This document shows positions 1 to 64,000 of a stretch of 64,000 nucleotides of DNA, in pieces (the stretch's first letter is position 1; each line of letters starts with the position of its first letter). The DNA comes from an uncultured Erythrobacter sp. (GTDB taxonomy: Bacteria; Pseudomonadota; Alphaproteobacteria; Sphingomonadales; Sphingomonadaceae). The DNA lies in the NCBI GenBank assembly GCA_913055155.1, contig CAJXJR010000009.1, forward strand, positions 1-64,000, in the 5' to 3' direction. Position numbers and translations under genes: made by a program. The notes beneath the pieces are model-generated. The model worked only from the letters and a program-made list of their open reading frames with translations, searched no databases and had not been told where the DNA came from.

Positions 1-111
1 TCCAGCGAAGCCTTCGGCGAAAGCATGCCCCGCGTGCCGACCGCCGACGGCGTGCGCGAGCTGCAGAACCGCCGCGTGGAAATCACCTACGGCCCCGGTT
101 CAGGCAACTAA
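1..111 (+). CDS. C-terminal fragment of an OmpA-family outer-membrane protein
   Basis: Only the last 36 codons lie in the window; the frame is open from base 1 and stops with TAA at 109-111. The tail carries GVRELQNRRVEITYG, which matches the NRRVEI ending of the peptidoglycan-binding OmpA/MotB C-terminal domain. In that family the domain sits in the periplasm and anchors the outer membrane to the cell wall. The N-terminal part (beta-barrel, lipoprotein or other) cannot be seen, so the exact type is unknown. A strong terminator follows 46 bases downstream. Confidence 0.75.
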   Translation, partial: SSEAFGESMPRVPTADGVRELQNRRVEITYGPGSGN

Positions 112-157
112 TCGGGCGCTCGGGCAACTAAGCCCTACCCGACCACGGGAAACGAAG

Positions 158-187
158 GGGCCGGGGGAGCAATCCCCCGGCCCTTTT
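158..187 (+). terminator. Rho-independent terminator after the OmpA-family gene
   Basis: An 11-bp perfect GC-rich stem (158-168 with 173-183) closed by a GCAA tetraloop is followed by TTTT. It lies between the OmpA-family gene and the convergent dnaE gene. The T-run is on the plus strand, so it mainly serves the rightward transcript. Confidence 0.85.
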
Positions 188-246
188 GCTTCGTCGGTAC
201 GGCAAGGAGAACCGTGGCCCTTGCGGGCGCAGTTCATCGGAGAAAA

Positions 247-3200
247 TCAGGCGACGAGGCGCAGGTGGCCGACGCCGCGGATGGGCGTGATCGAGACGTT
301 GGAGAGCCCCGGAATGGCGGCGAACCTGTCCACCATGTCTCCGCCCAGCTTGAAATCGCTGCCCAGCAGCATTTTCGGATCGCGTTCCTCGCCCATGCGC
401 AGGTGCAGCACCACCTCGCCATGCCCGGCCCGGCCGATCTCCAGCATCTGCGCCAAGGCCACGATGGCTTCGGCCTGGTGCACATCGGCGGACAGTTGCA
501 TCTTGGCGGTGCTTTTCACTTCCGCCAGCGGACGCGCGCCGCGCACGGTAACGCGGGGTGGATCGTCGGGATTGGGCGAATCCAGTTCGACGTTCAGCAG
601 CACGCAGGTGCCCTCCTGCGCCCACTGCACGAAGCTGTCGACCAGGCTTTCCTCGAAGCAGGCTGCACTGAACTGGCCCGAACTGTCGGAGAAATCGGCA
701 CGGATGAATTCCGCCCCGCGCTTCGTCCGGCCCTTGTTCACGCTTTCCACCATGGCGGCCATAACCGCCGGCGCCCTGCCGCCATCGACCCCGCTTTCCA
801 TCAGGGAAGCATAGCTGCGCGCGCCGTTGGCAGAGGCGATCTCGCGGAATTCCTGCACCGGGTGCGCGGCGAAGTAGAAGCCGAAAACGTCCTTCTCGAC
901 CGCCATCTGTTCGGAACGTGACCAGGCTGGCGCATCGACAAGCCGCAGCTCCGGCGTCGCTTCGTCCTCCCCACCGAACAGGCCGCCCTGCCCGCTGCTG
1001 CGTTCGCGGTTGGCGGCATCGGTGACGGCCAGCAGCATGTCGGCATTGGCCAGAACCTTGGCGCGGTTGGGCTCGAACGCATCGAAAGCGCCCGCGCTGG
1101 CCAGCCCTTCCAGCTGCTTGCGGTTCATCGATCCGGCCGGCAGGCGCTGGAAAATGTCCTCCAGGTTCTCGAACGGCCCGTGCGCCTCACGCTCGGCCAC
1201 GACCATTTCCATCGCCTTTTCGCCCACATTGCGAATACCCGCCAAGGCATACCGCACGGCATGCCCAGTGTCGGTTGCCTCCACCGCGAACTCGGCCTCG
1301 CTCTTGCTGATATCCGGGCCCAGCAGCGCCACCTCGTTGCGCCGCAGGTCGTCCACGAACACCGCCAGCTTTTCCGATTGGTGCATGTCGAAACACATGG
1401 AGGCGGCGTAGAATTCCTCCGGGTAGTGCGCCTTGAGCCAGGCGGTCTGGTAGCTGAGCAGCGCATAGGCAGCAGCGTGCGACTTGTTGAATCCGTAGCC
1501 GGCGAACTTGTCGATCACGTCGAACAGGCGGTTGGCTTCCGCTTCCTCGATGCCGCTGACTTCCAGGCACCCTTCGGCAAAGCGGGCGCGCTGCTTGTCC
1601 ATTTCCGCCTGGTTCTTCTTGCCCATCGCGCGGCGCAGCAGGTCGGCATCGCCCAGCGAATAACCCGCCAGGATCTGCGCGGCCTGCATCACCTGTTCCT
1701 GGTAGACGAAGATGCCGTAGGTCTCTTCCAGGATGCCCGCCAGCTTGGGGTGCGGGTAGACGATCTCTTCCTCGCCCGCCTTGCGCTTGCCGAAGCTGGG
1801 GATGTTGTCCATCGGGCCCGGTCGGTAGAGCGAGACGAGCGCGATGATATCCTCGAACTTGGTCGGCTTCACCGCCGTCAGCGTGCGCCGCATGCCTTCG
1901 GATTCCAGCTGGAACACGCCCACCGTGTCACCGCGCTTGAGCAGGTCGAACACGCCGGGATCGTCCCACGGCAGGGTATCGAGATCGATCTCGATGTTCC
2001 GCCGCTTCAGCAGGTCCACCGCCTTGCGCAGCACCGAGAGGGTCTTCAGGCCGAGGAAGTCGAACTTCACCAGCCCCTGGTCCTCCACATGCTTCATGTC
2101 GAACTGCGTCACCGGCATGTCCGACCGCGGATCGCGGTACAGCGGCACCAGCTGGCTAAGCGGCCTGTCGCCGATCACCACGCCGGCTGCGTGGGTGGAC
2201 GAATTGCGCGGGAACCCTTCAAGTTGCATGGCAAGGTCGACCAGGCGCCTCACCTCGTTGTCGTTGTCGTACTCGCGCTTGAAATCGGCAGCGCCGTTCA
2301 GCGCGCGCGGCAGGGTCCACGGGTCGGTCGGGTGGTTGGGCACCATCTTGGTCAGCCGGTCCACCTGGCCATAGGGCATCTGCAGGATGCGGCCGGTATC
2401 GCGCAGCACGGCGCGCGCCTTCATCTTGCCGAAGGTGATGATCTGGGCGACCTTGTCCTTGCCATATCGTTCCTGCACGTAGCGGATCACTTCGCCGCGC
2501 CGCGTTTCGCAGAAGTCGATATCGAAGTCGGGCATGGAAACGCGTTCGGGGTTCAGGAAACGCTCGAACAGCAGGCCCAGCCTGATCGGATCGAGATCGG
2601 TAATGGTGAGCGCCCAGGCGACCAGCGAACCAGCGCCCGAACCGCGCCCCGGCCCCACCGGGATGCCTTGCGCCTTGGCCCACTTGATGAAGTCGGCAAC
2701 GATCAGGAAGTAGCCGGGAAAGCCCATCCGCTTGATGATGCCGATCTCGTAGTCGAGCCGGTCGGTATAGGTCTTCAGTTCCTCGTCGGACAGCTCCTCG
2801 TACTGCTCCAGGCGCGCGGCGAGGCCACGGCGCGCGTCTTCCTCCAGCATGCGTTCCTCGCCTTCGATATCGCCTGCCAGGCTTGGCAGGATCGGCTTGC
2901 GACGTGGCGGTGCAAAAGCGCAGCGCTGGGCGATCACCAGCGTGTTGGCCGTCGCCTCGGGCAGGTCGGCGAACAGTTCCTCCATCATGCTGGCCGGCTT
3001 GACCCAGGCTTCCGGGTTGGAGGTCGGTCGATCGTCGCTGTCGATCTGGCTGGAATTGGCGATACACAGCATCGCGTCGTGCGCGCTGTGCATCCCCGGC
3101 TCTGCGAAATTGGCGGGGTTGGTGGCGACCAGCGGCAGGTTCTTGGCATAGGCAAGGTCCAGCAGGCCTTCCTCCGCAGCCTCTTCCACCGGGTTCCCGC

Positions 3201-3741
3201 GCCGCGCCAGTTCGATGTAGAGTCGACCGGGGAACAGGGCGGACATGCGATCGGCCAGGTCGTGCGCGCGGCGTTCCTTGCCATTTGCCAGCAAGCGGGT
3301 GATCGCCCCCTCGCTGGCGCCGGACAGGGCGATCAGCCCGTCCGTGTGCCCTTCGAAATCGGCCATGCCGACATGCGGCACGCGTTCCAGCGGGCGATCG
3401 AGGTGCGCACGGCTGACCAGGTGGCAGAGGTTGTTCCACCCGTCCTCGTCCTGCGCGAACAGCGGCAGGTGGTCCACGGTCTCGCCATCGTCGGCCAGCA
3501 CGCCCAGCAAGCTGCCGACGATCGGCTGCACGCCTTCGCCCACGCAGGCAGAGGCGAACATGCTGGAGCCATAGAGCCCGTTGCGGTCGCAAATGGCGAT
3601 GGCGGGAAAGCCCTGTTCCTTGGCCAGCTTGGCAATCGCCTTGGGATCGATCGCTCCTTCGAGCATCGAGTAGCTGGACAGCACGCGCAAGGGGACGAAG
3701 GGCGAAAATGGCATGGATCGAAGATGCGCTGGCTTGTTCAT
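247..3741 (-). CDS. dnaE: DNA polymerase III subunit alpha (replicative polymerase)
   Basis: Catalytic subunit of the replicative DNA polymerase. The predicted 1164 aa fit the DnaE1 class (about 1150-1180), not the shorter DnaE2/ImuC. The N-terminal PHP domain begins FVPLRVLSSYSMLEG. The polymerase core shows GPGRGSGAGSL, the catalytic aspartates in PDFDIDFCETRRGEV and the third in VKFDFLGLKTL. A tau/OB-type C-terminal region follows. The ATG at 3741 (MNKPAHLRSM) is chosen; a second ATG at 3714 is possible, and an upstream open stretch gives an unlikely longer N-terminus. In the PHP domain the usual His of HSxYSLLxG is Ser and the downstream D-H/D-T metal motif reads CDRNG, so PHP metal binding looks degenerate. 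The gene is transcribed alone leftwards. Family assignment is certain; the exact start is not. Confidence 0.97.
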   Translation of the reverse strand: MNKPAHLRSMPFSPFVPLRVLSSYSMLEGAIDPKAIAKLAKEQGFPAIAICDRNGLYGSSMFASACVGEGVQPIVGSLLGVLADDGETVDHLPLFAQDEDGWNNLCHLVSRAHLDRPLERVPHVGMADFEGHTDGLIALSGASEGAITRLLANGKERRAHDLADRMSALFPGRLYIELARRGNPVEEAAEEGLLDLAYAKNLPLVATNPANFAEPGMHSAHDAMLCIANSSQIDSDDRPTSNPEAWVKPASMMEELFADLPEATANTLVIAQRCAFAPPRRKPILPSLAGDIEGEERMLEEDARRGLAARLEQYEELSDEELKTYTDRLDYEIGIIKRMGFPGYFLIVADFIKWAKAQGIPVGPGRGSGAGSLVAWALTITDLDPIRLGLLFERFLNPERVSMPDFDIDFCETRRGEVIRYVQERYGKDKVAQIITFGKMKARAVLRDTGRILQMPYGQVDRLTKMVPNHPTDPWTLPRALNGAADFKREYDNDNEVRRLVDLAMQLEGFPRNSSTHAAGVVIGDRPLSQLVPLYRDPRSDMPVTQFDMKHVEDQGLVKFDFLGLKTLSVLRKAVDLLKRRNIEIDLDTLPWDDPGVFDLLKRGDTVGVFQLESEGMRRTLTAVKPTKFEDIIALVSLYRPGPMDNIPSFGKRKAGEEEIVYPHPKLAGILEETYGIFVYQEQVMQAAQILAGYSLGDADLLRRAMGKKNQAEMDKQRARFAEGCLEVSGIEEAEANRLFDVIDKFAGYGFNKSHAAAYALLSYQTAWLKAHYPEEFYAASMCFDMHQSEKLAVFVDDLRRNEVALLGPDISKSEAEFAVEATDTGHAVRYALAGIRNVGEKAMEMVVAEREAHGPFENLEDIFQRLPAGSMNRKQLEGLASAGAFDAFEPNRAKVLANADMLLAVTDAANRERSSGQGGLFGGEDEATPELRLVDAPAWSRSEQMAVEKDVFGFYFAAHPVQEFREIASANGARSYASLMESGVDGGRAPAVMAAMVESVNKGRTKRGAEFIRADFSDSSGQFSAACFEESLVDSFVQWAQEGTCVLLNVELDSPNPDDPPRVTVRGARPLAEVKSTAKMQLSADVHQAEAIVALAQMLEIGRAGHGEVVLHLRMGEERDPKMLLGSDFKLGGDMVDRFAAIPGLSNVSITPIRGVGHLRLVA

Positions 3742-3853
3742 GCGATCAAGCTGCGCCGCACCGCTGCTTGGGGAAAAGCGGGCGATTCTTGCCATGTGGC
3801 GCGAATCATGATGCACTGCATGAAGGAAGGTCCATCAATTCGGGGGAAGAAAA

Positions 3854-4624
3854 ATGGATAAACATGAACTTACGCCTGACGTTGCGGGAATCACAACGCG
3901 CGCCAAGGCCATTTTGATGAACCCGGCGGGCGAATGGCCGGTCATCGCGGCAGAACAGCAGACGCCCAAGGACGTGTTCATCAAATATGCCGTGCCGCTT
4001 GCAGCCATCGGTCCTGTCGCCACGATGATCGGCAGCCTGGTGTTCGGCTATGGCGCGTTCGGCGTCACCTATCGCCCGGGCATCATGACCGCGCTGGGTT
4101 CGGCCATTGTCAGCTACGTGTTGGCGCTGATCGGCCTGTGGGTCGTTTCGTGGGTGGCCAATTTCCTGTCTCCCAAGTTCGGCGGCAAGGATGACTTCGC
4201 TTCTGCCTTCAAGCTTGTCGCCTATTCGATGACGGCATCGTGGCTGGCGGGCATCTTCGGTCTGCTGCCGGCGCTCTCGTTCCTCTCCATCCTCGGGCTC
4301 TATGGCCTCTACCTGCTGTACAAGGGTGCAACGCCGGTGATGAACGTGCCGGAGGACAAGAGCGTGGTCTACACCATCGTGACCGTCGTGGTCGCGGCGG
4401 TAGTGTCCGTTGTCTTCGGCATGATCGCTGCGAGCCTTGTCGGCATCGGCGCGCTGACTTCAGGCGGCATTTCCGCAGCCAGTGGTGCCGCCGGCGGCGA
4501 CGATGTGACAATCGACTTCGGCGAATACGGCCGGATCGAAGGCGGGGAAGACGGCGCTGTGGCCACCTTCCGCAACGAAGACGGCGAGGAAGTGACCATC
4601 ACGGTCGACAAGCCTTCCGAGTAA
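3854..4624 (+). CDS. Yip1-family inner-membrane protein
   Basis: A 256-aa protein with five or so hydrophobic segments between about residues 45 and 200 (for example around VPLAAIGPVATMIG, ALGSAIVSYVLALIG, LLPALSFLSILGLYGLYLL and VYTIVTVVVAAVVSVVFG), then an acidic soluble tail of about 50 residues. The N-terminal motif AKAILMNPAGEWPVIAAE is typical of bacterial Yip1/DUF1282-type proteins, whose function is not established. ATG at 3854 is preceded by GGGGGAAG. It is divergent from dnaE (112 bases between starts) and convergent with the next gene, only 6 bases apart. Confidence 0.75.
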   Translation: MDKHELTPDVAGITTRAKAILMNPAGEWPVIAAEQQTPKDVFIKYAVPLAAIGPVATMIGSLVFGYGAFGVTYRPGIMTALGSAIVSYVLALIGLWVVSWVANFLSPKFGGKDDFASAFKLVAYSMTASWLAGIFGLLPALSFLSILGLYGLYLLYKGATPVMNVPEDKSVVYTIVTVVVAAVVSVVFGMIAASLVGIGALTSGGISAASGAAGGDDVTIDFGEYGRIEGGEDGAVATFRNEDGEEVTITVDKPSE

Positions 4625-4630
4625 CGACGC

Positions 4631-4969
4631 CTAGTCCTGCAGTTCCTCCCTCGCCGCGGCAATCTTGCGGCGCGTGTCGCGAATGGTCGACCAGGCGCCG
4701 TAGAGGATAAGCGCGGCGAGGAAGAGCCACACCCACAGCGGGATGTCCTGCCCGAATATCGCCAGGTAGAGATAGGCTGAGACGAAGAAGAACCCCGCCA
4801 ACATGGTTGGCACCACGGTGGACCGTCCTGCCCGCGCCCGCTTCACCAGCCAGGCGATAGAGGCGAAGAAGAACGGGATCGCGCCCACGTAGATGGCTGC
4901 GAACACATAAGGGTTCACGTTGTACTGGCCGCCAAGGGCAATGATCCAGTTGTTTGCGTCTTCCAGCAT
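4631..4969 (-). CDS. Small multi-pass membrane protein of unknown function
   Basis: A 112-aa protein with three predicted membrane helices (around VFAAIYVGAIPFFFASIAWLV, TVVPTMLAGFFFVSAYLYLAIF and LWVWLFLAALILYGAW) and a basic, charged C-terminal tail. I do not recognise the family. It lies just upstream (on the minus strand) of the end of the Yip1-like gene, in a convergent arrangement with no room for a terminator. Coding potential is supported by the clear hydrophobic periodicity. Confidence 0.65.
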   Translation of the reverse strand: MLEDANNWIIALGGQYNVNPYVFAAIYVGAIPFFFASIAWLVKRARAGRSTVVPTMLAGFFFVSAYLYLAIFGQDIPLWVWLFLAALILYGAWSTIRDTRRKIAAAREELQD

Positions 4970-5019
4970 GTAGCGCTCCCGTTATCTCTCTCCCGGATAC
5001 GCAGGAAAGCGCCGCTTGG

Positions 5020-5541
5020 TTACCCCGCCTTTGGACGATAGGTGAGGTCGAAGCTGTCGCTCCAGCTTTGCCCGTGGTCGCTGCTGGCCTGCCCGTACTG
5101 CCGCACGGAACCATCCTCGCCCAGCGTATAGGTCATACGGACAAGGCTGGGCTGGCCTTGCGCATCCAGCCCCCAGTATCCGGTCAGCACCATGGCGCCG
5201 TCTACCGGGCCGCCTTCGAAGAACACCCGTCCCGGCTGTGCGCCCACCCAAAGCTGGTTCCACGTGCCCGTCTGCGGGTCGAGCGTGGTCAGGCTGGCCC
5301 CGCCTCCGCCGCGCAGCGGCATCCACGTCTCGCGCACCGCGCAGCCATTGCTCACCTTCTCGATCCGGCTGGTGGCCACCTGCGTGTCGGTGCCGGTCTG
5401 GTAGACATCCCATTCGCCCAGCCAGAAATCGAAGGCAGCATATTCCTCCGCTGCACAAGGATTTGGCGGTGGCGGTGGCGCAGCAGGCGCTGCCTCCTGC
5501 GCAAGCGGTGCGAGGAGTGCGAGAGCGGCAAAGAAAGACAT
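5020..5541 (-). CDS. Secreted DUF1579-like protein
   Basis: A 173-aa protein. Residues 1-20 resemble a signal peptide and are followed by a Pro-rich spacer. The mature part starts with CAAEEYAAFDFWLGEWDVY, the FDFWxGxW motif common in DUF1579-like and other lipocalin-fold secreted proteins of alphaproteobacteria. Later parts (TWNQLWVG, GYWGLDAQGQPSLVRMTY) fit a beta-barrel. Ligand and function are unknown. ATG at 5541 has GGGGGA upstream. It may be co-transcribed with the 112-aa gene downstream. Confidence 0.7.
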   Translation of the reverse strand: MSFFAALALLAPLAQEAAPAAPPPPPNPCAAEEYAAFDFWLGEWDVYQTGTDTQVATSRIEKVSNGCAVRETWMPLRGGGGASLTTLDPQTGTWNQLWVGAQPGRVFFEGGPVDGAMVLTGYWGLDAQGQPSLVRMTYTLGEDGSVRQYGQASSDHGQSWSDSFDLTYRPKAG

Positions 5542-5601
5542 GTGTGTCCCCCGGTTATCGTCCCGCCCGGCAGGTTGGACGAGCGCGCCGGGGGATGCAA
5601 G

Positions 5602-5883
5602 TCACTCGCCGCGCGGAAAGTCCTCGCTTTCATAGAGCGCCGCGATTTCCGGATAGTCGAAGCGGCGGTCACCTGCTTTCTGGATGCAGTATTCTGCGCG
5701 CGAATCCTCCGGCAACAGCATGATGTGCTTGATGAGATCGGCAAAGGTGCCGTCGCGGATCGACTTGGCGCCGTCCAGCAAGCCGCGGCCATCGCCGACG
5801 TGGTGCAGGAATGCCCGATCGTCCCAGTCGATGCCGGGACCGCCGCTGCTTTCGCCTTTGTAGGTGCTGGGATGGTCGGTCAT
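5602..5883 (-). CDS. Conserved hypothetical small soluble protein
   Basis: A 93-aa acidic protein without signal peptide or membrane segment. No recognised domain. ATG at 5883 is preceded by AAGGAGAG at good spacing. It sits 52 bases downstream of lolD on the same strand, so it may be the last gene of the lolC-lolD transcript. Confidence 0.6.
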   Translation of the reverse strand: MTDHPSTYKGESSGGPGIDWDDRAFLHHVGDGRGLLDGAKSIRDGTFADLIKHIMLLPEDSRAEYCIQKAGDRRFDYPEIAALYESEDFPRGE

Positions 5884-5935
5884 GGGGATTACTCTCCTTG
5901 TTCTGATAAAACGCTACTGGCGCCCCGTGGTTTCC

Positions 5936-6616
5936 CTAGGCGATCTGCCCTTCGTGCAGGCGAACCACCCGATCCATGCGTGCGGCAAGCCGCTCGTTAT
6001 GCGTGGCGACCAGCGCCGCGCTGCCCTGCCCGCGCACCAGTTCCAGGAACTGGCCCAGAACGCGGTCGGCAGTCTTTTCATCAAGGTTGCCGGTGGGTTC
6101 ATCCGCCAGCACCAGTTGCGGACGATTGGCCAGCGCACGGGCCACCGCCACGCGCTGCTGCTCCCCGCCCGAAAGCTGGCTGGGGCGGTGGTCGAGCCGG
6201 TGTTCCAGCCCCAGCGCGCTGAGCAATTCCTCGGCCCGCGCTTCGGCATCCTTGCGCTTCACGCCCAGCAACAGCTGCGGCAGCACTACGTTCTCGCGGG
6301 CGGTGAAATCGGGCAGCAGGTGATGTAACTGGTAGACGAAGCCCAGGTGTTCGCGCCGCAAGGTGGTGCGACCGCCCGAATCGAGCGTGCTGGCATCCTG
6401 GCCCGCCAGCTCGATCTGCCCGGAAAAGCCCCCTTCCAGCAAGCCGACCGCCTGCAACATGGTCGACTTGCCCGAGCCGGACGGCCCCAGCAGCGCCACG
6501 ATCTCTCCCGGTGCGATTTCCAGGTTCACGCCGCGCAGCACGTCGATGCGCACGTCGCCCTGCTCGAAACTGCGCTCAAGGTTGCGCAGCGCGATGACGG
6601 GGGCGGGATTACTCAT
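5936..6616 (-). CDS. lolD: Lipoprotein-releasing ABC transporter ATP-binding protein
   Basis: ATPase of the inner-membrane Lol complex, which releases outer-membrane lipoproteins to the periplasmic carrier LolA. The 226 aa match the family (about 225-235). Visible motifs are Walker [11 protein letters not shown]-loop [18 protein letters not shown], signature [16 protein letters not shown] and Walker [19 protein letters not shown] at 6616 overlaps the end of lolC by 8 bases (ATGAGTAA), so the pair is translationally coupled. An upstream extension in the same frame lies wholly inside lolC and is rejected as the start. Confidence 0.95.
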
Positions 6617-7850
6617 AGCGCAGCACCTCCACCGGATCGGTGTTGGACGCCCGGTAGGCGGGGTAGAGCGTGGCAAGGAACGCCAGGCCCATCGCAGCCC
6701 CGGCAATCGCCAGCACTTCGACAGGGTCGGTGCGGGCGGGCAGTTCGGTCAGGAAGCGGACCGAAGGGTCCCACAGTTCCACGCCGAAAGCCGTGCTGAT
6801 CCCTTCCACGATCGGTTGGCGGAAGAACAGCACCACGAGCCCCAGCAGCACGCCCGCGCCGGTGCCGATCACCCCGACGATGGAGCCGGTGGTAACAAAG
6901 ATCTTCAGCAAGGATCGCCGCGTCGCGCCCATGGTGCTCATGATAGCAATATCGCGCGTCTTCGATCGCACCAGCATCACCAGCGAAGACAGGATGTTGA
7001 AGGCCGCCACCAGCACGATGATGCCCAGCGCAAAGGCCATGGCGACGCGTTCCACCTGCAAGGCCTCGAACAGGCTGGCGTTCATCTGCTGCCAGTTGGT
7101 AACGACGGCACGGCCCGAAAGCCATTCCTCCACCGGGGCCAGGATCTCGTCCACGCGGTCGGCATCCTGGGTCTGCACTTCGATCATGCCGATGGCATCG
7201 CCCGTCATGAGCAGGGTCTGCGCCTGCGGAATGGGCATGACCACGAACCGCTCGTCGAAGTCGTAGAGACCAACCTCGAACACGGCGGTAACCGTGTATC
7301 CGACCTGTCGCGGCACAGTGCCGAATGGCGTCGGCCGGCCCTGCGGATTGATGATGGTGATCGTATCACCCATGCGAATGCCAAGGTTCTGCTGCAGGCG
7401 CGACCCGATGGCGACATTGCGCGCACCCGGCTGCAGCGTGGACAGGTCGCCGATCAGCACGTTTTCCTGCATCCGCTCGATATCCTCGGGCGTGTTGCCG
7501 CGCACGAAGATGCCCTCTGCCCGCCCGTTGTAGGTGGCCAGCAAGGGCTGCTCGATCAGCGGCGATGCGCGAGTGACGCCGGGCGTGCTGCGCACTTCCT
7601 CCAGGATGTCCTCCCAGTTCTCCAGCCGCCCGCCATAGGCCTGGATCACCGCGTGGCCGTTCAGCCCAGTAATGCGATCGAGCAGTTCGGCACGAAAGCC
7701 GTTCATCACGCTCATCACGATCACCAGCATGGCGACCGACAGCATGACCACGGTGATGGAAATGCCCGCCACCAGCGCAATCACCGCCTCGCTGCGCCCC
7801 GGCAGCATGTATCGCTTGGCGATGGTCCATTCGAAGGGGGAGAGGATCAC
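6609..7850 (-). CDS. lolC: Lipoprotein-releasing ABC transporter permease (LolC/LolE type)
   Basis: Membrane subunit of the lipoprotein-sorting Lol complex. It has an N-terminal helix (around [32 protein letters not shown]), a large periplasmic MacB-like domain, and three C-terminal helices ending with the FtsX-type fold. The family motif [14 protein letters not shown] begins right after a GTG codon at 7850, giving 413 aa, the usual length; this start is preferred over a TTG at 7916, although no strong ribosome-binding site is visible for either. Many alphaproteobacteria have one LolC/E homologue that acts as a homodimer; only one is seen here. It is coupled to lolD downstream. Confidence 0.9.
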
Positions 7851-8032
7851 GTTGCGGACTGAAGCCTTGTTTGCAGGTTTGCCAAGCCGTTTAGGCAGGC
7901 GTGGTAAGGCAGGCAAGCTGAACCCGCGACAACTCCACGGCTGCGCGCCTTACGGGCTAATGTGGAGCACATGGAGCACTGTCCTGGAGCGAAAAGCCCT
8001 GGGGCCTGAAAAGCGCGGAATTGTGCGGTGGT

Positions 8033-8076
8033 GAGGGGGCAAATGCGCATGCCGGGGCATGTCGCAGTTCCCCCTC
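8033..8076. repeat. 44-base near-perfect inverted repeat
   Basis: The arms GAGGGGG (8033-8039) and CCCCCTC (8070-8076) enclose a continuing stem: AA/TT, TGCG/CGCA and CATGCC/GGCATG around a GG centre, interrupted by two single mismatched positions. It lies 22 bases beyond the stop of the DUF885 gene. There is no T-run on either strand, so it is not a standard terminator. It could be an mRNA 3' stabilising stem or a protein-binding palindrome. Confidence 0.7.
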
Positions 8077-8098
8077 CTGTAGGAAACCGCGCCCTTCG

Positions 8099-9874
8099 CT
8101 ACTCGGCCAATTCCGCCGCGATCCACGCATCCACGTGCGCTTCCAGCACGTCGAGCGGGACGGAGCCGTTTTCCAGCACCGTATCGTGGAACGCGCGCAG
8201 GTCGAAGTCCTCGCCCAGCGCCGCTTCCGCGCGGGCACGCAGTTCGCGGATCTTCAGTTCGCCCAGCTTGTAGGCCAGTGCCTGGCCCGGCCAGGTGATG
8301 TAGCGGTTGATCTCGGCATTGATGTTGCCTTCGGACAGCGCGGTGTTCTCCAGCATGTAGTCGACTGCCTGCTGACGCGTCCAGCCAAGGGCATGAATGC
8401 CGGTGTCGACTACCAGGCGATTGGCGCGCCACATCTCGTATGACAGGCGGCCCATCTGCTTGGCGGGCGTATCGTACAGGCCCATCTCGATGCCCAGCCG
8501 TTCGGAATAGAGCCCCCAGCCCTCCACGAACACGGTGAAGAAAGTGCCGTTGGCGCGTAGCGGGTGGATATCCAGTTCCTGCTGCAAGGCGATCTGGTGA
8601 TGGTGGCCAGGCACCGCCTCGTGCACGCCCAGCGCGGGCAGTTCCCACAGCGGGCGCTGGTCCAGCTCGGTCAGGTTCAGGCGATAGATGCCCGGTTGCC
8701 CGGTGGCGATGGAGCCGCTTTCGTAATATGCGGTGGTGTTGCCCGGCGCATTGGCGGCAGGGATCGGCTGCACGGTATAGGGCAGGCGCGGCAGGCGCCC
8801 GAACAGGCGCGGCATCCACCCGTCGATCTCCTTCGCCAGCGCGGCGGTGTACTGCAGGTAGCTTTCCTCGTCGGTGGGATAGTACTGCGGATCGGTGCGC
8901 AGGTGCTCGATAAAGGCCTCGCGGCTGTCGAAGCCCGCTTCCGCCGCCACTTCCTCCATTTCGGCACGGATGCGGGCAACTTCGGACAGGCCCAGGTCGT
9001 GCACTTCCTGCGGGGTCATGTCAGTGGTGGTGAAGCTGCGTACGCGGTAGGCGTAGTAATCCTGCCCGCCCGGCGTCTGGCCGATACCGGGAGAGGCGTC
9101 GGCGCGGCAATTGGGGGCATAGTCCTCGGTGTAGTATTCCAGGAACTCGCCCAACCCTTCGAAGGCACCTTCGCTGATAGCCGTGCGGGCGCGGACTTGC
9201 AGGCCTTCCCAGTCGCTTGTCGAAATGGCTGCAGGCCGCGTTTCGAAGGCTTGCCACCACACCGAATCCTCCGGGGTCTCGGCAATCAGCCCGGCTATGG
9301 AGTTCTCGTAGCCCTCCATCGGCTCGCACGGCTGGGTCAGCCCAAGTTCGATTCCCTGGCGATTACGCTCGATAAACTGCTGGATATATTCGGGAAAGGC
9401 CTCCAGTCGCCCAAGATAGCTTTCGTAATCCGCCACGGTGAACAGCGGCGAGGAATAGGGCAGCCCGGAAATCGCCTGCTGCGGCCCGCCGCGATTGGTG
9501 AAGGTGATGTAGCGCGTCTGGGCAAAGGTGCTGGCTTCCAGCGTATCGCGGAAATCGCGCGCCATCAGCGCATAGTCGATCTGCAGGTTTTCAGGCAGCG
9601 CGTCCTCGTCGATGGCATCCACCCGCGCAAGGAGGGCACGCGTTTCCTCCAGCCGCTGCTCGTACCCTCCCAGCGAGGGATCGCCCAGTTGCCCGTCCCC
9701 GCGCCGGTCGCCCAGGTCGGTGGCAAGGCGCGGAGAATTGTCGAGCGTCCACTGCCACACGTCCTCACGAAGCTCGGTGAAATCGTCCTCCGCATCGGCA
9801 AGGGCAGGCTGCGGCAAGGCAATGGCCAGCGCCAGAGAAAGCACAGGGGCGGATGCGGCAAGAAGGCGGTTCAT
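8099..9874 (-). CDS. Secreted DUF885-family protein (putative metallohydrolase)
   Basis: A 591-aa protein with a signal peptide (residues 1-26, ending PALA-DA). The rest is a DUF885 domain, recognised from its length, the helical repeat pattern and the histidine motif [18 protein letters not shown] near residue 413, which resembles an HExxxGH metal site. DUF885 proteins are often found in several copies per genome in this order and are annotated as putative peptidases; the activity is not proven. ATG at 9874 follows GAGACC. It is a lone leftward gene after recG (62 bases from recG's stop) and a 44-base inverted repeat follows it. Confidence 0.9.
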
Positions 9875-9936
9875 TGTGGGGAGGTCTCCTGCGGGAATCT
9901 GGTTGCGCGGGAGACTAGGCGGTTCGTGCCGGAAGT

Positions 9937-12006
9937 CTACCCACCCCGCAGTGTCTGCACGCCCCAGTCGCGTTCCAGCAGGTAGAGCACCACCCGCGCC
10001 GCTTCGCCGCGTTCGGGGTTGGACAGGCCACCTTGTTGTTCCACCAGCATCTTCGCATCGGCATTGGCCATGTCGATGAACTTGCTGACCTGCTCCAGGC
10101 TGGCGATGGAGAAGCCCTCCTCCCCGCTTTGCCGCGTGCCCAGCAGTTCGCCGCCGCCGCGCAGTTTCAGATCCTCCTCTGCCAGCAGGAAGCCGTCCTG
10201 GCTGCTCTTCATCAGTTCGAGGCGCTTCTTGCCCGTTTCGCTAAGTTCGCCCGAGCGCAGCAGCAGGCAGGTGCTCTTTTCGCTGCCCCGACCCACGCGG
10301 CCGCGCAACTGGTGCAGTTGGGCAAGCCCGAAGCGTTCCGCCTGTTCGATCACCATCAGCGTGGCATTGGGCACGTCGACCCCTACCTCGATCACCGTGG
10401 TGGCGACCAGCACCTTGGCCTCGCCTGCCGCAAAACGCGCCATGGCGGCGTCTTTCAGTTCGGGGGCCAGCTGGCCGTGGACAAGCACCACGTCGTCGCC
10501 GAAGTGCTCCTTCAGGCCCGCATAGCGCGCCTCGGCAGCGGCCAGGTCGTCGCTCTCGCTTTCGGAGCCGCGCACCATCGGGCAGACCCAATAGGCCTGC
10601 TGCCCGGTGGCAACGTGGCGTCCGATCGCCGCCACCAGGTCGCCGATGCGGTCCATCGGTAGCACGCGGGTATCGATGGCCTGCCTGCCCGGCGGCAATT
10701 CGTCTAGGCGGCTGACTTCCATCTCGCCATGGTTGGCCAGCACCAGCGTGCGCGGGATCGGGGTGGCGGTCATCGCCAGCGTGTGCGGCGTCACCTTGCC
10801 CTTTTGCGACAGCATCAGCCGCTGCGAGACACCGAAGCGGTGCTGCTCGTCGATCACCACCAGCCCCAGGTTCCTGTAGCTTACGCTCTCCTGGAAGATC
10901 GCATGGGTGCCGACAACGATATCGATGGAGCCGTCCAGCAGCCCCATCAGGATGGACTCGCGCGCCCTGCCCTTGTCGCGGCCCGTAAGCAGCGCGATCT
11001 CGACTCCGGTGGGCTTGGCCATCGCCCGCAGCGTCTCGAAATGCTGGCGGGCGAGCAGTTCGGTGGGCGCGAGCATGGCCGCCTGCGCGCCCGCTTCGAC
11101 AGCGGCGAGCATCGATTCCAGCGCCACCACGGTCTTGCCCGCGCCCACGTCGCCCTGCAGCAGGCGCAGCATGGGCGTGGGCTGCGCCATGTCACCGGTA
11201 ATCTCGTCGATGCTCCGCCTTTGCGCGCCGGTCAGCGGGAACGGCAGTTGCAGCTTGTCGCGCAGGTGCCCGTCGCCTTGCAGCGGCTGGCCGCGCCGCT
11301 TGCGGTTGCTCTCGCGCACGATCATCAGCGCCAGGGCATTGGCGAACAGTTCGTCATAGGCCAAACGGTCACGCGCCTTGGCATTCTCTCCCTTGTGCGC
11401 CGCGGCGATGGCCTCGCGCCAGCTGGGCCAGCCTTCGCGCGCGAAGGTGCCGGGTTCGATCCATTCGGGCAGGTCGGGCGCGCGCGCCAGCGATTGCTCC
11501 ACCAGGCTGGCAACGCGCGGCTGCGTCAGCCCTTCGGACAGGCGATAGATCGGCTCCACCATCTGCCCCATCGCGGCATCGCTGGTTTCCGAAACATGGT
11601 CCGGATGGACGATCTGCAGCATCTGGTCGTACTGGTCGAGGCGCCCAGCCACCCAGCGCCTGGCGCCCACGGGCAACTGCTTCTTCGCGGTGTAGCTGGC
11701 GCGCCCGAAATAGGTGAGCGCACAGATGTTGCCCTTCGCATCGCTGGCCAGCACCCGGTAAGGCCCGCGCTGCGACCGGCTGGCGCGGTGTTCCACCACG
11801 TCCAGCGCCACCACCACCTGTTCGCCCACGTGCGCATCGTCGAGGTCCTTGACCGCGCGCCGCACCACGAAGCGTTCGGGCAAGTGATACAGCAGGTCGC
11901 GAATACGGGTGAGGCCCAGCTTCTCCAGCGGCTTCTTCAGCTTCGGCCCCACGCCTTCGAGGCTCTCGGTCTCGGCAAACAGGGGGTTGAGGATATCGGG
12001 GCGCAT
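9937..12006 (-). CDS. recG: ATP-dependent DNA helicase RecG
   Basis: Helicase that reverses stalled forks and processes recombination intermediates. The 689 aa are normal. The N-terminal wedge/OB domain starts LFAETESLEGVGPKLKKPLEKLG. Helicase motifs are Walker A GDVGAGKTVVA, motif II VVIDEQHRFGV (DEQH), motif III TATPIPRTL, and the C-terminal GRVGRGSEKSTCLL. ATG at 12006. It is divergent from a small secreted gene and from sdhE-mfd; the recG/sdhE/mfd grouping is common in alphaproteobacteria. Confidence 0.97.
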   Translation of the reverse strand: MRPDILNPLFAETESLEGVGPKLKKPLEKLGLTRIRDLLYHLPERFVVRRAVKDLDDAHVGEQVVVALDVVEHRASRSQRGPYRVLASDAKGNICALTYFGRASYTAKKQLPVGARRWVAGRLDQYDQMLQIVHPDHVSETSDAAMGQMVEPIYRLSEGLTQPRVASLVEQSLARAPDLPEWIEPGTFAREGWPSWREAIAAAHKGENAKARDRLAYDELFANALALMIVRESNRKRRGQPLQGDGHLRDKLQLPFPLTGAQRRSIDEITGDMAQPTPMLRLLQGDVGAGKTVVALESMLAAVEAGAQAAMLAPTELLARQHFETLRAMAKPTGVEIALLTGRDKGRARESILMGLLDGSIDIVVGTHAIFQESVSYRNLGLVVIDEQHRFGVSQRLMLSQKGKVTPHTLAMTATPIPRTLVLANHGEMEVSRLDELPPGRQAIDTRVLPMDRIGDLVAAIGRHVATGQQAYWVCPMVRGSESESDDLAAAEARYAGLKEHFGDDVVLVHGQLAPELKDAAMARFAAGEAKVLVATTVIEVGVDVPNATLMVIEQAERFGLAQLHQLRGRVGRGSEKSTCLLLRSGELSETGKKRLELMKSSQDGFLLAEEDLKLRGGGELLGTRQSGEEGFSIASLEQVSKFIDMANADAKMLVEQQGGLSNPERGEAARVVLYLLERDWGVQTLRGG

Positions 12007-12138
12007 CGTGCCCCTCGTCTAGCGCCTTGGCGTTGCAAAGCGAAGTGCGAAGGACTGGCAGCGCAACACATATTAACAATGGTGTTCGCTAAACGAATGA
12101 ATCGTGTTAACGATCTCAACGGGTCGCATCATGAGCAG

Positions 12139-12162
12139 TACTTTTTCTTGATAGAAAAAGTA
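12139..12162 (+). promoter_or_regulatory. Perfect A/T-rich hairpin in the 5' leader of the 141-aa gene
   Basis: A 10-bp perfect stem (TACTTTTTCT, 12139-12148; AGAAAAAGTA, 12153-12162) with a TGAT loop ends 2 bases before a GGGGGGA ribosome-binding site (12165-12171) and 17 bases before the ATG at 12180. In the mRNA it would form immediately upstream of the ribosome site. No poly-U follows, so it is not a terminator. It may stabilise the mRNA 5' end or modulate initiation; that role is inference. Confidence 0.6.
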
Positions 12163-12179
12163 ATGGGGGGAATAAATTT

Positions 12180-12605
12180 ATGAAATCGATTGGTATTTTT
12201 GCAGCAGCTACGGCTCTTTCCCTGATGGCAGTGCCTGTCATGGCGCAGGAAGAGGAAGAGCCGCGCACCACTTATTCGGTAACCATGCTCAAGCTGGCCG
12301 ACGGCGCAGACAACCGTTGGGCCGAAATTCGCGCGGAGTATATCGAACCGGCGCGCGAGGCAGCCGGCCTCTCGCCGCAGACGGTCCATTGGGTGATGCT
12401 CAACGAGGACTATGACATCATCCTGATTTCCGAAATGCCGCGCGGCATGGCCAGTTTCGACGCTCACGCCAATCCCGAACGCGCCGCCTTCTGGGAAGCA
12501 ATGACGGAGATTGCCGGCAGCGAAGAGGCGCTGGAGGAACTGAGCGATGAGTGGGGCACGCTGGTGGAAAGTTCGAGCACGGTCTACACCCACACGCACC
12601 CTTGA
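12180..12605 (+). CDS. Small secreted protein of unknown function
   Basis: A 141-aa protein with a clear signal peptide (residues 1-22, ending PVMAQE). The mature part is acidic and has no recognised domain; the pattern of a repeated sheet and helix (YSVTMLKLADGADNRWAEIR, WVMLNEDYDIILISEMPRG) is suggestive of a dimeric alpha-beta barrel fold, but that is a guess. ATG at 12180 follows a strong GGGGGGA. The upstream region 12007-12138 is A/T-rich for this genome and likely holds its promoter and that of recG. Confidence 0.75.
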   Translation: MKSIGIFAAATALSLMAVPVMAQEEEEPRTTYSVTMLKLADGADNRWAEIRAEYIEPAREAAGLSPQTVHWVMLNEDYDIILISEMPRGMASFDAHANPERAAFWEAMTEIAGSEEALEELSDEWGTLVESSSTVYTHTHP

Positions 12606-12626
12606 TCGGCGCGCCATAGTGCTTAC

Positions 12627-12654
12627 ACGGGGCCTCTCCTTCGAGGGGCCCCGT
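12627..12654 (+). promoter_or_regulatory. Strong hairpin covering the sdhE ribosome-binding site
   Basis: A 12-bp stem with one T-G wobble (12627-12638 with 12643-12654, loop CTTC) ends 5 bases before the sdhE ATG at 12660. The only good ribosome-binding sequence for sdhE, GAGGGG at 12643-12648, is inside its 3' arm. No T-run follows, so it is a poor intrinsic terminator. It could serve as a transcription attenuator of the upstream gene, or hold sdhE translation low. Confidence 0.6.
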
Positions 12655-12659
12655 ATGAC

Positions 12660-12932
12660 ATGACCGAACCAGCCGACTTCACCACTCGCCTCGCCCGCGC
12701 GAAGTTTCGCGCCTGGCATCGCGGCACGCGCGAGGCCGACTATACCTTCGGCGGCTTCTTCGATCGCTATCATGCAGAGTGGGACGAGGCCGCCCTGGCC
12801 TGGTTCGAACGCCTGCTGGAACAGGAAGACGTCGACGTGCTGGCATGGGTGATGGGCACGGCCGAGGTGCCAGAGGCTTTCGCGGGTGCGCAGATGGATG
12901 CCATGCGCAAGCTGGACTACGTGAAGATCTGA
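12660..12932 (+). CDS. sdhE: FAD assembly factor SdhE (succinate dehydrogenase flavinylation)
   Basis: Small cytosolic helper that promotes covalent attachment of FAD to succinate dehydrogenase subunit A. The 90 aa match the DUF339/SdhE family. The conserved RGxxExD motif is present as R21-G22-T-R-E25-A-D27, followed by GGFFDRYHAEWDEAAL and the FERLLEQEDVDVLAWVMG helix region. It lies directly before mfd on the same strand, the usual place in this group. Its ribosome-binding site is inside a hairpin (12627-12654). Confidence 0.93.
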   Translation: MTEPADFTTRLARAKFRAWHRGTREADYTFGGFFDRYHAEWDEAALAWFERLLEQEDVDVLAWVMGTAEVPEAFAGAQMDAMRKLDYVKI

Positions 12933-13008
12933 CCTCCCGGCCTGCACTTTAGGGCAGGTAAAACGTGCTGGCGCTGGCGCGCTCACGCCCCTAGATACGC
13001 CCTCCCAC

Positions 13009-13036
13009 CCCCTCCTCTTTCGAGAAGGGGGCTTTT
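13009..13036 (+). terminator. Probable intrinsic terminator between sdhE and mfd
   Basis: The stem CCCCCT (13009-13014) pairs with AGGGGG (13026-13031), continues after one mismatch with CTC/GAG around a short loop, and is followed by CTTTTGTGTT. It could end the sdhE transcript; mfd starts 24 bases later, so mfd would then need its own promoter or partial read-through. Confidence 0.65.
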
Positions 13037-13059
13037 GTGTTGTCCGCCAAAGGTTTTCC

Positions 13060-16000
13060 ATGCCCGATCTTTCCCGCCTGCTGACCGCCAAGTCGCCGCT
13101 CACCCTGTCCAGCGTGGTGCGCGGGGCGCAGCCGATGGTGATGGCGGACCTTGCGCGGGCGGCAAAGCGGCGCGCGGTGTTCATCGCGCCCGACGATGCG
13201 GCCATGCGCGCCGTCACCGATGCCGCGCACTTCTTCGCGCCGGAACTTGAGGTGGTGGAATTCCCCGCGTGGGACTGCCTGCCCTACGACCGCGCCAGCC
13301 CGGCCCTGTCGGTCAGCGCGCGGCGGCTGGCCGCGCTGCACGCCCTGCAAGCCAAGAACGGCCCGAACCAGCTGGTCGTCACCACCGTCAACGCGCTGCT
13401 GCAACGCGTGCTGACCCCGTTCCGCATCCGCGAGGCGGTGCGCGAGTTCAAGGTGGGCACGCAGATCGGTTTCGAGAGCCTGGCGGCGCTGCTGCGGCGG
13501 CAAGGCTATACCCGCGTCGATACCGTGGCAGACACCGGCGAATTCGCCATGCGCGGCTCCATCGTCGATATCCACCCAAGCGGCCTGGAAGAAGGGCTGC
13601 GGCTGGATTTCTTCGGTGACGAGCTGGAAAGCCTGCGCCTGTTCGATCCCAACACCCAGCGCACCACGAAGACCATCGACAGCCACCTGCTGCTGCCCGC
13701 CAGCGAAGCCCTGCTGGACGAGGATTCGATCAAGCGATTCCGCAGCCGCTATCGCGAGATGTTCGGCGCGCATGCCACGCAGGATCCGCTGTATGAAGCG
13801 GTAAGCGAAGGGCGGCGCCTTGCGGGCATGGAACACTGGCTGCCGCTGTTCGCGGATCGCCTGTCCACCCTGTTCGACCACCTCTCCGCCGAAGACGTGC
13901 TGGTGATCGATTCCGGCGCCATGTCCGCTGCCGAGGAACGGCTTAACGACATTGCCGACTACCATCGCCAGCGCGGCGATACCTCCGGGCAGGCCAGGGG
14001 CAGCTATCGCCCGCTTGACCCCGCCTCGCTCTACCTCACGCAGGACGATTTCGGCGCGGCGATGGCCGACTGGCCGATCCATCGCGCCTCCATCTTCACC
14101 GAACCGGAAAGCGACAAGGTGCTCGACTTCGGGTTCAGGTCGGCGCGCGATTTCACGCCCGAACGTTCTACCGGCAAGAACGTGTACGAAGCAGCAGCCG
14201 CGCACCTGAAGGACCTGGTCAAGGCCGGCAAGCGCCCGCTTCTGGCCGCCTATTCCACCGGGTCGCGCAGCCGCATTGCCTCGATCATCGAGGAAGCGGG
14301 AACGCCCGTCGCCTTGGCCGAGACCTGGCAAGAGGCGCTGGGCACGGCGGCAAAAGGCAAGGCGACCGCGATGGTCGTGGCGCTGGACACCGGCTTTGCC
14401 AACGACGAGCTGGAAGTCGTCACCGAGCAGGACCTGCTGGGCGACCGGCTGGTGCGCCGTCGCAAGCGCAAGAAGGACGCCGACGCCTTCCTTGCCGAAC
14501 TGCAGGCGCTCAGCCGTGGGGACCTGGTGGTCCACGTGGACCACGGGATCGGCAAGTACATCGGCCTCGAACCCATCGCCGTGGGCAAGAGCCAGCACGA
14601 CTGCGTGATGCTGGAGTATTCCGGCGGAGACAAACTCTACATACCCGTAGAGAACCTCGACGTGCTATCGCGCTATGGCTCTTCCGAGGAAGGCGTGCCG
14701 CTAGACAAGCTGGGCGGCGAGGCATGGCAGAAACGCCGCGCCCGGCTGAAGGAACGCATCCGCGCCATCGCCGGCGAGCTGATGGAAGTCGCCGCGCGCC
14801 GCGCCTTGCGCAAGGCGCCGGTGCTGGCGGCGGAAGAGGCCAGCTACAACCAGTTCCTCGACCGCTTCCAGTACGAGGAGACGGAAGACCAGGAACAGGC
14901 CATCGCCGACGTGCTGGCCGATCTTGAAAGCGGCAAGCCGATGGACCGGCTGGTTTGCGGCGATGTCGGCTTCGGCAAGACCGAAGTGGCCCTGCGCGCT
15001 GCTTTCGTCGCAGCCATGAACGGCCAGCAGGTGGCCATGGTGGCCCCCACCACCCTGCTCGCCCGCCAGCATTTCCAGTCCTTCACCGAACGCTTCGCCG
15101 GATTCCCGCTGAAGATCGGCCGCCTCTCGCGCCTCGTCTCCGCCAGGGAGATGAAGGAGACCCGCGACGGGCTGGCTTCGGGCGATGTCGATATCGTGAT
15201 CGGCACACATGCGATCCTGTCGAAGAACACCAAGTTCAAGGATCTGGGCCTGGTAATCGTGGACGAGGAACAGCGTTTCGGCGTCACCCACAAGGAGAAG
15301 CTGAAGCAGCTGCGCGCCGACGTGCACGTCCTCACCCTTACCGCCACGCCCATCCCGCGCACCTTGCAGATGGCGATGACGGGCCTGCGTGAGCTTTCCA
15401 CCATCAAGACCCCGCCAGTCGACCGGCTGGCCGTGCGCACCTATGTGATGGAGTGGGATGACATGGTGATCCGCGAGGCCTTGCTGCGCGAGCACCATCG
15501 CGGCGGGCAGAGCTTCATCGTCGTGCCGCGCATTTCCGACATGGCCGCGCTGGAGGACTGGCTGCACGAGACCGTGCCCGAGATCAAATGCGTCACCGCC
15601 CACGGCCAGATGGCTGCTGGCGAGATCGAGGAGCGCATGAGCGCCTTTTACGAAGGCAAGTACGAGGTGCTGCTGAGCACCACCATCGTCGAGTCCGGGC
15701 TGGACCTGCCGAGCGCCAACACCATCATCATCCACCGCGCCGACCGCTTCGGCCTCGCCCAGCTTTACCAGCTGCGCGGGCGCGTGGGGCGGAGCAAGAT
15801 CCGCGCCTATGCCTACCTGACGACGCCCACCGATACGGCGCTGAGCGAAGTGGCGGAAAAGCGACTGAAAGTGCTGGGCGATCTCGATTCGCTGGGTGCG
15901 GGCTTCCAGCTGGCGAGCCACGACCTCGACATTCGCGGCGCGGGCAACCTGCTGGGCGACGAACAGTCAGGCCATATCCGCGAAGTCGGGTTCGAGCTCT

Positions 16001-16533
16001 ACCAGTCGATGCTGGAAGACGCGATCATGGCCGCCAAGGCCGGCGACATGGGGCTGGAAGCCGACCGCACCGGCCTGTCGCCGCAGATCACCGTCGATGC
16101 GCCGATCATGATCCCCGAGGACTACGTGCCCGACCTTGCCGTGCGCATGGCGCTCTATCGCCGCCTGAACCAGGCCGAGGGGCGCGGCGAAGTGGAAGCC
16201 CTGGCCGCCGAGATGATCGACCGCTTCGGCGAATTGCCGCAGCCGACCAAGAACCTCATTCGCCTGATCGAGATCAAGGCGCAGGCAATCGAGGCGAACA
16301 TCGCCAAGATCGAAGTGGGCGCGCGCGGCACGCTGGTCACCTTCCACAAGGACGACTTCCCCGATCCCGCAGGCCTGGTTGCCTATGTCGACCGGCTGAA
16401 GCGCACGGCCAAGCTGCGACCGGACATGAAGCTGGTGATCAACCGCGCCTGGGGCGACCCGGAAAGCCGCCTGAACGGCCTGTTCCAGCTGACCAAGGGG
16501 CTGAGCGGCGTGGTCAGGAAGGCGGCGAAATAG
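13060..16533 (+). CDS. mfd: Transcription-repair coupling factor Mfd
   Basis: Translocase that removes RNA polymerase stalled at DNA damage and recruits the UvrA2B complex. The 1157 aa are normal. The N-terminal UvrB-like module contains FAPELEVVEFPAWDCLPYDR. A CarD/RNA-polymerase-interaction domain (LSRGDLVVHVDHGIGKYIGLE) lies near residue 485. Helicase motifs are Walker A GDVGFGKTEVALRAA, DEEQ in VIVDEEQRFGV, TATPIPRTLQ and QLRGRVGRSK. The C-terminal TRCF domain follows. ATG at 13060. The stop lies 5 bases from the stop of the convergent cupin gene. Confidence 0.97.
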   Translation: MPDLSRLLTAKSPLTLSSVVRGAQPMVMADLARAAKRRAVFIAPDDAAMRAVTDAAHFFAPELEVVEFPAWDCLPYDRASPALSVSARRLAALHALQAKNGPNQLVVTTVNALLQRVLTPFRIREAVREFKVGTQIGFESLAALLRRQGYTRVDTVADTGEFAMRGSIVDIHPSGLEEGLRLDFFGDELESLRLFDPNTQRTTKTIDSHLLLPASEALLDEDSIKRFRSRYREMFGAHATQDPLYEAVSEGRRLAGMEHWLPLFADRLSTLFDHLSAEDVLVIDSGAMSAAEERLNDIADYHRQRGDTSGQARGSYRPLDPASLYLTQDDFGAAMADWPIHRASIFTEPESDKVLDFGFRSARDFTPERSTGKNVYEAAAAHLKDLVKAGKRPLLAAYSTGSRSRIASIIEEAGTPVALAETWQEALGTAAKGKATAMVVALDTGFANDELEVVTEQDLLGDRLVRRRKRKKDADAFLAELQALSRGDLVVHVDHGIGKYIGLEPIAVGKSQHDCVMLEYSGGDKLYIPVENLDVLSRYGSSEEGVPLDKLGGEAWQKRRARLKERIRAIAGELMEVAARRALRKAPVLAAEEASYNQFLDRFQYEETEDQEQAIADVLADLESGKPMDRLVCGDVGFGKTEVALRAAFVAAMNGQQVAMVAPTTLLARQHFQSFTERFAGFPLKIGRLSRLVSAREMKETRDGLASGDVDIVIGTHAILSKNTKFKDLGLVIVDEEQRFGVTHKEKLKQLRADVHVLTLTATPIPRTLQMAMTGLRELSTIKTPPVDRLAVRTYVMEWDDMVIREALLREHHRGGQSFIVVPRISDMAALEDWLHETVPEIKCVTAHGQMAAGEIEERMSAFYEGKYEVLLSTTIVESGLDLPSANTIIIHRADRFGLAQLYQLRGRVGRSKIRAYAYLTTPTDTALSEVAEKRLKVLGDLDSLGAGFQLASHDLDIRGAGNLLGDEQSGHIREVGFELYQSMLEDAIMAAKAGDMGLEADRTGLSPQITVDAPIMIPEDYVPDLAVRMALYRRLNQAEGRGEVEALAAEMIDRFGELPQPTKNLIRLIEIKAQAIEANIAKIEVGARGTLVTFHKDDFPDPAGLVAYVDRLKRTAKLRPDMKLVINRAWGDPESRLNGLFQLTKGLSGVVRKAAK

Positions 16534-16538
16534 GTGAG

Positions 16539-16961
16539 TCAGGCCTCGTCCTTGGACGATGTCGGACCTGCGAGGTATTCGTCGTCGGTCACCTTCTCCA
16601 TCCACACCACGTTCACGCCGTCGAGCGATTCCTGCACGGCGATGTGGGTCATTGAACAATCCGGCGTGGCGCCGTGCCAGTGCTTCTTGTCCTTGGGGCA
16701 CCAGAGGACGTCGCCTTCGTAGAATTCGACCTTTTCCTCGCCTTCCACCTGGGTCCACCCGACACCATCGGTGACGATCAGCGTCTGGCCGAGCGGATGG
16801 GGGTGCCATGCAGTGCGCGCGCCGGGCTCGAACGTGACGATGGCGCCGGTGACGCGCGAAGGCTCCTCGCGTGCGAACATACCGCGAATGGTGGCGCGGC
16901 CAGTGAAATATTCTTCCGGTCCGGCGACTGCTTCCTGTTCATCCTTGCGGGAAATCTCCAT
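16539..16961 (-). CDS. Cupin-domain protein (mandelonitrile-lyase-like group)
   Basis: A 140-aa single-domain cupin. The metal-binding histidine cluster reads TAWHPHPLGQTLIVTDGVG and the second cupin motif is GDVLWCPKDKKHWHGATPDC, followed by MTHIAVQE. This pattern is shared by small cupins annotated as (R)-mandelonitrile lyase-like or carboxymuconolactone-linked proteins; the substrate here is unknown. ATG at 16961 follows AGGAGA with good spacing, so the longer open frame up to 17021 is not used. Confidence 0.85.
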   Translation of the reverse strand: MEISRKDEQEAVAGPEEYFTGRATIRGMFAREEPSRVTGAIVTFEPGARTAWHPHPLGQTLIVTDGVGWTQVEGEEKVEFYEGDVLWCPKDKKHWHGATPDCSMTHIAVQESLDGVNVVWMEKVTDDEYLAGPTSSKDEA

Positions 16962-17036
16962 CGCGGTGCGTCTCCTGTTCAGGTCTGGTTTCGGTGGCTT
17001 CACGTCAAAAACCAACAGCAAGAGGAGACAGTTCCT

Positions 17037-17843
17037 TCAGCCGGCCACAAACTCTACAAAATCCGCATCCCCCATCGGCTTGCCGCCAAGGTAGCCTTGC
17101 CACACCGCGCAGCCTTCGCGCACGGCCACGTCGCGTTGTTCCGCGGTTTCCACCCCCTCGGCGATCACGACGATATCCAGCGCGCGGGCCATCGCCACGA
17201 TGCCGCGCAGAACGGCAAGGTCGCGCTCGTCGGTGGCGATACCGTCGATCATCGATCGGTCGAGTTTCAGCGCTTCGAGCGGCAGCACTTTCAGGTAGCG
17301 GAAGTTGCAGAAGCCCGCGCCGAAATCGTCGAGCGCGATGCTGATCCCGTGATCGGCCAGCAGCTTCAGGCGCTCTGCCGAACGATCGAGATCTGCCACC
17401 AGCGCCTGCTCGGTGATCTCCAGCGTCAGGCGATCGGCGGGAAAGCCGGTGTCGGCCAGCATGGCCAGCAGGTCTTCGCCAAAGGTGCGATCGAACAGGT
17501 CCATCGCGGTGACGTTGAGCGACAGGCGAAGGTCTGACGGCCAGCGCACGGCTGCCTCCAGCGCGGCGCGCGCGATATGCCGCGCCAGGCGCCGGGCAAT
17601 CCCGCCAGACTGGGCGATGGCGACCACCGCATCGCCGGCCAGGTCGCCATGTTCGGGATGTTTCCAGCGCACCAACGCCTCTGCCCCGGCCAGCGACTCG
17701 TCCGCGCTGCGGAATTGCGGCTGGAACACGATCTGCACTGCATTTTCCGTCAGGGCCTGCGCCAGGTCTTCGCTGATCGGATGCGGTTCGCTGCGGCGAC
17801 GGTCTACACGTCGGCGCTCAAGGGTATGGACGGGTACGGGCAT
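17037..17843 (-). CDS. EAL-domain cyclic-di-GMP phosphodiesterase
   Basis: Predicted to hydrolyse the second messenger c-di-GMP. The 268 aa are almost entirely one EAL domain without a GGDEF, sensor or membrane segment. All key catalytic motifs are present: the E of AEALVRW, N of LSLNVT, E of LEITE, both D of LDDFGAGF, K of LKLD, E of IAEGVET and Q of WQGYLGG. The second of two close ATG codons (17843) is preferred because AGGA lies 8 bases upstream; 17849 is the alternative. Divergent from nadK, with 113 bases between starts. The lack of an input domain suggests control by expression or a partner. Confidence 0.93.
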   Translation of the reverse strand: MPVPVHTLERRRVDRRRSEPHPISEDLAQALTENAVQIVFQPQFRSADESLAGAEALVRWKHPEHGDLAGDAVVAIAQSGGIARRLARHIARAALEAAVRWPSDLRLSLNVTAMDLFDRTFGEDLLAMLADTGFPADRLTLEITEQALVADLDRSAERLKLLADHGISIALDDFGAGFCNFRYLKVLPLEALKLDRSMIDGIATDERDLAVLRGIVAMARALDIVVIAEGVETAEQRDVAVREGCAVWQGYLGGKPMGDADFVEFVAG

Positions 17844-17956
17844 GGCCATTGTCCTGTCGCAAATTTCAAATGCGGTCTCCCCACCTGAAAGGCGCGTTGC
17901 AAATCGGGACGCCGCTCCATAGGGTCGGCCCATTGTATCGGGGGGACACAGATTCC

Positions 17957-18748
17957 GTGGCAGACGATCAACCGACATACGAAAAGCTCGCCCTCGCCTA
18001 TTCGCAAAGCGACCGCGCGCGAAAGGCGGCCAAGGAACTGTGCGAACGGTATGACTTCGTGCCTGTCGAACAGGCCGACGTGATCATCGCGCTGGGCGGC
18101 GATGGCACCATGCTGGATGCCCTGCACGACATGCTGGACGCCGACCGCATCCTGCCCGTGTTCGGCATGAACCTGGGCACCGTGGGCTTCCTGATGAACC
18201 GCTATCACGGCGCCAGCGGACTGATGCAGCGGCTGACAGAAGCCAAGCGCATGCCGGTTGCCCCGCTGAAGATGGACGTCACCACCCAGACCGGAGAGCG
18301 CACCTGCGCCTACGCCGTGAACGAGGTGAGCCTGTTGCGTGAAACCTTCCAGACCGCCAAGGTAGAGGTCTCGGTGAACAACCGCGTGCGGATTCCCGAG
18401 CTGGCGGGCGACGGCATCCTGCTGTCCACCCCGGTGGGCTCCACCGCTTACAACCTGTCTGCCAACGGGCCCATCCTGCCACTCGATTCGCGGATGCTGG
18501 CGCTCACCCCGGTCAGCCCCTTCCGCCCGCGTCGCTGGCGCGGAGCGATCCTGCCGGAATCCAGCAAGGTCGGTTTCCGCGTCAACGAACCGGCCAAGCG
18601 CCCGGTTGCCGCCGTGGCCGATTCCAAGGAAGTGCGCGACGTTGCCGAGGTGCACATCGAGATCGCCCGCGACAAGGAAATGTGCCTGCTGTTCGATCCG
18701 CACCAGGCGCTGGACGAACGCATCGTGGCCGAACAGTTCGTAACGTGA
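17957..18748 (+). CDS. nadK: NAD kinase
   Basis: Phosphorylates NAD+ to NADP+. The 263 aa fit the short alphaproteobacterial type. The GGDG motif is at residues 47-50 (IIALGGDGTML), followed by GMNLGTVGFL and the NE motif at 122-123 (YAVNEVSLLR), then TPVGSTAYNLSANGPI. GTG at 17957 is chosen because GGGGGAC lies just upstream and the family N-terminus fits; the open frame continues further upstream into the EAL promoter region. A tRNA-Asn gene follows. Confidence 0.95.
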   Translation: MADDQPTYEKLALAYSQSDRARKAAKELCERYDFVPVEQADVIIALGGDGTMLDALHDMLDADRILPVFGMNLGTVGFLMNRYHGASGLMQRLTEAKRMPVAPLKMDVTTQTGERTCAYAVNEVSLLRETFQTAKVEVSVNNRVRIPELAGDGILLSTPVGSTAYNLSANGPILPLDSRMLALTPVSPFRPRRWRGAILPESSKVGFRVNEPAKRPVAAVADSKEVRDVAEVHIEIARDKEMCLLFDPHQALDERIVAEQFVT

Positions 18749-18768
18749 GATTCGGTTAAAAAGGGGTC

Positions 18769-18797
18769 TTGCAAAACGGAATCGCCGCCCATATACG
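18769..18797 (+). promoter_or_regulatory. Promoter of tRNA-Asn
   Basis: A -35 box TTGCAA (18769-18774) and a -10 box TATACG (18792-18797) are separated by 17 bases. The start would fall near 18804, about 15 bases before the tRNA. It lies in the gap after nadK. Confidence 0.65.
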
Positions 18798-18818
18798 CGC
18801 GGCTCGCCTTCGGGCTGC

Positions 18819-18893
18819 TCCCCGATAGCTCAGCGGTAGAGTAGGTGACTGTTAATCACTTGGTCGTTGGTTCGAATCCAACTCGGGGAGCCA
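18819..18893 (+). tRNA. tRNA-Asn (GTT)
   Basis: A complete cloverleaf: 7-bp acceptor TCCCCGA/TCGGGGA, D-arm around GCTCAGCGGTAGAG, anticodon stem with GTT in TGACTGTTAATCA, T-arm GTTGGTTCGAATCCAAC, discriminator G and an encoded CCA. The anticodon GTT reads asparagine codons. Confidence 0.97.
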
Positions 18894-18920
18894 TTTTCCA
18901 CCACATCGCGGGTAACCGGA

Positions 18921-19691
18921 TTAGCCCGGCTTGCGGAACCGCAGCGCGAACTTGTCGCTAACGCCGTCGAAATCGCCGGGCGCGACATCGCGCGGGTCGG
19001 CGGGGTTGTGCAGGACGTCGCTTTCCGCCTCCAGCACGAAGCCTGCCGTCGTCACCTGCTGGCGCACGGCGGCGGGGTCGATGCGGTGGAGCGTCGAGGT
19101 AGCACTGGTGCCGGTGCCGGGCGCGGCGTGGTCTTCCACGAAATAGATGCCGCCGGGGCGCAGCGCGGCGAACACCGCCGCATTGGCGCCGGCGATATTG
19201 CCGTTGGCAAGGTCGTGGTAGTTCTCGGTGGTCCACACCAGGTCCACCGGTTCGGGCAGGGTCATGGTGTCATAGCCGTCGACCACCACGACCTCGACAT
19301 TGCCGTACTGCTCGGCAATCGCGTTGATGCCGTCCAGCCCCCCGGGGCGACTGGCGAAGAAGGCGGGCATCAGGGCATAGACCTTGCCTTCGGGCCCCAC
19401 GGTCTGAGCAAGGATGCGCGTGTAATAGCCGCCGCCGGGCGCGATCTCGGCGATCACGTCGCCGCGCTGCACGCCGGAAAAGGCGACGATTTCCTCGGGT
19501 TTGCGCGCTGCATCGCGGGCCACGTCCTCGGCCGGGCGCGCCGGGCTAAGCACGGCCGCCATGATGTAGTCTGCCATATCGACCTGGGCATAGCTGACCG
19601 GCACGGGCGAGGTATTGGCCCCGCAGGCAGCCAGCGAAAGGGCTGAAATCGTGGCAATGGTGGCGGTGGCGAGACGGGGGACAAGTCGCAT
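18921..19691 (-). CDS. Predicted lipoprotein with a class I methyltransferase fold
   Basis: A 256-aa protein. Residues 1-23 form a lipoprotein signal ending in the lipobox SLAAC-G, so the mature protein should be membrane-anchored outside the cytoplasm. The rest resembles a SAM-dependent methyltransferase: the glycine motif DVIAEIAPGGGYYTRIL, then VYAL, VDLVWTTENYHDL and LRPGGIYFVEDHAAP. Such exported methyltransferase-fold proteins are known in sphingomonads, but their substrate and their access to SAM are unclear. ATG at 19691 follows GGAGAG. It may be the last gene of a transcript with the MFS exporter and lactonase upstream (54-base gap). Confidence 0.82.
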   Translation of the reverse strand: MRLVPRLATATIATISALSLAACGANTSPVPVSYAQVDMADYIMAAVLSPARPAEDVARDAARKPEEIVAFSGVQRGDVIAEIAPGGGYYTRILAQTVGPEGKVYALMPAFFASRPGGLDGINAIAEQYGNVEVVVVDGYDTMTLPEPVDLVWTTENYHDLANGNIAGANAAVFAALRPGGIYFVEDHAAPGTGTSATSTLHRIDPAAVRQQVTTAGFVLEAESDVLHNPADPRDVAPGDFDGVSDKFALRFRKPG

Positions 19692-19745
19692 GGTGGGCTC
19701 TCCTTCGCGCCCCATGCTAAAGCCATTGCCCGCCGCGGCAAGGTC

Positions 19746-20936
19746 CTAAGCGGCGGCAGCCTTTTGCGCATCCAGCAGCCTCACCGCCTGCACGGCCACG
19801 ATCGCAACCAGCCCGATCATCGCCGCACCGACATACCACGGCGCATCCATCGCCCACTGGCCATAGATCGCCCCGAAAATGGGCGGCGCCACGATCCGGC
19901 CGACAGCGTTGGACGCCATCAGCAGCCCCATGGTGCTGCCCTGCCGTTCGGGCGGGGTATTGCGACTGAGCAGTGCGCCCGCGCTGGGAAAGGCCAGGCT
20001 ATGGCCCATCATCAGTACGCCCATCAGCAAAACGCCGGAGACAGGCGTGCGGATCACCGGTTGCAGCACCATCGATGCCGCCAGCAGCACCAGCCCGATA
20101 ACGATCACCCGCGCCTCTCCAAAGCGGGCCACCAGCGGGCCGATCAGCACCAGCTGCGCGAACAGCCCGCCAGCGCCGATGGCCAGGAAGGCAAAGCCCA
20201 GGTCATGCGCGCTCCAGCCGAAATTCGCCTCGCTCCACAAGCCGTAGATCGCTTCCATCGAGGCGAAGGCGGCGATGCCGAAGAAGGCGATTACGAACAG
20301 CCGCACCAGCAGCGGTTGCGAGGTAACGAAGGTGAAGGCTTCGGAGTATTTCGGCAGCGGACGACCCTTGCCGCTCGGCGGCACCGCGTCGCGCAGCACC
20401 GCCATGCACCAAACGCTGGCCAACACCGACAGACCGCCGGCCAGGAAGATCGGCAGGCGGAAGCTTTCCGCTGCCACCTCTTCGCCCGCGAACACCCCGC
20501 CCAGGACCGGGCCGAAGGCAAAACCAAGGCTGAAGGCGGCGCCGAAATAGCCCATGGTCTTGGCACGGCGTTCGGGCGGGGAAACGTCGGCGATAAAGCC
20601 CTGGCACACGCCCAGCGTGCCCGAGAAGAAGCCGCTGAAAACGCGGATCAGGATCGCCGCCCACAGCGTGGGCGCATAGGCGAAGGCCACGTAGGAAAGG
20701 CCGGCGATCATGGTCGTCACCGCCAGCACCTTGCGCCGCCCCCAGCTATCCGACTTGCGGCCCCAGAATATCTCGCCAAAGACATTGCCGAAGCTGTAGG
20801 CGGCGAACAGCAACGCGATCTCGACCGGCTGCGCGTCGAACACCTGGCCGTAAAACGGCAGCAGCGGCAGGATCAGGCTGAACCCAGCGATATTGATGAA
20901 TACCGCGACCAGCAGCGGAGGAAGGCGCCTATCCAC
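19746..20936 (-). CDS. MFS transporter of the tetracycline-exporter (TCR/Tet) type
   Basis: A 396-aa, 12-helix major-facilitator protein. The N-terminal half has NIAGFSLILPLLPFYGQ, typical of drug/H+ antiporters of the TetA-like group, and the loop 2-3 motif GRKSDSWGRRKVL. The repeat loop in the second half is weaker. The substrate is unknown; assigning tetracycline resistance would be unjustified. The start codon is GTG at 20936, 5 bases after the stop of the lactonase gene, so the two are probably one operon. Confidence 0.9.
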   Translation of the reverse strand: MDRRLPPLLVAVFINIAGFSLILPLLPFYGQVFDAQPVEIALLFAAYSFGNVFGEIFWGRKSDSWGRRKVLAVTTMIAGLSYVAFAYAPTLWAAILIRVFSGFFSGTLGVCQGFIADVSPPERRAKTMGYFGAAFSLGFAFGPVLGGVFAGEEVAAESFRLPIFLAGGLSVLASVWCMAVLRDAVPPSGKGRPLPKYSEAFTFVTSQPLLVRLFVIAFFGIAAFASMEAIYGLWSEANFGWSAHDLGFAFLAIGAGGLFAQLVLIGPLVARFGEARVIVIGLVLLAASMVLQPVIRTPVSGVLLMGVLMMGHSLAFPSAGALLSRNTPPERQGSTMGLLMASNAVGRIVAPPIFGAIYGQWAMDAPWYVGAAMIGLVAIVAVQAVRLLDAQKAAAA

Positions 20937-20941
20937 GGCAG

Positions 20942-21808
20942 TTACCCGGCATAGCGCGGTTCCGGCAGGCCCGTAACGCCAAGGCCGTCGATCACGTAGT
21001 TGAACCCGTCGCCTTCCTCCGGCTCGCGGCCCAGGAAGCTCGGGTCGATGCTGGGCACGAACAGGCGGTCAAGCTCGGGGCCGAAGAACATGCAGCTGGC
21101 GGGCAGTTTCGTCGGCATTTCGATCGCCTGCTTTACCTCGCCTGCGGGCGAGAGCTGCAGCACCACCCCGCCCTCGCAGATGGCCACCCACATGTCCCCG
21201 TTGGCGTCGATGGTCGCGCCGTCGGGAATGGGGCCATAATCGCTGGTGTCGAAGAATTCGCGGCGATTGAATGCGGTGCCGCTCTCCAGGTCGTAGTCGT
21301 AGGCGTAGATCAAGTGCGCCATGGAATCGGCATGGTAGAGCGTGGCATTGTCCGGAGACCAGCACGGGCCGTTGCCCAGCAACAGCTTTGCGTCCAGCTG
21401 GCGGATCGCGTGGTCCGAGCCAAGGCTGAACAGGCCGCCCAGCGGTTCGCTGGCCTTGCGGTGGCTGGTGCCGAAGACGAAGCGCCCGGCACGGTCCACC
21501 TTGCCGTCTGCCAGTTGCACGTCCGCATTGGCCGGGTCGAGCAGCGCCAAAGGCGCCGTCTCGCCGCTATCGAAATCGAGCGTGTGGACGCCGTCACCCA
21601 GCGCCAGCACCGCCCCACCAACTTCCCGCAGCGCCATGGAGCCGATGATATCGGGCACATCCCACGCGCGATGGTCGCCGCTGGCCGGGTCCCAGCGAAA
21701 CACCTTCTTCGCAAAGATATCGATGTAATACAGCGCCTGCTCGGCGACGTCCCACACAGGGCCCTCGCCAACCGAACAGCGCGGCAGGTCCAGCTTGGTG
21801 ATGCGCAT
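20942..21808 (-). CDS. SMP-30/gluconolactonase-family sugar lactonase
   Basis: A 288-aa six-bladed beta-propeller hydrolase. Metal ligands can be seen as E in SVGEGPVWD (about residue 15), N in LGNGPCWSPDN and D in IPDGATIDANGDMW. Family members open lactones of sugar acids or related compounds; the substrate here is not known. It is the first gene of a leftward operon with an MFS transporter. A perfect 14-bp palindrome (21835-21848) lies 27 bases upstream of its ATG and is a likely operator. Confidence 0.9.
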   Translation of the reverse strand: MRITKLDLPRCSVGEGPVWDVAEQALYYIDIFAKKVFRWDPASGDHRAWDVPDIIGSMALREVGGAVLALGDGVHTLDFDSGETAPLALLDPANADVQLADGKVDRAGRFVFGTSHRKASEPLGGLFSLGSDHAIRQLDAKLLLGNGPCWSPDNATLYHADSMAHLIYAYDYDLESGTAFNRREFFDTSDYGPIPDGATIDANGDMWVAICEGGVVLQLSPAGEVKQAIEMPTKLPASCMFFGPELDRLFVPSIDPSFLGREPEEGDGFNYVIDGLGVTGLPEPRYAG

Positions 21809-21834
21809 CCCTCAATCCCCTCCGATCGCTAATA

Positions 21835-21848
21835 CTAACGATCGTTAG
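21835..21848. promoter_or_regulatory. Perfect 14-bp palindrome, candidate TetR-type operator
   Basis: CTAACGATCGTTAG is exactly self-complementary and lies 27 bases upstream of the lactonase ATG, where a repressor would block transcription of the lactonase-MFS pair. The sequence resembles operators of TetR-family regulators. No regulator gene is nearby in the window, so the binding protein is unknown. Confidence 0.6.
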
Positions 21849-21918
21849 GATCAGGGCAAGTGCTGACGAAAGCGCAATGGCGATGCTTGGTCCGCGGCTA
21901 GCGGAACGCAAGTGCGAA

Positions 21919-22061
21919 CGCCCGCCCGCAGCGGGCGCAGTCCGGATGCGCGTCCAGCGAGGACGAAGCCGCGGATGCGGCTTCGAAAAACAAGCTAGGC
22001 TAAGCCCCTCCAAGCCGCCTTTGGCGGCGGTCCCCCTCCCCATGCCTGCGGCAAGGGGAGG
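21919..22061. repeat. Cluster of four hairpins downstream of secA (REP-like intergenic element)
   Basis: Four inverted repeats lie in tandem: a 7-bp stem at 21919-21937, a 9-bp stem at 21964-21985 (loop GGAT), a 6-bp stem at 22014-22028 and an 11-bp interrupted stem at 22035-22061. The last is only 9 bases from the secA stop and can act as an mRNA 3' structure. None has a T-run. The pattern looks like a repetitive extragenic palindromic element; copy number elsewhere in the genome cannot be judged here. Confidence 0.55.
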
Positions 22062-22070
22062 ATGGTATGG

Positions 22071-24878
<2,808 letters not shown>

Positions 24879-24964
24879 AAGGCACGAATCCTGTCAGAAA
24901 ATATGGAAAGAGGCCGCGCGCGTGCGCAGCCGGAAACATCAGGCGGGTGTGGAACGTCGCGGCG

Positions 24965-25225
24965 CTATTCGCGCGCGCGGTCTGCCTGCAGCTGGACGGT
25001 GGGCGTCCAGACGATCACCGGCTTCGCAGGGCATGGCGTGGCGGTACGCTGGCCGGTCGGGGCCAGGCGGACAAGCTCCAGCGGCTGCATGGTGACCGTC
25101 TGGCAGTCCTCCGCAGTACCGGCTGCTGCCACGCTGACAACGCTCGCCTGCGCAGCCACGGCAGGCGTGCTCGCCAGCCCAAGGCCGGAAACAAGCGCAA
25201 GCAGGGTGAGCAATTGGCGAAGCAT
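24965..25225 (-). CDS. Small secreted protein of unknown function
   Basis: An 86-aa protein with a signal peptide (residues 1-24, ending AVAAQA). The mature part is about 60 residues with two cysteines (AEDCQTV, TPCPAKP) that could form a disulfide. No family recognised. It lies 86 bases upstream of secA on the same strand. Confidence 0.55.
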   Translation of the reverse strand: MLRQLLTLLALVSGLGLASTPAVAAQASVVSVAAAGTAEDCQTVTMQPLELVRLAPTGQRTATPCPAKPVIVWTPTVQLQADRARE

Positions 25226-25353
25226 GTAGGGGCTCAGATAGCGCCTGTTTCCTTAAAGTCCACTGACTGCGCGAAAAAGCCGGGAAGAAGCCCCTGTCCG
25301 GGGGCGGCGCTTCGCGCTTGCCAAACCACCCGCAGGCAACGAAGCAAGGCAGC

Positions 25354-26251
25354 ATGTCGGGACAATCGCGCCACAGACTGGTCGCCCTTGATGGCATACG
25401 CGGCGTCGCGGCTCTTGTCGTCCTGCTGTTCCATATGCAGTTGCCCATCCCCGCGCAGTTCGACCGCGGATACCTGATGGTCGACCTGTTCTTCATGCTG
25501 AGCGGTTTCGTACTGACGCTGTCTGCCGAACCGCGCCTGCGCGGTGGCTGGCCGGGCTGACGTTTCATCATCGCCCGCTATCGCCGCCTGCTGCCCGTGG
25601 TGTTCGTGGGTGTTGCGGTAGGGGCGCTTGTCTATCTCGTCGTCACCCAGCCCGATTGGGGAATTCGCGGCTGGGCAGAGCGGCTGGCGATGGCTGCACT
25701 GCTGATCCCGATCATCACCATCCATCGCGATCCCGCGCTGTTTCCGCTGAACCGGGCACACTGGTCGCTGTTTTTCGAGCTTCTCGCCAACATCCTGCAT
25801 GCGCTGGTCCTGTGGCGGCTGCACACCCGCGCACTCGCGGCCCTCGTGGCCATGTCCGCGCTGCTGTTCGCCTGGTCGTGCCACTACGTGGGAGGCGGCA
25901 CGGCTGGCGCGTTCCAGGAAAACTGGCACTTCGGTTTCTTCCGGGTGCTGTTTGCCTATTCATGCGGCATGCTGATGGCGCGCATGTGGCAGACCCGCAG
26001 GCCCAACGGTGGCAGGGCGGCTGAACGCTGCGATGGCCTGGCTGGGTGCCATTTCCTACCCCCTATATGCCATTCACAGACCCACGCTTACCCTCGCCCG
26101 CCATCTTGGTGGCGGACTGTTGCTGGAAAGCGCGGCAGCGACCGGCAGCATCAGCCTTGCCGTTAACGTCGCCCTTACGCTGGAGCGCTCGCGGACCAGG
26201 CGCAGGACTGCGGACAGGGACCGCGCATCACCGCTTGCAAGCGAGCTTTGA
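25354..26251 (+). pseudogene. Acyltransferase (OafA/YrhL, acyltransferase_3 type), disrupted
   Basis: The reading frame begins RLVALDGIRGVAALVVLLFH and YLMVDLFFMLSGFVLT, the start of membrane O-acyltransferases that acylate surface sugars. A TGA at 25558-25560 interrupts it (likely a former TGG), after which the same frame continues with RFIIARYRRLLPVVF and further helices. Between about 25990 and 26008 the frame shifts by one base, and homology resumes in the next frame with LNAAMAWLGAISYPLYAIHRP, ending at 26251. Two independent lesions argue for a decayed gene rather than one sequencing error. The original product would have been about 300 aa, somewhat short for the family. Confidence 0.82.
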
Positions 26252-26281
26252 ATGATCCCCGGCCGGTGCTAGGCGCGCGCC

Positions 26282-27508
26282 ATGGATCTGGAAACTTCTC
26301 CTCTCGCCCTGCCCTTTCCCGACATGCCTTCGATAGAGGGCGTCACCCTGCGCGTGGCACGGGCTGGCTACAAGACATGGGACCGCGCCGACCTGACCTT
26401 TGCCGAACTGGCCGAAGGTACGGCTCTGGCAGGCGTGTTCACCCGCAACGTGTGCTGTTCCAGCGAAGTGGAGATCGGCCGCGAGCAGGTGAAACAGGGC
26501 CGCGCGCGCGCGCTGGTGGTGAACGCAGGTAATTCCAACGCCTTCACCGGCTATCGCGGGCGCGAGGCGGTGGAACAGATCATGGCGCAGGTGGCCGATG
26601 CGCTTGGTTGCGACAAGGGCGAAGTGCTGGTTTCGTCCACCGGGGTGATCGGCGTGCCGCTGCCCAAGGACAAGGCGCGCGAAGGGATTGCCAAGGTGCT
26701 GGAGGCAGAACCCGCCAGCTGGGAACAGGCCGCCACCACCATTGGCACTACCGATACCTTCGCCAAGGGCGCCACCACCGCGGCGATGCTGGGCGATACG
26801 CGCGTCACCCTGAACGGCATCATCAAGGGCAGCGGCATGATCGCGCCCGACATGGCGACCATGCTGGGCTATATCTTCACCGATGCGGCGGTAGAGCCTG
26901 CCTTCCTGCAACAATGCCTGTCCCAGGCGAACGCCGGCACCTTCAGCTGCATCACCGTGGACAGCGACACCTCCACCAGCGACACCGTGCTGGCCTTTGC
27001 CACGGGCAAGGCAGGCAATGCGCCGCTGGCCAGCTTCGACGATCCGGGTGCCGATGCCTTCATGGCCGCGCTCACCGACATGTGCCGCCAGCTCGCCCAC
27101 CTGGTGGTGCGCGATGGCGAAGGGGCGCAGAAATTCATCGCCGTTTCAGTGACGGGCGCCGTTTCCGACGAAAGCGCGCGGCGTGTCGGGCTGGCCATCG
27201 CCAATTCGCCGCTGGTGAAGACCGCGATTGCAGGCGGCGATGCCAACTGGGGCCGCGTGGTGATGGCGGTAGGCAAGGCAGGCGAACCGGCGGACCGCGA
27301 CAAGCTGGGCATCGCCTTCGGCGGTGTCTGGGCGGCGAAACAAGGCCTGCCGGTGGAAGGCTATGACGAAGCACCGGTTGCCAAACACCTCGAAGGGCGT
27401 GAGATCGACATTACCGTGGACCTTGGCCTGGGCGAAGGTCACGCCACCGTGTGGACCTGCGACCTGACGCACGGCTACATCTCGATCAACGCGGATTATC
27501 GTTCGTGA
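26282..27508 (+). CDS. argJ: Bifunctional ornithine acetyltransferase / N-acetylglutamate synthase
   Basis: Arginine biosynthesis enzyme that transfers acetyl from N-acetylornithine to glutamate (cyclic pathway), and in bifunctional forms also uses acetyl-CoA. The 408 aa are normal. The precursor cleaves itself before the nucleophile threonine, seen here as T193 in IAPDMATMLGYIFTDA. The preceding IKGSGMI and the later NSNAFTG segment fit the family. ATG at 26282. hisN follows after 10 bases, likely in one operon. Confidence 0.96.
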   Translation: MDLETSPLALPFPDMPSIEGVTLRVARAGYKTWDRADLTFAELAEGTALAGVFTRNVCCSSEVEIGREQVKQGRARALVVNAGNSNAFTGYRGREAVEQIMAQVADALGCDKGEVLVSSTGVIGVPLPKDKAREGIAKVLEAEPASWEQAATTIGTTDTFAKGATTAAMLGDTRVTLNGIIKGSGMIAPDMATMLGYIFTDAAVEPAFLQQCLSQANAGTFSCITVDSDTSTSDTVLAFATGKAGNAPLASFDDPGADAFMAALTDMCRQLAHLVVRDGEGAQKFIAVSVTGAVSDESARRVGLAIANSPLVKTAIAGGDANWGRVVMAVGKAGEPADRDKLGIAFGGVWAAKQGLPVEGYDEAPVAKHLEGREIDITVDLGLGEGHATVWTCDLTHGYISINADYRS

Positions 27509-27518
27509 GGGCGCGCGC

Positions 27519-28337
27519 ATGAGCATTATCGACCGCGAGATCCTGGCCATCTGCCGCGAGGTGACCGAGCAGGTGATCCTGCCGCGCTTTCGCAACCTTG
27601 CCGACCACCATGTCGAAGACAAATCGGCTTCGGGGGGCGGCTACGACCCCGTCACCATCGCCGACCGCGAGAGCGAGGAGGCGCTGCAGGAAGCGCTCGA
27701 CAAGCTCGCCCCCGGCCTGCCCTGCGTGGGTGAGGAAGCCGCGCATCACGATGCCGGCGTGATGGAACACCTCAAGGGGCCATGCTGGATCGTCGACCCC
27801 ATCGACGGCACCCGCAACTTTGCCAGCGGACAGCCGCCCTTCGGCATCCTGATCGCGCAGGCCGATGGCGGCGTGGCCCAAAGCGGATGGATCTACGATT
27901 GCCCGTCAGGCCGGTTCTGCGCCGCCCATCGCGGCAAGGGCGCCTTTGTCGGCGGCGAACGCGTGAGCGCCGTCACCACCGGCGAAGAGCCGCCCGTGGC
28001 CGCCATCTCGCTGATTTTCATGGACGACAGCAAGCGCGAGGCGATGAAGGCGCACATCTGCCCGCACTATCGCCTGGTCGACATCCCCTATTGCGCGGCG
28101 GAGCAATACCCGCGCCTGGGCCTTGGCGTGAACGATGTTTCCATCTTCGAGCGCACGCTAGCCTGGGACCATGCGGCAGGCTGCCTGTGGCTGGAGGAAG
28201 CGGGCGGCAAGGCCGCGCGGCCCGACGACGGTTCGCCCTACCGAGTGGACGAATGGGACCGCAAGGGCCTGGTCGCGGCCGCCACGCCATCCCTGTGGGA
28301 AGCCATGGCGGCGCGGATCAATTCGCTGGACGCCTAG
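27519..28337 (+). CDS. hisN: Inositol-monophosphatase-family phosphatase, probably histidinol-phosphatase
   Basis: A 272-aa metal-dependent phosphatase. Active-site motifs are DPVTIADRESE, GEE (71-73), the signature WIVDPIDGTRNF (D93, D96) and WDHAAGCLWLEEAGG. In alphaproteobacteria the homologue next to argJ is the HisN-type histidinol-phosphate phosphatase, the last phosphatase step of histidine synthesis; an inositol or other sugar phosphate substrate cannot be excluded. Its last 4 bases overlap the end of trxA on the opposite strand. Confidence 0.88.
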   Translation: MSIIDREILAICREVTEQVILPRFRNLADHHVEDKSASGGGYDPVTIADRESEEALQEALDKLAPGLPCVGEEAAHHDAGVMEHLKGPCWIVDPIDGTRNFASGQPPFGILIAQADGGVAQSGWIYDCPSGRFCAAHRGKGAFVGGERVSAVTTGEEPPVAAISLIFMDDSKREAMKAHICPHYRLVDIPYCAAEQYPRLGLGVNDVSIFERTLAWDHAAGCLWLEEAGGKAARPDDGSPYRVDEWDRKGLVAAATPSLWEAMAARINSLDA

Positions 28338-28654
28338 ACGACGCTTTCCAGCCAGGTCTTCAGCGCGTTCTTCGGAGCCGCACCCATCTGCTGGGCCACC
28401 GGCTTGCCATCCTTGAACACCACCAGGAAGGGGATCGACTGCACGCCCATCTGGCCGGGCACGTCGGGGTTTTCCATGATGTCCATCTTGGCGATCGTGA
28501 CCTTGTCGGCCAGCTCGTCGGACAGTTCTTCCAGCGCGGGTGCGATCATCTTGCACGGGCCGCACCAGTCGGCCCAGAAATCCACCAGCACGGGCTTGTC
28601 GGCGTTCAGCACGTCTTCCTGGAAGCTGGCATCGGTAACATTCACGGTCGCCAT
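28334..28654 (-). CDS. trxA: Thioredoxin
   Basis: Cytosolic disulfide reductase of 106 aa with the redox motif ADWCGPCKMIAP (C31, C34), the cis-proline region VQSIPFLVVFKDG and the usual length. ATG at 28654. It is the final gene after addA (91-base gap), a common arrangement in this group. Confidence 0.96.
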   Translation of the reverse strand: MATVNVTDASFQEDVLNADKPVLVDFWADWCGPCKMIAPALEELSDELADKVTIAKMDIMENPDVPGQMGVQSIPFLVVFKDGKPVAQQMGAAPKNALKTWLESVV

Positions 28655-28745
28655 TGGCTTTCTCCTGCTATCTCGTGGCCCCTACCTAGGCACTTCGTTG
28701 GGGGACTCAATGGGCAGGCGGCAATAGCTTTACTTGGGTCCACAG

Positions 28746-31700
28746 CTATTCAGGCTTGTGCACGTCCAGCACGTCAGCCGGAATGGCCACCAGTTGCGGC
28801 GTCTGGGTGTAAAGCACCGCGGCCTCGATCGTGCGATCCGGGTAGATCACCGAAAGCGCGGCGGCATAGGCGCCCATCTGTTTCAGCGTGCTTGGCGGAA
28901 CACCCGCCAGATCGGCAGGCGGGCGCCGTGCGGTCTTGAAATCGGCCACCAGCACACGGTCCGGCAAGACCAGCAGGCGGTCTGCCGTGCCCGCGATCAC
29001 CTGTGTGCCCACCGTGGCCGCCAGCGGAACCTCTGCCAGCGCATCGGGGCCGAACAGGTCGCGCCATTCGGGTGCGTCGATCACCGCCAGTGCGCGCGCC
29101 AGCATCTCGTCCCGCTCCGCCTGCGCCAGGTCCGGCGCACGGCGCGCCAGCCACGCCCGCGCACCGCTTTCGCGCAGCTCGCGCGGGGTATCGGGCAGGC
29201 GTTCCAGCAGGGCATGGATCAGCACCCCGCGCCGCGCGGCAATGGCGGCCTGTTCCGGCGGCAGTGGCGGGTCCGCGCCCAGTTCCTCCGCCCCGGCAGA
29301 GGGCGCCAGCGGACGCGGTGGGCGCGGTTCGGGGCCGACGGGCGTTGTGGCCCATGCGGGCAGCACTTCGGGGATCGGCAAGGCCTGCTGCGACTTGTGC
29401 GGGATGTCGGGCGCGCGCTGCCCCTGCTCCAGTCGCCAGCCCCAGATCGGGTCGTCCAGCGGCTGCGCATCGAACAGCGGGGCAAGGCGGGCAAACCAGC
29501 TGTCTTCCGCCGGTTCCTTCTCGGTCTTGCCCAGCGCCCCGCCGATGAACAGCGCCTCTTCCGCGCGAGTCATGGCGACATAGAGCAAGCGCCAGTGTTC
29601 CTGCCGATCGGCCGCCTTGGCCGCTTCTGCAGCAGCCTCGATGCGCCCGACCCGCTCCTCCTTGCTCAGGCCGGGCAGCGGTATTTCGCGCCCGTCCCCG
29701 CCCGGCAAGTCTTCCTCCAGCGCGATACCCGAATCGCGCGACCTGTCCGGATTGCCGCAAGCATCGGCCAGGATGACGATGGGCGCCTGCAAGCCCTTGG
29801 AACCGTGCACAGTCATCACCCGCACAAGGTCGCCCGCCCCTTCGGCCTCGCGCTTCAACTCGCCCTCGCCAGCGTCGAACCAGCGGATGAAGCCCTGCAG
29901 GCTGGGCGTGTTCGACGCGGCGAACTGCTGCGCGGCGTTCAGGAGCTCGTCGATCGGGTCGTTCGCTTCCCGGCCGAGCCGCGCCACCAGCTTGCCGCGC
30001 GCCTTCCACGGCCCCAGCAGCAACCAGTGCAGCAGCGCCTGCGGGGTCTCGAAATCGGCCAGCGCCAGCAATTCGCCCAGCATGGCCACGGTCTCGCGGG
30101 GCTTGTCCGCCGACAGGTCGCGCAAGTGATCCCATAGTGCCACGTCCTTTTCGCGCGGGGCATATTGCAGCAGGTCGTCCTGGCTCCACCCGAGGATGGG
30201 CGAGACCAGCAGGCTGGCAAGGCTAAGATCGTCGCGCGGCTGCGCGGCAAAGCGCAGCGCGGCCATCAGGTCCTTCACCGCCAGTGGCGCGCCGAGGCGC
30301 AAGCGGTCGACACCGGCTACCGGCACGCCGGCGGCATGCAGTTTTGCCACGATCAACCCGGTCAGTTCTCGGCGCTTGCGCACCAGCACCATGAAATCGC
30401 CCGGCGTGGCGTTGCGCGGGTTGTCCTTGTCCTTCACCAACGGAAAGCCGCCGTCCCACATGCGCTTGATCTGCTCGGCGATCTTCTCCGCCATGCGCCG
30501 CTCCGGCTCGGACACGCCGATTTCGGGTCCGTCCTCGCCTTCCACCTCCACCTCGTCCGGGTGGCCGGGCACGGGAGCCCACAGCGTGACGAGGCCGGGG
30601 CGATCGTCGCCCACATGCGGGTCGGGCCGCTGCTCCAGGCCGAAACTGGCGGGGCCGATGGCGTCGATAGCCTCGTCCACGAAGCTGAGCACGCTTTGCG
30701 CGGTGCGGTAGGAGCGGCCAAGGCCCAGCTCCTGCAATTCGCGCGCATCGATCCGCTCGCGCGCCTGCGCGGCATTCCGCACCCAGTCGGCCAGGCGCCG
30801 GGCATAGCTCTTGCGCGCGGCGGCGAAATTCTCCGGGCTGGTGCCCTGGAAGCGGAAGATCGCCTGCTTGTAGTCACCCACCACGAATATCGTACGAAGC
30901 CGGTCCTCGGCCTGTCCCAACCCGCTGAAGAAATCGTCTGTCAGCGCATCGATGATCGCCCACTGCGCCTCGTTGGTATCCTGCGCCTCGTCCACCAGGA
31001 TATGGTCGAACCGGCGATCCAGCTTGTAGCGGATCCACGCCGACATGTCGGAATTGCCCAGCAACTGGGCGGCGCGGGCGATCAGGTCGTCGAAATCGAC
31101 CAGCCCCTCGCGCGCCTTGGCATCGTCCCACGCCAGCGCGAACTTGCGGCCCACGTCCAACGCGGGGGTGATGTAATCGACAAGGTCGAGCAGCACAGCC
31201 TGCTCGCTGATTGCAGAAAGGTGTTCGGCAACGCGGGCGGCATAGTCGGCAACCGCCGGATCCTTCTTCTCCAGGCTGGAGAGCGAGCGCACGTCGCCCT
31301 TCTGAGTGAACAGCGCCGCAGTCAGGTCCGCGCAGGTTTCCAGCCGCCCGGCAGCATCACGCGCCAGCCAGCTGTCGATAGCCTCGATACAGGCGAGCGC
31401 AGTCTTGGTGCCCCAGTCGGCGTGGACTTCGCGCCATTGCCGCAAGGCGCCAACGTCAAAGGCATCGTCGGCGCAAAGGTCGGCAAGCATCTCCCTGCTG
31501 GCATCCGCATCCAGCCCCAGCAGCCGCTTCACCCGCGGTTCCATCGGCGGCTGCCACGCGCCCGGCCCCAGCCACACGTCGCGCGCCGCAGCACAGCGCA
31601 TCAGCCATGCGCGCGCACCGTCCGGGCCATGGCGCAGGGAGAGCATTTCCAGCGCCGCCTCGGCTGCCGGATCGCTCTCTTCCCATTCCACCAGCAATTC

Positions 31701-32189
31701 GCGCAGCACCCGCTCTGCCAGCAGTTCGCGGTCGCGGTCTTCCATTGGGCGGGTGCCGGGGACGAGGCCAGCTTCCTCTGGGAAGGCCGCCAGCAGCCAT
31801 TGCGAGAAGGCGTGGATGGTGTCGATCCGCAGCCCCCCGCCTGGGCAATCGAGCACGGCGGCAAACAGCGTGCGGGCGCGGGCCAGCGTATCGGGATCGG
31901 CGCTGGCGCCGATGGCGATCAGGTCGCGCGCCAGCCGTGCGTCCTCCATCCGCACCCAGTTTGCCAGCACCTCGTTCACGCGGGTCGCCATTTCCGCGGC
32001 ACCAGCCTTGGTGAAGGTGAGGCACAGGATGTGTTCCGGCCGCACGCCGGGCTCCAGCAGCAGGCGCAGCACGCGGGCGGACAGCACCTGCGTCTTGCCC
32101 GTACCGGCAGAGGCGCCCAGCCACACGCTGTCGTGCGGATCGACCGCCAGCGCCTGGTTGCCCTTCAGCGGATAGACCTTCCCGCTCAT
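28746..32189 (-). CDS. addA: Double-strand break repair helicase-nuclease AddA
   Basis: UvrD-like helicase and nuclease subunit of the AddAB complex, which resects DNA ends for RecA. The 1147 aa are normal for the alphaproteobacterial type. The Walker A is LGASAGTGKTQVLSARV (about residues 23-39), motif II is VDEAQDTNEAQW, the late motif is VRVMTVHGSKGLQAPIV, and the C-terminal PDDEXK nuclease has RVLVADFKTARRPP. ATG at 32189 shares ATGA with the end of addB, so the subunits are translationally coupled. Confidence 0.96.
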   Translation of the reverse strand: MSGKVYPLKGNQALAVDPHDSVWLGASAGTGKTQVLSARVLRLLLEPGVRPEHILCLTFTKAGAAEMATRVNEVLANWVRMEDARLARDLIAIGASADPDTLARARTLFAAVLDCPGGGLRIDTIHAFSQWLLAAFPEEAGLVPGTRPMEDRDRELLAERVLRELLVEWEESDPAAEAALEMLSLRHGPDGARAWLMRCAAARDVWLGPGAWQPPMEPRVKRLLGLDADASREMLADLCADDAFDVGALRQWREVHADWGTKTALACIEAIDSWLARDAAGRLETCADLTAALFTQKGDVRSLSSLEKKDPAVADYAARVAEHLSAISEQAVLLDLVDYITPALDVGRKFALAWDDAKAREGLVDFDDLIARAAQLLGNSDMSAWIRYKLDRRFDHILVDEAQDTNEAQWAIIDALTDDFFSGLGQAEDRLRTIFVVGDYKQAIFRFQGTSPENFAAARKSYARRLADWVRNAAQARERIDARELQELGLGRSYRTAQSVLSFVDEAIDAIGPASFGLEQRPDPHVGDDRPGLVTLWAPVPGHPDEVEVEGEDGPEIGVSEPERRMAEKIAEQIKRMWDGGFPLVKDKDNPRNATPGDFMVLVRKRRELTGLIVAKLHAAGVPVAGVDRLRLGAPLAVKDLMAALRFAAQPRDDLSLASLLVSPILGWSQDDLLQYAPREKDVALWDHLRDLSADKPRETVAMLGELLALADFETPQALLHWLLLGPWKARGKLVARLGREANDPIDELLNAAQQFAASNTPSLQGFIRWFDAGEGELKREAEGAGDLVRVMTVHGSKGLQAPIVILADACGNPDRSRDSGIALEEDLPGGDGREIPLPGLSKEERVGRIEAAAEAAKAADRQEHWRLLYVAMTRAEEALFIGGALGKTEKEPAEDSWFARLAPLFDAQPLDDPIWGWRLEQGQRAPDIPHKSQQALPIPEVLPAWATTPVGPEPRPPRPLAPSAGAEELGADPPLPPEQAAIAARRGVLIHALLERLPDTPRELRESGARAWLARRAPDLAQAERDEMLARALAVIDAPEWRDLFGPDALAEVPLAATVGTQVIAGTADRLLVLPDRVLVADFKTARRPPADLAGVPPSTLKQMGAYAAALSVIYPDRTIEAAVLYTQTPQLVAIPADVLDVHKPE

Positions 32190-35164
32190 GTGTCGTCCCG
32201 CCCCTGCCATTCGGCCAGCCGCATCAGCTGGTCGTAAGTGTCATAGCCCGGCGCATCGGGGTTGAGCCGCGCGGTGAACGGCTCCTCACCCAGGATCCAG
32301 CGATCCAGCGCATCGTCCAGGTATTCGCGCGCCTTGGGCAGGAATTCCTCCGGCGGGATGCCGGTGCGCTTGTTGCCCTCCAGCAGCGGTGTGGCGACAT
32401 AGCCGAAACCGGTGGGATGGTCCTTCGCCTTGGCCTTGGCCAGAGACCAATATTCGAACTTCACCGGCGTGCCGGAGACGCCTTCGAACCCGCCCGCCTG
32501 CGCGATCAGGCCCAGGGTGCCCAGTTGCAGGGCATAGCCTTCCTGCACCTGCTTGCCCGTCGGCGGGCCGCCGGTCTTGTAATCGACCACGGCCAACGTG
32601 CCGTCGGCCAGCCGGTCGATACGGTCGGCCTTGCCGAAAATGCGGACACCGCGCTCTTCCATCGCACCCCATTCCTCGATGGCGACCGGCTGGCGATCGG
32701 GGTCGCCTTCGATGGACTGTTGCGCCCATTGCAGCGCAGCGAGCAGGCGCGGGCGCCACAGCGCGCGCATCAGCGGGTGCGCAGCCATGGCGCGCAGGTG
32801 CCTGTCGGCCAGTTCCGCCAGCTCTCCCTTGCCCTTGTGCCAGTCCTCCAGGATCTTGTGCGCCAGTTCGCCCTGCCACGCGGGGCTCGGCTCGGCATCG
32901 ACATGGTCCAGCTCTGCCAGGCGCAACAGCTTGGAGGCATAGTACTGGTAGGGATCGGAGCGCAGCCGGTCGAGCGCGGTAACGCTGATCGGCTGGCGGC
33001 GCAGCTGCGCCGGTGGGCACGGGTGCGGGCGCGGCGCGGAATCGACCGGCGGGGGATCGTCCAGCGCGCGGGCCAGCGTGACCACGCCATGATCCTCATG
33101 CCGCTGCACCAGGTCTTCGCCCAGCAGGGCCCGCACGCGCAGCAGGAAGCGCGAAGCAATGGCGGGACCGGACAAATCGCGCCGCGCGCGGGTCAGCACC
33201 ACTTCGGGCGCCCCCAGTGCGCCAGCCAGGTCATGCGCAGCCAGGCCGATGCGGAAATCCGCGCCCGGCACGCCCAGCGCGCGCAACACGCCGGGGGCCA
33301 GCAGCGGATTGGTGGCCGGGCGCGGTGGCCATGTGCCTTCGTTCAGCCCGGCGCAGATCACCAGGTCGGCCCGTGTCATGCGCGCTTCCAGCAAGCCGTA
33401 GATGGCCACGCGCGGATGGCCGCCATAGGGCGGGCGTACGGCGACCCGGTCCATGGCATCGCGCAGCACGTAGGGCAGGTCTTCGGCGTCCAGCGGCATG
33501 GCCACTTCGCGCGCGTGCAGGCGCAGGTCTTCGATGAAGGCAGACAGCGCGCGGCCATCCTCGCGCGCCCACAGCCCTTCGCCGCACAGCGCCTCGCCCG
33601 CTGCGGCCAGCAGGTCCAGCCAGGTGGCAAGCTCGGCGCTCTCGCCCGCTTCCAGCAAGGGCGATAGCTTTGCCTCCACCTCCTGCCACCACGGCTCCAC
33701 CCCCGCTTTCGCCGCCAGCGGACGCAAGGGGGCAAGCCCCGGCGCCTTGCGCGGACCGCGCAGCTGCAGTTCGAACCGGCGCGCGGCGCGCAGCCATGCG
33801 GCCCTGCCCTCGCCCGCTGCCGCCAGCGGATGTTCCAGCAGCGCGATCAGCGGCACGGGTGAAGCCGGCTCTGCCGCCACCTCTGCCAGCAACAGCAGCA
33901 CGCGCCCCGCAGCCGTCTCTCCCAGCGGGCGACCGGCGGAATCGTCGGCCTCGATATGCCAGCGGCGCAGGTGCTGCGCCACGCGCCCGGCCAACCCGCG
34001 ATCCGGCGTGACCACGGCCACGCGCTTCTCCGGCTCATCCAGCGCTTCGCGCACCAGCAGCGCAATCGCCTGCGCCTCTTCCTCGGGATTGGCAGCTTCC
34101 ACCAGCCGTACGCCGGCCATGCGGCGCTGTTTCGCGGGCAGCTTGACCCATGCCTTGCTCGCTTGCGGGGGCAGGAACAGGCTGGATATCGCGTGCGTGC
34201 GTTCCGGCGGGCCCTTGGCGATCCCGGCCCGGTGCCATTGCTGCACTTCGCCGCGCGCCACGCCCATGCGGTTGAGCAGCAGTTTGAGATGATATTGCGG
34301 GTGCGTCACCGCATCGCCGGCGCCGAACGGCGTCTCGCCGGACGTGTCGCCCGCGCTGCCCAGTTCATCCCACACCGCATCGTCCATCGACAGGTCGAGG
34401 TCGGGCAGCACCACGGCGCCTTGCGGCAGCTGCGAGACCGTGCGCAGCAGGCGCGCAAGCGCTGGCGCCGCACTGGTAACGCCTGCCGCGACGAAAGGCG
34501 TTTCCGGTGGCGTCTCGCGCATGCGCCGCGCAGCCTCGCGAAACAGCATGTTGCGCCGGGCGGCGGCATCGCGCTCCCCGCGTGCGTCAAGTTCGGCCAG
34601 CCAGTATTGCTGGATGATGGCAAATTCGCGCAGGTTATCCTGCCAATGCTTTGCCAGCCTGTCGTCGAACAGTTCCAGCACCTTTGCAGACAGCAGGTCG
34701 TCCGGCGCGATTTCCTCCACCAGCAGGCGATCCATCACCTGCCCGGTTTCCTGTGCCAGCTTCAGCAGCGCGGCACCCTTAGGCGCCGCGTCGCCGCGCA
34801 CCTGGCGGATCAGTGCGGCCAGCCGCAGCCAACGGCGGGTGGGATCGGCGGCAGGCGGGATCGCCGCGCCCGCGCCCAGCGAATCGAACAGCGGCCCCAG
34901 CGATTCGTCGAGGTCGAGATCGCCCACCAGCACCATGCGCGGCATCAGCAGGCCGGCATTGCCGGTCTCGCCGGCATGGCGGACGAAAGCCTCTGCCATG
35001 GTGCGCGCGGCGCGGGCGCTGGGCAGCAGCAGGGTCAGGCGGGCAAGGCCGAAGCCCTCCTCGGCGTAACGCGGCACCAGGCCGGCTACCAGTGCATCGG
35101 CAAAGCCGCGATGCGCTGCAATCGAGTAAACCTGCGGATTTTGAAGCTGTTGGTCTGCCGCCAT
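32186..35164 (-). CDS. addB: Double-strand break repair protein AddB
   Basis: Partner of AddA; it carries an inactivated helicase fold and a second PDDEXK nuclease. The 992 aa fit the alphaproteobacterial AddB. The nuclease core can be seen near the C-terminus as RIFGKADRIDRLADGTLAVVDYKTGGPP (D..D-Y-K). No clear iron-sulfur cysteine set of the Bacillus type is seen, as expected for this branch. ATG at 35164, 21 bases after the murU stop. Confidence 0.94.
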   Translation of the reverse strand: MAADQQLQNPQVYSIAAHRGFADALVAGLVPRYAEEGFGLARLTLLLPSARAARTMAEAFVRHAGETGNAGLLMPRMVLVGDLDLDESLGPLFDSLGAGAAIPPAADPTRRWLRLAALIRQVRGDAAPKGAALLKLAQETGQVMDRLLVEEIAPDDLLSAKVLELFDDRLAKHWQDNLREFAIIQQYWLAELDARGERDAAARRNMLFREAARRMRETPPETPFVAAGVTSAAPALARLLRTVSQLPQGAVVLPDLDLSMDDAVWDELGSAGDTSGETPFGAGDAVTHPQYHLKLLLNRMGVARGEVQQWHRAGIAKGPPERTHAISSLFLPPQASKAWVKLPAKQRRMAGVRLVEAANPEEEAQAIALLVREALDEPEKRVAVVTPDRGLAGRVAQHLRRWHIEADDSAGRPLGETAAGRVLLLLAEVAAEPASPVPLIALLEHPLAAAGEGRAAWLRAARRFELQLRGPRKAPGLAPLRPLAAKAGVEPWWQEVEAKLSPLLEAGESAELATWLDLLAAAGEALCGEGLWAREDGRALSAFIEDLRLHAREVAMPLDAEDLPYVLRDAMDRVAVRPPYGGHPRVAIYGLLEARMTRADLVICAGLNEGTWPPRPATNPLLAPGVLRALGVPGADFRIGLAAHDLAGALGAPEVVLTRARRDLSGPAIASRFLLRVRALLGEDLVQRHEDHGVVTLARALDDPPPVDSAPRPHPCPPAQLRRQPISVTALDRLRSDPYQYYASKLLRLAELDHVDAEPSPAWQGELAHKILEDWHKGKGELAELADRHLRAMAAHPLMRALWRPRLLAALQWAQQSIEGDPDRQPVAIEEWGAMEERGVRIFGKADRIDRLADGTLAVVDYKTGGPPTGKQVQEGYALQLGTLGLIAQAGGFEGVSGTPVKFEYWSLAKAKAKDHPTGFGYVATPLLEGNKRTGIPPEEFLPKAREYLDDALDRWILGEEPFTARLNPDAPGYDTYDQLMRLAEWQGRDDT

Positions 35165-35185
35165 GCGCCAAGACTAGCCGGGCTT

Positions 35186-35902
35186 TCAGACTGCGGAAAG
35201 GGCTTCCTCTGTCGGCCTGATCGCTTGCGGCGTGCCGACTTCGAACCACTGCCCGGTAAAGGCCAGGCCGAACAGCCGCCCTTCCTCGATCGCGCGGTTC
35301 CACAGCACGTTGGTGGAGAACGGCCGTTCCGGCGCATCGCGCAGCAGGCGCTTGGAAACCAGCTGGATGCCGGTGAAAATGTAGGGCGCGATCCGGCCCG
35401 AGGCGCGGCGCCGCAACCGACCGAGCGCGTCCATGTGGAAATCGCCCTTGCCGGTGAAATTATGCGCAGCCTTGTGCGTCACCAGCAGTAGCAGCGCGTC
35501 CATCCTCTCCGCGTCCCATGCAGCCGAAAGGTCGGCGAAGGCATCCAGCGGGCCATCCAGCCAGATATTGTCGGAATTGAGCGAGAAGAACGGGTCGGGC
35601 AGCAGGTCCTGCGCTTTCACGATGCCGCCGCCGGTTTCCAGCAGTTGCTCGCGCTCGTCGGAAATGGTGACGGCAGGACTCTGGCGTTCCTTGAGGTGCG
35701 CATCCAGCGAATCCGCCAGGTAATGCACGTTCACCACCGCGCGCGCCACGCCGGCTTCGGCCAGCTTGTCCAGCGTGTGGTCGATCAGCGGTTTACCCGC
35801 CACGCGCACCATCGGCTTTGGCTGGGTGGCCGTTAGCGGGCGCATGCGCTTGCCCATGCCGGCAGCAAGCACCATGGCGGTATCGCTAGCCAGCTTGCTC
35901 AC
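35186..35902 (-). CDS. murU: N-acetylmuramate-1-phosphate uridylyltransferase (MurU type)
   Basis: Sugar-1-phosphate nucleotidyltransferase of 238 aa. The nucleotide-binding signature is MVLAAGMGKRMRPLT (about residues 10-24) followed by KPMVRVAGKPLIDH; GGGIVKA and SLNSDNIW carry further active-site residues. With the neighbouring AmgK it would form the anabolic peptidoglycan-recycling route that makes UDP-MurNAc from MurNAc while bypassing de novo synthesis and fosfomycin. The start is GTG at 35902, overlapping the amgK stop as GTGA; a longer frame upstream lies inside amgK. Confidence 0.9.
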   Translation of the reverse strand: MSKLASDTAMVLAAGMGKRMRPLTATQPKPMVRVAGKPLIDHTLDKLAEAGVARAVVNVHYLADSLDAHLKERQSPAVTISDEREQLLETGGGIVKAQDLLPDPFFSLNSDNIWLDGPLDAFADLSAAWDAERMDALLLLVTHKAAHNFTGKGDFHMDALGRLRRRASGRIAPYIFTGIQLVSKRLLRDAPERPFSTNVLWNRAIEEGRLFGLAFTGQWFEVGTPQAIRPTEEALSAV

Positions 35903-36870
35903 GCGAAAATGCCTCCCCGCCTGGCGCGCACATCGTCGGGCACGTTGGTATCGAACCAGCGCGCCACGGGGGCGAGCGCGGGATGCGCCAGGTCGCGCTC
36001 CATCGCCTGCCACACGCGCGGGATCATGGAGAGGTATTTCGGCTTGTCGTCGCGCTTCCACAGGCGGGTGAAGATGCCCACGATCTTGGCATTGCGCTGC
36101 GCGCCGAGCACGGCGTAGCTGGCTTCCACGTCCCAGGCGGGACTGGTGGCGGACTTGTAAGCCTCCAGCATCTGCCCCTCCAGCTCTTGCGAGACATCGC
36201 GGCGCGCATCCTGCAGCAACGAAACCAGGTCATAGGCCGGATGGCCGACCAGCGCATCCTGGAAATCGATCAGGCCCTGCCCGTCGGCAAGCATCATGAT
36301 GTTTTCGGCATGGTAATCGCGCAGCACGGTAACGCCCGGCTGTTGTTCGGCCAGCACCGGGGCCAGCACTTCGGCCCATGCCGCGCGGTAGCTGGCATCA
36401 TCCGCGGCGATCCCGGCTGCCGGGCAGAACCATTCGGTGAACAGGCCCGCCTCGCGCTGGTAGGTGGGCATGTCATAGGCGGGGAAAGGCCCGGGCGGCA
36501 GGCTGTGCAGCCTGGCCACGGCGTCCACGGCCATGGCATAGGCCTGCTGCTCCGCAGCCGGATTGGCCTCGATCCATTCCTTCATCCGGTCGTTGCCGAA
36601 ATCCTCGGTCAGCACCCAGCCCTGTGCGGCATCCTCACCCATGATCGCCGGGCCGCGCATGCCGTGGGCGTTGAGCCAGTCGGCCACTTTCAGGAACGGC
36701 ACCGGGTCCTCCTCCGGCGGCGGGGCGTGCATCAGCATGGCGGTGTCATCGCCGCGACACAGGCGGAAATAGCGGCGGAAGCTGGCATCACCGGGAATCG
36801 GTTCGATCGCGGCGTCGGCCCAGCCTGCCTTGGCCAGGAAAGTGTCGATACCCGTGGGAAGGTCGCTCAT
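35899..36870 (-). CDS. amgK: N-acetylmuramate/N-acetylglucosamine anomeric kinase (AmgK type)
   Basis: A 323-aa kinase of the aminoglycoside phosphotransferase fold. The N-lobe has PGDASFRRYFRL. The catalytic loop is LRDYHAENIMML (near residue 188, with E where many homologues have D) and the metal motif is LIDFQDALVGHPAYDL. The tsaE-amgK-murU order is typical of the MurNAc recycling pathway, where AmgK makes the 1-phosphate used by MurU. ATG at 36870 shares ATGA with the tsaE stop. Antibiotic resistance is not implied. Confidence 0.9.
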   Translation of the reverse strand: MSDLPTGIDTFLAKAGWADAAIEPIPGDASFRRYFRLCRGDDTAMLMHAPPPEEDPVPFLKVADWLNAHGMRGPAIMGEDAAQGWVLTEDFGNDRMKEWIEANPAAEQQAYAMAVDAVARLHSLPPGPFPAYDMPTYQREAGLFTEWFCPAAGIAADDASYRAAWAEVLAPVLAEQQPGVTVLRDYHAENIMMLADGQGLIDFQDALVGHPAYDLVSLLQDARRDVSQELEGQMLEAYKSATSPAWDVEASYAVLGAQRNAKIVGIFTRLWKRDDKPKYLSMIPRVWQAMERDLAHPALAPVARWFDTNVPDDVRARRGGIFA

Positions 36871-37304
36871 GGCATGCGCTCTAGCCAAGCGGACCCGCCC
36901 TCGACAACGGCCAAGCGTCCGTCACCCGCAATTTCCAGCGCGATTTGCAGGCAGGCTGGCTCATGCGCGAAACCGCCTGCATGATCGGGCCACTCCGCCA
37001 GCAGCACCGCGCCTTCCCGGTAATCGTCCAGGCCCAGCTGTTCCGCCTCCGACGAATCTTCGAGTCGATAGAAATCGGCGTGGGCCACGGGCGGGTTCAG
37101 GTTGTCGTATGTTTCCACGATGGTGAAGGTGGGGGAAGGCACTTCGCCCTCGTGCCCCAGCGCGGCAAGGATCGCGCGCGAAAGCGTGGTCTTGCCCGTG
37201 CCCAGCCCGCCGGACAACGCCACCACGTCGCCGGGCCGCAGCCTTGCGGCGATGCGACGGCCAAACGCTTCCATCGCTGCCAGGTCGGGCAGGTCAACCT
37301 TCAA
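36867..37304 (-). CDS. tsaE: tRNA threonylcarbamoyladenosine biosynthesis ATPase TsaE
   Basis: ATPase of the TsaBDE complex that installs t6A at position 37 of ANN-decoding tRNAs. The 145 aa match the family. The P-loop is SGGLGTGKTTLSRAIL (about residues 31-46), followed by SPTFTIVETY and HADFYRLEDSSE. The start is a TTG at 37304 that overlaps the stop of the upstream kinase gene as TTGA, so its translation is coupled. Confidence 0.95.
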   Translation of the reverse strand: MKVDLPDLAAMEAFGRRIAARLRPGDVVALSGGLGTGKTTLSRAILAALGHEGEVPSPTFTIVETYDNLNPPVAHADFYRLEDSSEAEQLGLDDYREGAVLLAEWPDHAGGFAHEPACLQIALEIAGDGRLAVVEGGSAWLERMP

Positions 37305-39631
37305 GGCAGCTTCACCTTGGCAGTCGTCCCCGCGCCTTTCTCCGACTGGATTTCCAGCCGGCCGCCATGTGCTTCTATCAGCTGGCGAGCGAGTGGCAGG
37401 CCCAGCCCGCGCTTGCCTTCCCTGCCGTCGCTGCCGGCCAGGCGATAGCCGTCCAGCGCGCGCGCCAGTTCGCTCGGGCGCATGCCTTCGCCATTGTCCG
37501 AAATCACGATCCGCGCGCCCGACTTCCGGCGGCCCAGTGCCACCAGGATGCGACCGCCCGTGGGCGTGGCCGCGATGGCATTGTCCAGCAGGTTGCCGAT
37601 CGCGCGGCCCAGCTGGCGCGGGTCTGCCTGCACGTGCCCTGCGCTCTTGTCGCCGCGCAGGTCGAGCGTGATGTTCTTGGCATCGATGGCGTCTTCGCGC
37701 GCACGCACCACCTGCGTGGCAAAGTTCAGCAGGTCGACATCCTCTGTCGCCATCGGCAGCAGGCCCGCCTCGCTTTGCGTCAGGTCCAGCACGCTTTCGA
37801 TCTGCTGCGACAGCCGCTCCACCGAAGCGATGATCGCGGCGACATATTCCTGCCCTTGCGACGAAAGCTCACCCGCCACCCCCGATTGCAGCAGTTCTGC
37901 GAAACCGCCGATGGAGGTGAGCGGCGTGCGGAATTCGTAGGACATGTTGGCAAGGAAGCGCGTCTTCACCGCGTCCGCCTCTTCCAGCGCCTGGTTGCGT
38001 TCACGCAGCGCCTCTTCCGCCTTTGTCGAATCGGTCACGTCGAGCACGGTCAGCAGGCCGTTGCCGTCGGGCAGCGGCACGCCGGCGAATTCCAGCGTGC
38101 GCCCGTCGCTCATCACCACGCGGCCCCCGCGCTGCTGGCGATCGAGCGTGGCGGCGCGCACGACTTCGCCAATCGCCTTGCGCTGCGCCGGGCGAGCGAG
38201 GCGGTTGGAGATGCGATCGAGCAGCTTGTCGACATGCGGGTGTTCGTCGAAGAATTCCTCCGGCAGGCCCCAGATCGCGGGGAAGCGGCGGTTCCACAGC
38301 TGCATGTGGCCATCGGGCGCGAACACGGCCAGCGATTCGAACAGCGAATCGATGGTGGCCGTGCGGGTGCGCAGCAGCGTGTCGCGCGTGGCCGACAGGG
38401 CGAGCTGTTCGGAACGGTCCTCCGCCAGCAGCACCAGCCCGCCATCGGGCAGCGGCTGGGCCACCACGCGCAGGTGCGTGGAATCGGGCAGCGTCCAGGC
38501 GTCCTCCACCGGCGCATCCTCCATGAACCAGCCTTCCAGCTCGGTGCGCCATGCGGGGAAATCGCGCGTTTCGGGCAAGCGACCGGCATCGCGCGCCATG
38601 TCCAGGAAGCGATGGAAATCGGGCGGATCGACGCGCGCCGATGGCGGCAAGGCAAAAATCCTCTGGAACGGCTGGTTGGAGAACGACAGCCGCCGATCCG
38701 CATCGAACTGCGCCACGCCGATGGAAAGCTGGTCGAGCATGCTGCGCTGCGCCGCGCGGAAGGCACGGAAGGCGCGGGTCTGCTCTTCCATCTCCTCGAT
38801 ATCGATGGCGTATCCGGCCACCCCTTCCTCGCCCAGCGGCAGGTCGCTGACGCGCAGGGTGCGGCGCTGGTTGCCGACGGTGGCCTGCACGATGCGCTCC
38901 ACCGGCATGTCGCGGCTATGCGCCTGCCCGGCAACTTGCGCGGCGGTGAGGCCGTCGACGGTCTCCACCAGCTCGATCTGTTCCTCCACCACGCTGGCGG
39001 CGTCCTTTGCGCCCACTGCGCTGACATAGGCACTATTGACCAGCCGCAGGTCCATCTCCGGCCCGCGGAACCACATCGGCATGGGGGCTGCCTCGATCAG
39101 GCCGACCAGCGCGGCAAAGTCGTTGCGCGCGCGCGCCGTTTCCTCGCGCAGGCGAGCGAGTTCGCCCTGGCTTTCGGAAAAGTCGAACCACCACACCAGC
39201 GCCGCCCCGCCCGAGGCGATCAGCGAATCCGCCAGCTGGCCGCGCACGGCCAGGCTGCGGGTGGAGCCCTTGGGCGTCACCACCATGCTGAACGGCGCGG
39301 CGGTTTTCTGCGTGCGGCGCACGGCTTCGCGAAGGTCCTTCAGGTCTTCATCGACAAGGCCGCTGCCCAGTTCGCTTAGGAAACCCGGCAGGCTGTCCAG
39401 CCCCAGCCACTTGGCCAGGCGATCGGGCCCCTCGATCTTGCCATCAGGGCGCACCAGCAGCGGGATGGCCGGCGCATCGTCGATCATGCGCGACAGGCGG
39501 CGCACCGAATTGCGCGCGTGACGGGCCGCACGTGCCCGCTGGAGAGAGCCCACGACCAGCCACACCGCGCCAAAGGTCCACGCGGCCAGCATCAGCCCCA
39601 GCAGGGCCATGGCAGAAGGCGTCAATTCCAT
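37301..39631 (-). CDS. divL: DivL-like PAS sensor kinase homologue with tyrosine at the phospho-acceptor site
   Basis: A 776-aa protein with one N-terminal membrane helix (about residues 8-28), several PAS-like segments (about 60-520), a dimerisation helix and an ATPase domain (NLLDNAIAATP, DNGEGM, GKRGLGLPLARQL). The H-box reads FLANMSYEFRTPLTSIGGF; the codon at 37937-37939 is TAC, giving Tyr565 where histidine kinases have His. That substitution, the similar length (769 aa in Caulobacter) and the domain plan match DivL, which there regulates the CckA-CtrA cell-cycle pathway and carries Tyr550. The nearby ahcY and tsaE support a conserved locus. Orthology is inferred; the Tyr is read directly. 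Confidence 0.9.
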   Translation of the reverse strand: MELTPSAMALLGLMLAAWTFGAVWLVVGSLQRARAARHARNSVRRLSRMIDDAPAIPLLVRPDGKIEGPDRLAKWLGLDSLPGFLSELGSGLVDEDLKDLREAVRRTQKTAAPFSMVVTPKGSTRSLAVRGQLADSLIASGGAALVWWFDFSESQGELARLREETARARNDFAALVGLIEAAPMPMWFRGPEMDLRLVNSAYVSAVGAKDAASVVEEQIELVETVDGLTAAQVAGQAHSRDMPVERIVQATVGNQRRTLRVSDLPLGEEGVAGYAIDIEEMEEQTRAFRAFRAAQRSMLDQLSIGVAQFDADRRLSFSNQPFQRIFALPPSARVDPPDFHRFLDMARDAGRLPETRDFPAWRTELEGWFMEDAPVEDAWTLPDSTHLRVVAQPLPDGGLVLLAEDRSEQLALSATRDTLLRTRTATIDSLFESLAVFAPDGHMQLWNRRFPAIWGLPEEFFDEHPHVDKLLDRISNRLARPAQRKAIGEVVRAATLDRQQRGGRVVMSDGRTLEFAGVPLPDGNGLLTVLDVTDSTKAEEALRERNQALEEADAVKTRFLANMSYEFRTPLTSIGGFAELLQSGVAGELSSQGQEYVAAIIASVERLSQQIESVLDLTQSEAGLLPMATEDVDLLNFATQVVRAREDAIDAKNITLDLRGDKSAGHVQADPRQLGRAIGNLLDNAIAATPTGGRILVALGRRKSGARIVISDNGEGMRPSELARALDGYRLAGSDGREGKRGLGLPLARQLIEAHGGRLEIQSEKGAGTTAKVKLP

Positions 39632-39703
39632 TGGTTATGCAGCTATGAGAGCGCGGGGCGACTTGCAATGGGCAGCGCGCCTGTGCCGACAGTCCTGATG
39701 CAC

Positions 39704-39738
39704 AAAAAGAAACGCCCCGGCGAAAGCGGCCGGGGCGT
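39704..39738 (-). terminator. Intrinsic terminator of ahcY
   Basis: A perfect 10-bp GC-rich stem (39712-39721 with 39729-39738, 7-base loop) is followed on the minus strand by TTTCTTTTT. It lies 30 bases beyond the ahcY stop and separates ahcY from the divL operon. Confidence 0.9.
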
Positions 39739-39768
39739 CTCGTGTGATGGTCGCGTCGGAAGCGCGGA

Positions 39769-41184
39769 TCAGTAGCGGTAGTGTTCCGGCTTGAACGGGC
39801 CTTCCACCGGCACGCCGATGTAATCGGCCTGCTGCTGCGAAAGCTTGGTCAGCTTCACGCCCAGCTTGTCGAGGTGCAGCGCGGCGACCTTCTCGTCCAG
39901 GTGCTTGGGCAGGACGTAGACATCGTTCTCGTACTGCTCGTGGCGTTCCCACAGTTCCATCTGCGCCATCACCTGGTTGGTGAAGGAACAGCTCATCACG
40001 AAGCTGGGGTGGCCGGTGGCGCAAGCCAGGTTCACCAGGCGGCCCTTGGCCAGCACGATGATTTCCTTGCCGTCGGGGAACTTCACCAGATCGGTGCCCG
40101 GCTTCAGTTCGGTCCACTCGTAGTTGTCGAGCGCGCTGATCTGGATCTCGCTGTCGAAGTGGCCGATGTTGCACACGATGCTCATCGGCTTCATCGCCTT
40201 CATGTGTTCGGCGGTGATTACGTCTTCGTTACCGGTGGTGGTGACGAAGATATCGGCCCGCTTCACGGCGTCTTCCATGGTTACGACTTCAAAGCCATCC
40301 ATCGCCGCCTGCAGCGCGCAGATCGGGTCGATTTCGGTCACGAGCACGCGCGCGCCGCCGTTGCGCAGCGACTGGGCGCTGCCCTTGCCGACATCGCCGA
40401 ACCCGGCAACGCAGGCAACCTTGCCGCTCAGCATCACGTCGGTCGCGCGGCGGATGGCATCGACCAGCGATTCGCGGCAGCCATAGAGGTTGTCGAACTT
40501 CGACTTGGTCACACTGTCGTTCACGTTGATCGCCGGGAACGGCAGCTTGCCCTGCTTGGCCAGCTGGTACAGGCGGTGGACGCCGGTGGTGGTCTCTTCC
40601 GACACGCCCTTGATGTTCTTGACCGAGGCGGTGAGGTAGCCCGGCTTGCGCTTGAGGAATTCCTTCAGCGCGCGCTGGAATTCGACTTCCTCGGCATTGC
40701 CCGGCTCGGGCAGTTCCTCGCCCGCTTCCACGCGTGCGCCCCACAGCGCGAACATGGTGGCATCGCCGCCGTCGTCCAGGATGAGGTTGGCGGTCTGGTC
40801 GGGATCGTCATCGGACGACCAGTCGAAGATCTTGCCGACATAGTCCCAGTATTCGGCCAGGCTTTCGCCCTTCACCGCGAACACCGGAATGTCCTGCGCG
40901 GCGATGGCGGCAGCGGCGTGATCCTGGGTGGAGAAGATGTTGCAGGTGGCCCAGCGCACTTCGGCACCCAGAGCCACCAGCGTCTCGATCAGCACGGCGG
41001 TCTGGATCGTCATGTGCAGCGAGCCGGTGATGCGTGCGCCCTTCAGCGGCTGCGCAGCACCGAATTCCTCGCGCGTGGCCATCAGGCCCGGCATTTCGGT
41101 TTCGGCAATGTTGATCTCGGCCCGGCCATAGTCGGCAAGGGCGATATCCTTGATGATGTAATCGTTGAAAGCGGCGTCGGCCAC
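39769..41184 (-). CDS. ahcY: Adenosylhomocysteinase
   Basis: Splits S-adenosylhomocysteine into adenosine and homocysteine and so relieves product inhibition of methyltransferases. With the GTG at 41184 it has 471 aa. Features include [22 protein letters not shown], the NAD-binding [20 protein letters not shown] and GHFDSEIQ, and the C-terminal KPEHYRY that reaches into the partner active site. The GTG is chosen because AGGAGA lies 8 bases upstream and the family N-terminus [17 protein letters not shown] starts here; a TTG further up has no support. Confidence 0.97.
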
Positions 41185-41390
41185 GAGCACTTCTCCTGTG
41201 ATGTGCGGGTGATGCGTCGCCGGGGCTCCGTGCAACGCCTATGCTGCAACGCGCCATAGGCGGCTGCGGTTCGCGGGACAACCCCTAGCTACGGACCTGC
41301 CAACGGGGCCGTGCGATGACCATCAATGCGCTTGCGCGGCGGTGCGAAGTGCCTATGTCGGTGCGCGGACGGAGACAGGAGGACTATCCA

Positions 41391-41870
41391 ATGACGATTT
41401 CCAAAGGCGACAAACTTCCCGACGTGAAGCTGGTGAAGCCCACCAGCGAAGGCCCCGAAGCGGTGCAGTCCGGCGATTTCTTTGCCGGCAAGAAGGTGGC
41501 GCTGTTCGCCGTGCCCGGCGCTTTCACGCCAACCTGCTCTGCCAAGCACCTGCCCGGCTATGTCGACAAGGCAGCCGACCTGAAGGCGAAGGGCGTGGAC
41601 GAAATCGCCTGCACCGCGGTGAACGATGCCTTCGTGATGGGCGCCTGGAACAAGGCCGACGGCAGCGACGATATCACCATGCTGGCCGACGGCAGCGGCG
41701 ATTTTGCGAAGGCCCTGGGCCTCGATGCGGATTTCTCCGCCTATGGCATGGGCACCCGCTCCAACCGCTATTCGATGATCGTGGACGACGGTGTCGTCAC
41801 CGAGATCAACGTCGAAGGCCCCGGCGAGTTCGGCGTCTCCAGCGCAGAGCACATGCTCGAACAGCTCTGA
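41391..41870 (+). CDS. Peroxiredoxin (Prx5 type)
   Basis: A 159-aa thiol peroxidase that reduces hydrogen peroxide and alkyl hydroperoxides. The active-site motif is PGAFTPTCSAKHLPGY with peroxidatic Cys49; a second cysteine is C74 (EIACTAVND), followed by the VNDAFVMGAW motif of the Prx5 group. Reduction by glutaredoxin/glutathione is usual for this type. ATG at 41391 is preceded by an excellent AGGAGG; the longer upstream frame is rejected. A bidirectional terminator follows. Confidence 0.93.
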   Translation: MTISKGDKLPDVKLVKPTSEGPEAVQSGDFFAGKKVALFAVPGAFTPTCSAKHLPGYVDKAADLKAKGVDEIACTAVNDAFVMGAWNKADGSDDITMLADGSGDFAKALGLDADFSAYGMGTRSNRYSMIVDDGVVTEINVEGPGEFGVSSAEHMLEQL

Positions 41871-41886
41871 TCGACAACCGGAATCG

Positions 41887-41923
41887 AAAAGGGGCGCCCT
41901 CCATGTGGAAGGCGCCCCTTTTT
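41887..41923. terminator. Bidirectional terminator between the peroxiredoxin and murA genes
   Basis: A 10-bp stem AAGGGGCGCC (41889-41898) with GGCGCCCCTT (41911-41920) is flanked by AAAA on the left and TTTTT on the right. It can stop both the rightward peroxiredoxin transcript and the leftward murA transcript. Confidence 0.9.
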
Positions 41924-41940
41924 CATTGGCGCGGCGCTGC

Positions 41941-43233
41941 CTAGTCGTCCCAGCTCACATCCACGCCCAAGCTGTCGATATTGGGCACGAAATCCGGGTG
42001 CGCGCGGCGCATGGGGTCGGCGTCGAGAATCGTGGATTCGCCGTCGATGCTGGCCGCCACCATCAGCAGGGCAATCGCCACGCGGATGATATAGGGGCTG
42101 GTGACCGTGGCCGGCACCAGCTTGTCACCGCCGAAGGTAATCAGCCGGTGCGGATCGCACAGCAGGGTATGCGCGCCGAACAGCGACAGTTCGGTATGCC
42201 AGGTCAGCCCGCCTTCGTAGACCTTGTTCCAGAACATGGTCTGCCCGCGCGCCTTCACGCCAAGGGCGATGAAGATCGGCAGCAGGTCCGCCGGGATATA
42301 GGGCCACGGCGCGGCCTCCACCTTGGTGATCAGGTGGCTGGTGAAGTTCTGCTGCACCACCAGCTCTTCCGGCGCCTGCAGGCGTGACCAGCCATCGGCG
42401 TGTTCCACGTGCGCGCCGAACTTCTCGAACGTGCGGTCGATCAGCATGAAATCTTCCGGCCGCGTGTTGCGCACCGAGATATCGCCGCCCGTGACCGCAG
42501 CCAGCGCCAGGAAAGTTGCGATCTCGTGGAAATCCTCCACGAAGGTGTAATCGACCGGCTTGAAATCACCGCACCCGTCGACCGAGACCATCGAGGTGCC
42601 CTTCCCCCGGATCGTGGCGCCCATGAGTTCCAGGAAGGTGCACATCTCCTGCACGTGCGGCTCGCACGCGGCATTGACGATCTGGCTGGTGCCAGAGGCG
42701 GTCAGCGCGCTGATGATGAAGTTCTCGGTGGTGGTCACGCTGGCATATTCCAGCCACATGCGCGTGCCTTCGGCCTTGCGCGCGTTGCGGAAGACGATGT
42801 GCTTGCCTTCGTAGGAAACCTCCGCGCCGAAGGCCTTGAACACCTGCACGTGCGGATCGATTTCGCGCGCGCCCAGCGTGCAGCCCTTCACCTCGTGTTC
42901 CAGCCGTGCTTCGCCCAGCCGCGCCAGCAGGCCGGGGATCATCATGATCGAGGCCCGCATTTCCTGCGGCAGCTTGGCCTTGGCGCTGGACGAAATGGTC
43001 GAATGGTCGATGCGCAGCGTCTTGGCCGCCTTGTCCCATTCGACCGTGCTGCCCAGTTCGGTGAAGAAGGCATGGATGCGCGTGACATCGGTAATCTCGG
43101 GCACGTTTCGCAGCATGATCGGCGCGTCGCTCAGCAAGGTGGCGCAAAGCACCGGCAGCACCGCGTTCTTGTTGGCGGAGGGATCGATCTTGCCGATCAG
43201 CTTCTGCCCGCCCCTTACGCGTAGTGCAGTCAT
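41941..43233 (-). CDS. murA: Divergent MurA-family enolpyruvyl transferase
   Basis: A 430-aa protein of the EPSP-synthase/MurA fold; MurA transfers enolpyruvate to UDP-GlcNAc, the first committed step of peptidoglycan synthesis. The KN motif is at 22-23 (SANKNAVLPV), the arginine helix is EMRASIMMIPGLLARLG, and the loop cysteine is C118 in VKGCTLGAREIDPHVQ. Several regions differ from the usual enzyme: the late TDMQ-like motif reads PADLLPIF and the DRGYER-like end is replaced by RRAHPDFVPNID. It may be a second MurA paralogue. The ATG at 43233 is chosen by homology; the open frame runs upstream through folE in another frame. Confidence 0.85.
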   Translation of the reverse strand: MTALRVRGGQKLIGKIDPSANKNAVLPVLCATLLSDAPIMLRNVPEITDVTRIHAFFTELGSTVEWDKAAKTLRIDHSTISSSAKAKLPQEMRASIMMIPGLLARLGEARLEHEVKGCTLGAREIDPHVQVFKAFGAEVSYEGKHIVFRNARKAEGTRMWLEYASVTTTENFIISALTASGTSQIVNAACEPHVQEMCTFLELMGATIRGKGTSMVSVDGCGDFKPVDYTFVEDFHEIATFLALAAVTGGDISVRNTRPEDFMLIDRTFEKFGAHVEHADGWSRLQAPEELVVQQNFTSHLITKVEAAPWPYIPADLLPIFIALGVKARGQTMFWNKVYEGGLTWHTELSLFGAHTLLCDPHRLITFGGDKLVPATVTSPYIIRVAIALLMVAASIDGESTILDADPMRRAHPDFVPNIDSLGVDVSWDD

Positions 43234-43274
43234 TGGGTTCCTTTCAGTAATACCGGGTGCCGTTGAGATCGGGC

Positions 43275-43883
43275 TCAGTACCCCATCAACTTGAGCACTT
43301 CCTCGCGGCTCTTGTGGTCCTTGCGGAAGGTACCCATCACCTGGCTGGTGACCATGGTGACGCCGGGCGTGCGCACGCCGCGGGCGGTCATGCAGGCATG
43401 GCTTGCCTCGATCACCACGGCCACGCCGCGCGGGTTCAGGTGATCCTGGATGCACTGCGCCACTTCGGCGGTCAGCCGTTCCTGCACCTGCAGGCGCCGG
43501 GCATAGCCATGCAGCACGCGCGCCAGCTTGGAAATGCCTACCACCCGGTCGGTCGGCAAATAGGCGATCGCCGCCTTGCCGATGATCGGTGCCATGTGGT
43601 GTTCGCAGTGGCTCTGGAACGGAATGTCCTTCAGCAGCACGATCTCGTCGTATCCGCCCACTTCTTCGAACACGCGGGAAAGGTGGTGCGCCGGATCTTC
43701 GTCGTACCCCTGGCAATATTCCTTCCACGCCCGCGCCACGCGCTTTGGCGTATCGACCAGGCCTTCGCGCGTGGGATCGTCGCCCGCCCATTTGATGAGC
43801 GTGCGGATCGCGTCCTGTACATGTTCGGGAACCGGGGGCTTACCCCGGGGATCGTCCTCGTCCGGACCTACAAGGCTACTCAT
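43275..43883 (-). CDS. folE: GTP cyclohydrolase I
   Basis: Converts GTP to 7,8-dihydroneopterin triphosphate, the first step of folate synthesis. The 202 aa are normal. Zinc and catalytic residues lie in PFQSHCEHHMAPIIGKAAIAY and in EASHACMTARGVRTPG; VVGISKLARVLHGYARRLQVQERLT is the family core. ATG at 43883 overlaps the end of the phospholipase D gene by 8 bases (ATGAGTAG). murA follows after 41 bases on the same strand. Confidence 0.97.
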   Translation of the reverse strand: MSSLVGPDEDDPRGKPPVPEHVQDAIRTLIKWAGDDPTREGLVDTPKRVARAWKEYCQGYDEDPAHHLSRVFEEVGGYDEIVLLKDIPFQSHCEHHMAPIIGKAAIAYLPTDRVVGISKLARVLHGYARRLQVQERLTAEVAQCIQDHLNPRGVAVVIEASHACMTARGVRTPGVTMVTSQVMGTFRKDHKSREEVLKLMGY

Positions 43884-45420
43884 TCGTCTTGTCGTGCTTT
43901 CTTGTCAGCTTGCTACGCGCTTTCGCCAATAGGCTGCCCGGACGGAAAAGGCCACGTCTGGCTGGCTTGATCTCGAAAAGCTCTTCGGGTTCCTCCGGGT
44001 CCAGCGTCTGGCGCAGGGCCAGGTCGGTCGCCCATTCGTCGTGCTCGCCCGGATGGAAGGGCCGCAGGTCGCGGCGGTTGGCATCGCCCACGGCGGCGAT
44101 CATGCCGGCCATGCCGCCGTTCTCGGCGACCAACTGCGGCACGTCGTCCTCGGCAATCCCCAGATGCTCTGCCAGCAGCGATTCGCGCAACTTGCGGATC
44201 GTACCCTCGGCATGGGCGTTGCCGGGCCGGTCGCAGTCGATGAATACATCGCATTCGCTATCCAGCCCCATCGAACGGTTGTTCATGTTGGCAGAGCCGA
44301 TGCGCAGCACGCGGTCATCCACGATCATCAGCTTGGCGTGAACGTAGATTGGTGTCTTCCCGCTGACGGGCACGTAGATATGAAAGCTGTCGTTGCGATC
44401 GAGCGCTTCCAGCGCTTCCACCAGTTCGGCGCGCGCCGGATCCATCACCTGCGCTTCTGCCCAGCCATCGGCCGTGCGCGGCATGACGATAACGAATTCG
44501 GGAGGATCGGGCTCGGCAATCCGCCTGGCGATGGCTTCGCAGATGGTGCGCGAGGTGAAATACTGGTTCTCGATATAGACAAAGCGCCTTGCGCCGGCGA
44601 TCTGCTGCAGGAACAGGTGCTCCACCTCGTCCACCTTGGGGTCTTCGTCATAGGCGGCGCGCGTGCGGGCGATACCCACTTCGACATCCTCGAAATGCGG
44701 TGCCAGGCCATCGGGCCAGGCGCTGCCCGGATCGTGTTCCGGCTGCGACAGGGCCTTGCCCCCTGCCCGCAGCCAGCGCGTCCGGCCCAGCAGTTCCAGT
44801 TCGGCTGCAACTTCGCCTTCCATCATCATCGTCACATCGTGCCAGGGAATCAGCGGTTCGCCGCGCGGGCTCTTGCGGGCCGGCTGCTTTTCCAGGTGTT
44901 CGCGCGTATCCCAGCGCCCGGTGGTAAGGTCGATGCCGCCGCACACGGCGAAATCGTCATCGATGACGACCAGCTTCTGGTGGTGCGAACAGCCCACCGG
45001 ATGCGCGGTATCGAACTTGAAATCGATCCCGCGATGCGGCCACCATCGCAACAGGTCCAGCATCATGCTGCCGCGCCCGAAGAACTTCACGAAGCCGTAG
45101 GACCACTTGAGGATGCGGATTTCCAGGCCCGGTCGGCGCCTGTTGAGCCACAGGATGAAACTGCCGAGGCGAGAGGGATAGCTGCGGTTCCAGCCGCGTT
45201 GCCACCAGCGCCGGCCGCGCTTCAGGTGGATGCGGGTATCGAAATCCCAGCCGATCAGCAGGATGCGCTGGCGCGCCTTCAGCATGGCCTGCTGGATCAG
45301 GTCGAAATAGTCGGCACCATCGATCACCACACGCACGCGCCGGGCGCGAGCATAACGCCACACGCCCGGCTCTACGGAGGCGTCGGAAAAATCGGCAATG
45401 CTGTTTTCGATTCTGTCCAA
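43876..45420 (-). CDS. Phospholipase D-family protein (two HKD motifs)
   Basis: A 514-aa protein with two complete HxKx4D motifs: H147-K149-D154 (HHQKLVVIDDDF) and H361-K363-D368 (VHAKLMIVDDRVLRIGSANMNNRSM). It has no signal peptide and no strong membrane helix, so it may be a cytosolic or peripheral phospholipase or a transphosphatidylase rather than classical cardiolipin synthase; the substrate is unknown. The start is taken as TTG at 45420 because GAGGGG lies 7 bases upstream and no ATG or GTG fits before the conserved region. It overlaps folE by 8 bases. Confidence 0.88.
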   Translation of the reverse strand: MDRIENSIADFSDASVEPGVWRYARARRVRVVIDGADYFDLIQQAMLKARQRILLIGWDFDTRIHLKRGRRWWQRGWNRSYPSRLGSFILWLNRRRPGLEIRILKWSYGFVKFFGRGSMMLDLLRWWPHRGIDFKFDTAHPVGCSHHQKLVVIDDDFAVCGGIDLTTGRWDTREHLEKQPARKSPRGEPLIPWHDVTMMMEGEVAAELELLGRTRWLRAGGKALSQPEHDPGSAWPDGLAPHFEDVEVGIARTRAAYDEDPKVDEVEHLFLQQIAGARRFVYIENQYFTSRTICEAIARRIAEPDPPEFVIVMPRTADGWAEAQVMDPARAELVEALEALDRNDSFHIYVPVSGKTPIYVHAKLMIVDDRVLRIGSANMNNRSMGLDSECDVFIDCDRPGNAHAEGTIRKLRESLLAEHLGIAEDDVPQLVAENGGMAGMIAAVGDANRRDLRPFHPGEHDEWATDLALRQTLDPEEPEELFEIKPARRGLFRPGSLLAKARSKLTRKHDKTNE

Positions 45421-45444
45421 CTGCCCCTCTGACCGGTGCGGGCC

Positions 45445-45930
45445 CTATTCCTTGGCGTCTTCCATCTTTTCCGGCGTGACTTCGGCGTCGGCCTTTTCTG
45501 CCTTCTTGCGGCGATCGAAGACGCCCCGCATGTGCTCGCGGTCTTCCTCGGTCAAGTGCTTCTCGAAGTCGGGGAAGTGGTCTTCCTCTTCCTCGTCGAT
45601 GTGGTGGCGATAGTCGTGGTCGAGCTGCTTGAACTTGGCAATCCATCCCGGCGAGGACATGTCCGTGGCGGCAAGGTCGTTCATCATTTCTTCCAGCTCG
45701 TGATGCTCGGCCACCGAATGGCGGGTCTCATCGGTGGTCGCGGGCTTGCGCATCATGGTGGAATAGACGGCCTGCTCTTCGGCTGCGGCGTGGCTCTTCA
45801 CTTCCAGCGTGAACCGTTCGAGCAGTTCACGGCGTTGCTCGCTTTCGCCGCTGGTCTCGGCAAGCTTGTCCAGCAGCTTGCGGTGCTTTTCGTGGTCTTC
45901 CTTCAGGCGGGCGAAAATGTCTTCTGACAT
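45445..45930 (-). CDS. Hemerythrin-domain protein
   Basis: A 161-aa helical protein with the histidine and acid pattern of HHE domains: DHEKHRKLLDKL, SHAAAEEQAVYSTM, AEHHELEEMMND and DYRHHIDEEEEDHFPDF, then a charged, lysine-rich tail. The metal site would bind a di-iron centre that may sense or store oxygen or NO, or have a stress role; which is unknown. ATG at 45930 follows AAAAAGGAG; an upstream in-frame stretch has no support. Confidence 0.87.
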   Translation of the reverse strand: MSEDIFARLKEDHEKHRKLLDKLAETSGESEQRRELLERFTLEVKSHAAAEEQAVYSTMMRKPATTDETRHSVAEHHELEEMMNDLAATDMSSPGWIAKFKQLDHDYRHHIDEEEEDHFPDFEKHLTEEDREHMRGVFDRRKKAEKADAEVTPEKMEDAKE

Positions 45931-46028
45931 GCGGGCTCCTTTTTGATCCGTGTTCGCGAAACCAACAGGAAAGCGCCGCACTTGTTCCGGGTCACGGACC
46001 AAGGGAGGTGATTGCAGATTGAGGAGCC

Positions 46029-46112
46029 CCAGGAAGGATTGCCTCGCTCGCTACGCTCGCTCGTCGCCTCCGGCAGCTGCGCTGCCTCCGAAGCCGAGCG
46101 GGTTCGTATCTC
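46029..46112. repeat. Repeat-like segment downstream of tRNA-Arg
   Basis: CCAGGAAGGATT (46029-46040) repeats exactly the 12 bases found in the 3' part of tRNA-Arg (46168-46179). Between them are short CGCTCG direct repeats, a 6-bp hairpin GGCAGC/GCTGCC and GGGTTCGTATCTCCC, which resembles a T-arm with one changed base. It may be a degraded tRNA fragment or a scattered intergenic repeat. No gene is seen between 45931 and 46160. Confidence 0.4.
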
Positions 46113-46125
46113 CCTTTGACCCAAC

Positions 46126-46160
46126 AAAAAAACCCACCCCCTTGCGGGGATGGGCTTTTT
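46126..46160. terminator. Terminator behind tRNA-Arg
   Basis: The stem CCCACCCCC (46133-46141) with GGGGATGGG (46146-46154) has one mismatch and a TTGC loop. An A-run on its left gives seven U residues for the minus-strand transcript of tRNA-Arg; a T-run on its right could also serve plus-strand transcripts. Confidence 0.85.
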
Positions 46161-46237
46161 TGGCGCGCCAGGAAGGATTCGAACCTCCGACCGCCTGATT
46201 CGTAGTCAGGTACTCTATCCAGCTGAGCTACTGGCGC
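46161..46237 (-). tRNA. tRNA-Arg (ACG)
   Basis: A complete cloverleaf on the minus strand: acceptor GCGCCAG/CTGGCGC, D-arm GTAGCTCAGCTGGATAGAG, anticodon stem CCTGACTACGAATCAGG with anticodon ACG, T-arm GGAGGTTCGAATCCTTC, discriminator G and encoded CCA. ACG (probably edited to ICG) reads CGN arginine codons. Confidence 0.97.
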
Positions 46238-46251
46238 GCTTGAGAGGCGGG

Positions 46252-46280
46252 CACATAAGCGGCGCCAATCGGCTTGGCAA
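46252..46280 (-). promoter_or_regulatory. Promoter of tRNA-Arg
   Basis: On the minus strand a -35 box TTGCCA (46275-46280) and a -10 box TATGTG (46252-46257) are 17 bases apart, placing the start a few bases before the tRNA. It lies just after the stop of the Nudix gene. Confidence 0.6.
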
Positions 46281-46283
46281 CCC

Positions 46284-46685
46284 CTATCCGCCAATGCGCG
46301 ATAATAGTTTGCGATCCATCGGCGCCAGCGGCAGCGCGGAAGCCTCTTCAAGCGTGAACCAGCCCCAGGCCTGGCCTTCCAGCCCTTGCGGCTGGGGCAC
46401 CGCCTGGTGCGATGTGTAAAGATTGAGAACAACCGCCGGATCGCCCGTTTCCTCGGCAAAGAAGGCCGGTTCCAGCTGGCCGGGATCAAGCTCCAGCGCC
46501 AGTTCCTCGGCAATCTCGCGAACCAGCGCAAGTGACGGTTTTTCAGCAGCTTCCACCTTGCCGCCGGGAAATTCCCACAGGCCGCCATGGTGCTTTCCCG
46601 GCAAGCGCTGCTGCAGCAGGAGTCGGCCCTTTTCGTCGCGCAGGGCCAGCGCAACCACCAGAATCCATGTCGGGATTTTTTTCAC
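46284..46685 (-). CDS. mutT: Nudix hydrolase of the MutT type
   Basis: Predicted 8-oxo-dGTP diphosphatase that cleans oxidised nucleotides. The 133 aa match MutT. The Nudix box is GGKVEAAEKPSLALVREIAEELAL, preceded by GLWEFPGG and opening with LVVALALRDEKGRLLLQQR, as in MutT. The start is GTG at 46685. It stands next to tRNA-Arg and divergent to the pilin genes. Confidence 0.9.
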   Translation of the reverse strand: MKKIPTWILVVALALRDEKGRLLLQQRLPGKHHGGLWEFPGGKVEAAEKPSLALVREIAEELALELDPGQLEPAFFAEETGDPAVVLNLYTSHQAVPQPQGLEGQAWGWFTLEEASALPLAPMDRKLLSRIGG

Positions 46686-46764
46686 TTAACCATGCCTTCG
46701 CAAGGATTTGTTAAACCTGTGCTGCAAAACCCGATGCTGTCGCAGTTTAGCTAGGGGACCAGCG

Positions 46765-46950
46765 TTGTTTGCGAAAGAATTCATCAAACGCCTGCTTCGC
46801 GATTCCCGCGGCGCAACGGCGATCGAATACGGCCTCATCATCTCGCTGATCGTGATTGCCATGATCACGGCCATGCAGGGTTTCGCCAACGAAACCATCG
46901 AGATGTGGGGCAACGTGGAAGACGACTACCGCGACGCGAATAATAGCTGA
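46765..46950 (+). CDS. Flp-family type IVb pilin 1
   Basis: A 61-aa pre-pilin. The prepilin-peptidase site is R-G16 followed by A-T-A-I-E21-Y, the usual G/xxxxEY motif, then a hydrophobic helix GLIISLIVIAMITAM and a short tail. The start is a TTG at 46765 (FAKEFIKRLL next) with AGGGGAC upstream; this gives the correct leader length, while the open frame further upstream does not. Members are the major subunits of tight-adherence (Tad) pili. No other Tad gene is in the window. Confidence 0.88.
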   Translation: MFAKEFIKRLLRDSRGATAIEYGLIISLIVIAMITAMQGFANETIEMWGNVEDDYRDANNS

Positions 46951-47053
46951 CACGGTTAGGACTTTATCAACACCTTCTACGTAGAAACCAGATTGCTCAG
47001 TCGGGGAACTCCGGTTGAGCCGGGTACCGAAGACTGAAACCAGGAGACTAGAA

Positions 47054-47233
47054 ATGACCTTCTTCAAGAACATGATCCGTGACGAACAGGGCGCCACCGC
47101 CATCGAATATGGCCTGATCGCTGCCCTCATCGCCGTTGCCGCCATCACTGCCATGCAGTCGCTGGGCAACGAACTGGACGACACCTTCGGCAACGTCCAG
47201 TCGGAACTCGACGACGCCAACGCCAACAACTAA
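47054..47233 (+). CDS. Flp-family type IVb pilin 2
   Basis: A 59-aa pre-pilin related to the gene just before it. The processing site is Q-G13 followed by A-T-A-I-E18-Y19, and the helix is GLIAALIAVAAITAMQ. ATG at 47054 follows AGGAG. Both genes keep the GATAIEYGLI block but differ in tail, so they look like tandem duplicates that have diverged. A strong terminator follows. Confidence 0.92.
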   Translation: MTFFKNMIRDEQGATAIEYGLIAALIAVAAITAMQSLGNELDDTFGNVQSELDDANANN

Positions 47234-47252
47234 GTTGGTCTCAGCCTAACGA

Positions 47253-47284
47253 AGGGGGCGTCAGGGAAACCTGGCGCCCCTTTT
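47253..47284 (+). terminator. Intrinsic terminator after the pilin genes
   Basis: A stem of about 11 bp (47255-47265 with 47270-47280, one G-T wobble, GAAA-type loop) is followed by TTTT. It lies 19 bases after the second pilin stop. Confidence 0.9.
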
Positions 47285-47361
47285 GTTTGGGCGATGCAGA
47301 TACAACGAACAAGCGGGCCGGGAACACTCTCGGCCCCTTCTGCATTGCGGGTGTCGCTATC

Positions 47362-48834
47362 TCAGTTGGAACGGACGACGATCTTGTACTGGCGCCCCGG
47401 CACCACCTGATCGCTGGAAGACAGGCCGTTCAGCACGCGAAAGCGCGCTTCCTGCGCATCGGTATAGGCCATGCGTGCAGCCAGGGTGCGCACAGTATCG
47501 CCGCGCCCCGCAGTCACGATATCCAGACGGCGCGGCACCACGCTGCCCGCCTCGCCGGCGCTGATCCGCCGCATCGACTGGTACAGCGAATTGAACACAC
47601 CCGCCTGCCCCGCCGGGGTGATCGCGGCGAAGTGATAGGCGGTGTCGTTGCCGAATTCGTAGGCGAACACGGTCACGTCCACCTGGCTCTGGCCGTTGTT
47701 GACGCGCGCCGTGCCATAGGCGGCGGGCAGGCCGTTCACCGTGGTACGGGAAATGGCGGAGGGGCTGATCTGCTGCTGGTCGCCGCCAAGGGCATTGAAA
47801 ACACTGCGTACATAACCGTCGAGGTCACCGTTGTACGGCCCCACGGTCAGCTGCGCGCGGCCGGCATCGCCATTGATCGACACGGCCCGCGTGCCGTTGA
47901 TCATGTAGAAACCCTGCGGCGCGGTGAAGCTGAAGCGCAGCACCGGATGGATGAACTGCCGCCCTTCGATCACGCCCTGCTCCGGATCGTCGCCGTAGAT
48001 CATCCCGTCCACGCGGGCGAGGAAGGTATCGCGGTTCAGCACGCCGGTGCCATTGCCCGCCAGTTGCAGCGCGTTCTGCACGCGGCTGGCGGGATCGGGG
48101 TGAGTCGAGGCCCATTCAGGGATCGTCGCGTTGTCGCGGCCCTGCAACTGCGCATCCAGCTGGTTCTGCGCGGCCAGGCTGGAGAGCAGCGTGGCCATCG
48201 CCCGCGGATCGTAGCCGGCACGGTTCAGGTACTCGACCCCCAGCTGGTCCGCCTCCAGTTCCTGGCTGCGCGAATAGCGCAGGGTCAGCAGTTGCGAGCC
48301 TTGCAGGCTGAGCTGCGCCAGGTCCGAGCTGCCTAGCACGGCGCTGCCGATCACCGCGCCGAGCAGGCCCAGCAGCTGGTTGCGCTGCGCCGCCTGCTGC
48401 CGCCGGGCCGAATGGCGCGCGGCGACGTGGCCGACCTCGTGTCCCAGCACGGCGGCCAGTTCGGCCTCGTTGTTCATCAGGTTTACCAGCTGGCGCGTGG
48501 CATAGACATAGCCGCCGGGCACGGCGAAGGCGTTGTTCACGCTGGAATTCAGCAGCGTCACGTCGAAGGCATCGGGTCGCGTCGCGAGGCCCGATTGCAC
48601 GGCGATGTTCTGCCCCACCTGCTGCACATAGCGCGCCTGCGGCCCGGTCATCTCACCGCCGAATTCCGCCACGAAATCGTCGTGATACTGCGCACCGACC
48701 TGCGCCTCTTCCGCCGTGATCGGCGATCCGGGCGCGACATTGGCACCGGGGATGGTGGCGCAGGCACCCAGCGCCAGCGTAGCCGCGCCGGTCAGCGCCA
48801 TGGCAGTAATCTTGCGGATATTCGTCAGCGGCAT
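47362..48834 (-). CDS. M48-family metalloprotease, predicted lipoprotein
   Basis: A 490-aa zinc protease. A lipoprotein signal ends at C25 (LALGAC). The active site HEVGH is at 132-136 (VLGHEVGHVAARHSARR) and the third ligand is E194 in QELEADQLGVEYL. The second half resembles the BepA-type chaperone-protease family, and the last part (about residues 440-490, ending VVPGRQYKIVVRSN) resembles a LysM-like cell-wall-binding module. It is probably a periplasmic quality-control protease of outer-membrane proteins; substrates are unknown. ATG at 48834. Confidence 0.9.
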   Translation of the reverse strand: MPLTNIRKITAMALTGAATLALGACATIPGANVAPGSPITAEEAQVGAQYHDDFVAEFGGEMTGPQARYVQQVGQNIAVQSGLATRPDAFDVTLLNSSVNNAFAVPGGYVYATRQLVNLMNNEAELAAVLGHEVGHVAARHSARRQQAAQRNQLLGLLGAVIGSAVLGSSDLAQLSLQGSQLLTLRYSRSQELEADQLGVEYLNRAGYDPRAMATLLSSLAAQNQLDAQLQGRDNATIPEWASTHPDPASRVQNALQLAGNGTGVLNRDTFLARVDGMIYGDDPEQGVIEGRQFIHPVLRFSFTAPQGFYMINGTRAVSINGDAGRAQLTVGPYNGDLDGYVRSVFNALGGDQQQISPSAISRTTVNGLPAAYGTARVNNGQSQVDVTVFAYEFGNDTAYHFAAITPAGQAGVFNSLYQSMRRISAGEAGSVVPRRLDIVTAGRGDTVRTLAARMAYTDAQEARFRVLNGLSSSDQVVPGRQYKIVVRSN

Positions 48835-48947
48835 TCAGGCCTCCTCCAGAGCTGGCGTCACATGCAGATAGCAGCGCGCTTGTTGCCCCAGAAAACGCAA
48901 ATTGTCCAAGCGATGTTCCCGCCGGGGCGGGCGACAAGCCCTTGCGA

Positions 48948-49907
48948 TCAGCGCGAAAGATTGTGCCCGATGGCCAGGAAACGCTCCTCGCGCCGGCGGC
49001 GCAGGGTGTCTGCATCGATGCCTGACAGCGCATCCAGCTCCTCGCCGATCGCCTTTGCCAGCGACTCGACCGCAGCGCCCGGATTGCGCTGCGCGCCGCC
49101 TACCGGTTCGGGCACGATACGGTCGATCACGCCCAGCTTTGCAAGGTCCTGCGCCGTCATCTTCATGGCTTCGGCAGCCTGCGGGGCCTTTTCGCCGGTG
49201 CGCCACAGGATGGATGCGCAGCCTTCGGGCGAGATCACCGAATAGACCGCGTGTTCGAACATCAGCACGCGCTCGGCACTGGCCAGCGCCACCGCGCCGC
49301 CCGATCCACCCTCGCCCACGATGCACGCCACCATCGGCACGCCCAGCGCCAGGCAGGCTTCGGTAGAGCGGGCAATGGCCTCGGCCTGGCCGCGTTCCTC
49401 GGCCTCGATGCCGGGAAACGCGCCCGAGGTATCCACCAGCGTCACCACCGGCAGGCCGAAGCGGTCGGCCAGTTCCATCAGGCGTATCGCCTTGCGATAG
49501 CCCTCCGGCTTGCCCATGCCGAAATTGTGTCGAATGCGGCTTTCGGTGTCGTTGCCCTTCTCGTGCCCGATCAGCACCACCTTGCGGTCGCCGATCCTGG
49601 CCAGCCCGCCCATGATCGCCTGGTCGTCGCCATAGGCGCGGTCACCGCCCAGCGGCATGAACCCGGTAAAGCCCATTGCCACATAATCGTGGAAGTGCGG
49701 GCGCGACGGGTGCCGCGCGACCTGCGTCTTCTGCCACGGCGTCAACTCGCGATAGGTGTTCTCCAGCAGGGCGGCGCTCTTCTTCTCGAGGCGCGCCAGC
49801 TCCTTGGAGATATCGACATCACCATCATCGCCCGCGGCATTGCGCAGTTCGGTGATCTTGGCTTCCAGCTCGGCAACCGGCTTCTCGAATTCGAGGTATG
49901 AAGTCAT
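48948..49907 (-). CDS. accA: Acetyl-CoA carboxylase carboxyltransferase subunit alpha
   Basis: Subunit of the enzyme that makes malonyl-CoA, the first step of fatty-acid synthesis. The 319 aa are normal. Visible motifs: [17 protein letters not shown] at the N-terminus, VALGFTGF-like [41 protein letters not shown] and [23 protein letters not shown] at 49907 is chosen by the family N-terminus; the frame is open further upstream into xerD. It follows xerD, a common neighbour in alphaproteobacteria. Confidence 0.97.
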
Positions 49908-49917
49908 ACCATGGCCG

Positions 49918-50796
49918 CTAGCCCGACCCGCGCCTGCCTGCAAGGGGATGCCGTTCATTCACCAGGGCCACCAGCCGCGCCGAATCGACGTGGGTGTAGA
50001 TCTGCGTAGTGGCGATATCGGCGTGACCCAGCAGGGTTTGCAGCACGCGCAGGTCCGCCCCGCCCTCCAGCAAATGCGTGGCAAAGGCATGGCGCAGCAC
50101 GTGCGGGCTGACCTTGGCCGGATCGATATCGGCGCGCGCGGCCAGGTCTTTCACCATCTGGTACAGACGCACGCGTGTGATATGACTCTTGCGTGAGGGG
50201 AACAGGTAGGGCGATCCATCCGCGCGCAGCGCCATCCAGCGCGAAATCGCCGCCTGCGCCCGGCGCGACACCGGCACCATGCGCAGCTGCCCGCCCTTGC
50301 CCGTGATCGTCAAGAACGGCGCATCGCGCGGCACGGCGGCAACGGGCAGCGAAACCAGTTCGGTGGCACGCAGGCCGGAGCCATAGAGCAGTTCCAGCAG
50401 CGCCAGCATGCGGACGGCGGCAGGGCGGTCGCTCTCGGCCTCGGCTTCGGCAGCGCGAAACAGCGCTTCCACCTCGTCATGCCCCAGCACCTTGGGCAAG
50501 GGGCGACGCGTTTGCGGGCGCGGCAAGGCGGTGCTGGGATCGTCCCCGCGCAGGCCCTCGTCGATGCAGAAGCCATAGAACTGGCGCAACGCGGAGACCT
50601 TTCGTGCCACCGTGGACGGGGCAAGCTCCACCCAGGCCCGCGCCAGTTTGCCCAGGTCATCGCGAGAGGCGGCGACCAGGTCGCCCACCACCTCCTCGCT
50701 GCCTTCAAGGTCGCGGCGATAGGCCGCCAGCGTATTCGCCGCGGCGCCGCGCTCTGCGGCCAGCATGGCAAGGAAGCTGTCGATGGCGGCGGACAC
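49918..50796 (-). CDS. xerD: Tyrosine recombinase XerD
   Basis: Site-specific recombinase that resolves chromosome dimers with XerC at dif. The 292 aa carry the catalytic set R143 (GSGLRATEL), K167 (GKGGQLR), H232 and R235 ([12 protein letters not shown]), H258 (LLGHADI) and nucleophile Y267 (TQIYTHV). XerD is preferred over XerC on context beside accA and aroK/aroB, but the two are similar. The start is GTG at 50796. It is 6 bases after the end of the 617-aa gene and 10 bases before accA starts. Confidence 0.92.
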
Positions 50797-50802
50797 AGGC
50801 CG

Positions 50803-52656
50803 TCAGCCGCGCGCGACCGCCTCCGCGGCGATCATCCGGGCTTCTGCGGTCAGGCCCGCGGCATTCAGCGCGCGCACGATATGATAGACGTGGCGCGGGG
50901 TCATCTGCTGCCAGTTGCTGCCTTGCATCCCCAATCCCGCCAGCAGGGCCACCAGCGCGCCGTTGCCCAGTCGGCCCGCCCGCTCGATCTTGCGGCTCCA
51001 CGCGCTCTGACGCAGGAAATTCACGCCCAGGCGGTCGGAAAAGCCTTCGAAATCGGCATTATCGATACGGTCCAGCCCGGCAAGGCCCGCCAGCAGGTAT
51101 GCCGACTTGCGCATGCCCTCGCTGTCGTCATCGTCAAGGAAGCTGTCCACCGCCCCGCGATCCACGTTGCCGTTGCGATCGGGCTGTGCCAGCGCCAGCA
51201 GGGCCCATGCCTCGCTGCCTGGAGGCACCACGCTGCCCCAGCGCAGCGCATTGCGATCCAGCCCGGCCGACAGCATCGAGGCGATCAGCGGCGCGGCATC
51301 GTCCTGCATGTCTTCGCTGACAGGCAGGCGCGCGGCGGCATAGGCGGTCAGGACCAGGCGGCCATAGTCGCGCTGCTCGCCCCACAGGCCGCGCATGGCC
51401 TCGAGCCGCTGCTCCGGACTGCTGGCGACATAGGCTTCGCGCAATTGCGCAGGCAGGCCCTTGTCCGCCGCGTCATACCGGTCACTGGCCCAGAGCTGCG
51501 AATAGAGATCGACCATGGCGGCAGACGACAGGACCCCGCGCGCGGCTGCGGTATCGGCCACCTGCACCCGCTGCAGCAGCGGTGTGGCGGGGATCAGCAC
51601 GTCGGAAATATCGTATGCCGGTCCAAGACTTGTGCGCAGTTCTTCAGGCAGGTTCTCACCCACGGCACGCGCCAGCGAATAGCGCCAGGGAGTAAGGGTC
51701 TCGACCTCGTCCCACTCGATGGCGACGGCACGGCTGCCCTCGCCCGCAGCACCGGCGTAACGCTGCGCCAGGCGCACGTCGATCTCGTCGGCCACGCCCG
51801 TGCCATAGGCGCGCTGCAGGCGGCGATCGGCGCTGCGCGCTTCACCGAGGTAGGCAGAGCACACGGCCTGCAACAGTTCCCACTCGGGCGTATCGGCAAG
51901 GTCGCTCTGCAAGCGGGCAACGGGGCACATGCCCAGCACGTCTCCCGTCGCGAGGTAGGCGTCGAAAGCCGCCGCCGCCAGCGCCGGGTCGTATTCCGAG
52001 CCGTCGATATCCTGCACGAAGCTGCGCGCCACCGCGCCTTCGCCCATCTTGTTGAGCGACCGCGCCCGCAAGGCGGCAAAGGCCACCGGGTCAAGCCCGC
52101 GCGGCGCGTCCAGCCGGCTGGCCAGCGCCCGGCGCAGCAGGATGTGGCCCCAGCGCGACACGATCGGGCCGTCCGTCGCCTGCAGGGCCGCACTGACCAG
52201 CGCGCCCGGCTGGTTGCGCAGCGAACCACTGGGGAAACCGCCTTCGCGCGCGTCGATCACGCCAACGCGCGCCACCGCACGGCGGGCAGCTGCGGGAATA
52301 TCGAACTTGGGACGCAGGCCCAGCAGGTCGTTGACCTCGTCGTCCTCCATCTCCTCCAGCTCTTCCAGACTGGGGAAATCTTCAGGCAAGGCGATCGGGC
52401 CGAACGACGGCGCCGGTGCGGCCTGCGGGATCGGCTGAACCACTTCGCCGCCCCCGCTTGGCTCGCGCGGGGGAACCGGCTGGGCGGGCCTTACCGGCTG
52501 GGTTGCCGTAGGCGCAGGCGTGGGCGTAGGCGCCGCCTCCTGTGGCGGCGGATCGCGGAACATCGGAGGCAGCAGGTCTTCCGGCCCGCCCGCCAGCGCC
52601 AGCGACGAGGTCAGCGCCAGCCCGGCAGCGCCTGCGAAGAAAATCGCGCGTTTCAC
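50803..52656 (-). CDS. Large secreted protein of unknown function
   Basis: A 617-aa protein with a signal peptide (residues 1-22, ending LALAGG), a Pro-rich linker (about residues 30-90, many PAP/PTP steps) and a long alpha-helical region suggestive of repeated helix pairs, as in TPR-like solenoids. I do not recognise a catalytic motif. It begins with GTG at 52656, sharing GTGA with the stop of the small gene upstream, and is followed by xerD after 6 bases. Its fixed place between aroK and xerD suggests a conserved envelope role in this group; that is inference. Confidence 0.8.
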   Translation of the reverse strand: MKRAIFFAGAAGLALTSSLALAGGPEDLLPPMFRDPPPQEAAPTPTPAPTATQPVRPAQPVPPREPSGGGEVVQPIPQAAPAPSFGPIALPEDFPSLEELEEMEDDEVNDLLGLRPKFDIPAAARRAVARVGVIDAREGGFPSGSLRNQPGALVSAALQATDGPIVSRWGHILLRRALASRLDAPRGLDPVAFAALRARSLNKMGEGAVARSFVQDIDGSEYDPALAAAAFDAYLATGDVLGMCPVARLQSDLADTPEWELLQAVCSAYLGEARSADRRLQRAYGTGVADEIDVRLAQRYAGAAGEGSRAVAIEWDEVETLTPWRYSLARAVGENLPEELRTSLGPAYDISDVLIPATPLLQRVQVADTAAARGVLSSAAMVDLYSQLWASDRYDAADKGLPAQLREAYVASSPEQRLEAMRGLWGEQRDYGRLVLTAYAAARLPVSEDMQDDAAPLIASMLSAGLDRNALRWGSVVPPGSEAWALLALAQPDRNGNVDRGAVDSFLDDDDSEGMRKSAYLLAGLAGLDRIDNADFEGFSDRLGVNFLRQSAWSRKIERAGRLGNGALVALLAGLGMQGSNWQQMTPRHVYHIVRALNAAGLTAEARMIAAEAVARG

Positions 52657-52793
52657 GAATTGCCCTCCGGCAGCGTCACCGGCTGCACGATCAGGCGCTG
52701 TTCCTGCCGCCCGCCGTCGTACGAGGCGACGCCCAGCATCGCGGCCAGCGCCAGCACCAGAAAAATCCCAATCGTCATCCGCCGTTTCGACAC
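52653..52793 (-). CDS. Small single-pass membrane protein coupled to the 617-aa gene
   Basis: A 46-aa protein from a GTG at 52793 (VSKRRMTIG), or 41 aa from an ATG at 52778. A membrane helix GIFLVLALAAMLGVAS is followed by an exported tail DGGRQEQRLIVQPVTLPEGNS. It overlaps the next gene by 4 bases (GTGA). The small size, strong helix and coupling support it as real. Divergent from aroK, 81 bases to its ATG. Confidence 0.6.
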   Translation of the reverse strand: MSKRRMTIGIFLVLALAAMLGVASYDGGRQEQRLIVQPVTLPEGNS

Positions 52794-52874
52794 TTTTGCA
52801 AAAAGCTTCCCTTTGCCGCCGAATAGCGGCTCATGCTTGCCAGCGCGACTAGCCCATCTATAGGCCTTGCGGCA

Positions 52875-53450
52875 ATGACCATTGCCACGCCCTTGCCCGA
52901 TGAAGCGACAATCCGATCGCTGCGCCGTCGCATCACGCGTCCGATTGTTCTGGTCGGCATGATGGGCGTGGGCAAGAGCACCGTGGGCCGCAAGCTGGCG
53001 AGCACGCTGGGTCGCAATTTCGTGGACGCTGATGACGAGATTGCCGAAGCCGCCAACATGTCCATCCCCGAAATCTTCGACCAGTTCGGCGAAGACTATT
53101 TCCGCGACGGTGAACGCCGGGTGATCGCCCGCCTGCTGGAAGGCGACGGCTGCAACTGCGTGATCGCCACCGGCGGCGGCGCCTTCGTGCAGGACGATAC
53201 CCGCCAACTGATCCTGGAACGCGGCATCGCCGTGTGGCTCGACAGCGATGTCGATACGCTGGTGGAACGCGTCAGCCGCAACGACAAGCGCCCGCTGCTG
53301 CGCGGCGGCGACACCCGCGAAATCGTCACCCGCATGAAGGCAGAGCGCGAACCTGCCTATGCGCAGGCCCCCATTCACGTACAAAGCGACACCGGCCCGC
53401 ATATCGAGGCAGTCGCCCGCATCCTGGAGGAACTCGACAAATGGCTGTGA
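52875..53450 (+). CDS. aroK: Shikimate kinase
   Basis: Phosphorylates shikimate in chorismate synthesis. The predicted 191 aa have the P-loop [16 protein letters not shown] (about residues 27-42), the DD-acid motif [27 protein letters not shown] and ATGGGAFV. The ATG at 52875 is preferred because the conserved core then starts at normal distance; an ATG at 52833 would add 14 residues. It overlaps aroB by 10 bases. Confidence 0.95.
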
Positions 53451-54550
53451 TCCGCGTGGAACTGGCCGGGCGCGGCTACGATGTGCATGTCGGCCACGGC
53501 CTGCTGGAAGAGGCCGGCACGCTGGCGGCGGACTTCATCCGCAAGACCCGGGTTGCCGCCGTCGCAGACCGCAATTCGCATGCGCACCACGGCGCACGGC
53601 TGGAAGCGGCGCTGGCCGAAAAGGGCGTGCGCGTGGACTGGTTCATCACCGAGCCCGGCGAACAGGCAAAGAGTTGGGCCGTGCTGGAAAAGCTGGTCGA
53701 CTGGCTGCTGGAATTGGGCGTTGAGCGCGGCGACCATATCTTCGCCCTTGGCGGCGGCGTGGTGGGCGACCTCACCGGTTTTGCCGCCGCAGTGCTTAAG
53801 CGCGGCTGCGGCTTCGTGCAGATCCCCACCACCCTGCTGGCGCAGGTCGACAGCAGCGTGGGCGGCAAGACCGCGATCAACACCGCAGCGGGCAAGAACT
53901 TGGTCGGCGCCTTTCACCAGCCCTCGCTGGTGCTGGCCGACACGGCAACGCTGGACACCCTGCCCCCGCGCGAAATGGGCGCGGGCTATGCCGAGGTGAT
54001 CAAGTACGGCGTGCTAGGCGATGCCGACTTCTTCGCCTGGTGCGAGGAAAACGGCGCCAAGGTGACCGCGCGCGATCCGCAGGCGCTGGAATACGCCGTC
54101 ACCGAAAGCGTGAAGGCCAAGGCGCGGATCGTCGCCGAAGACGAGCGCGAAACCACCGGCACCCGCGCCCTGCTGAACCTTGGCCACACCTTCGGCCACG
54201 CGCTGGAAGCCGAAACGGGCTTTTCGGACAGCTTGCTCCATGGCGAGGCAGTGGCGCTCGGCATGGTGCTGGCCGCGCGCTATTCGGCGCGGTTGGGCTA
54301 TATCGCGGCGGACGATGCCGAGCGTGTAACAGCGGCCATCGCCAAGGCGGGCCTGCGCAGCGAGATTGCCGAACTGGGCCTTTCCTGCAGCGGCGAAAAG
54401 CTGGCCGCGCACATGCTGCACGACAAGAAGATGGATGCCGGCACCCTGCCCTTCATCCTGCTGGGGGGCATCGGCGAGGCTTTCGTCGACAAGCAGGTGG
54501 AGATGGCCGACGTGGCGACGTTCCTCGACGGCGAATTGCGGAAAGACTGA
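53441..54550 (+). CDS. aroB: 3-dehydroquinate synthase
   Basis: Second step of the shikimate pathway, converting DAHP to 3-dehydroquinate with NAD and a metal. The 369 aa are normal. Visible are [52 protein letters not shown] and the metal ligands in [15 protein letters not shown] and [14 protein letters not shown] at 53441 lies inside the end of aroK (10-base overlap) with GGAGGAA upstream, so translation is coupled. Confidence 0.97.
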
Positions 54551-54621
54551 CGCGCACAGGCGACAGCCGCATCGCCGCGCGTTAGGCAGTTGCACGCAGA
54601 ATCGTCGAAAGAGCCGCCCGC

Positions 54622-56019
54622 ATGACCGTCGCCGAAGCCACGCCCACGCTGCACGACCCCACGGATACCTCGTTCCTCGGCCACCCGAAGGGACTCGCCT
54701 ACCTCGCCTTTACCGAGGCGTGGGAGCGCTTCTCCTACTACGGCATGCAGACGCTGCTGGTGCTGTACATGGTCAACTTCCTGCTGCTGCCGGGCGAAGT
54801 GGAGCAGGTGGCCGGGATCGAGCAACTGCGCGCGCTGTTCGGCGGGCTTGAGGGGCAGGCCTTCGCCAGCGCCATTTTCGGCACCTATGCCGCCACCGTT
54901 TACCTGACGCCCATCGCCGGCGGCTGGATTGCCGACCGCTTCCTTGGCAAGCGCCGCACCGTGCTGCTGGGCGCGATCACCATGGCGGCGGGCCATTTCC
55001 TGATGGCCTTCAACCTCACCTTCCTGTTCGCGCTGCTGTGCCTGATCGTGGGATCGGGCCTGTTCAAGGGCAACATCGCCAGCCAGGTGGGCAACCTCTA
55101 CAATGCAGAAGACCTGCGCCGGGCGGATGCGTTCCAGATCTTCTACCTCGGCATCAACGCCGGCGTGATCGCCAGCCCCCTGATCGTCGGCACGCTGGGC
55201 GAAACCGTCGGTTGGCACTGGGGTTTCGGCGCTGCGGGCGTGGGCATGCTGATCGGCCTTGCGATCTATGTCGCGGGCCAGAAATACCTGCCTGCCGAGC
55301 ATTTCGACGTGCCCGAGAAAGCCGCGCCGGAAGCGAAGCAGCCGATGACGCGGACGGACTGGCTGGCCACCCTGGCCCTGCTGTTGCTGATCCCGGTGCT
55401 GGCGGTGGCCATCGTCCCCAACAACCAGATCTTCAACGCCTACCTGATCTGGGGCGACCAGAGCTTTGCGCTTTACTGGGGCGACGAGAAACTGCCGACC
55501 AGTTGGCTGGTGACGCTGGATGCCGTGGTTGCGGTGAGCTTCCTGGCCGGCGTCGCGGGCTTCTATCGCTGGTGGAAGACCAAGTGGCCGGAGCCCGACG
55601 AGCTGACCAAGATCATCATCGGTTCGGCCTTTTCCGTTCTCGGCATGGGATGCCTCTACCTTGCCGCCGCCACCACGCCGGAGGGCGAAAAGATCGGCCT
55701 GTTCTGGCCGGTGATGTTCCACATCATCAATTCCATCGCCTTTGCCCACATGCTGCCCGTCAGCCTGGCGCTGTTCGCGCGGCTGGCGCCCAAGCAGATC
55801 AACGCGACGGTGCTGGGCCTCTACTACCTCACCTTCTTCGCCGCCAATTCAATGGTCGGCTGGGTCGGCGGCTGGTTCGAGACCATGCCGGTAACGCAAT
55901 TCTGGCTGATCCACATGGGCTTTGCCGCCGTCTCGGGCGCGGTGTTCGTGCTCTACAAGCTGCTGTTGGCACCACGCCTGATGCACGCAGGTGACGGGGA
56001 GGACGTGGGGCTTTCGTAA
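54622..56019 (+). CDS. Proton-coupled oligopeptide transporter (POT/PTR family)
   Basis: A 465-aa inner-membrane MFS protein that imports di- or tripeptides with protons. The E32-A-W-E35-R36 (ExxER) proton-coupling motif is present in TEAWERFSYYG, and the N-terminal motif FGTYAATVYLTPIAGGWIADRFLGKRR and FKGNIASQVGNLY fit the DtpT/POT type. About 12-14 helices. ATG at 54622 follows a weak site. It is a single gene after aroB (71-base gap). Confidence 0.93.
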   Translation: MTVAEATPTLHDPTDTSFLGHPKGLAYLAFTEAWERFSYYGMQTLLVLYMVNFLLLPGEVEQVAGIEQLRALFGGLEGQAFASAIFGTYAATVYLTPIAGGWIADRFLGKRRTVLLGAITMAAGHFLMAFNLTFLFALLCLIVGSGLFKGNIASQVGNLYNAEDLRRADAFQIFYLGINAGVIASPLIVGTLGETVGWHWGFGAAGVGMLIGLAIYVAGQKYLPAEHFDVPEKAAPEAKQPMTRTDWLATLALLLLIPVLAVAIVPNNQIFNAYLIWGDQSFALYWGDEKLPTSWLVTLDAVVAVSFLAGVAGFYRWWKTKWPEPDELTKIIIGSAFSVLGMGCLYLAAATTPEGEKIGLFWPVMFHIINSIAFAHMLPVSLALFARLAPKQINATVLGLYYLTFFAANSMVGWVGGWFETMPVTQFWLIHMGFAAVSGAVFVLYKLLLAPRLMHAGDGEDVGLS

Positions 56020-56034
56020 GCGCGGGTCCCGCAC

Positions 56035-56247
56035 CTAGAGAACCACCGCAAGGATCACGATCGCCAAGCCCAAGAAGCACATGGTCAGTGCGAACAGGTA
56101 TTCGGTCCACCCGTGAAAGGTCAGCAGCTTCGTCTCCACGTCGATGTGCCAGTTGTTGGCATCTCGTCGACAACGATAGGCAACATAGCCCGAGAAGCCT
56201 GCCGCACAGCCGCTGAACACGGTGAAAAGGGCGATGCTCCAGTGCAT
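56035..56247 (-). CDS. Small two-helix membrane protein of unknown function
   Basis: A 70-aa protein with a helix near residues 4-24 and another near 48-68 (EYLFALTMCFLGLAIVILAVVL), separated by a short loop with RCRRDANNWH. No family recognised. It lies 15 bases from the convergent transporter and 18 bases upstream of the pccB stop, in the space between them. Confidence 0.5.
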   Translation of the reverse strand: MHWSIALFTVFSGCAAGFSGYVAYRCRRDANNWHIDVETKLLTFHGWTEYLFALTMCFLGLAIVILAVVL

Positions 56248-56265
56248 TGTGTCATTCGCATAGCA

Positions 56266-57798
<1,533 letters not shown>

Positions 57799-57960
57799 TG
57801 GTGCTCCTCTTCGTGAAGGAAAGCCGTTGCATGCGAAACGGGTTGGGTCAATCGGGCCGTGTCCACATAGCACACCCTCGTAGCGCTCCTGACAGCCGGA
57901 CCTTGATTGAAACCGCTCGTGCCTTATCGTTCAGGCAGTTACGAATGGAAGGGGGGCTCC

Positions 57961-59967
57961 ATGCGCTTAATTTTCGGACTGTTCGCGATAATTTTCCTTA
58001 TCGCGGTCGCACCAGGATCCGCGCAGGCGGAAGATTTCGAACAGTTTTCCGAGAACGAGTGGCAGGGCTGGATCGAAGAAACCAATCAAGGTGGCCGGAT
58101 CAGGTTGCTTCCATTCATCGCGCAACCGGGCAGCGCCAGTTACTGGGCGCAGAACGATTTCGGGCGCTATGGCATGGGAATCACTTCGGGCGGCAATTTG
58201 CGCTTCGGGTACAGGATCATCGGGCAGTCGCAGTTCATCCCACCCGCTCTCAAGGGCCGCATCGCGCACCTTTCCGGACGGTCGATCAATGCATTCGATG
58301 ACTACTCCATCGAATTCGTCCGCGCCCGGATCAACAAGGTGCAACTGATCGTCGCCGGCGAGGTGTTTGAGGAACATACCTACAACAACACCCTGGTCTC
58401 CGGCACCGGCGCAGCCGAATTCACCATTCCGCTGGACGATTACGAGACGATAAACGCAATTCGCGAAGGAAATTTCTACCTGAGAGCCTTCTACAACTAC
58501 CCGCTCTCATCATATTCAAGCGCCAGCGTCCGCTATGACGCGAGGCTTGTAAGCAACAGCTGGTTCCAGGCCTTCAAGCAGATCATCGAGCGGCGGCGGC
58601 GCAGCGGTTTTGCCGTAGGCCCCTTCGATTTCACGCGCGAAGTGCGCAACACGTATGTCAGGGAAAGCGCCAACAGCGGCGGCTACAATTCCCAGACGGA
58701 GAACTTCACCGTCCTGCTGGTCGATCCCACGCCGCAGCAGGAGCGGATGGTGGAGGACATGCTCGGCTTTGCCAGGTCGACGGCAACGGAAGTGCGCCAG
58801 CGCCATCTTGCCGCCCATGCTGCCGCCGTTGCGGCGAACAGCCCGGAACTTGCCCAGGCGCACACGCTCTACGCTCAGGCCCTCAACCTGCCGGGTGCAC
58901 AGAACGGCGAGTTCCAGCAACAATTGCTGGAACTGCTCGACGGGCTTGAGCAGGCAGACCTGATGGCTTTCCTGACGGCAGGCATAAAGTCATCTAGCCA
59001 GAGCGCCTCCGGTTACTATCGCTACCAGCGCAACGCCACGACGACGACGACGACGGAGGCGCAGCTCAACTTCTCCAACTACGTGGTGCGAAACGCCATG
59101 GTCGCCACGGCGGCGGTAACACTGCCCTTCATGCAGGGGCAGACCTACGTGCCGCTGGAATCGGCGTTTATGGCAAACGACAATCGCATTTTCGGCGGAG
59201 GTCGACTTTACGGCGTCGTGCAGCCCACCAACTGGGCAGAGGGAGTTGGCAGAGCCATCGACCAGCGTCGATGGGGCGATCTCGAATATGCGCTTTCGCG
59301 GCGCTTTACGCGCGCAAACCTGCCCACGGTCGACCTGAACCGGAAATTGATTTCCGGCGACTATCTGCTTCACCGAGCAGCCGCCACCGGAAATATCGAT
59401 GCGGTACGCCGGGTGCTTAATGCCGGGGGTGATCCAACGCGGACCAACACCTACGGCGAAACGCCCATCGACCTGGCGCGCTCATCCGGTTTCACGCAGA
59501 TCGCCGAACTGATGGAAGCACGAGAGGACGCATCGGGCCGGTTGTCCATCGTCATCTCGCATCCGGATGTGACCCCAGGCGACTTCTACATCATCAATCC
59601 GCAAGAGATTCGCTCGGTGAGGCGCAGGGAGATCGACGATCGAACCACCGCGCTTGTGATCGATGAATTCCCGGGAACCTACCAGTTCCAGTTCAGGTTC
59701 AACTACACCGCGATCATCAATCATTCGGACCTTTGGCGATTGAACTTCCCGTATAGGCAAATCGCCTCGAACGGGCAGCAGGCGCGAATTCAGGCTGAAG
59801 GTTTCATCACGGAATACATCGTCTTGCGCGACGGAGATAGCGAAACACGCGAACTGGAGCTTGTCTGGCGCGGCCCGCTGTCGGGTTGGACAACCAATCC
59901 CGGATCGGAAGCCGCCGCTGCCAGCGCCAACTCGTCCCAGCCTTTCAGCTTCGATTTCGGCAGCTGA
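57961..59967 (+). CDS. Secreted protein of unknown function with ankyrin repeats
   Basis: A 668-aa protein with a signal peptide (residues 1-23, ending SAQAED). The middle is beta-rich and unlike any family I know. Ankyrin-like repeats lie near residues 463-520 (YLLHRAAATGNIDAVRRVLNAGGDPTRTNTYGETPIDLARS). A Thr run, encoded by six ACG codons at 59038-59055, interrupts the middle. The C-terminal part (about residues 525-650) is a beta-rich region of its own. Base composition appears lower in GC than its neighbours. ATG at 57961 follows a GGGGG site. It is convergent with gor (5 bases between stops). Confidence 0.75.
   Translation: MRLIFGLFAIIFLIAVAPGSAQAEDFEQFSENEWQGWIEETNQGGRIRLLPFIAQPGSASYWAQNDFGRYGMGITSGGNLRFGYRIIGQSQFIPPALKGRIAHLSGRSINAFDDYSIEFVRARINKVQLIVAGEVFEEHTYNNTLVSGTGAAEFTIPLDDYETINAIREGNFYLRAFYNYPLSSYSSASVRYDARLVSNSWFQAFKQIIERRRRSGFAVGPFDFTREVRNTYVRESANSGGYNSQTENFTVLLVDPTPQQERMVEDMLGFARSTATEVRQRHLAAHAAAVAANSPELAQAHTLYAQALNLPGAQNGEFQQQLLELLDGLEQADLMAFLTAGIKSSSQSASGYYRYQRNATTTTTTEAQLNFSNYVVRNAMVATAAVTLPFMQGQTYVPLESAFMANDNRIFGGGRLYGVVQPTNWAEGVGRAIDQRRWGDLEYALSRRFTRANLPTVDLNRKLISGDYLLHRAAATGNIDAVRRVLNAGGDPTRTNTYGETPIDLARSSGFTQIAELMEAREDASGRLSIVISHPDVTPGDFYIINPQEIRSVRRREIDDRTTALVIDEFPGTYQFQFRFNYTAIINHSDLWRLNFPYRQIASNGQQARIQAEGFITEYIVLRDGDSETRELELVWRGPLSGWTTNPGSEAAAASANSSQPFSFDFGS
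59038..59055. repeat. Trinucleotide tract (ACG)6 inside the ankyrin-protein gene
   Basis: Six perfect ACG units in frame encode six threonines. A unit change would keep the frame and alter only the tract length, so it could vary between strains without destroying the gene. Confidence 0.85.
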
Positions 59968-59972
59968 ACCGC

Positions 59973-61319
59973 CTACTTCAGCAGCACCAACTCCTCGGCC
60001 ATGCTGGGATGCAGGGCAATGGTGTCATCAAAGGCCTGCTTGGTCAGCCCGGCCTTTACGGCGACGGCGGCCACTTGCAGGATTTCCGGCGATTCAGGGC
60101 CGATCATGTGCACGCCCAGCACCTTCTTGGAAGTTGCCTCCACCACCATCTTGAACAGCCCGCGCTCCGGGTGCGGGTTGAAGATATTCTTCATCGGGCG
60201 GAAGTCGGATGAATAGACCTTGATGTTGCCGTATTCGGCGCGTGCTTCGGCCTCGGTCATGCCGACGCCCGCCAGCGGGGGCTGGCTGAACACGGCGCTG
60301 GGAATGGCGGAATAGTCGACCGTGTGCGGATTGCCGCCGAACACGCTGTCGGCAAAGGCCTGCCCTTCGCGGATGGCGACCGGGGTCAGCGCCACGCGAT
60401 CGGTCACGTCGCCCACGGCATAGATGGATGGGCAGGAGGTGCGGCTGTGATCGTCCACCGGGATTTCGCCCTTGCGGCCCAGTTCGATCCCGGCGTTTTC
60501 CAGCCCCAGCCCTTCGGTATTGGGATCGCGCCCGGCGGCAATCAGCACCTGGTCCACCTTCACCGGGTTGGCTTCGCCCAGGTCGACCAGCAGGCCGCCG
60601 TCATCCAGCTTTTCCACCTTCTGGATCAGCGTGTGCATGTGGAAATTGATGCCGCGCCCCATGGCGATGTGCAGCATGCGCTCGACGATCTGTTCATCAT
60701 AGGCCCGCAGGATGCGGTCGGTGCGATTGATGACGTGAACATCGCTGCCCAGTGCGTTGAAAATTCCGGCAAATTCCATGGCGATATAGCCGCCACCCGC
60801 CACCATCAGGCACCCCGGCTGTTCTTCCAGGTGGAAGATCTCGTTCGAGCTGATGCAATGCTCCACGCCGGGGAAATCGGGCATGGCGGGCCGCCCTCCG
60901 GTAGCAGCGAGGATGTACTTCGCGGTAATCTCGCGTCCGCTGGCAAGGCGCACGCTGTTGGGCCCGGTGATCGTGGCGCGTTCGTCGAACACCTCCACCT
61001 CGTGGCTAGCCAGCGTCTTGCCATAGAGGCCTTCCAGCCGGGTCACGTCCTTCTGCACGAAATCGCGCAAGGTCGCCCAGTCGAAGCTCTTTTCATCGAC
61101 CGTCCAGCCATAGTTTTCCGGGTGCGCCAGGTCGTCTGCGAACATGCTGGCGTAGACCAGCATCTTCTTGGGCACGCAGCCGCGGATCACGCAGGTGCCG
61201 CCGACGCGGTATTCCTCTGCCACGGCCACTTTCGCGCCGTGGGCTGCCGCCACCCGGCTAGCGCGCACGCCGCCGGAACCTGCGCCGATGGTGAAAAGGT
61301 CGTATTCGAATTCGGACAT
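59973..61319 (-). CDS. gor: Glutathione-disulfide reductase
   Basis: NADPH-dependent flavoenzyme of 448 aa that keeps glutathione reduced. The FAD-binding IGAGSGGVRASRVAA is near the N-terminus, the redox cysteines are in GGTCVIRGCVPKK (C43, C48), the NADPH-binding part has GGGYIAMEFAGIF and the selectivity arginines in NRTDRILR, and the C-terminus has the catalytic LHPSMAEE. ATG at 61319 is chosen. Could also be another NADPH disulfide reductase, but the cysteine spacing and the arginines favour Gor. Confidence 0.92.
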   Translation of the reverse strand: MSEFEYDLFTIGAGSGGVRASRVAAAHGAKVAVAEEYRVGGTCVIRGCVPKKMLVYASMFADDLAHPENYGWTVDEKSFDWATLRDFVQKDVTRLEGLYGKTLASHEVEVFDERATITGPNSVRLASGREITAKYILAATGGRPAMPDFPGVEHCISSNEIFHLEEQPGCLMVAGGGYIAMEFAGIFNALGSDVHVINRTDRILRAYDEQIVERMLHIAMGRGINFHMHTLIQKVEKLDDGGLLVDLGEANPVKVDQVLIAAGRDPNTEGLGLENAGIELGRKGEIPVDDHSRTSCPSIYAVGDVTDRVALTPVAIREGQAFADSVFGGNPHTVDYSAIPSAVFSQPPLAGVGMTEAEARAEYGNIKVYSSDFRPMKNIFNPHPERGLFKMVVEATSKKVLGVHMIGPESPEILQVAAVAVKAGLTKQAFDDTIALHPSMAEELVLLK

Positions 61320-61403
61320 GGGCTTGCGCAAACTCCTGCTGCTGGCACTTTGGTATGGTCAATGGCCATACGATTGCCAGCGGGCAAGGGTTTCGTCGGG
61401 CGC

Positions 61404-62420
61404 CTAGCTTTCGATCAGCAGGCCGTTGTCGCTCAGCATCTGCCAGCTTTGCCCCACGTGAAAGACGGCCAGCGCCTCTGCCGCGATGCCGCCGTGGGTG
61501 CGCAGCACGCGGCGGATCGTTTCCGCCTTGCCCTGCTCGGCTTCGGGCAGCGCAACCAGCGTATCGGGCGCGTGGCTCAGCCGTTCCTGGAACAGCAGGG
61601 ACGTGTCGAGCGAGTTGAAATCGAAGCCGATGAACAGCAGCCGCCGGGCATTGTTTATCCCGCCGGTCAGGCTGGCCTTGAACTGCCGGTCTTCGACCAG
61701 GTCGGCCATGGTGCGGATACCCTCTGCCACCTTGAACAGATTGCGCTGGTTGTCGTCACCCCAACCGGCCTCTGCCTCGCTGCCCTTTTCCCATTCCAGC
61801 CGCCCGGCGCGGCCATAGGGATGCACGACCTTCAGCTTTTCCGCACACAGGTCCTGTGCTTCGGTAACCGGCATGCCGAAACCGGAATGCAGCACCCAGG
61901 GCATGTAATGCTCGATGGCGCGATCGGTGTTGAAGTTCACGATGTGCAGGTTGTCGAGGCAATGCTCCGCCCGCGAGCGGGCCACCCCGTCAACCACCAT
62001 GCGGCCCAGCTGGAAAAGCCAGTTTTCCACCCCGCGAAAGGGCATGTCGCCCGGATCGCGCGGCTCAGCCGCCATGGCGGACTGTTCTTCGGCTTTCAGC
62101 GTGTAATAGGCGACCGCCAGCTTGCCGGCGGCCAGCACGTGCTTGTCATCGCCATGCTGCTGCAACAGCGCGTGGATGGAACTGGACAGGCGCGCGCCGG
62201 CACGGATGCGCAGCGCGGCCTCGCGCAGGTCTTCCGCCTTGCCCTTCACTTTCCTGAAGAGCGTATCGAAGTCCTGCATGTCCTGCGTTGCCAGGTCACT
62301 GCCAAGGCGCTGGAAATCATAGCCTTGCGCGATGCGGGAGAGCATTTCGCGCTGGCCGGGCAGCTCGATCTCGACCGCGGCGCCCGCGCCCACAATTACT
62401 GCGGTCTTCGTTCGTATCAT
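61404..62420 (-). CDS. SIR2-like domain protein
   Basis: A 338-aa cytosolic protein. Four sirtuin-type elements occur in order: GAGAAVE at 11-17 (GAGxS-like), NFNTDRAIE at 162-170 (TxNxD-like, N164 and D166), VVHPYG at 198-203 (HxHG-like, H200) and FIGFDFNSLD at 263-272 (fGxs.xD-like). The fold is thus a SIR2-family Rossmann protein that may bind or hydrolyse NAD, but the family includes deacetylases, NADases and inactive binders; which this is cannot be told. It stands alone between gor and a helicase, so no partner gene is obvious. ATG at 62420. Confidence 0.75.
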   Translation of the reverse strand: MIRTKTAVIVGAGAAVEIELPGQREMLSRIAQGYDFQRLGSDLATQDMQDFDTLFRKVKGKAEDLREAALRIRAGARLSSSIHALLQQHGDDKHVLAAGKLAVAYYTLKAEEQSAMAAEPRDPGDMPFRGVENWLFQLGRMVVDGVARSRAEHCLDNLHIVNFNTDRAIEHYMPWVLHSGFGMPVTEAQDLCAEKLKVVHPYGRAGRLEWEKGSEAEAGWGDDNQRNLFKVAEGIRTMADLVEDRQFKASLTGGINNARRLLFIGFDFNSLDTSLLFQERLSHAPDTLVALPEAEQGKAETIRRVLRTHGGIAAEALAVFHVGQSWQMLSDNGLLIES

Positions 62421-62499
62421 TGGTAGCCTGATCCCTCGCGCGCCCTTGAACGCAACCGTTCTAGGGCGCGCGTGGTTAAGATTAGGCTATCCTAGGTAT

Positions 62500-63921
62500 T
62501 CAACCCTGGGATTGCGCGCCGCCGCGACGCTGGCCGCGCTGACGACGGTTGCCGCCGCCCTGCCCCTGGCCACCGGGCTTGCCACCGCCATGACGGCGCT
62601 TGGGCCCGCCGCGACCGCGACCGCCCTGGCCGCCGTGGCCACCGCCGCGATTGCCCTTGGGCTTGTCACCGCTGCGCATGTCGGCAGAGGCACCGCGCGG
62701 CTTGGGTTTCACCCGCTGGCGCTGCTGCTTGGGCGCAGGCTTGGTCGGGCCGACGCCTTCCACCACGGCGCGGAAGTTTTCCGGCAGCGGCAGGCGTTCG
62801 AAGCTCGCATCGGTCTGCTTGTTGATGTCCTTCAGGTATGCGCGTTCGTCCTCGGCGCAGAAGGCAATCGCCACGCCATCGGCACCGGCGCGCGCGGTGC
62901 GGCCGATGCGGTGGACATACTGCTCGGGCACGTTGGGCAGCTCGTAGTTGATGACGTGCGAAACGCCCGGAATGTCGATCCCGCGCGCGGCAACATCGGT
63001 CGCCACCAGGATCGGCGTCTTGGCCCGCTTGAATTCATCCAGCGCGCGCTGGCGCTGCGGCTGGCTCTTGTTGCCGTGGATGGCGTTGGCGGGGATGCCC
63101 ACCTGGCCCAGCTTTTTCACCACGCGATCCGCACCGTGCTTGGTGCGGGTGAAGATGAGGACGCGTTCGAACTCGCCCGGAACCGGGTGGCGTTCGGACA
63201 GGATCAGTTCCAGCAGTGCCTGCTTCTCGTCCTGCTGAACCATGAACAGGAACTGCTCGATGCGTTCCGCCGGGGTGCTTTCGGGCGTGACGGATACCTG
63301 CACCGGATCGTGGCAATAGCCGGAAACCAGTTCCTTGATCTGCTTGGGCATGGTGGCGCTGAAGAACAGCGTCTGGCGATCGGCCGGCGCCAGGTCACGG
63401 ATGCGGCGCAGGGCATGGATGAAGCCCAGGTCCAGCATCTGGTCGGCTTCGTCCAGCACCAGGATTTCCAGGCCGGAGAGGTTGAAGGCCTTCTGGTCGA
63501 TCAGGTCGAGCAGGCGACCGGGCGTGGCAACCAGGATATCGCAGCCGCGGTGCAGCTTGTTGCGATCCTTGTTCACCGAAGTGCCGCCGACGATGGAATG
63601 GACCTTCAGGCCCGCCAGCGCGCCATAGTCCTTGGCGCTCTGGGCGATCTGGCCAGCCAGTTCGCGCGTGGGAGCCAGCACCAGCATGCGGCACGACTTG
63701 AACGGGATCTGGTTGTCGGCCTTGCGCAGGTTATCGATGCTGGGAAGCATGAAGGCTGCGGTCTTGCCGGTGCCCGTCTGCGCGATGCCCAGCAGGTCGC
63801 GCCCTTCCAGCACGGCGGGAATGGCCTGCGCCTGGATCGGCGTGGGCACCTTGTAGCCCTGCATGTCGAGCGCCTGCATCACCGGCTGCGACAGGCCAAG
63901 GTCGGAAAATTGGATAGTCAT
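62500..63921 (-). CDS. rhlE: DEAD-box RNA helicase (RhlE type)
   Basis: A 473-aa ATP-dependent RNA helicase that remodels rRNA or mRNA. Motifs are the Q-motif region FSDLGLSQPVMQALDMQGY, Walker A AQTGTGKTAAF, motif II LDEADQML, SATMP, and VATDVAARGIDIPGVSHVINYE and HRIGRTARAG. The tail from about residue 390 is rich in Gly, Arg and Lys (RNA-binding), typical of RhlE. ATG at 63921 with a purine-poor leader. The region 63922-64000 upstream is likely its promoter. Confidence 0.93.
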   Translation of the reverse strand: MTIQFSDLGLSQPVMQALDMQGYKVPTPIQAQAIPAVLEGRDLLGIAQTGTGKTAAFMLPSIDNLRKADNQIPFKSCRMLVLAPTRELAGQIAQSAKDYGALAGLKVHSIVGGTSVNKDRNKLHRGCDILVATPGRLLDLIDQKAFNLSGLEILVLDEADQMLDLGFIHALRRIRDLAPADRQTLFFSATMPKQIKELVSGYCHDPVQVSVTPESTPAERIEQFLFMVQQDEKQALLELILSERHPVPGEFERVLIFTRTKHGADRVVKKLGQVGIPANAIHGNKSQPQRQRALDEFKRAKTPILVATDVAARGIDIPGVSHVINYELPNVPEQYVHRIGRTARAGADGVAIAFCAEDERAYLKDINKQTDASFERLPLPENFRAVVEGVGPTKPAPKQQRQRVKPKPRGASADMRSGDKPKGNRGGGHGGQGGRGRGGPKRRHGGGKPGGQGQGGGNRRQRGQRRGGAQSQG

Positions 63922-64000
63922 TATAAGTATTTAACTCGCAATATATGCGGTGAGCGCGCAGCCATGCAGGCGCGCGCCATCGCGGGGTTTGAAAACCGCC
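63922..64000. other. Upstream region of rhlE to the window edge
   Basis: The first 40 bases are A/T-rich (TTATAAGTATTTAAC and CGCAATATATGCG) and probably hold the rhlE promoter on the minus strand. An ATG at 63964 opens a short frame to the right but cannot be judged at the edge. Nothing else is supported. Confidence 0.4.

What the first reader, a model, noticed from the sequence alone, without database searches (positions are those of the whole stretch)
37301..39631. DivL-type kinase homologue: Tyr565 replaces the phospho-acceptor histidine
The H-box reads MSYEFRTPL with TAC at 37937-37939, while the ATPase motifs look intact. Caulobacter DivL has the same substitution (Tyr550) and controls the CckA-CtrA cell-cycle pathway. 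The locus here sits beside ahcY and tsaE. If this is DivL, the pathway reaches into this branch and its target might include the Flp pilins.
Basis: partly seen in the sequence, partly recalled or inferred. Interest (0 to 1): 0.72.

Follow-up and report, generated by a model that had tools for sequence, protein, structure and literature searches.

The report
DivL cell-cycle pseudokinase in Aurantiacibacter
The gene is the local copy of DivL, a known alphaproteobacterial protein that looks like a signalling kinase but has a tyrosine where the working histidine should be, and it most likely reads one cell-cycle signal and passes it to the CtrA pathway; this is expected biology rather than a surprise.

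Summary
Confirmed, and mostly known. The 776-aa ORF 37301-39631(-) has Tyr565 (TAC, 37937-37939) in an otherwise normal H-box; DxGxG and GLGL are intact. It is DivL: best solved structure Caulobacter DivL 4q20; inside the DivL group of a tree built without the acceptor column (86/97); only hit at E<=1e-60 in its genome for a Caulobacterales DivL. Tyr is in the window and its 120 nearest homologues and in 134 of 136 readable order loci. The genome has CtrA, CpdR, ChpT, a CckA candidate and a DivK; no DivJ/PleC model came up in the six kinases scanned. Conservation of the Tyr in alphaproteobacterial DivL is published (PMC4211667, passages). In family f5 the ATP motif decays while Tyr stays; in Sneathiella DivL has His. 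All function is inferred from sequence.

The parts
37301..39631 (-). divL: PAS-HisKA-HATPase pseudokinase, 776 aa
39551..39607 (-). predicted membrane anchor, residues 9-27
   Evidence: hydropathy peak 2.1 over 19 residues
38012..38350 (-). best PAS_7 match, residues 428-540; Pfam counts a second PAS_7 stretch elsewhere in the protein
   Evidence: Pfam
37763..37966 (-). HisKA (dimerisation) domain, residues 556-623
   Evidence: Pfam
37919..37948 (-). H-box NMSYEFRTPL, residues 562-571
37937..37939 (-). Tyr565 codon TAC in place of the phospho-acceptor His
37304..37624 (-). HATPase_c domain, residues 670-776
   Evidence: Pfam
37484..37498 (-). G1 box DNGEG, residues 712-716
37394..37408 (-). 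G2 box GLGLP, residues 742-746
36867..37304 (-). tsaE, directly downstream, start overlaps the divL stop; same arrangement in 132 of 134 testable order loci
39769..41235 (-). ahcY, upstream neighbour, same strand
   Evidence: translation read by eye; same strand within 1.5 kb upstream in 96 of 133 testable order loci
46700..46714 (+). CtrA-like box GCAA-GGATTTG-TTAA upstream of Flp pilin 1 (putative)
46765..46950 (+). Flp pilin 1 (Flp_Fap), TTG start inferred
   Evidence: Pfam 37.5 bits, cut-off 32.2
47054..47233 (+). Flp pilin 2 (Flp_Fap)
   Evidence: Pfam 64.4 bits, cut-off 32.2

Best explanation
The protein is DivL, a membrane-anchored PAS-domain pseudokinase. It keeps the histidine-kinase fold and the response-regulator docking face but should not autophosphorylate, because Tyr565 replaces His. 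Most likely it binds phosphorylated DivK at the DHp surface around Tyr565/Arg568 and, through its PAS-DHp body, switches the hybrid kinase CckA between kinase and phosphatase, which sets CtrA~P through ChpT. Shown here: sequence, domains, family membership, near-fixity of Tyr in the order, presence of CtrA/ChpT/CpdR/DivK and of a CckA candidate, co-occurrence with DivK. Inferred from Caulobacter work: lack of catalysis, DivK~P reading and CckA control. Inferred more weakly: that Flp pilin transcription is one output.
For: PDB best hit DivL 4q20 E 5.8e-37, next 1e-24. Tree of 81 kinase domains without the acceptor column: 54 DivL rows, with the window and 4q20, are one side of a branch, 86/97; 27 other kinases lie outside, 10 of them from this genome (10 of the 12 other hits; one fell out by a length filter, one had no locus). 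A Brevundimonas DivL finds only this ORF in the genome at E<=1e-60 (1.6e-79); in 98 of 98 class genomes hit by both queries the best place is the same. Tyr in 134 of 136 readable order loci. Arg553 equivalent in 136 of 136 readable order loci; Thr557 equivalent kept in the window. DivK candidate: 124.5 bits to Caulobacter DivK, next chain 65. CtrA 425 bits, cut-off 350; CpdR 191.5, cut-off 180; ChpT 104 bits, cut-off 22.9; CckA models are the best match of the CckA candidate. DivL and DivK: both 132, neither 7, one only 4+4, of 147.
Against: No biochemistry. Two residues whose change weakens DivK~P binding in Caulobacter differ (Tyr562 is Phe577, His579 is Tyr596), and Asp595/Ala601 are Glu612/Thr618, though Phe and Tyr are the usual letters at the first two across the class. 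No DivJ or PleC model came up at E<=1e-40 in the six kinases scanned, of 12 other hits in the genome, so the kinase of DivK is unknown. The CckA candidate stays below the NCBIfam cut-off (508.6 of 1000), with its start uncertain. Against a strict link: G001, G022 and G057 (93-99% complete) have DivL without DivK, and G083 (99%) keeps DivK, ChpT, CtrA, CckA and Flp without DivL. The co-occurrence test ignores phylogeny, and several lacking genomes are incomplete. Synteny with tsaE/ahcY is not found in the mostly Brevundimonas loci (tsaE 0 of 77), so it does not itself prove orthology with Caulobacter DivL. The tool calls the tree's bootstrap unsettled.
Confidence: 0.85

Rival explanations
1. 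DivL by descent, but uncoupled from DivK in this branch: it acts on CckA through its PAS part and answers to another input.
For: DivJ/PleC not recognised among the six kinases scanned; residues 562, 579, 595, 601 differ from Caulobacter; three near-complete genomes have DivL without DivK; Brilli et al. called DivK absent or only divK-like in Sphingomonadales (PMC2877005 passages); in Hyphomonas DivK is dispensable while DivL is essential (PMC7200025 passages).
Against: A DivK with its best PDB match to Caulobacter DivK is present and DivK co-occurs with DivL in 132 of 147 genomes; 7 lack both.
Confidence: 0.2
2. An ordinary active sensor kinase in which His was lost recently or by a sequencing error.
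For: ATP-binding motifs are intact.
Against: Tyr in 121 of 121 near proteins and 134 of 136 order loci; falls inside the DivL group without the acceptor column.
Confidence: 0.02
3. Tyr565 is itself a phosphorylated acceptor (tyrosine-kinase-like activity).
For: DxGxG motif in all 60 family-f1 loci; Tyr almost invariant.
Against: Caulobacter DivL showed neither kinase nor phosphatase activity and bound TNP-ATP weakly (PMC4211667 passages); in family f5 the DxGxG pattern is found in only 4 of 29 loci (one of the 29 is cut by its contig end) while Tyr is in 29 of 29, so Tyr is kept without a normal ATP site.
Confidence: 0.03

Closest known systems
DivL of Caulobacter crescentus (PDB 4q20; Tyr550)
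   Same: PAS-HisKA-HATPase order, Tyr at the acceptor site, Arg553/Pro555/Thr557 equivalents, same DivL group in the tree, with DivK, ChpT, CtrA and a CckA candidate in the genome
   Different: 33% identity to the Brevundimonas DivL over the matched part; Tyr562, His579, Asp595, Ala601 are Phe, Tyr, Glu, Thr; gene neighbourhood differs: tsaE and ahcY here, neither found in the 79 loci
DivJ/PleC-type DivK kinases
   Same: kinase domains; the NCBIfam DivJ model is the third-best hit, at 119 of the 1000 bits required
   Different: the DivJ score is far below cut-off; the acceptor here is Tyr (that DivJ and PleC carry His is recalled, not tested)
Sneathiella DivL with His (L239, L242, P0122-P0179)
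   Same: L239 and L242 lie in the DivL group of the tree, with tsaE and ahcY in the locus
   Different: acceptor His instead of Tyr, in 58 of 58 of the nearest proteins

Membership tests
DivL | Tyr (not His) at the H-box acceptor position | tested here: met
   Tyr565, TAC 37937-37939; aligns with Tyr550 of 4q20
DivL | Membrane anchor, PAS domains, HisKA, HATPase in that order | tested here: met
   Pfam order as in the Brevundimonas DivL; anchor by hydropathy only
DivL | Groups with Caulobacter DivL, apart from other histidine kinases, with the acceptor column left out | tested here: met
   one branch, 86/97; bootstrap not settled
DivL | Single orthologue, reciprocal with a Caulobacterales DivL | tested here: met
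   (only hit at E<=1e-60 in G000); 98 of 98 shared class genomes agree
DivL | CckA, ChpT, CtrA and DivK in the same genome | tested here: met
   CckA rests on best family match below the curated cut-off
DivL | DivK~P docking residues (R553, T557, Y562, H579 in Caulobacter) | tested here: inconclusive
   R and T kept; Y to F, H to Y, letters common across the class
DivL | No autokinase activity; phospho-specific DivK binding; control of CckA | not testable with these tools
   needs biochemistry and genetics
DivJ | NCBIfam DivJ cut-off | tested here: not met
   DivJ model 119.2 bits, cut-off 1000

The most novel reading that the evidence does not exclude
In the Aurantiacibacter/Erythrobacter branch the DivL-DivK-ChpT input arm of the CtrA circuit is tied to the Flp pilus: a CtrA box upstream of the Flp pilin pair is conserved, the pair sits within about 4-23 kb of divL in most genomes looked at (21 of 27), and lineages that lack the pilins also lack DivL, DivK and ChpT while their CtrA and CckA have diverged.
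Probability: 0.45. Interest if true: 0.5.

Novelty: new member of a known kind. Interest (0 to 1): 0.33.

Why it matters
It places DivL and a DivK together in an order where DivK was once called absent (PMC2877005, passages), and joint presence and absence is an independent sequence sign that the two work together there. Families that keep Tyr but lose the ATP motif, and Sneathiella with His in the same protein, are natural experiments on what the Tyr is for.

Tried and rejected
Exact CtrA consensus TTAA-N7-TTAA in the window: 0 hits; TTAAC-N6-TTAAC with 2 mismatches: 3 hits, 5.1 expected, so the window alone gives no CtrA evidence. TTAACCAT occurs once in the window, upstream of Flp pilin 1, but in only 1 of 28 upstream regions, the window's own, and was dropped as a signal. 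Synteny with Caulobacterales divL by tsaE/ahcY: not found; I had expected it. None of the 25 NCBIfam models listed for the window protein (of 73 matched) passes its cut-off. A sigma-70/terminator scan near the pilins found nothing. Structure prediction and fold search were not run: the sequence match to 4q20 already answers the question.

Rows dropped or unreadable before counts: L177 (G098, gene split in two ORFs) has no acceptor column, so 136 of 137 order loci are readable; G075 contributes two loci. In the f5 count L173 ends with its contig before the ATPase domain and counts as lacking DxGxG. The class counts include weak hits that are not DivL (for example L296 and L298, ordinary His kinases in the tree). 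The tree used 23 of the 136 other order loci and 28 of the 108 class loci as DivL rows, picked by hand for spread; candidate rows under 171 residues fell out, among them the kinase at L008. The CtrA, CckA and ChpT searches used 17 handles and the Flp search 31, all chosen by me, not all 147 genomes. In the footprint only the 5'-most pilin motif on the majority strand of each locus was used. In one search the best place per genome was copied by hand, without the three genomes of the window's family; 10 genomes are hit by P0001 alone.

Full report
Observation. The ORF at 37301-39631 on the minus strand is open, starts with ATG and encodes 776 residues. Its H-box is NMSYEFRTPL; the acceptor position is Tyr565, codon TAC at 37937-37939. 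Pfam gives HisKA at 556-623, HATPase_c at 670-776 and PAS_7, best at 428-540. The N terminus has one hydrophobic stretch near residues 9-27. The DNGEG and GLGLPLA motifs are intact. By the named relatives the window is from Aurantiacibacter or a near genus.

What it is. The best solved structure is Caulobacter DivL 4q20 (E 5.8e-37; next 1e-24). None of the 25 NCBIfam models listed, of 73 matched, passes its cut-off, and the named relatives are called PAS-domain sensor histidine kinases or the like. A tree of 81 kinase domains, built with the acceptor column removed, puts the window, 4q20 and 52 other DivL-like rows on one side of a branch (86/97) and 27 other kinases on the other; the tool notes that the bootstrap had not settled. 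Of the 27, 10 are from this genome and stand for 10 of its 12 other hits. A Brevundimonas DivL (locus L275 = L302, 62% identical to 4q20 over 219 kinase residues) finds the window ORF as its only match in this genome at E <= 1e-60 (1.6e-79). In 98 of 98 class genomes hit by both queries the best place is the same; 10 more are hit by the window protein alone. All 79 loci, mostly Brevundimonas, carry Tyr. So this is DivL.

Is Tyr fixed? Of the window protein and its 120 listed homologues, 121 of 121 have Tyr. Of 147 order genomes, 136 have a match at E <= 1e-50. I read 137 loci, 136 with the column: 134 Tyr, 1 Ser, 1 Asp, no His. By family, as a D.G.G text pattern, the G1 motif is present in 60 of 60 loci of the window's family f1, 29 of 30 of f8 (the other is the split gene L177), 6 of 7 of f6, 1 of 5 of f2, and only 4 of 29 of f5 (one of them cut by its contig end), where Tyr is in 29 of 29. 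Tyr thus outlives the ATP motif. Across the class Tyr is in 85 of 108 loci, a set that includes weak hits that are not DivL; 7 have His. Three of the 7 (L212, L239, L242) lie inside the DivL group, two (L296, L298) outside, two were not in the tree. L239 is a Sneathiella protein, and 58 of the 58 proteins nearest to it (P0122-P0179; those that bear an organism name are Sneathiella or Sneathiellales) have His; beyond them 3 of 62 do.

The pathway. In the same genome: CtrA (425 bits, cut-off 350; contig C16), CpdR (191.5, cut-off 180; C12), ChpT (PF10090, 104 bits, cut-off 22.9; C20), a CckA candidate (best models CckA, 508.6 of 1000 bits; C12), and DivK (C16:14212-14586), which matches Caulobacter DivK at 124.5 bits against 65 for the next chain. 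A second DivK-like regulator lies at C5:156198 (92 bits to Caulobacter DivK). Six of the other histidine kinases were scanned with NCBIfam; at E <= 1e-40 none gave DivJ or PleC. Brilli et al. 2010 wrote that DivK is absent from their Sphingomonadales cluster apart from a divK-like gene of anomalous phylogeny (PMC2877005, passages). Here a DivK match at E <= 1e-22 is in 136 of 147 order genomes. It may be the same gene, and I did not build a DivK tree.

Co-occurrence. DivL and DivK: both in 132, neither in 7, DivL only in 4, DivK only in 4 of 147 (Fisher p 3.9e-7; not corrected for relatedness, and several lacking genomes are incomplete). At a looser threshold 9 of the 11 genomes without DivL give only weaker kinase hits, best 1e-38, and 2 give none at E <= 1e-15; the best hits of G017, G033, G095, G121, G133, G083, G105, G037 and G042 fall on the non-DivL side of the tree. 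Among genomes at least 90% complete, DivL is missing in G066, G083, G105, G121, G133 and DivK in G001, G022, G057, G066, G105, G121, G133. So there are exceptions both ways: G001, G022, G057 have DivL without DivK, and G083 has DivK without DivL. In 17 genomes that I chose, G105, G121 and G133 have no ChpT at E <= 1e-5, CtrA 59-66% identical to the window genome's (85-96% in five DivL-bearing f1 controls and G083) and CckA 41-46% (51-62% in those). In 31 genomes chosen for Flp pilins, 28 have them; the three without are again G105, G121, G133. G083 keeps DivK, ChpT, CtrA, CckA and Flp. The three belong to two genera, so this may be one or two events.

Docking surface. Arg553 is kept in 136 of 136 readable order loci. 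Thr557 is Thr572 here; Thr is in 57 of 59 f1 loci, Asn in 74 of 77 readable others (one f1 locus, L110, falls among the others). Tyr562 is Phe577 and His579 is Tyr596 here, the usual letters in the class (F in 96, Y in 96 of 108). Asp595 and Ala601 are Glu612 and Thr618. In Caulobacter R553A, T557N, Y562A and H579E weaken DivK~P binding while Y550H does not (PMC4211667, passages). The surface is compatible with DivK binding but not proof of it.

Neighbourhood. tsaE follows directly on the same strand in 132 of 134 testable order loci, ahcY precedes within 1.5 kb in 96 of 133; in the wider class tsaE follows in 26 of 107 loci. In the loci it is 0 of 77. A GC-rich inverted repeat with a T run between ahcY and divL (39704-39738, read by eye) suggests that divL is not simply read through from ahcY.

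Flp pilins. The window encodes two Flp_Fap pilins at 46765-46950 and 47054-47233, 7.1 kb from divL. The first pilin lies 4.2-22.8 kb from divL in 21 of 27 genomes; in 3 it is over 200 kb away and in 3 on another contig. Upstream of it, AA-N7-TTA[AG] occurs in 24 of 28 genomes between -135 and -75 of the conserved pilin motif. Other spacings from 3 to 12 give 0 or 1, except 8 hits at spacing 8, which go with the 8 boxes that have AAA in the left half. Twenty windows further upstream give 0-2 of 24-28; 500 letter shuffles of the same stretch give mean 0.55, maximum 4. G118, G145, G136 and G065 lack it. The stricter form with TTAA in full is in 17 of 28. The window's GCAAGGATTTGTTAA at 46700-46714 is the only BHAA-N7-TTAA hit in 64 kb, but 1.71 are expected by chance: the evidence is conservation, not the single hit. 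The box is also in G083, which has no DivL. A similar CAAACCAATTGTTAA lies about 90 nt upstream of this genome's own ctrA, the only place of that pattern in the four own-genome regulator loci scanned. The Caulobacter consensus is TTAA-N7-TTAA, and pilA there is driven by CtrA from a site overlapping -35 that deviates by one base (PMC11264516, passages). CtrA binding at the box is plausible but untested; another regulator could own it.

How it works. In Caulobacter DivL has no kinase or phosphatase activity in vitro, reads DivK~P through its docking face and controls CckA (PMC4211667 passages; PMC7200025 passages). The parts needed for this are here, apart from a recognised DivJ/PleC, so the same mechanism is the best reading; every functional step is inferred.

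Novelty. The 2014 PLoS Biology paper (PMC4211667, passages) states that the Tyr is conserved throughout alphaproteobacterial DivL homologues, with Ala in Magnetospirillum magneticum as the exception; the Sneathiella His is a further exception. A 2021 location survey covers divL and Sphingomonadales genomes (PMC8116508, passages). Searches for DivL with Sneathiella and for CtrA, Flp, pilus and Sphingomonadales together found no paper in the held library; DivL with Erythrobacter found 2, one listed, not read; DivL with Sphingomonas found 5, of which I read passages of two. The finding is a new member of a known kind.

Noticed in passing
46700-46714 (window) and loci L392-L419: Conserved CtrA-like box (AA-N7-TTA[AG]) upstream of the Flp pilin pair in 24 of 28 genomes.
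   Followed up: partly
L239, L242 (and L212); P0122-P0179: DivL orthologues with His at the acceptor position; His in 58 of 58 proteins nearest to the Sneathiella one.
   Followed up: partly
order family f5 loci (e.g. L147-L169): DivL keeps Tyr (29 of 29) but the DxGxG pattern is found in only 4 of 29, one of the 29 being cut by its contig end.
   Followed up: partly
G105, G121, G133: Genomes 99% complete that lack DivL, DivK, ChpT and Flp pilins, with diverged CtrA and CckA.
   Followed up: partly
37340-37627: The DivL ATPase domain itself scores over the ChpT-family (PF10090) cut-off in the genome search (23.8 against 22.9 bits), but under it in the protein scan (20.4).
   Followed up: no
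G000:C5:156198-156560: A second DivK-like single-domain regulator; two or more DivK matches also in G019, G025, G100, G030, G108 and G078.
   Followed up: no
L177 (G098); L112 and L164 (G075): G098 divL is split in two ORFs; G075 has two DivL matches. Both assemblies are fragmented.
   Followed up: no
39704-39738: Terminator-like GC-rich repeat with a T run between ahcY and divL (read by eye).
   Followed up: no
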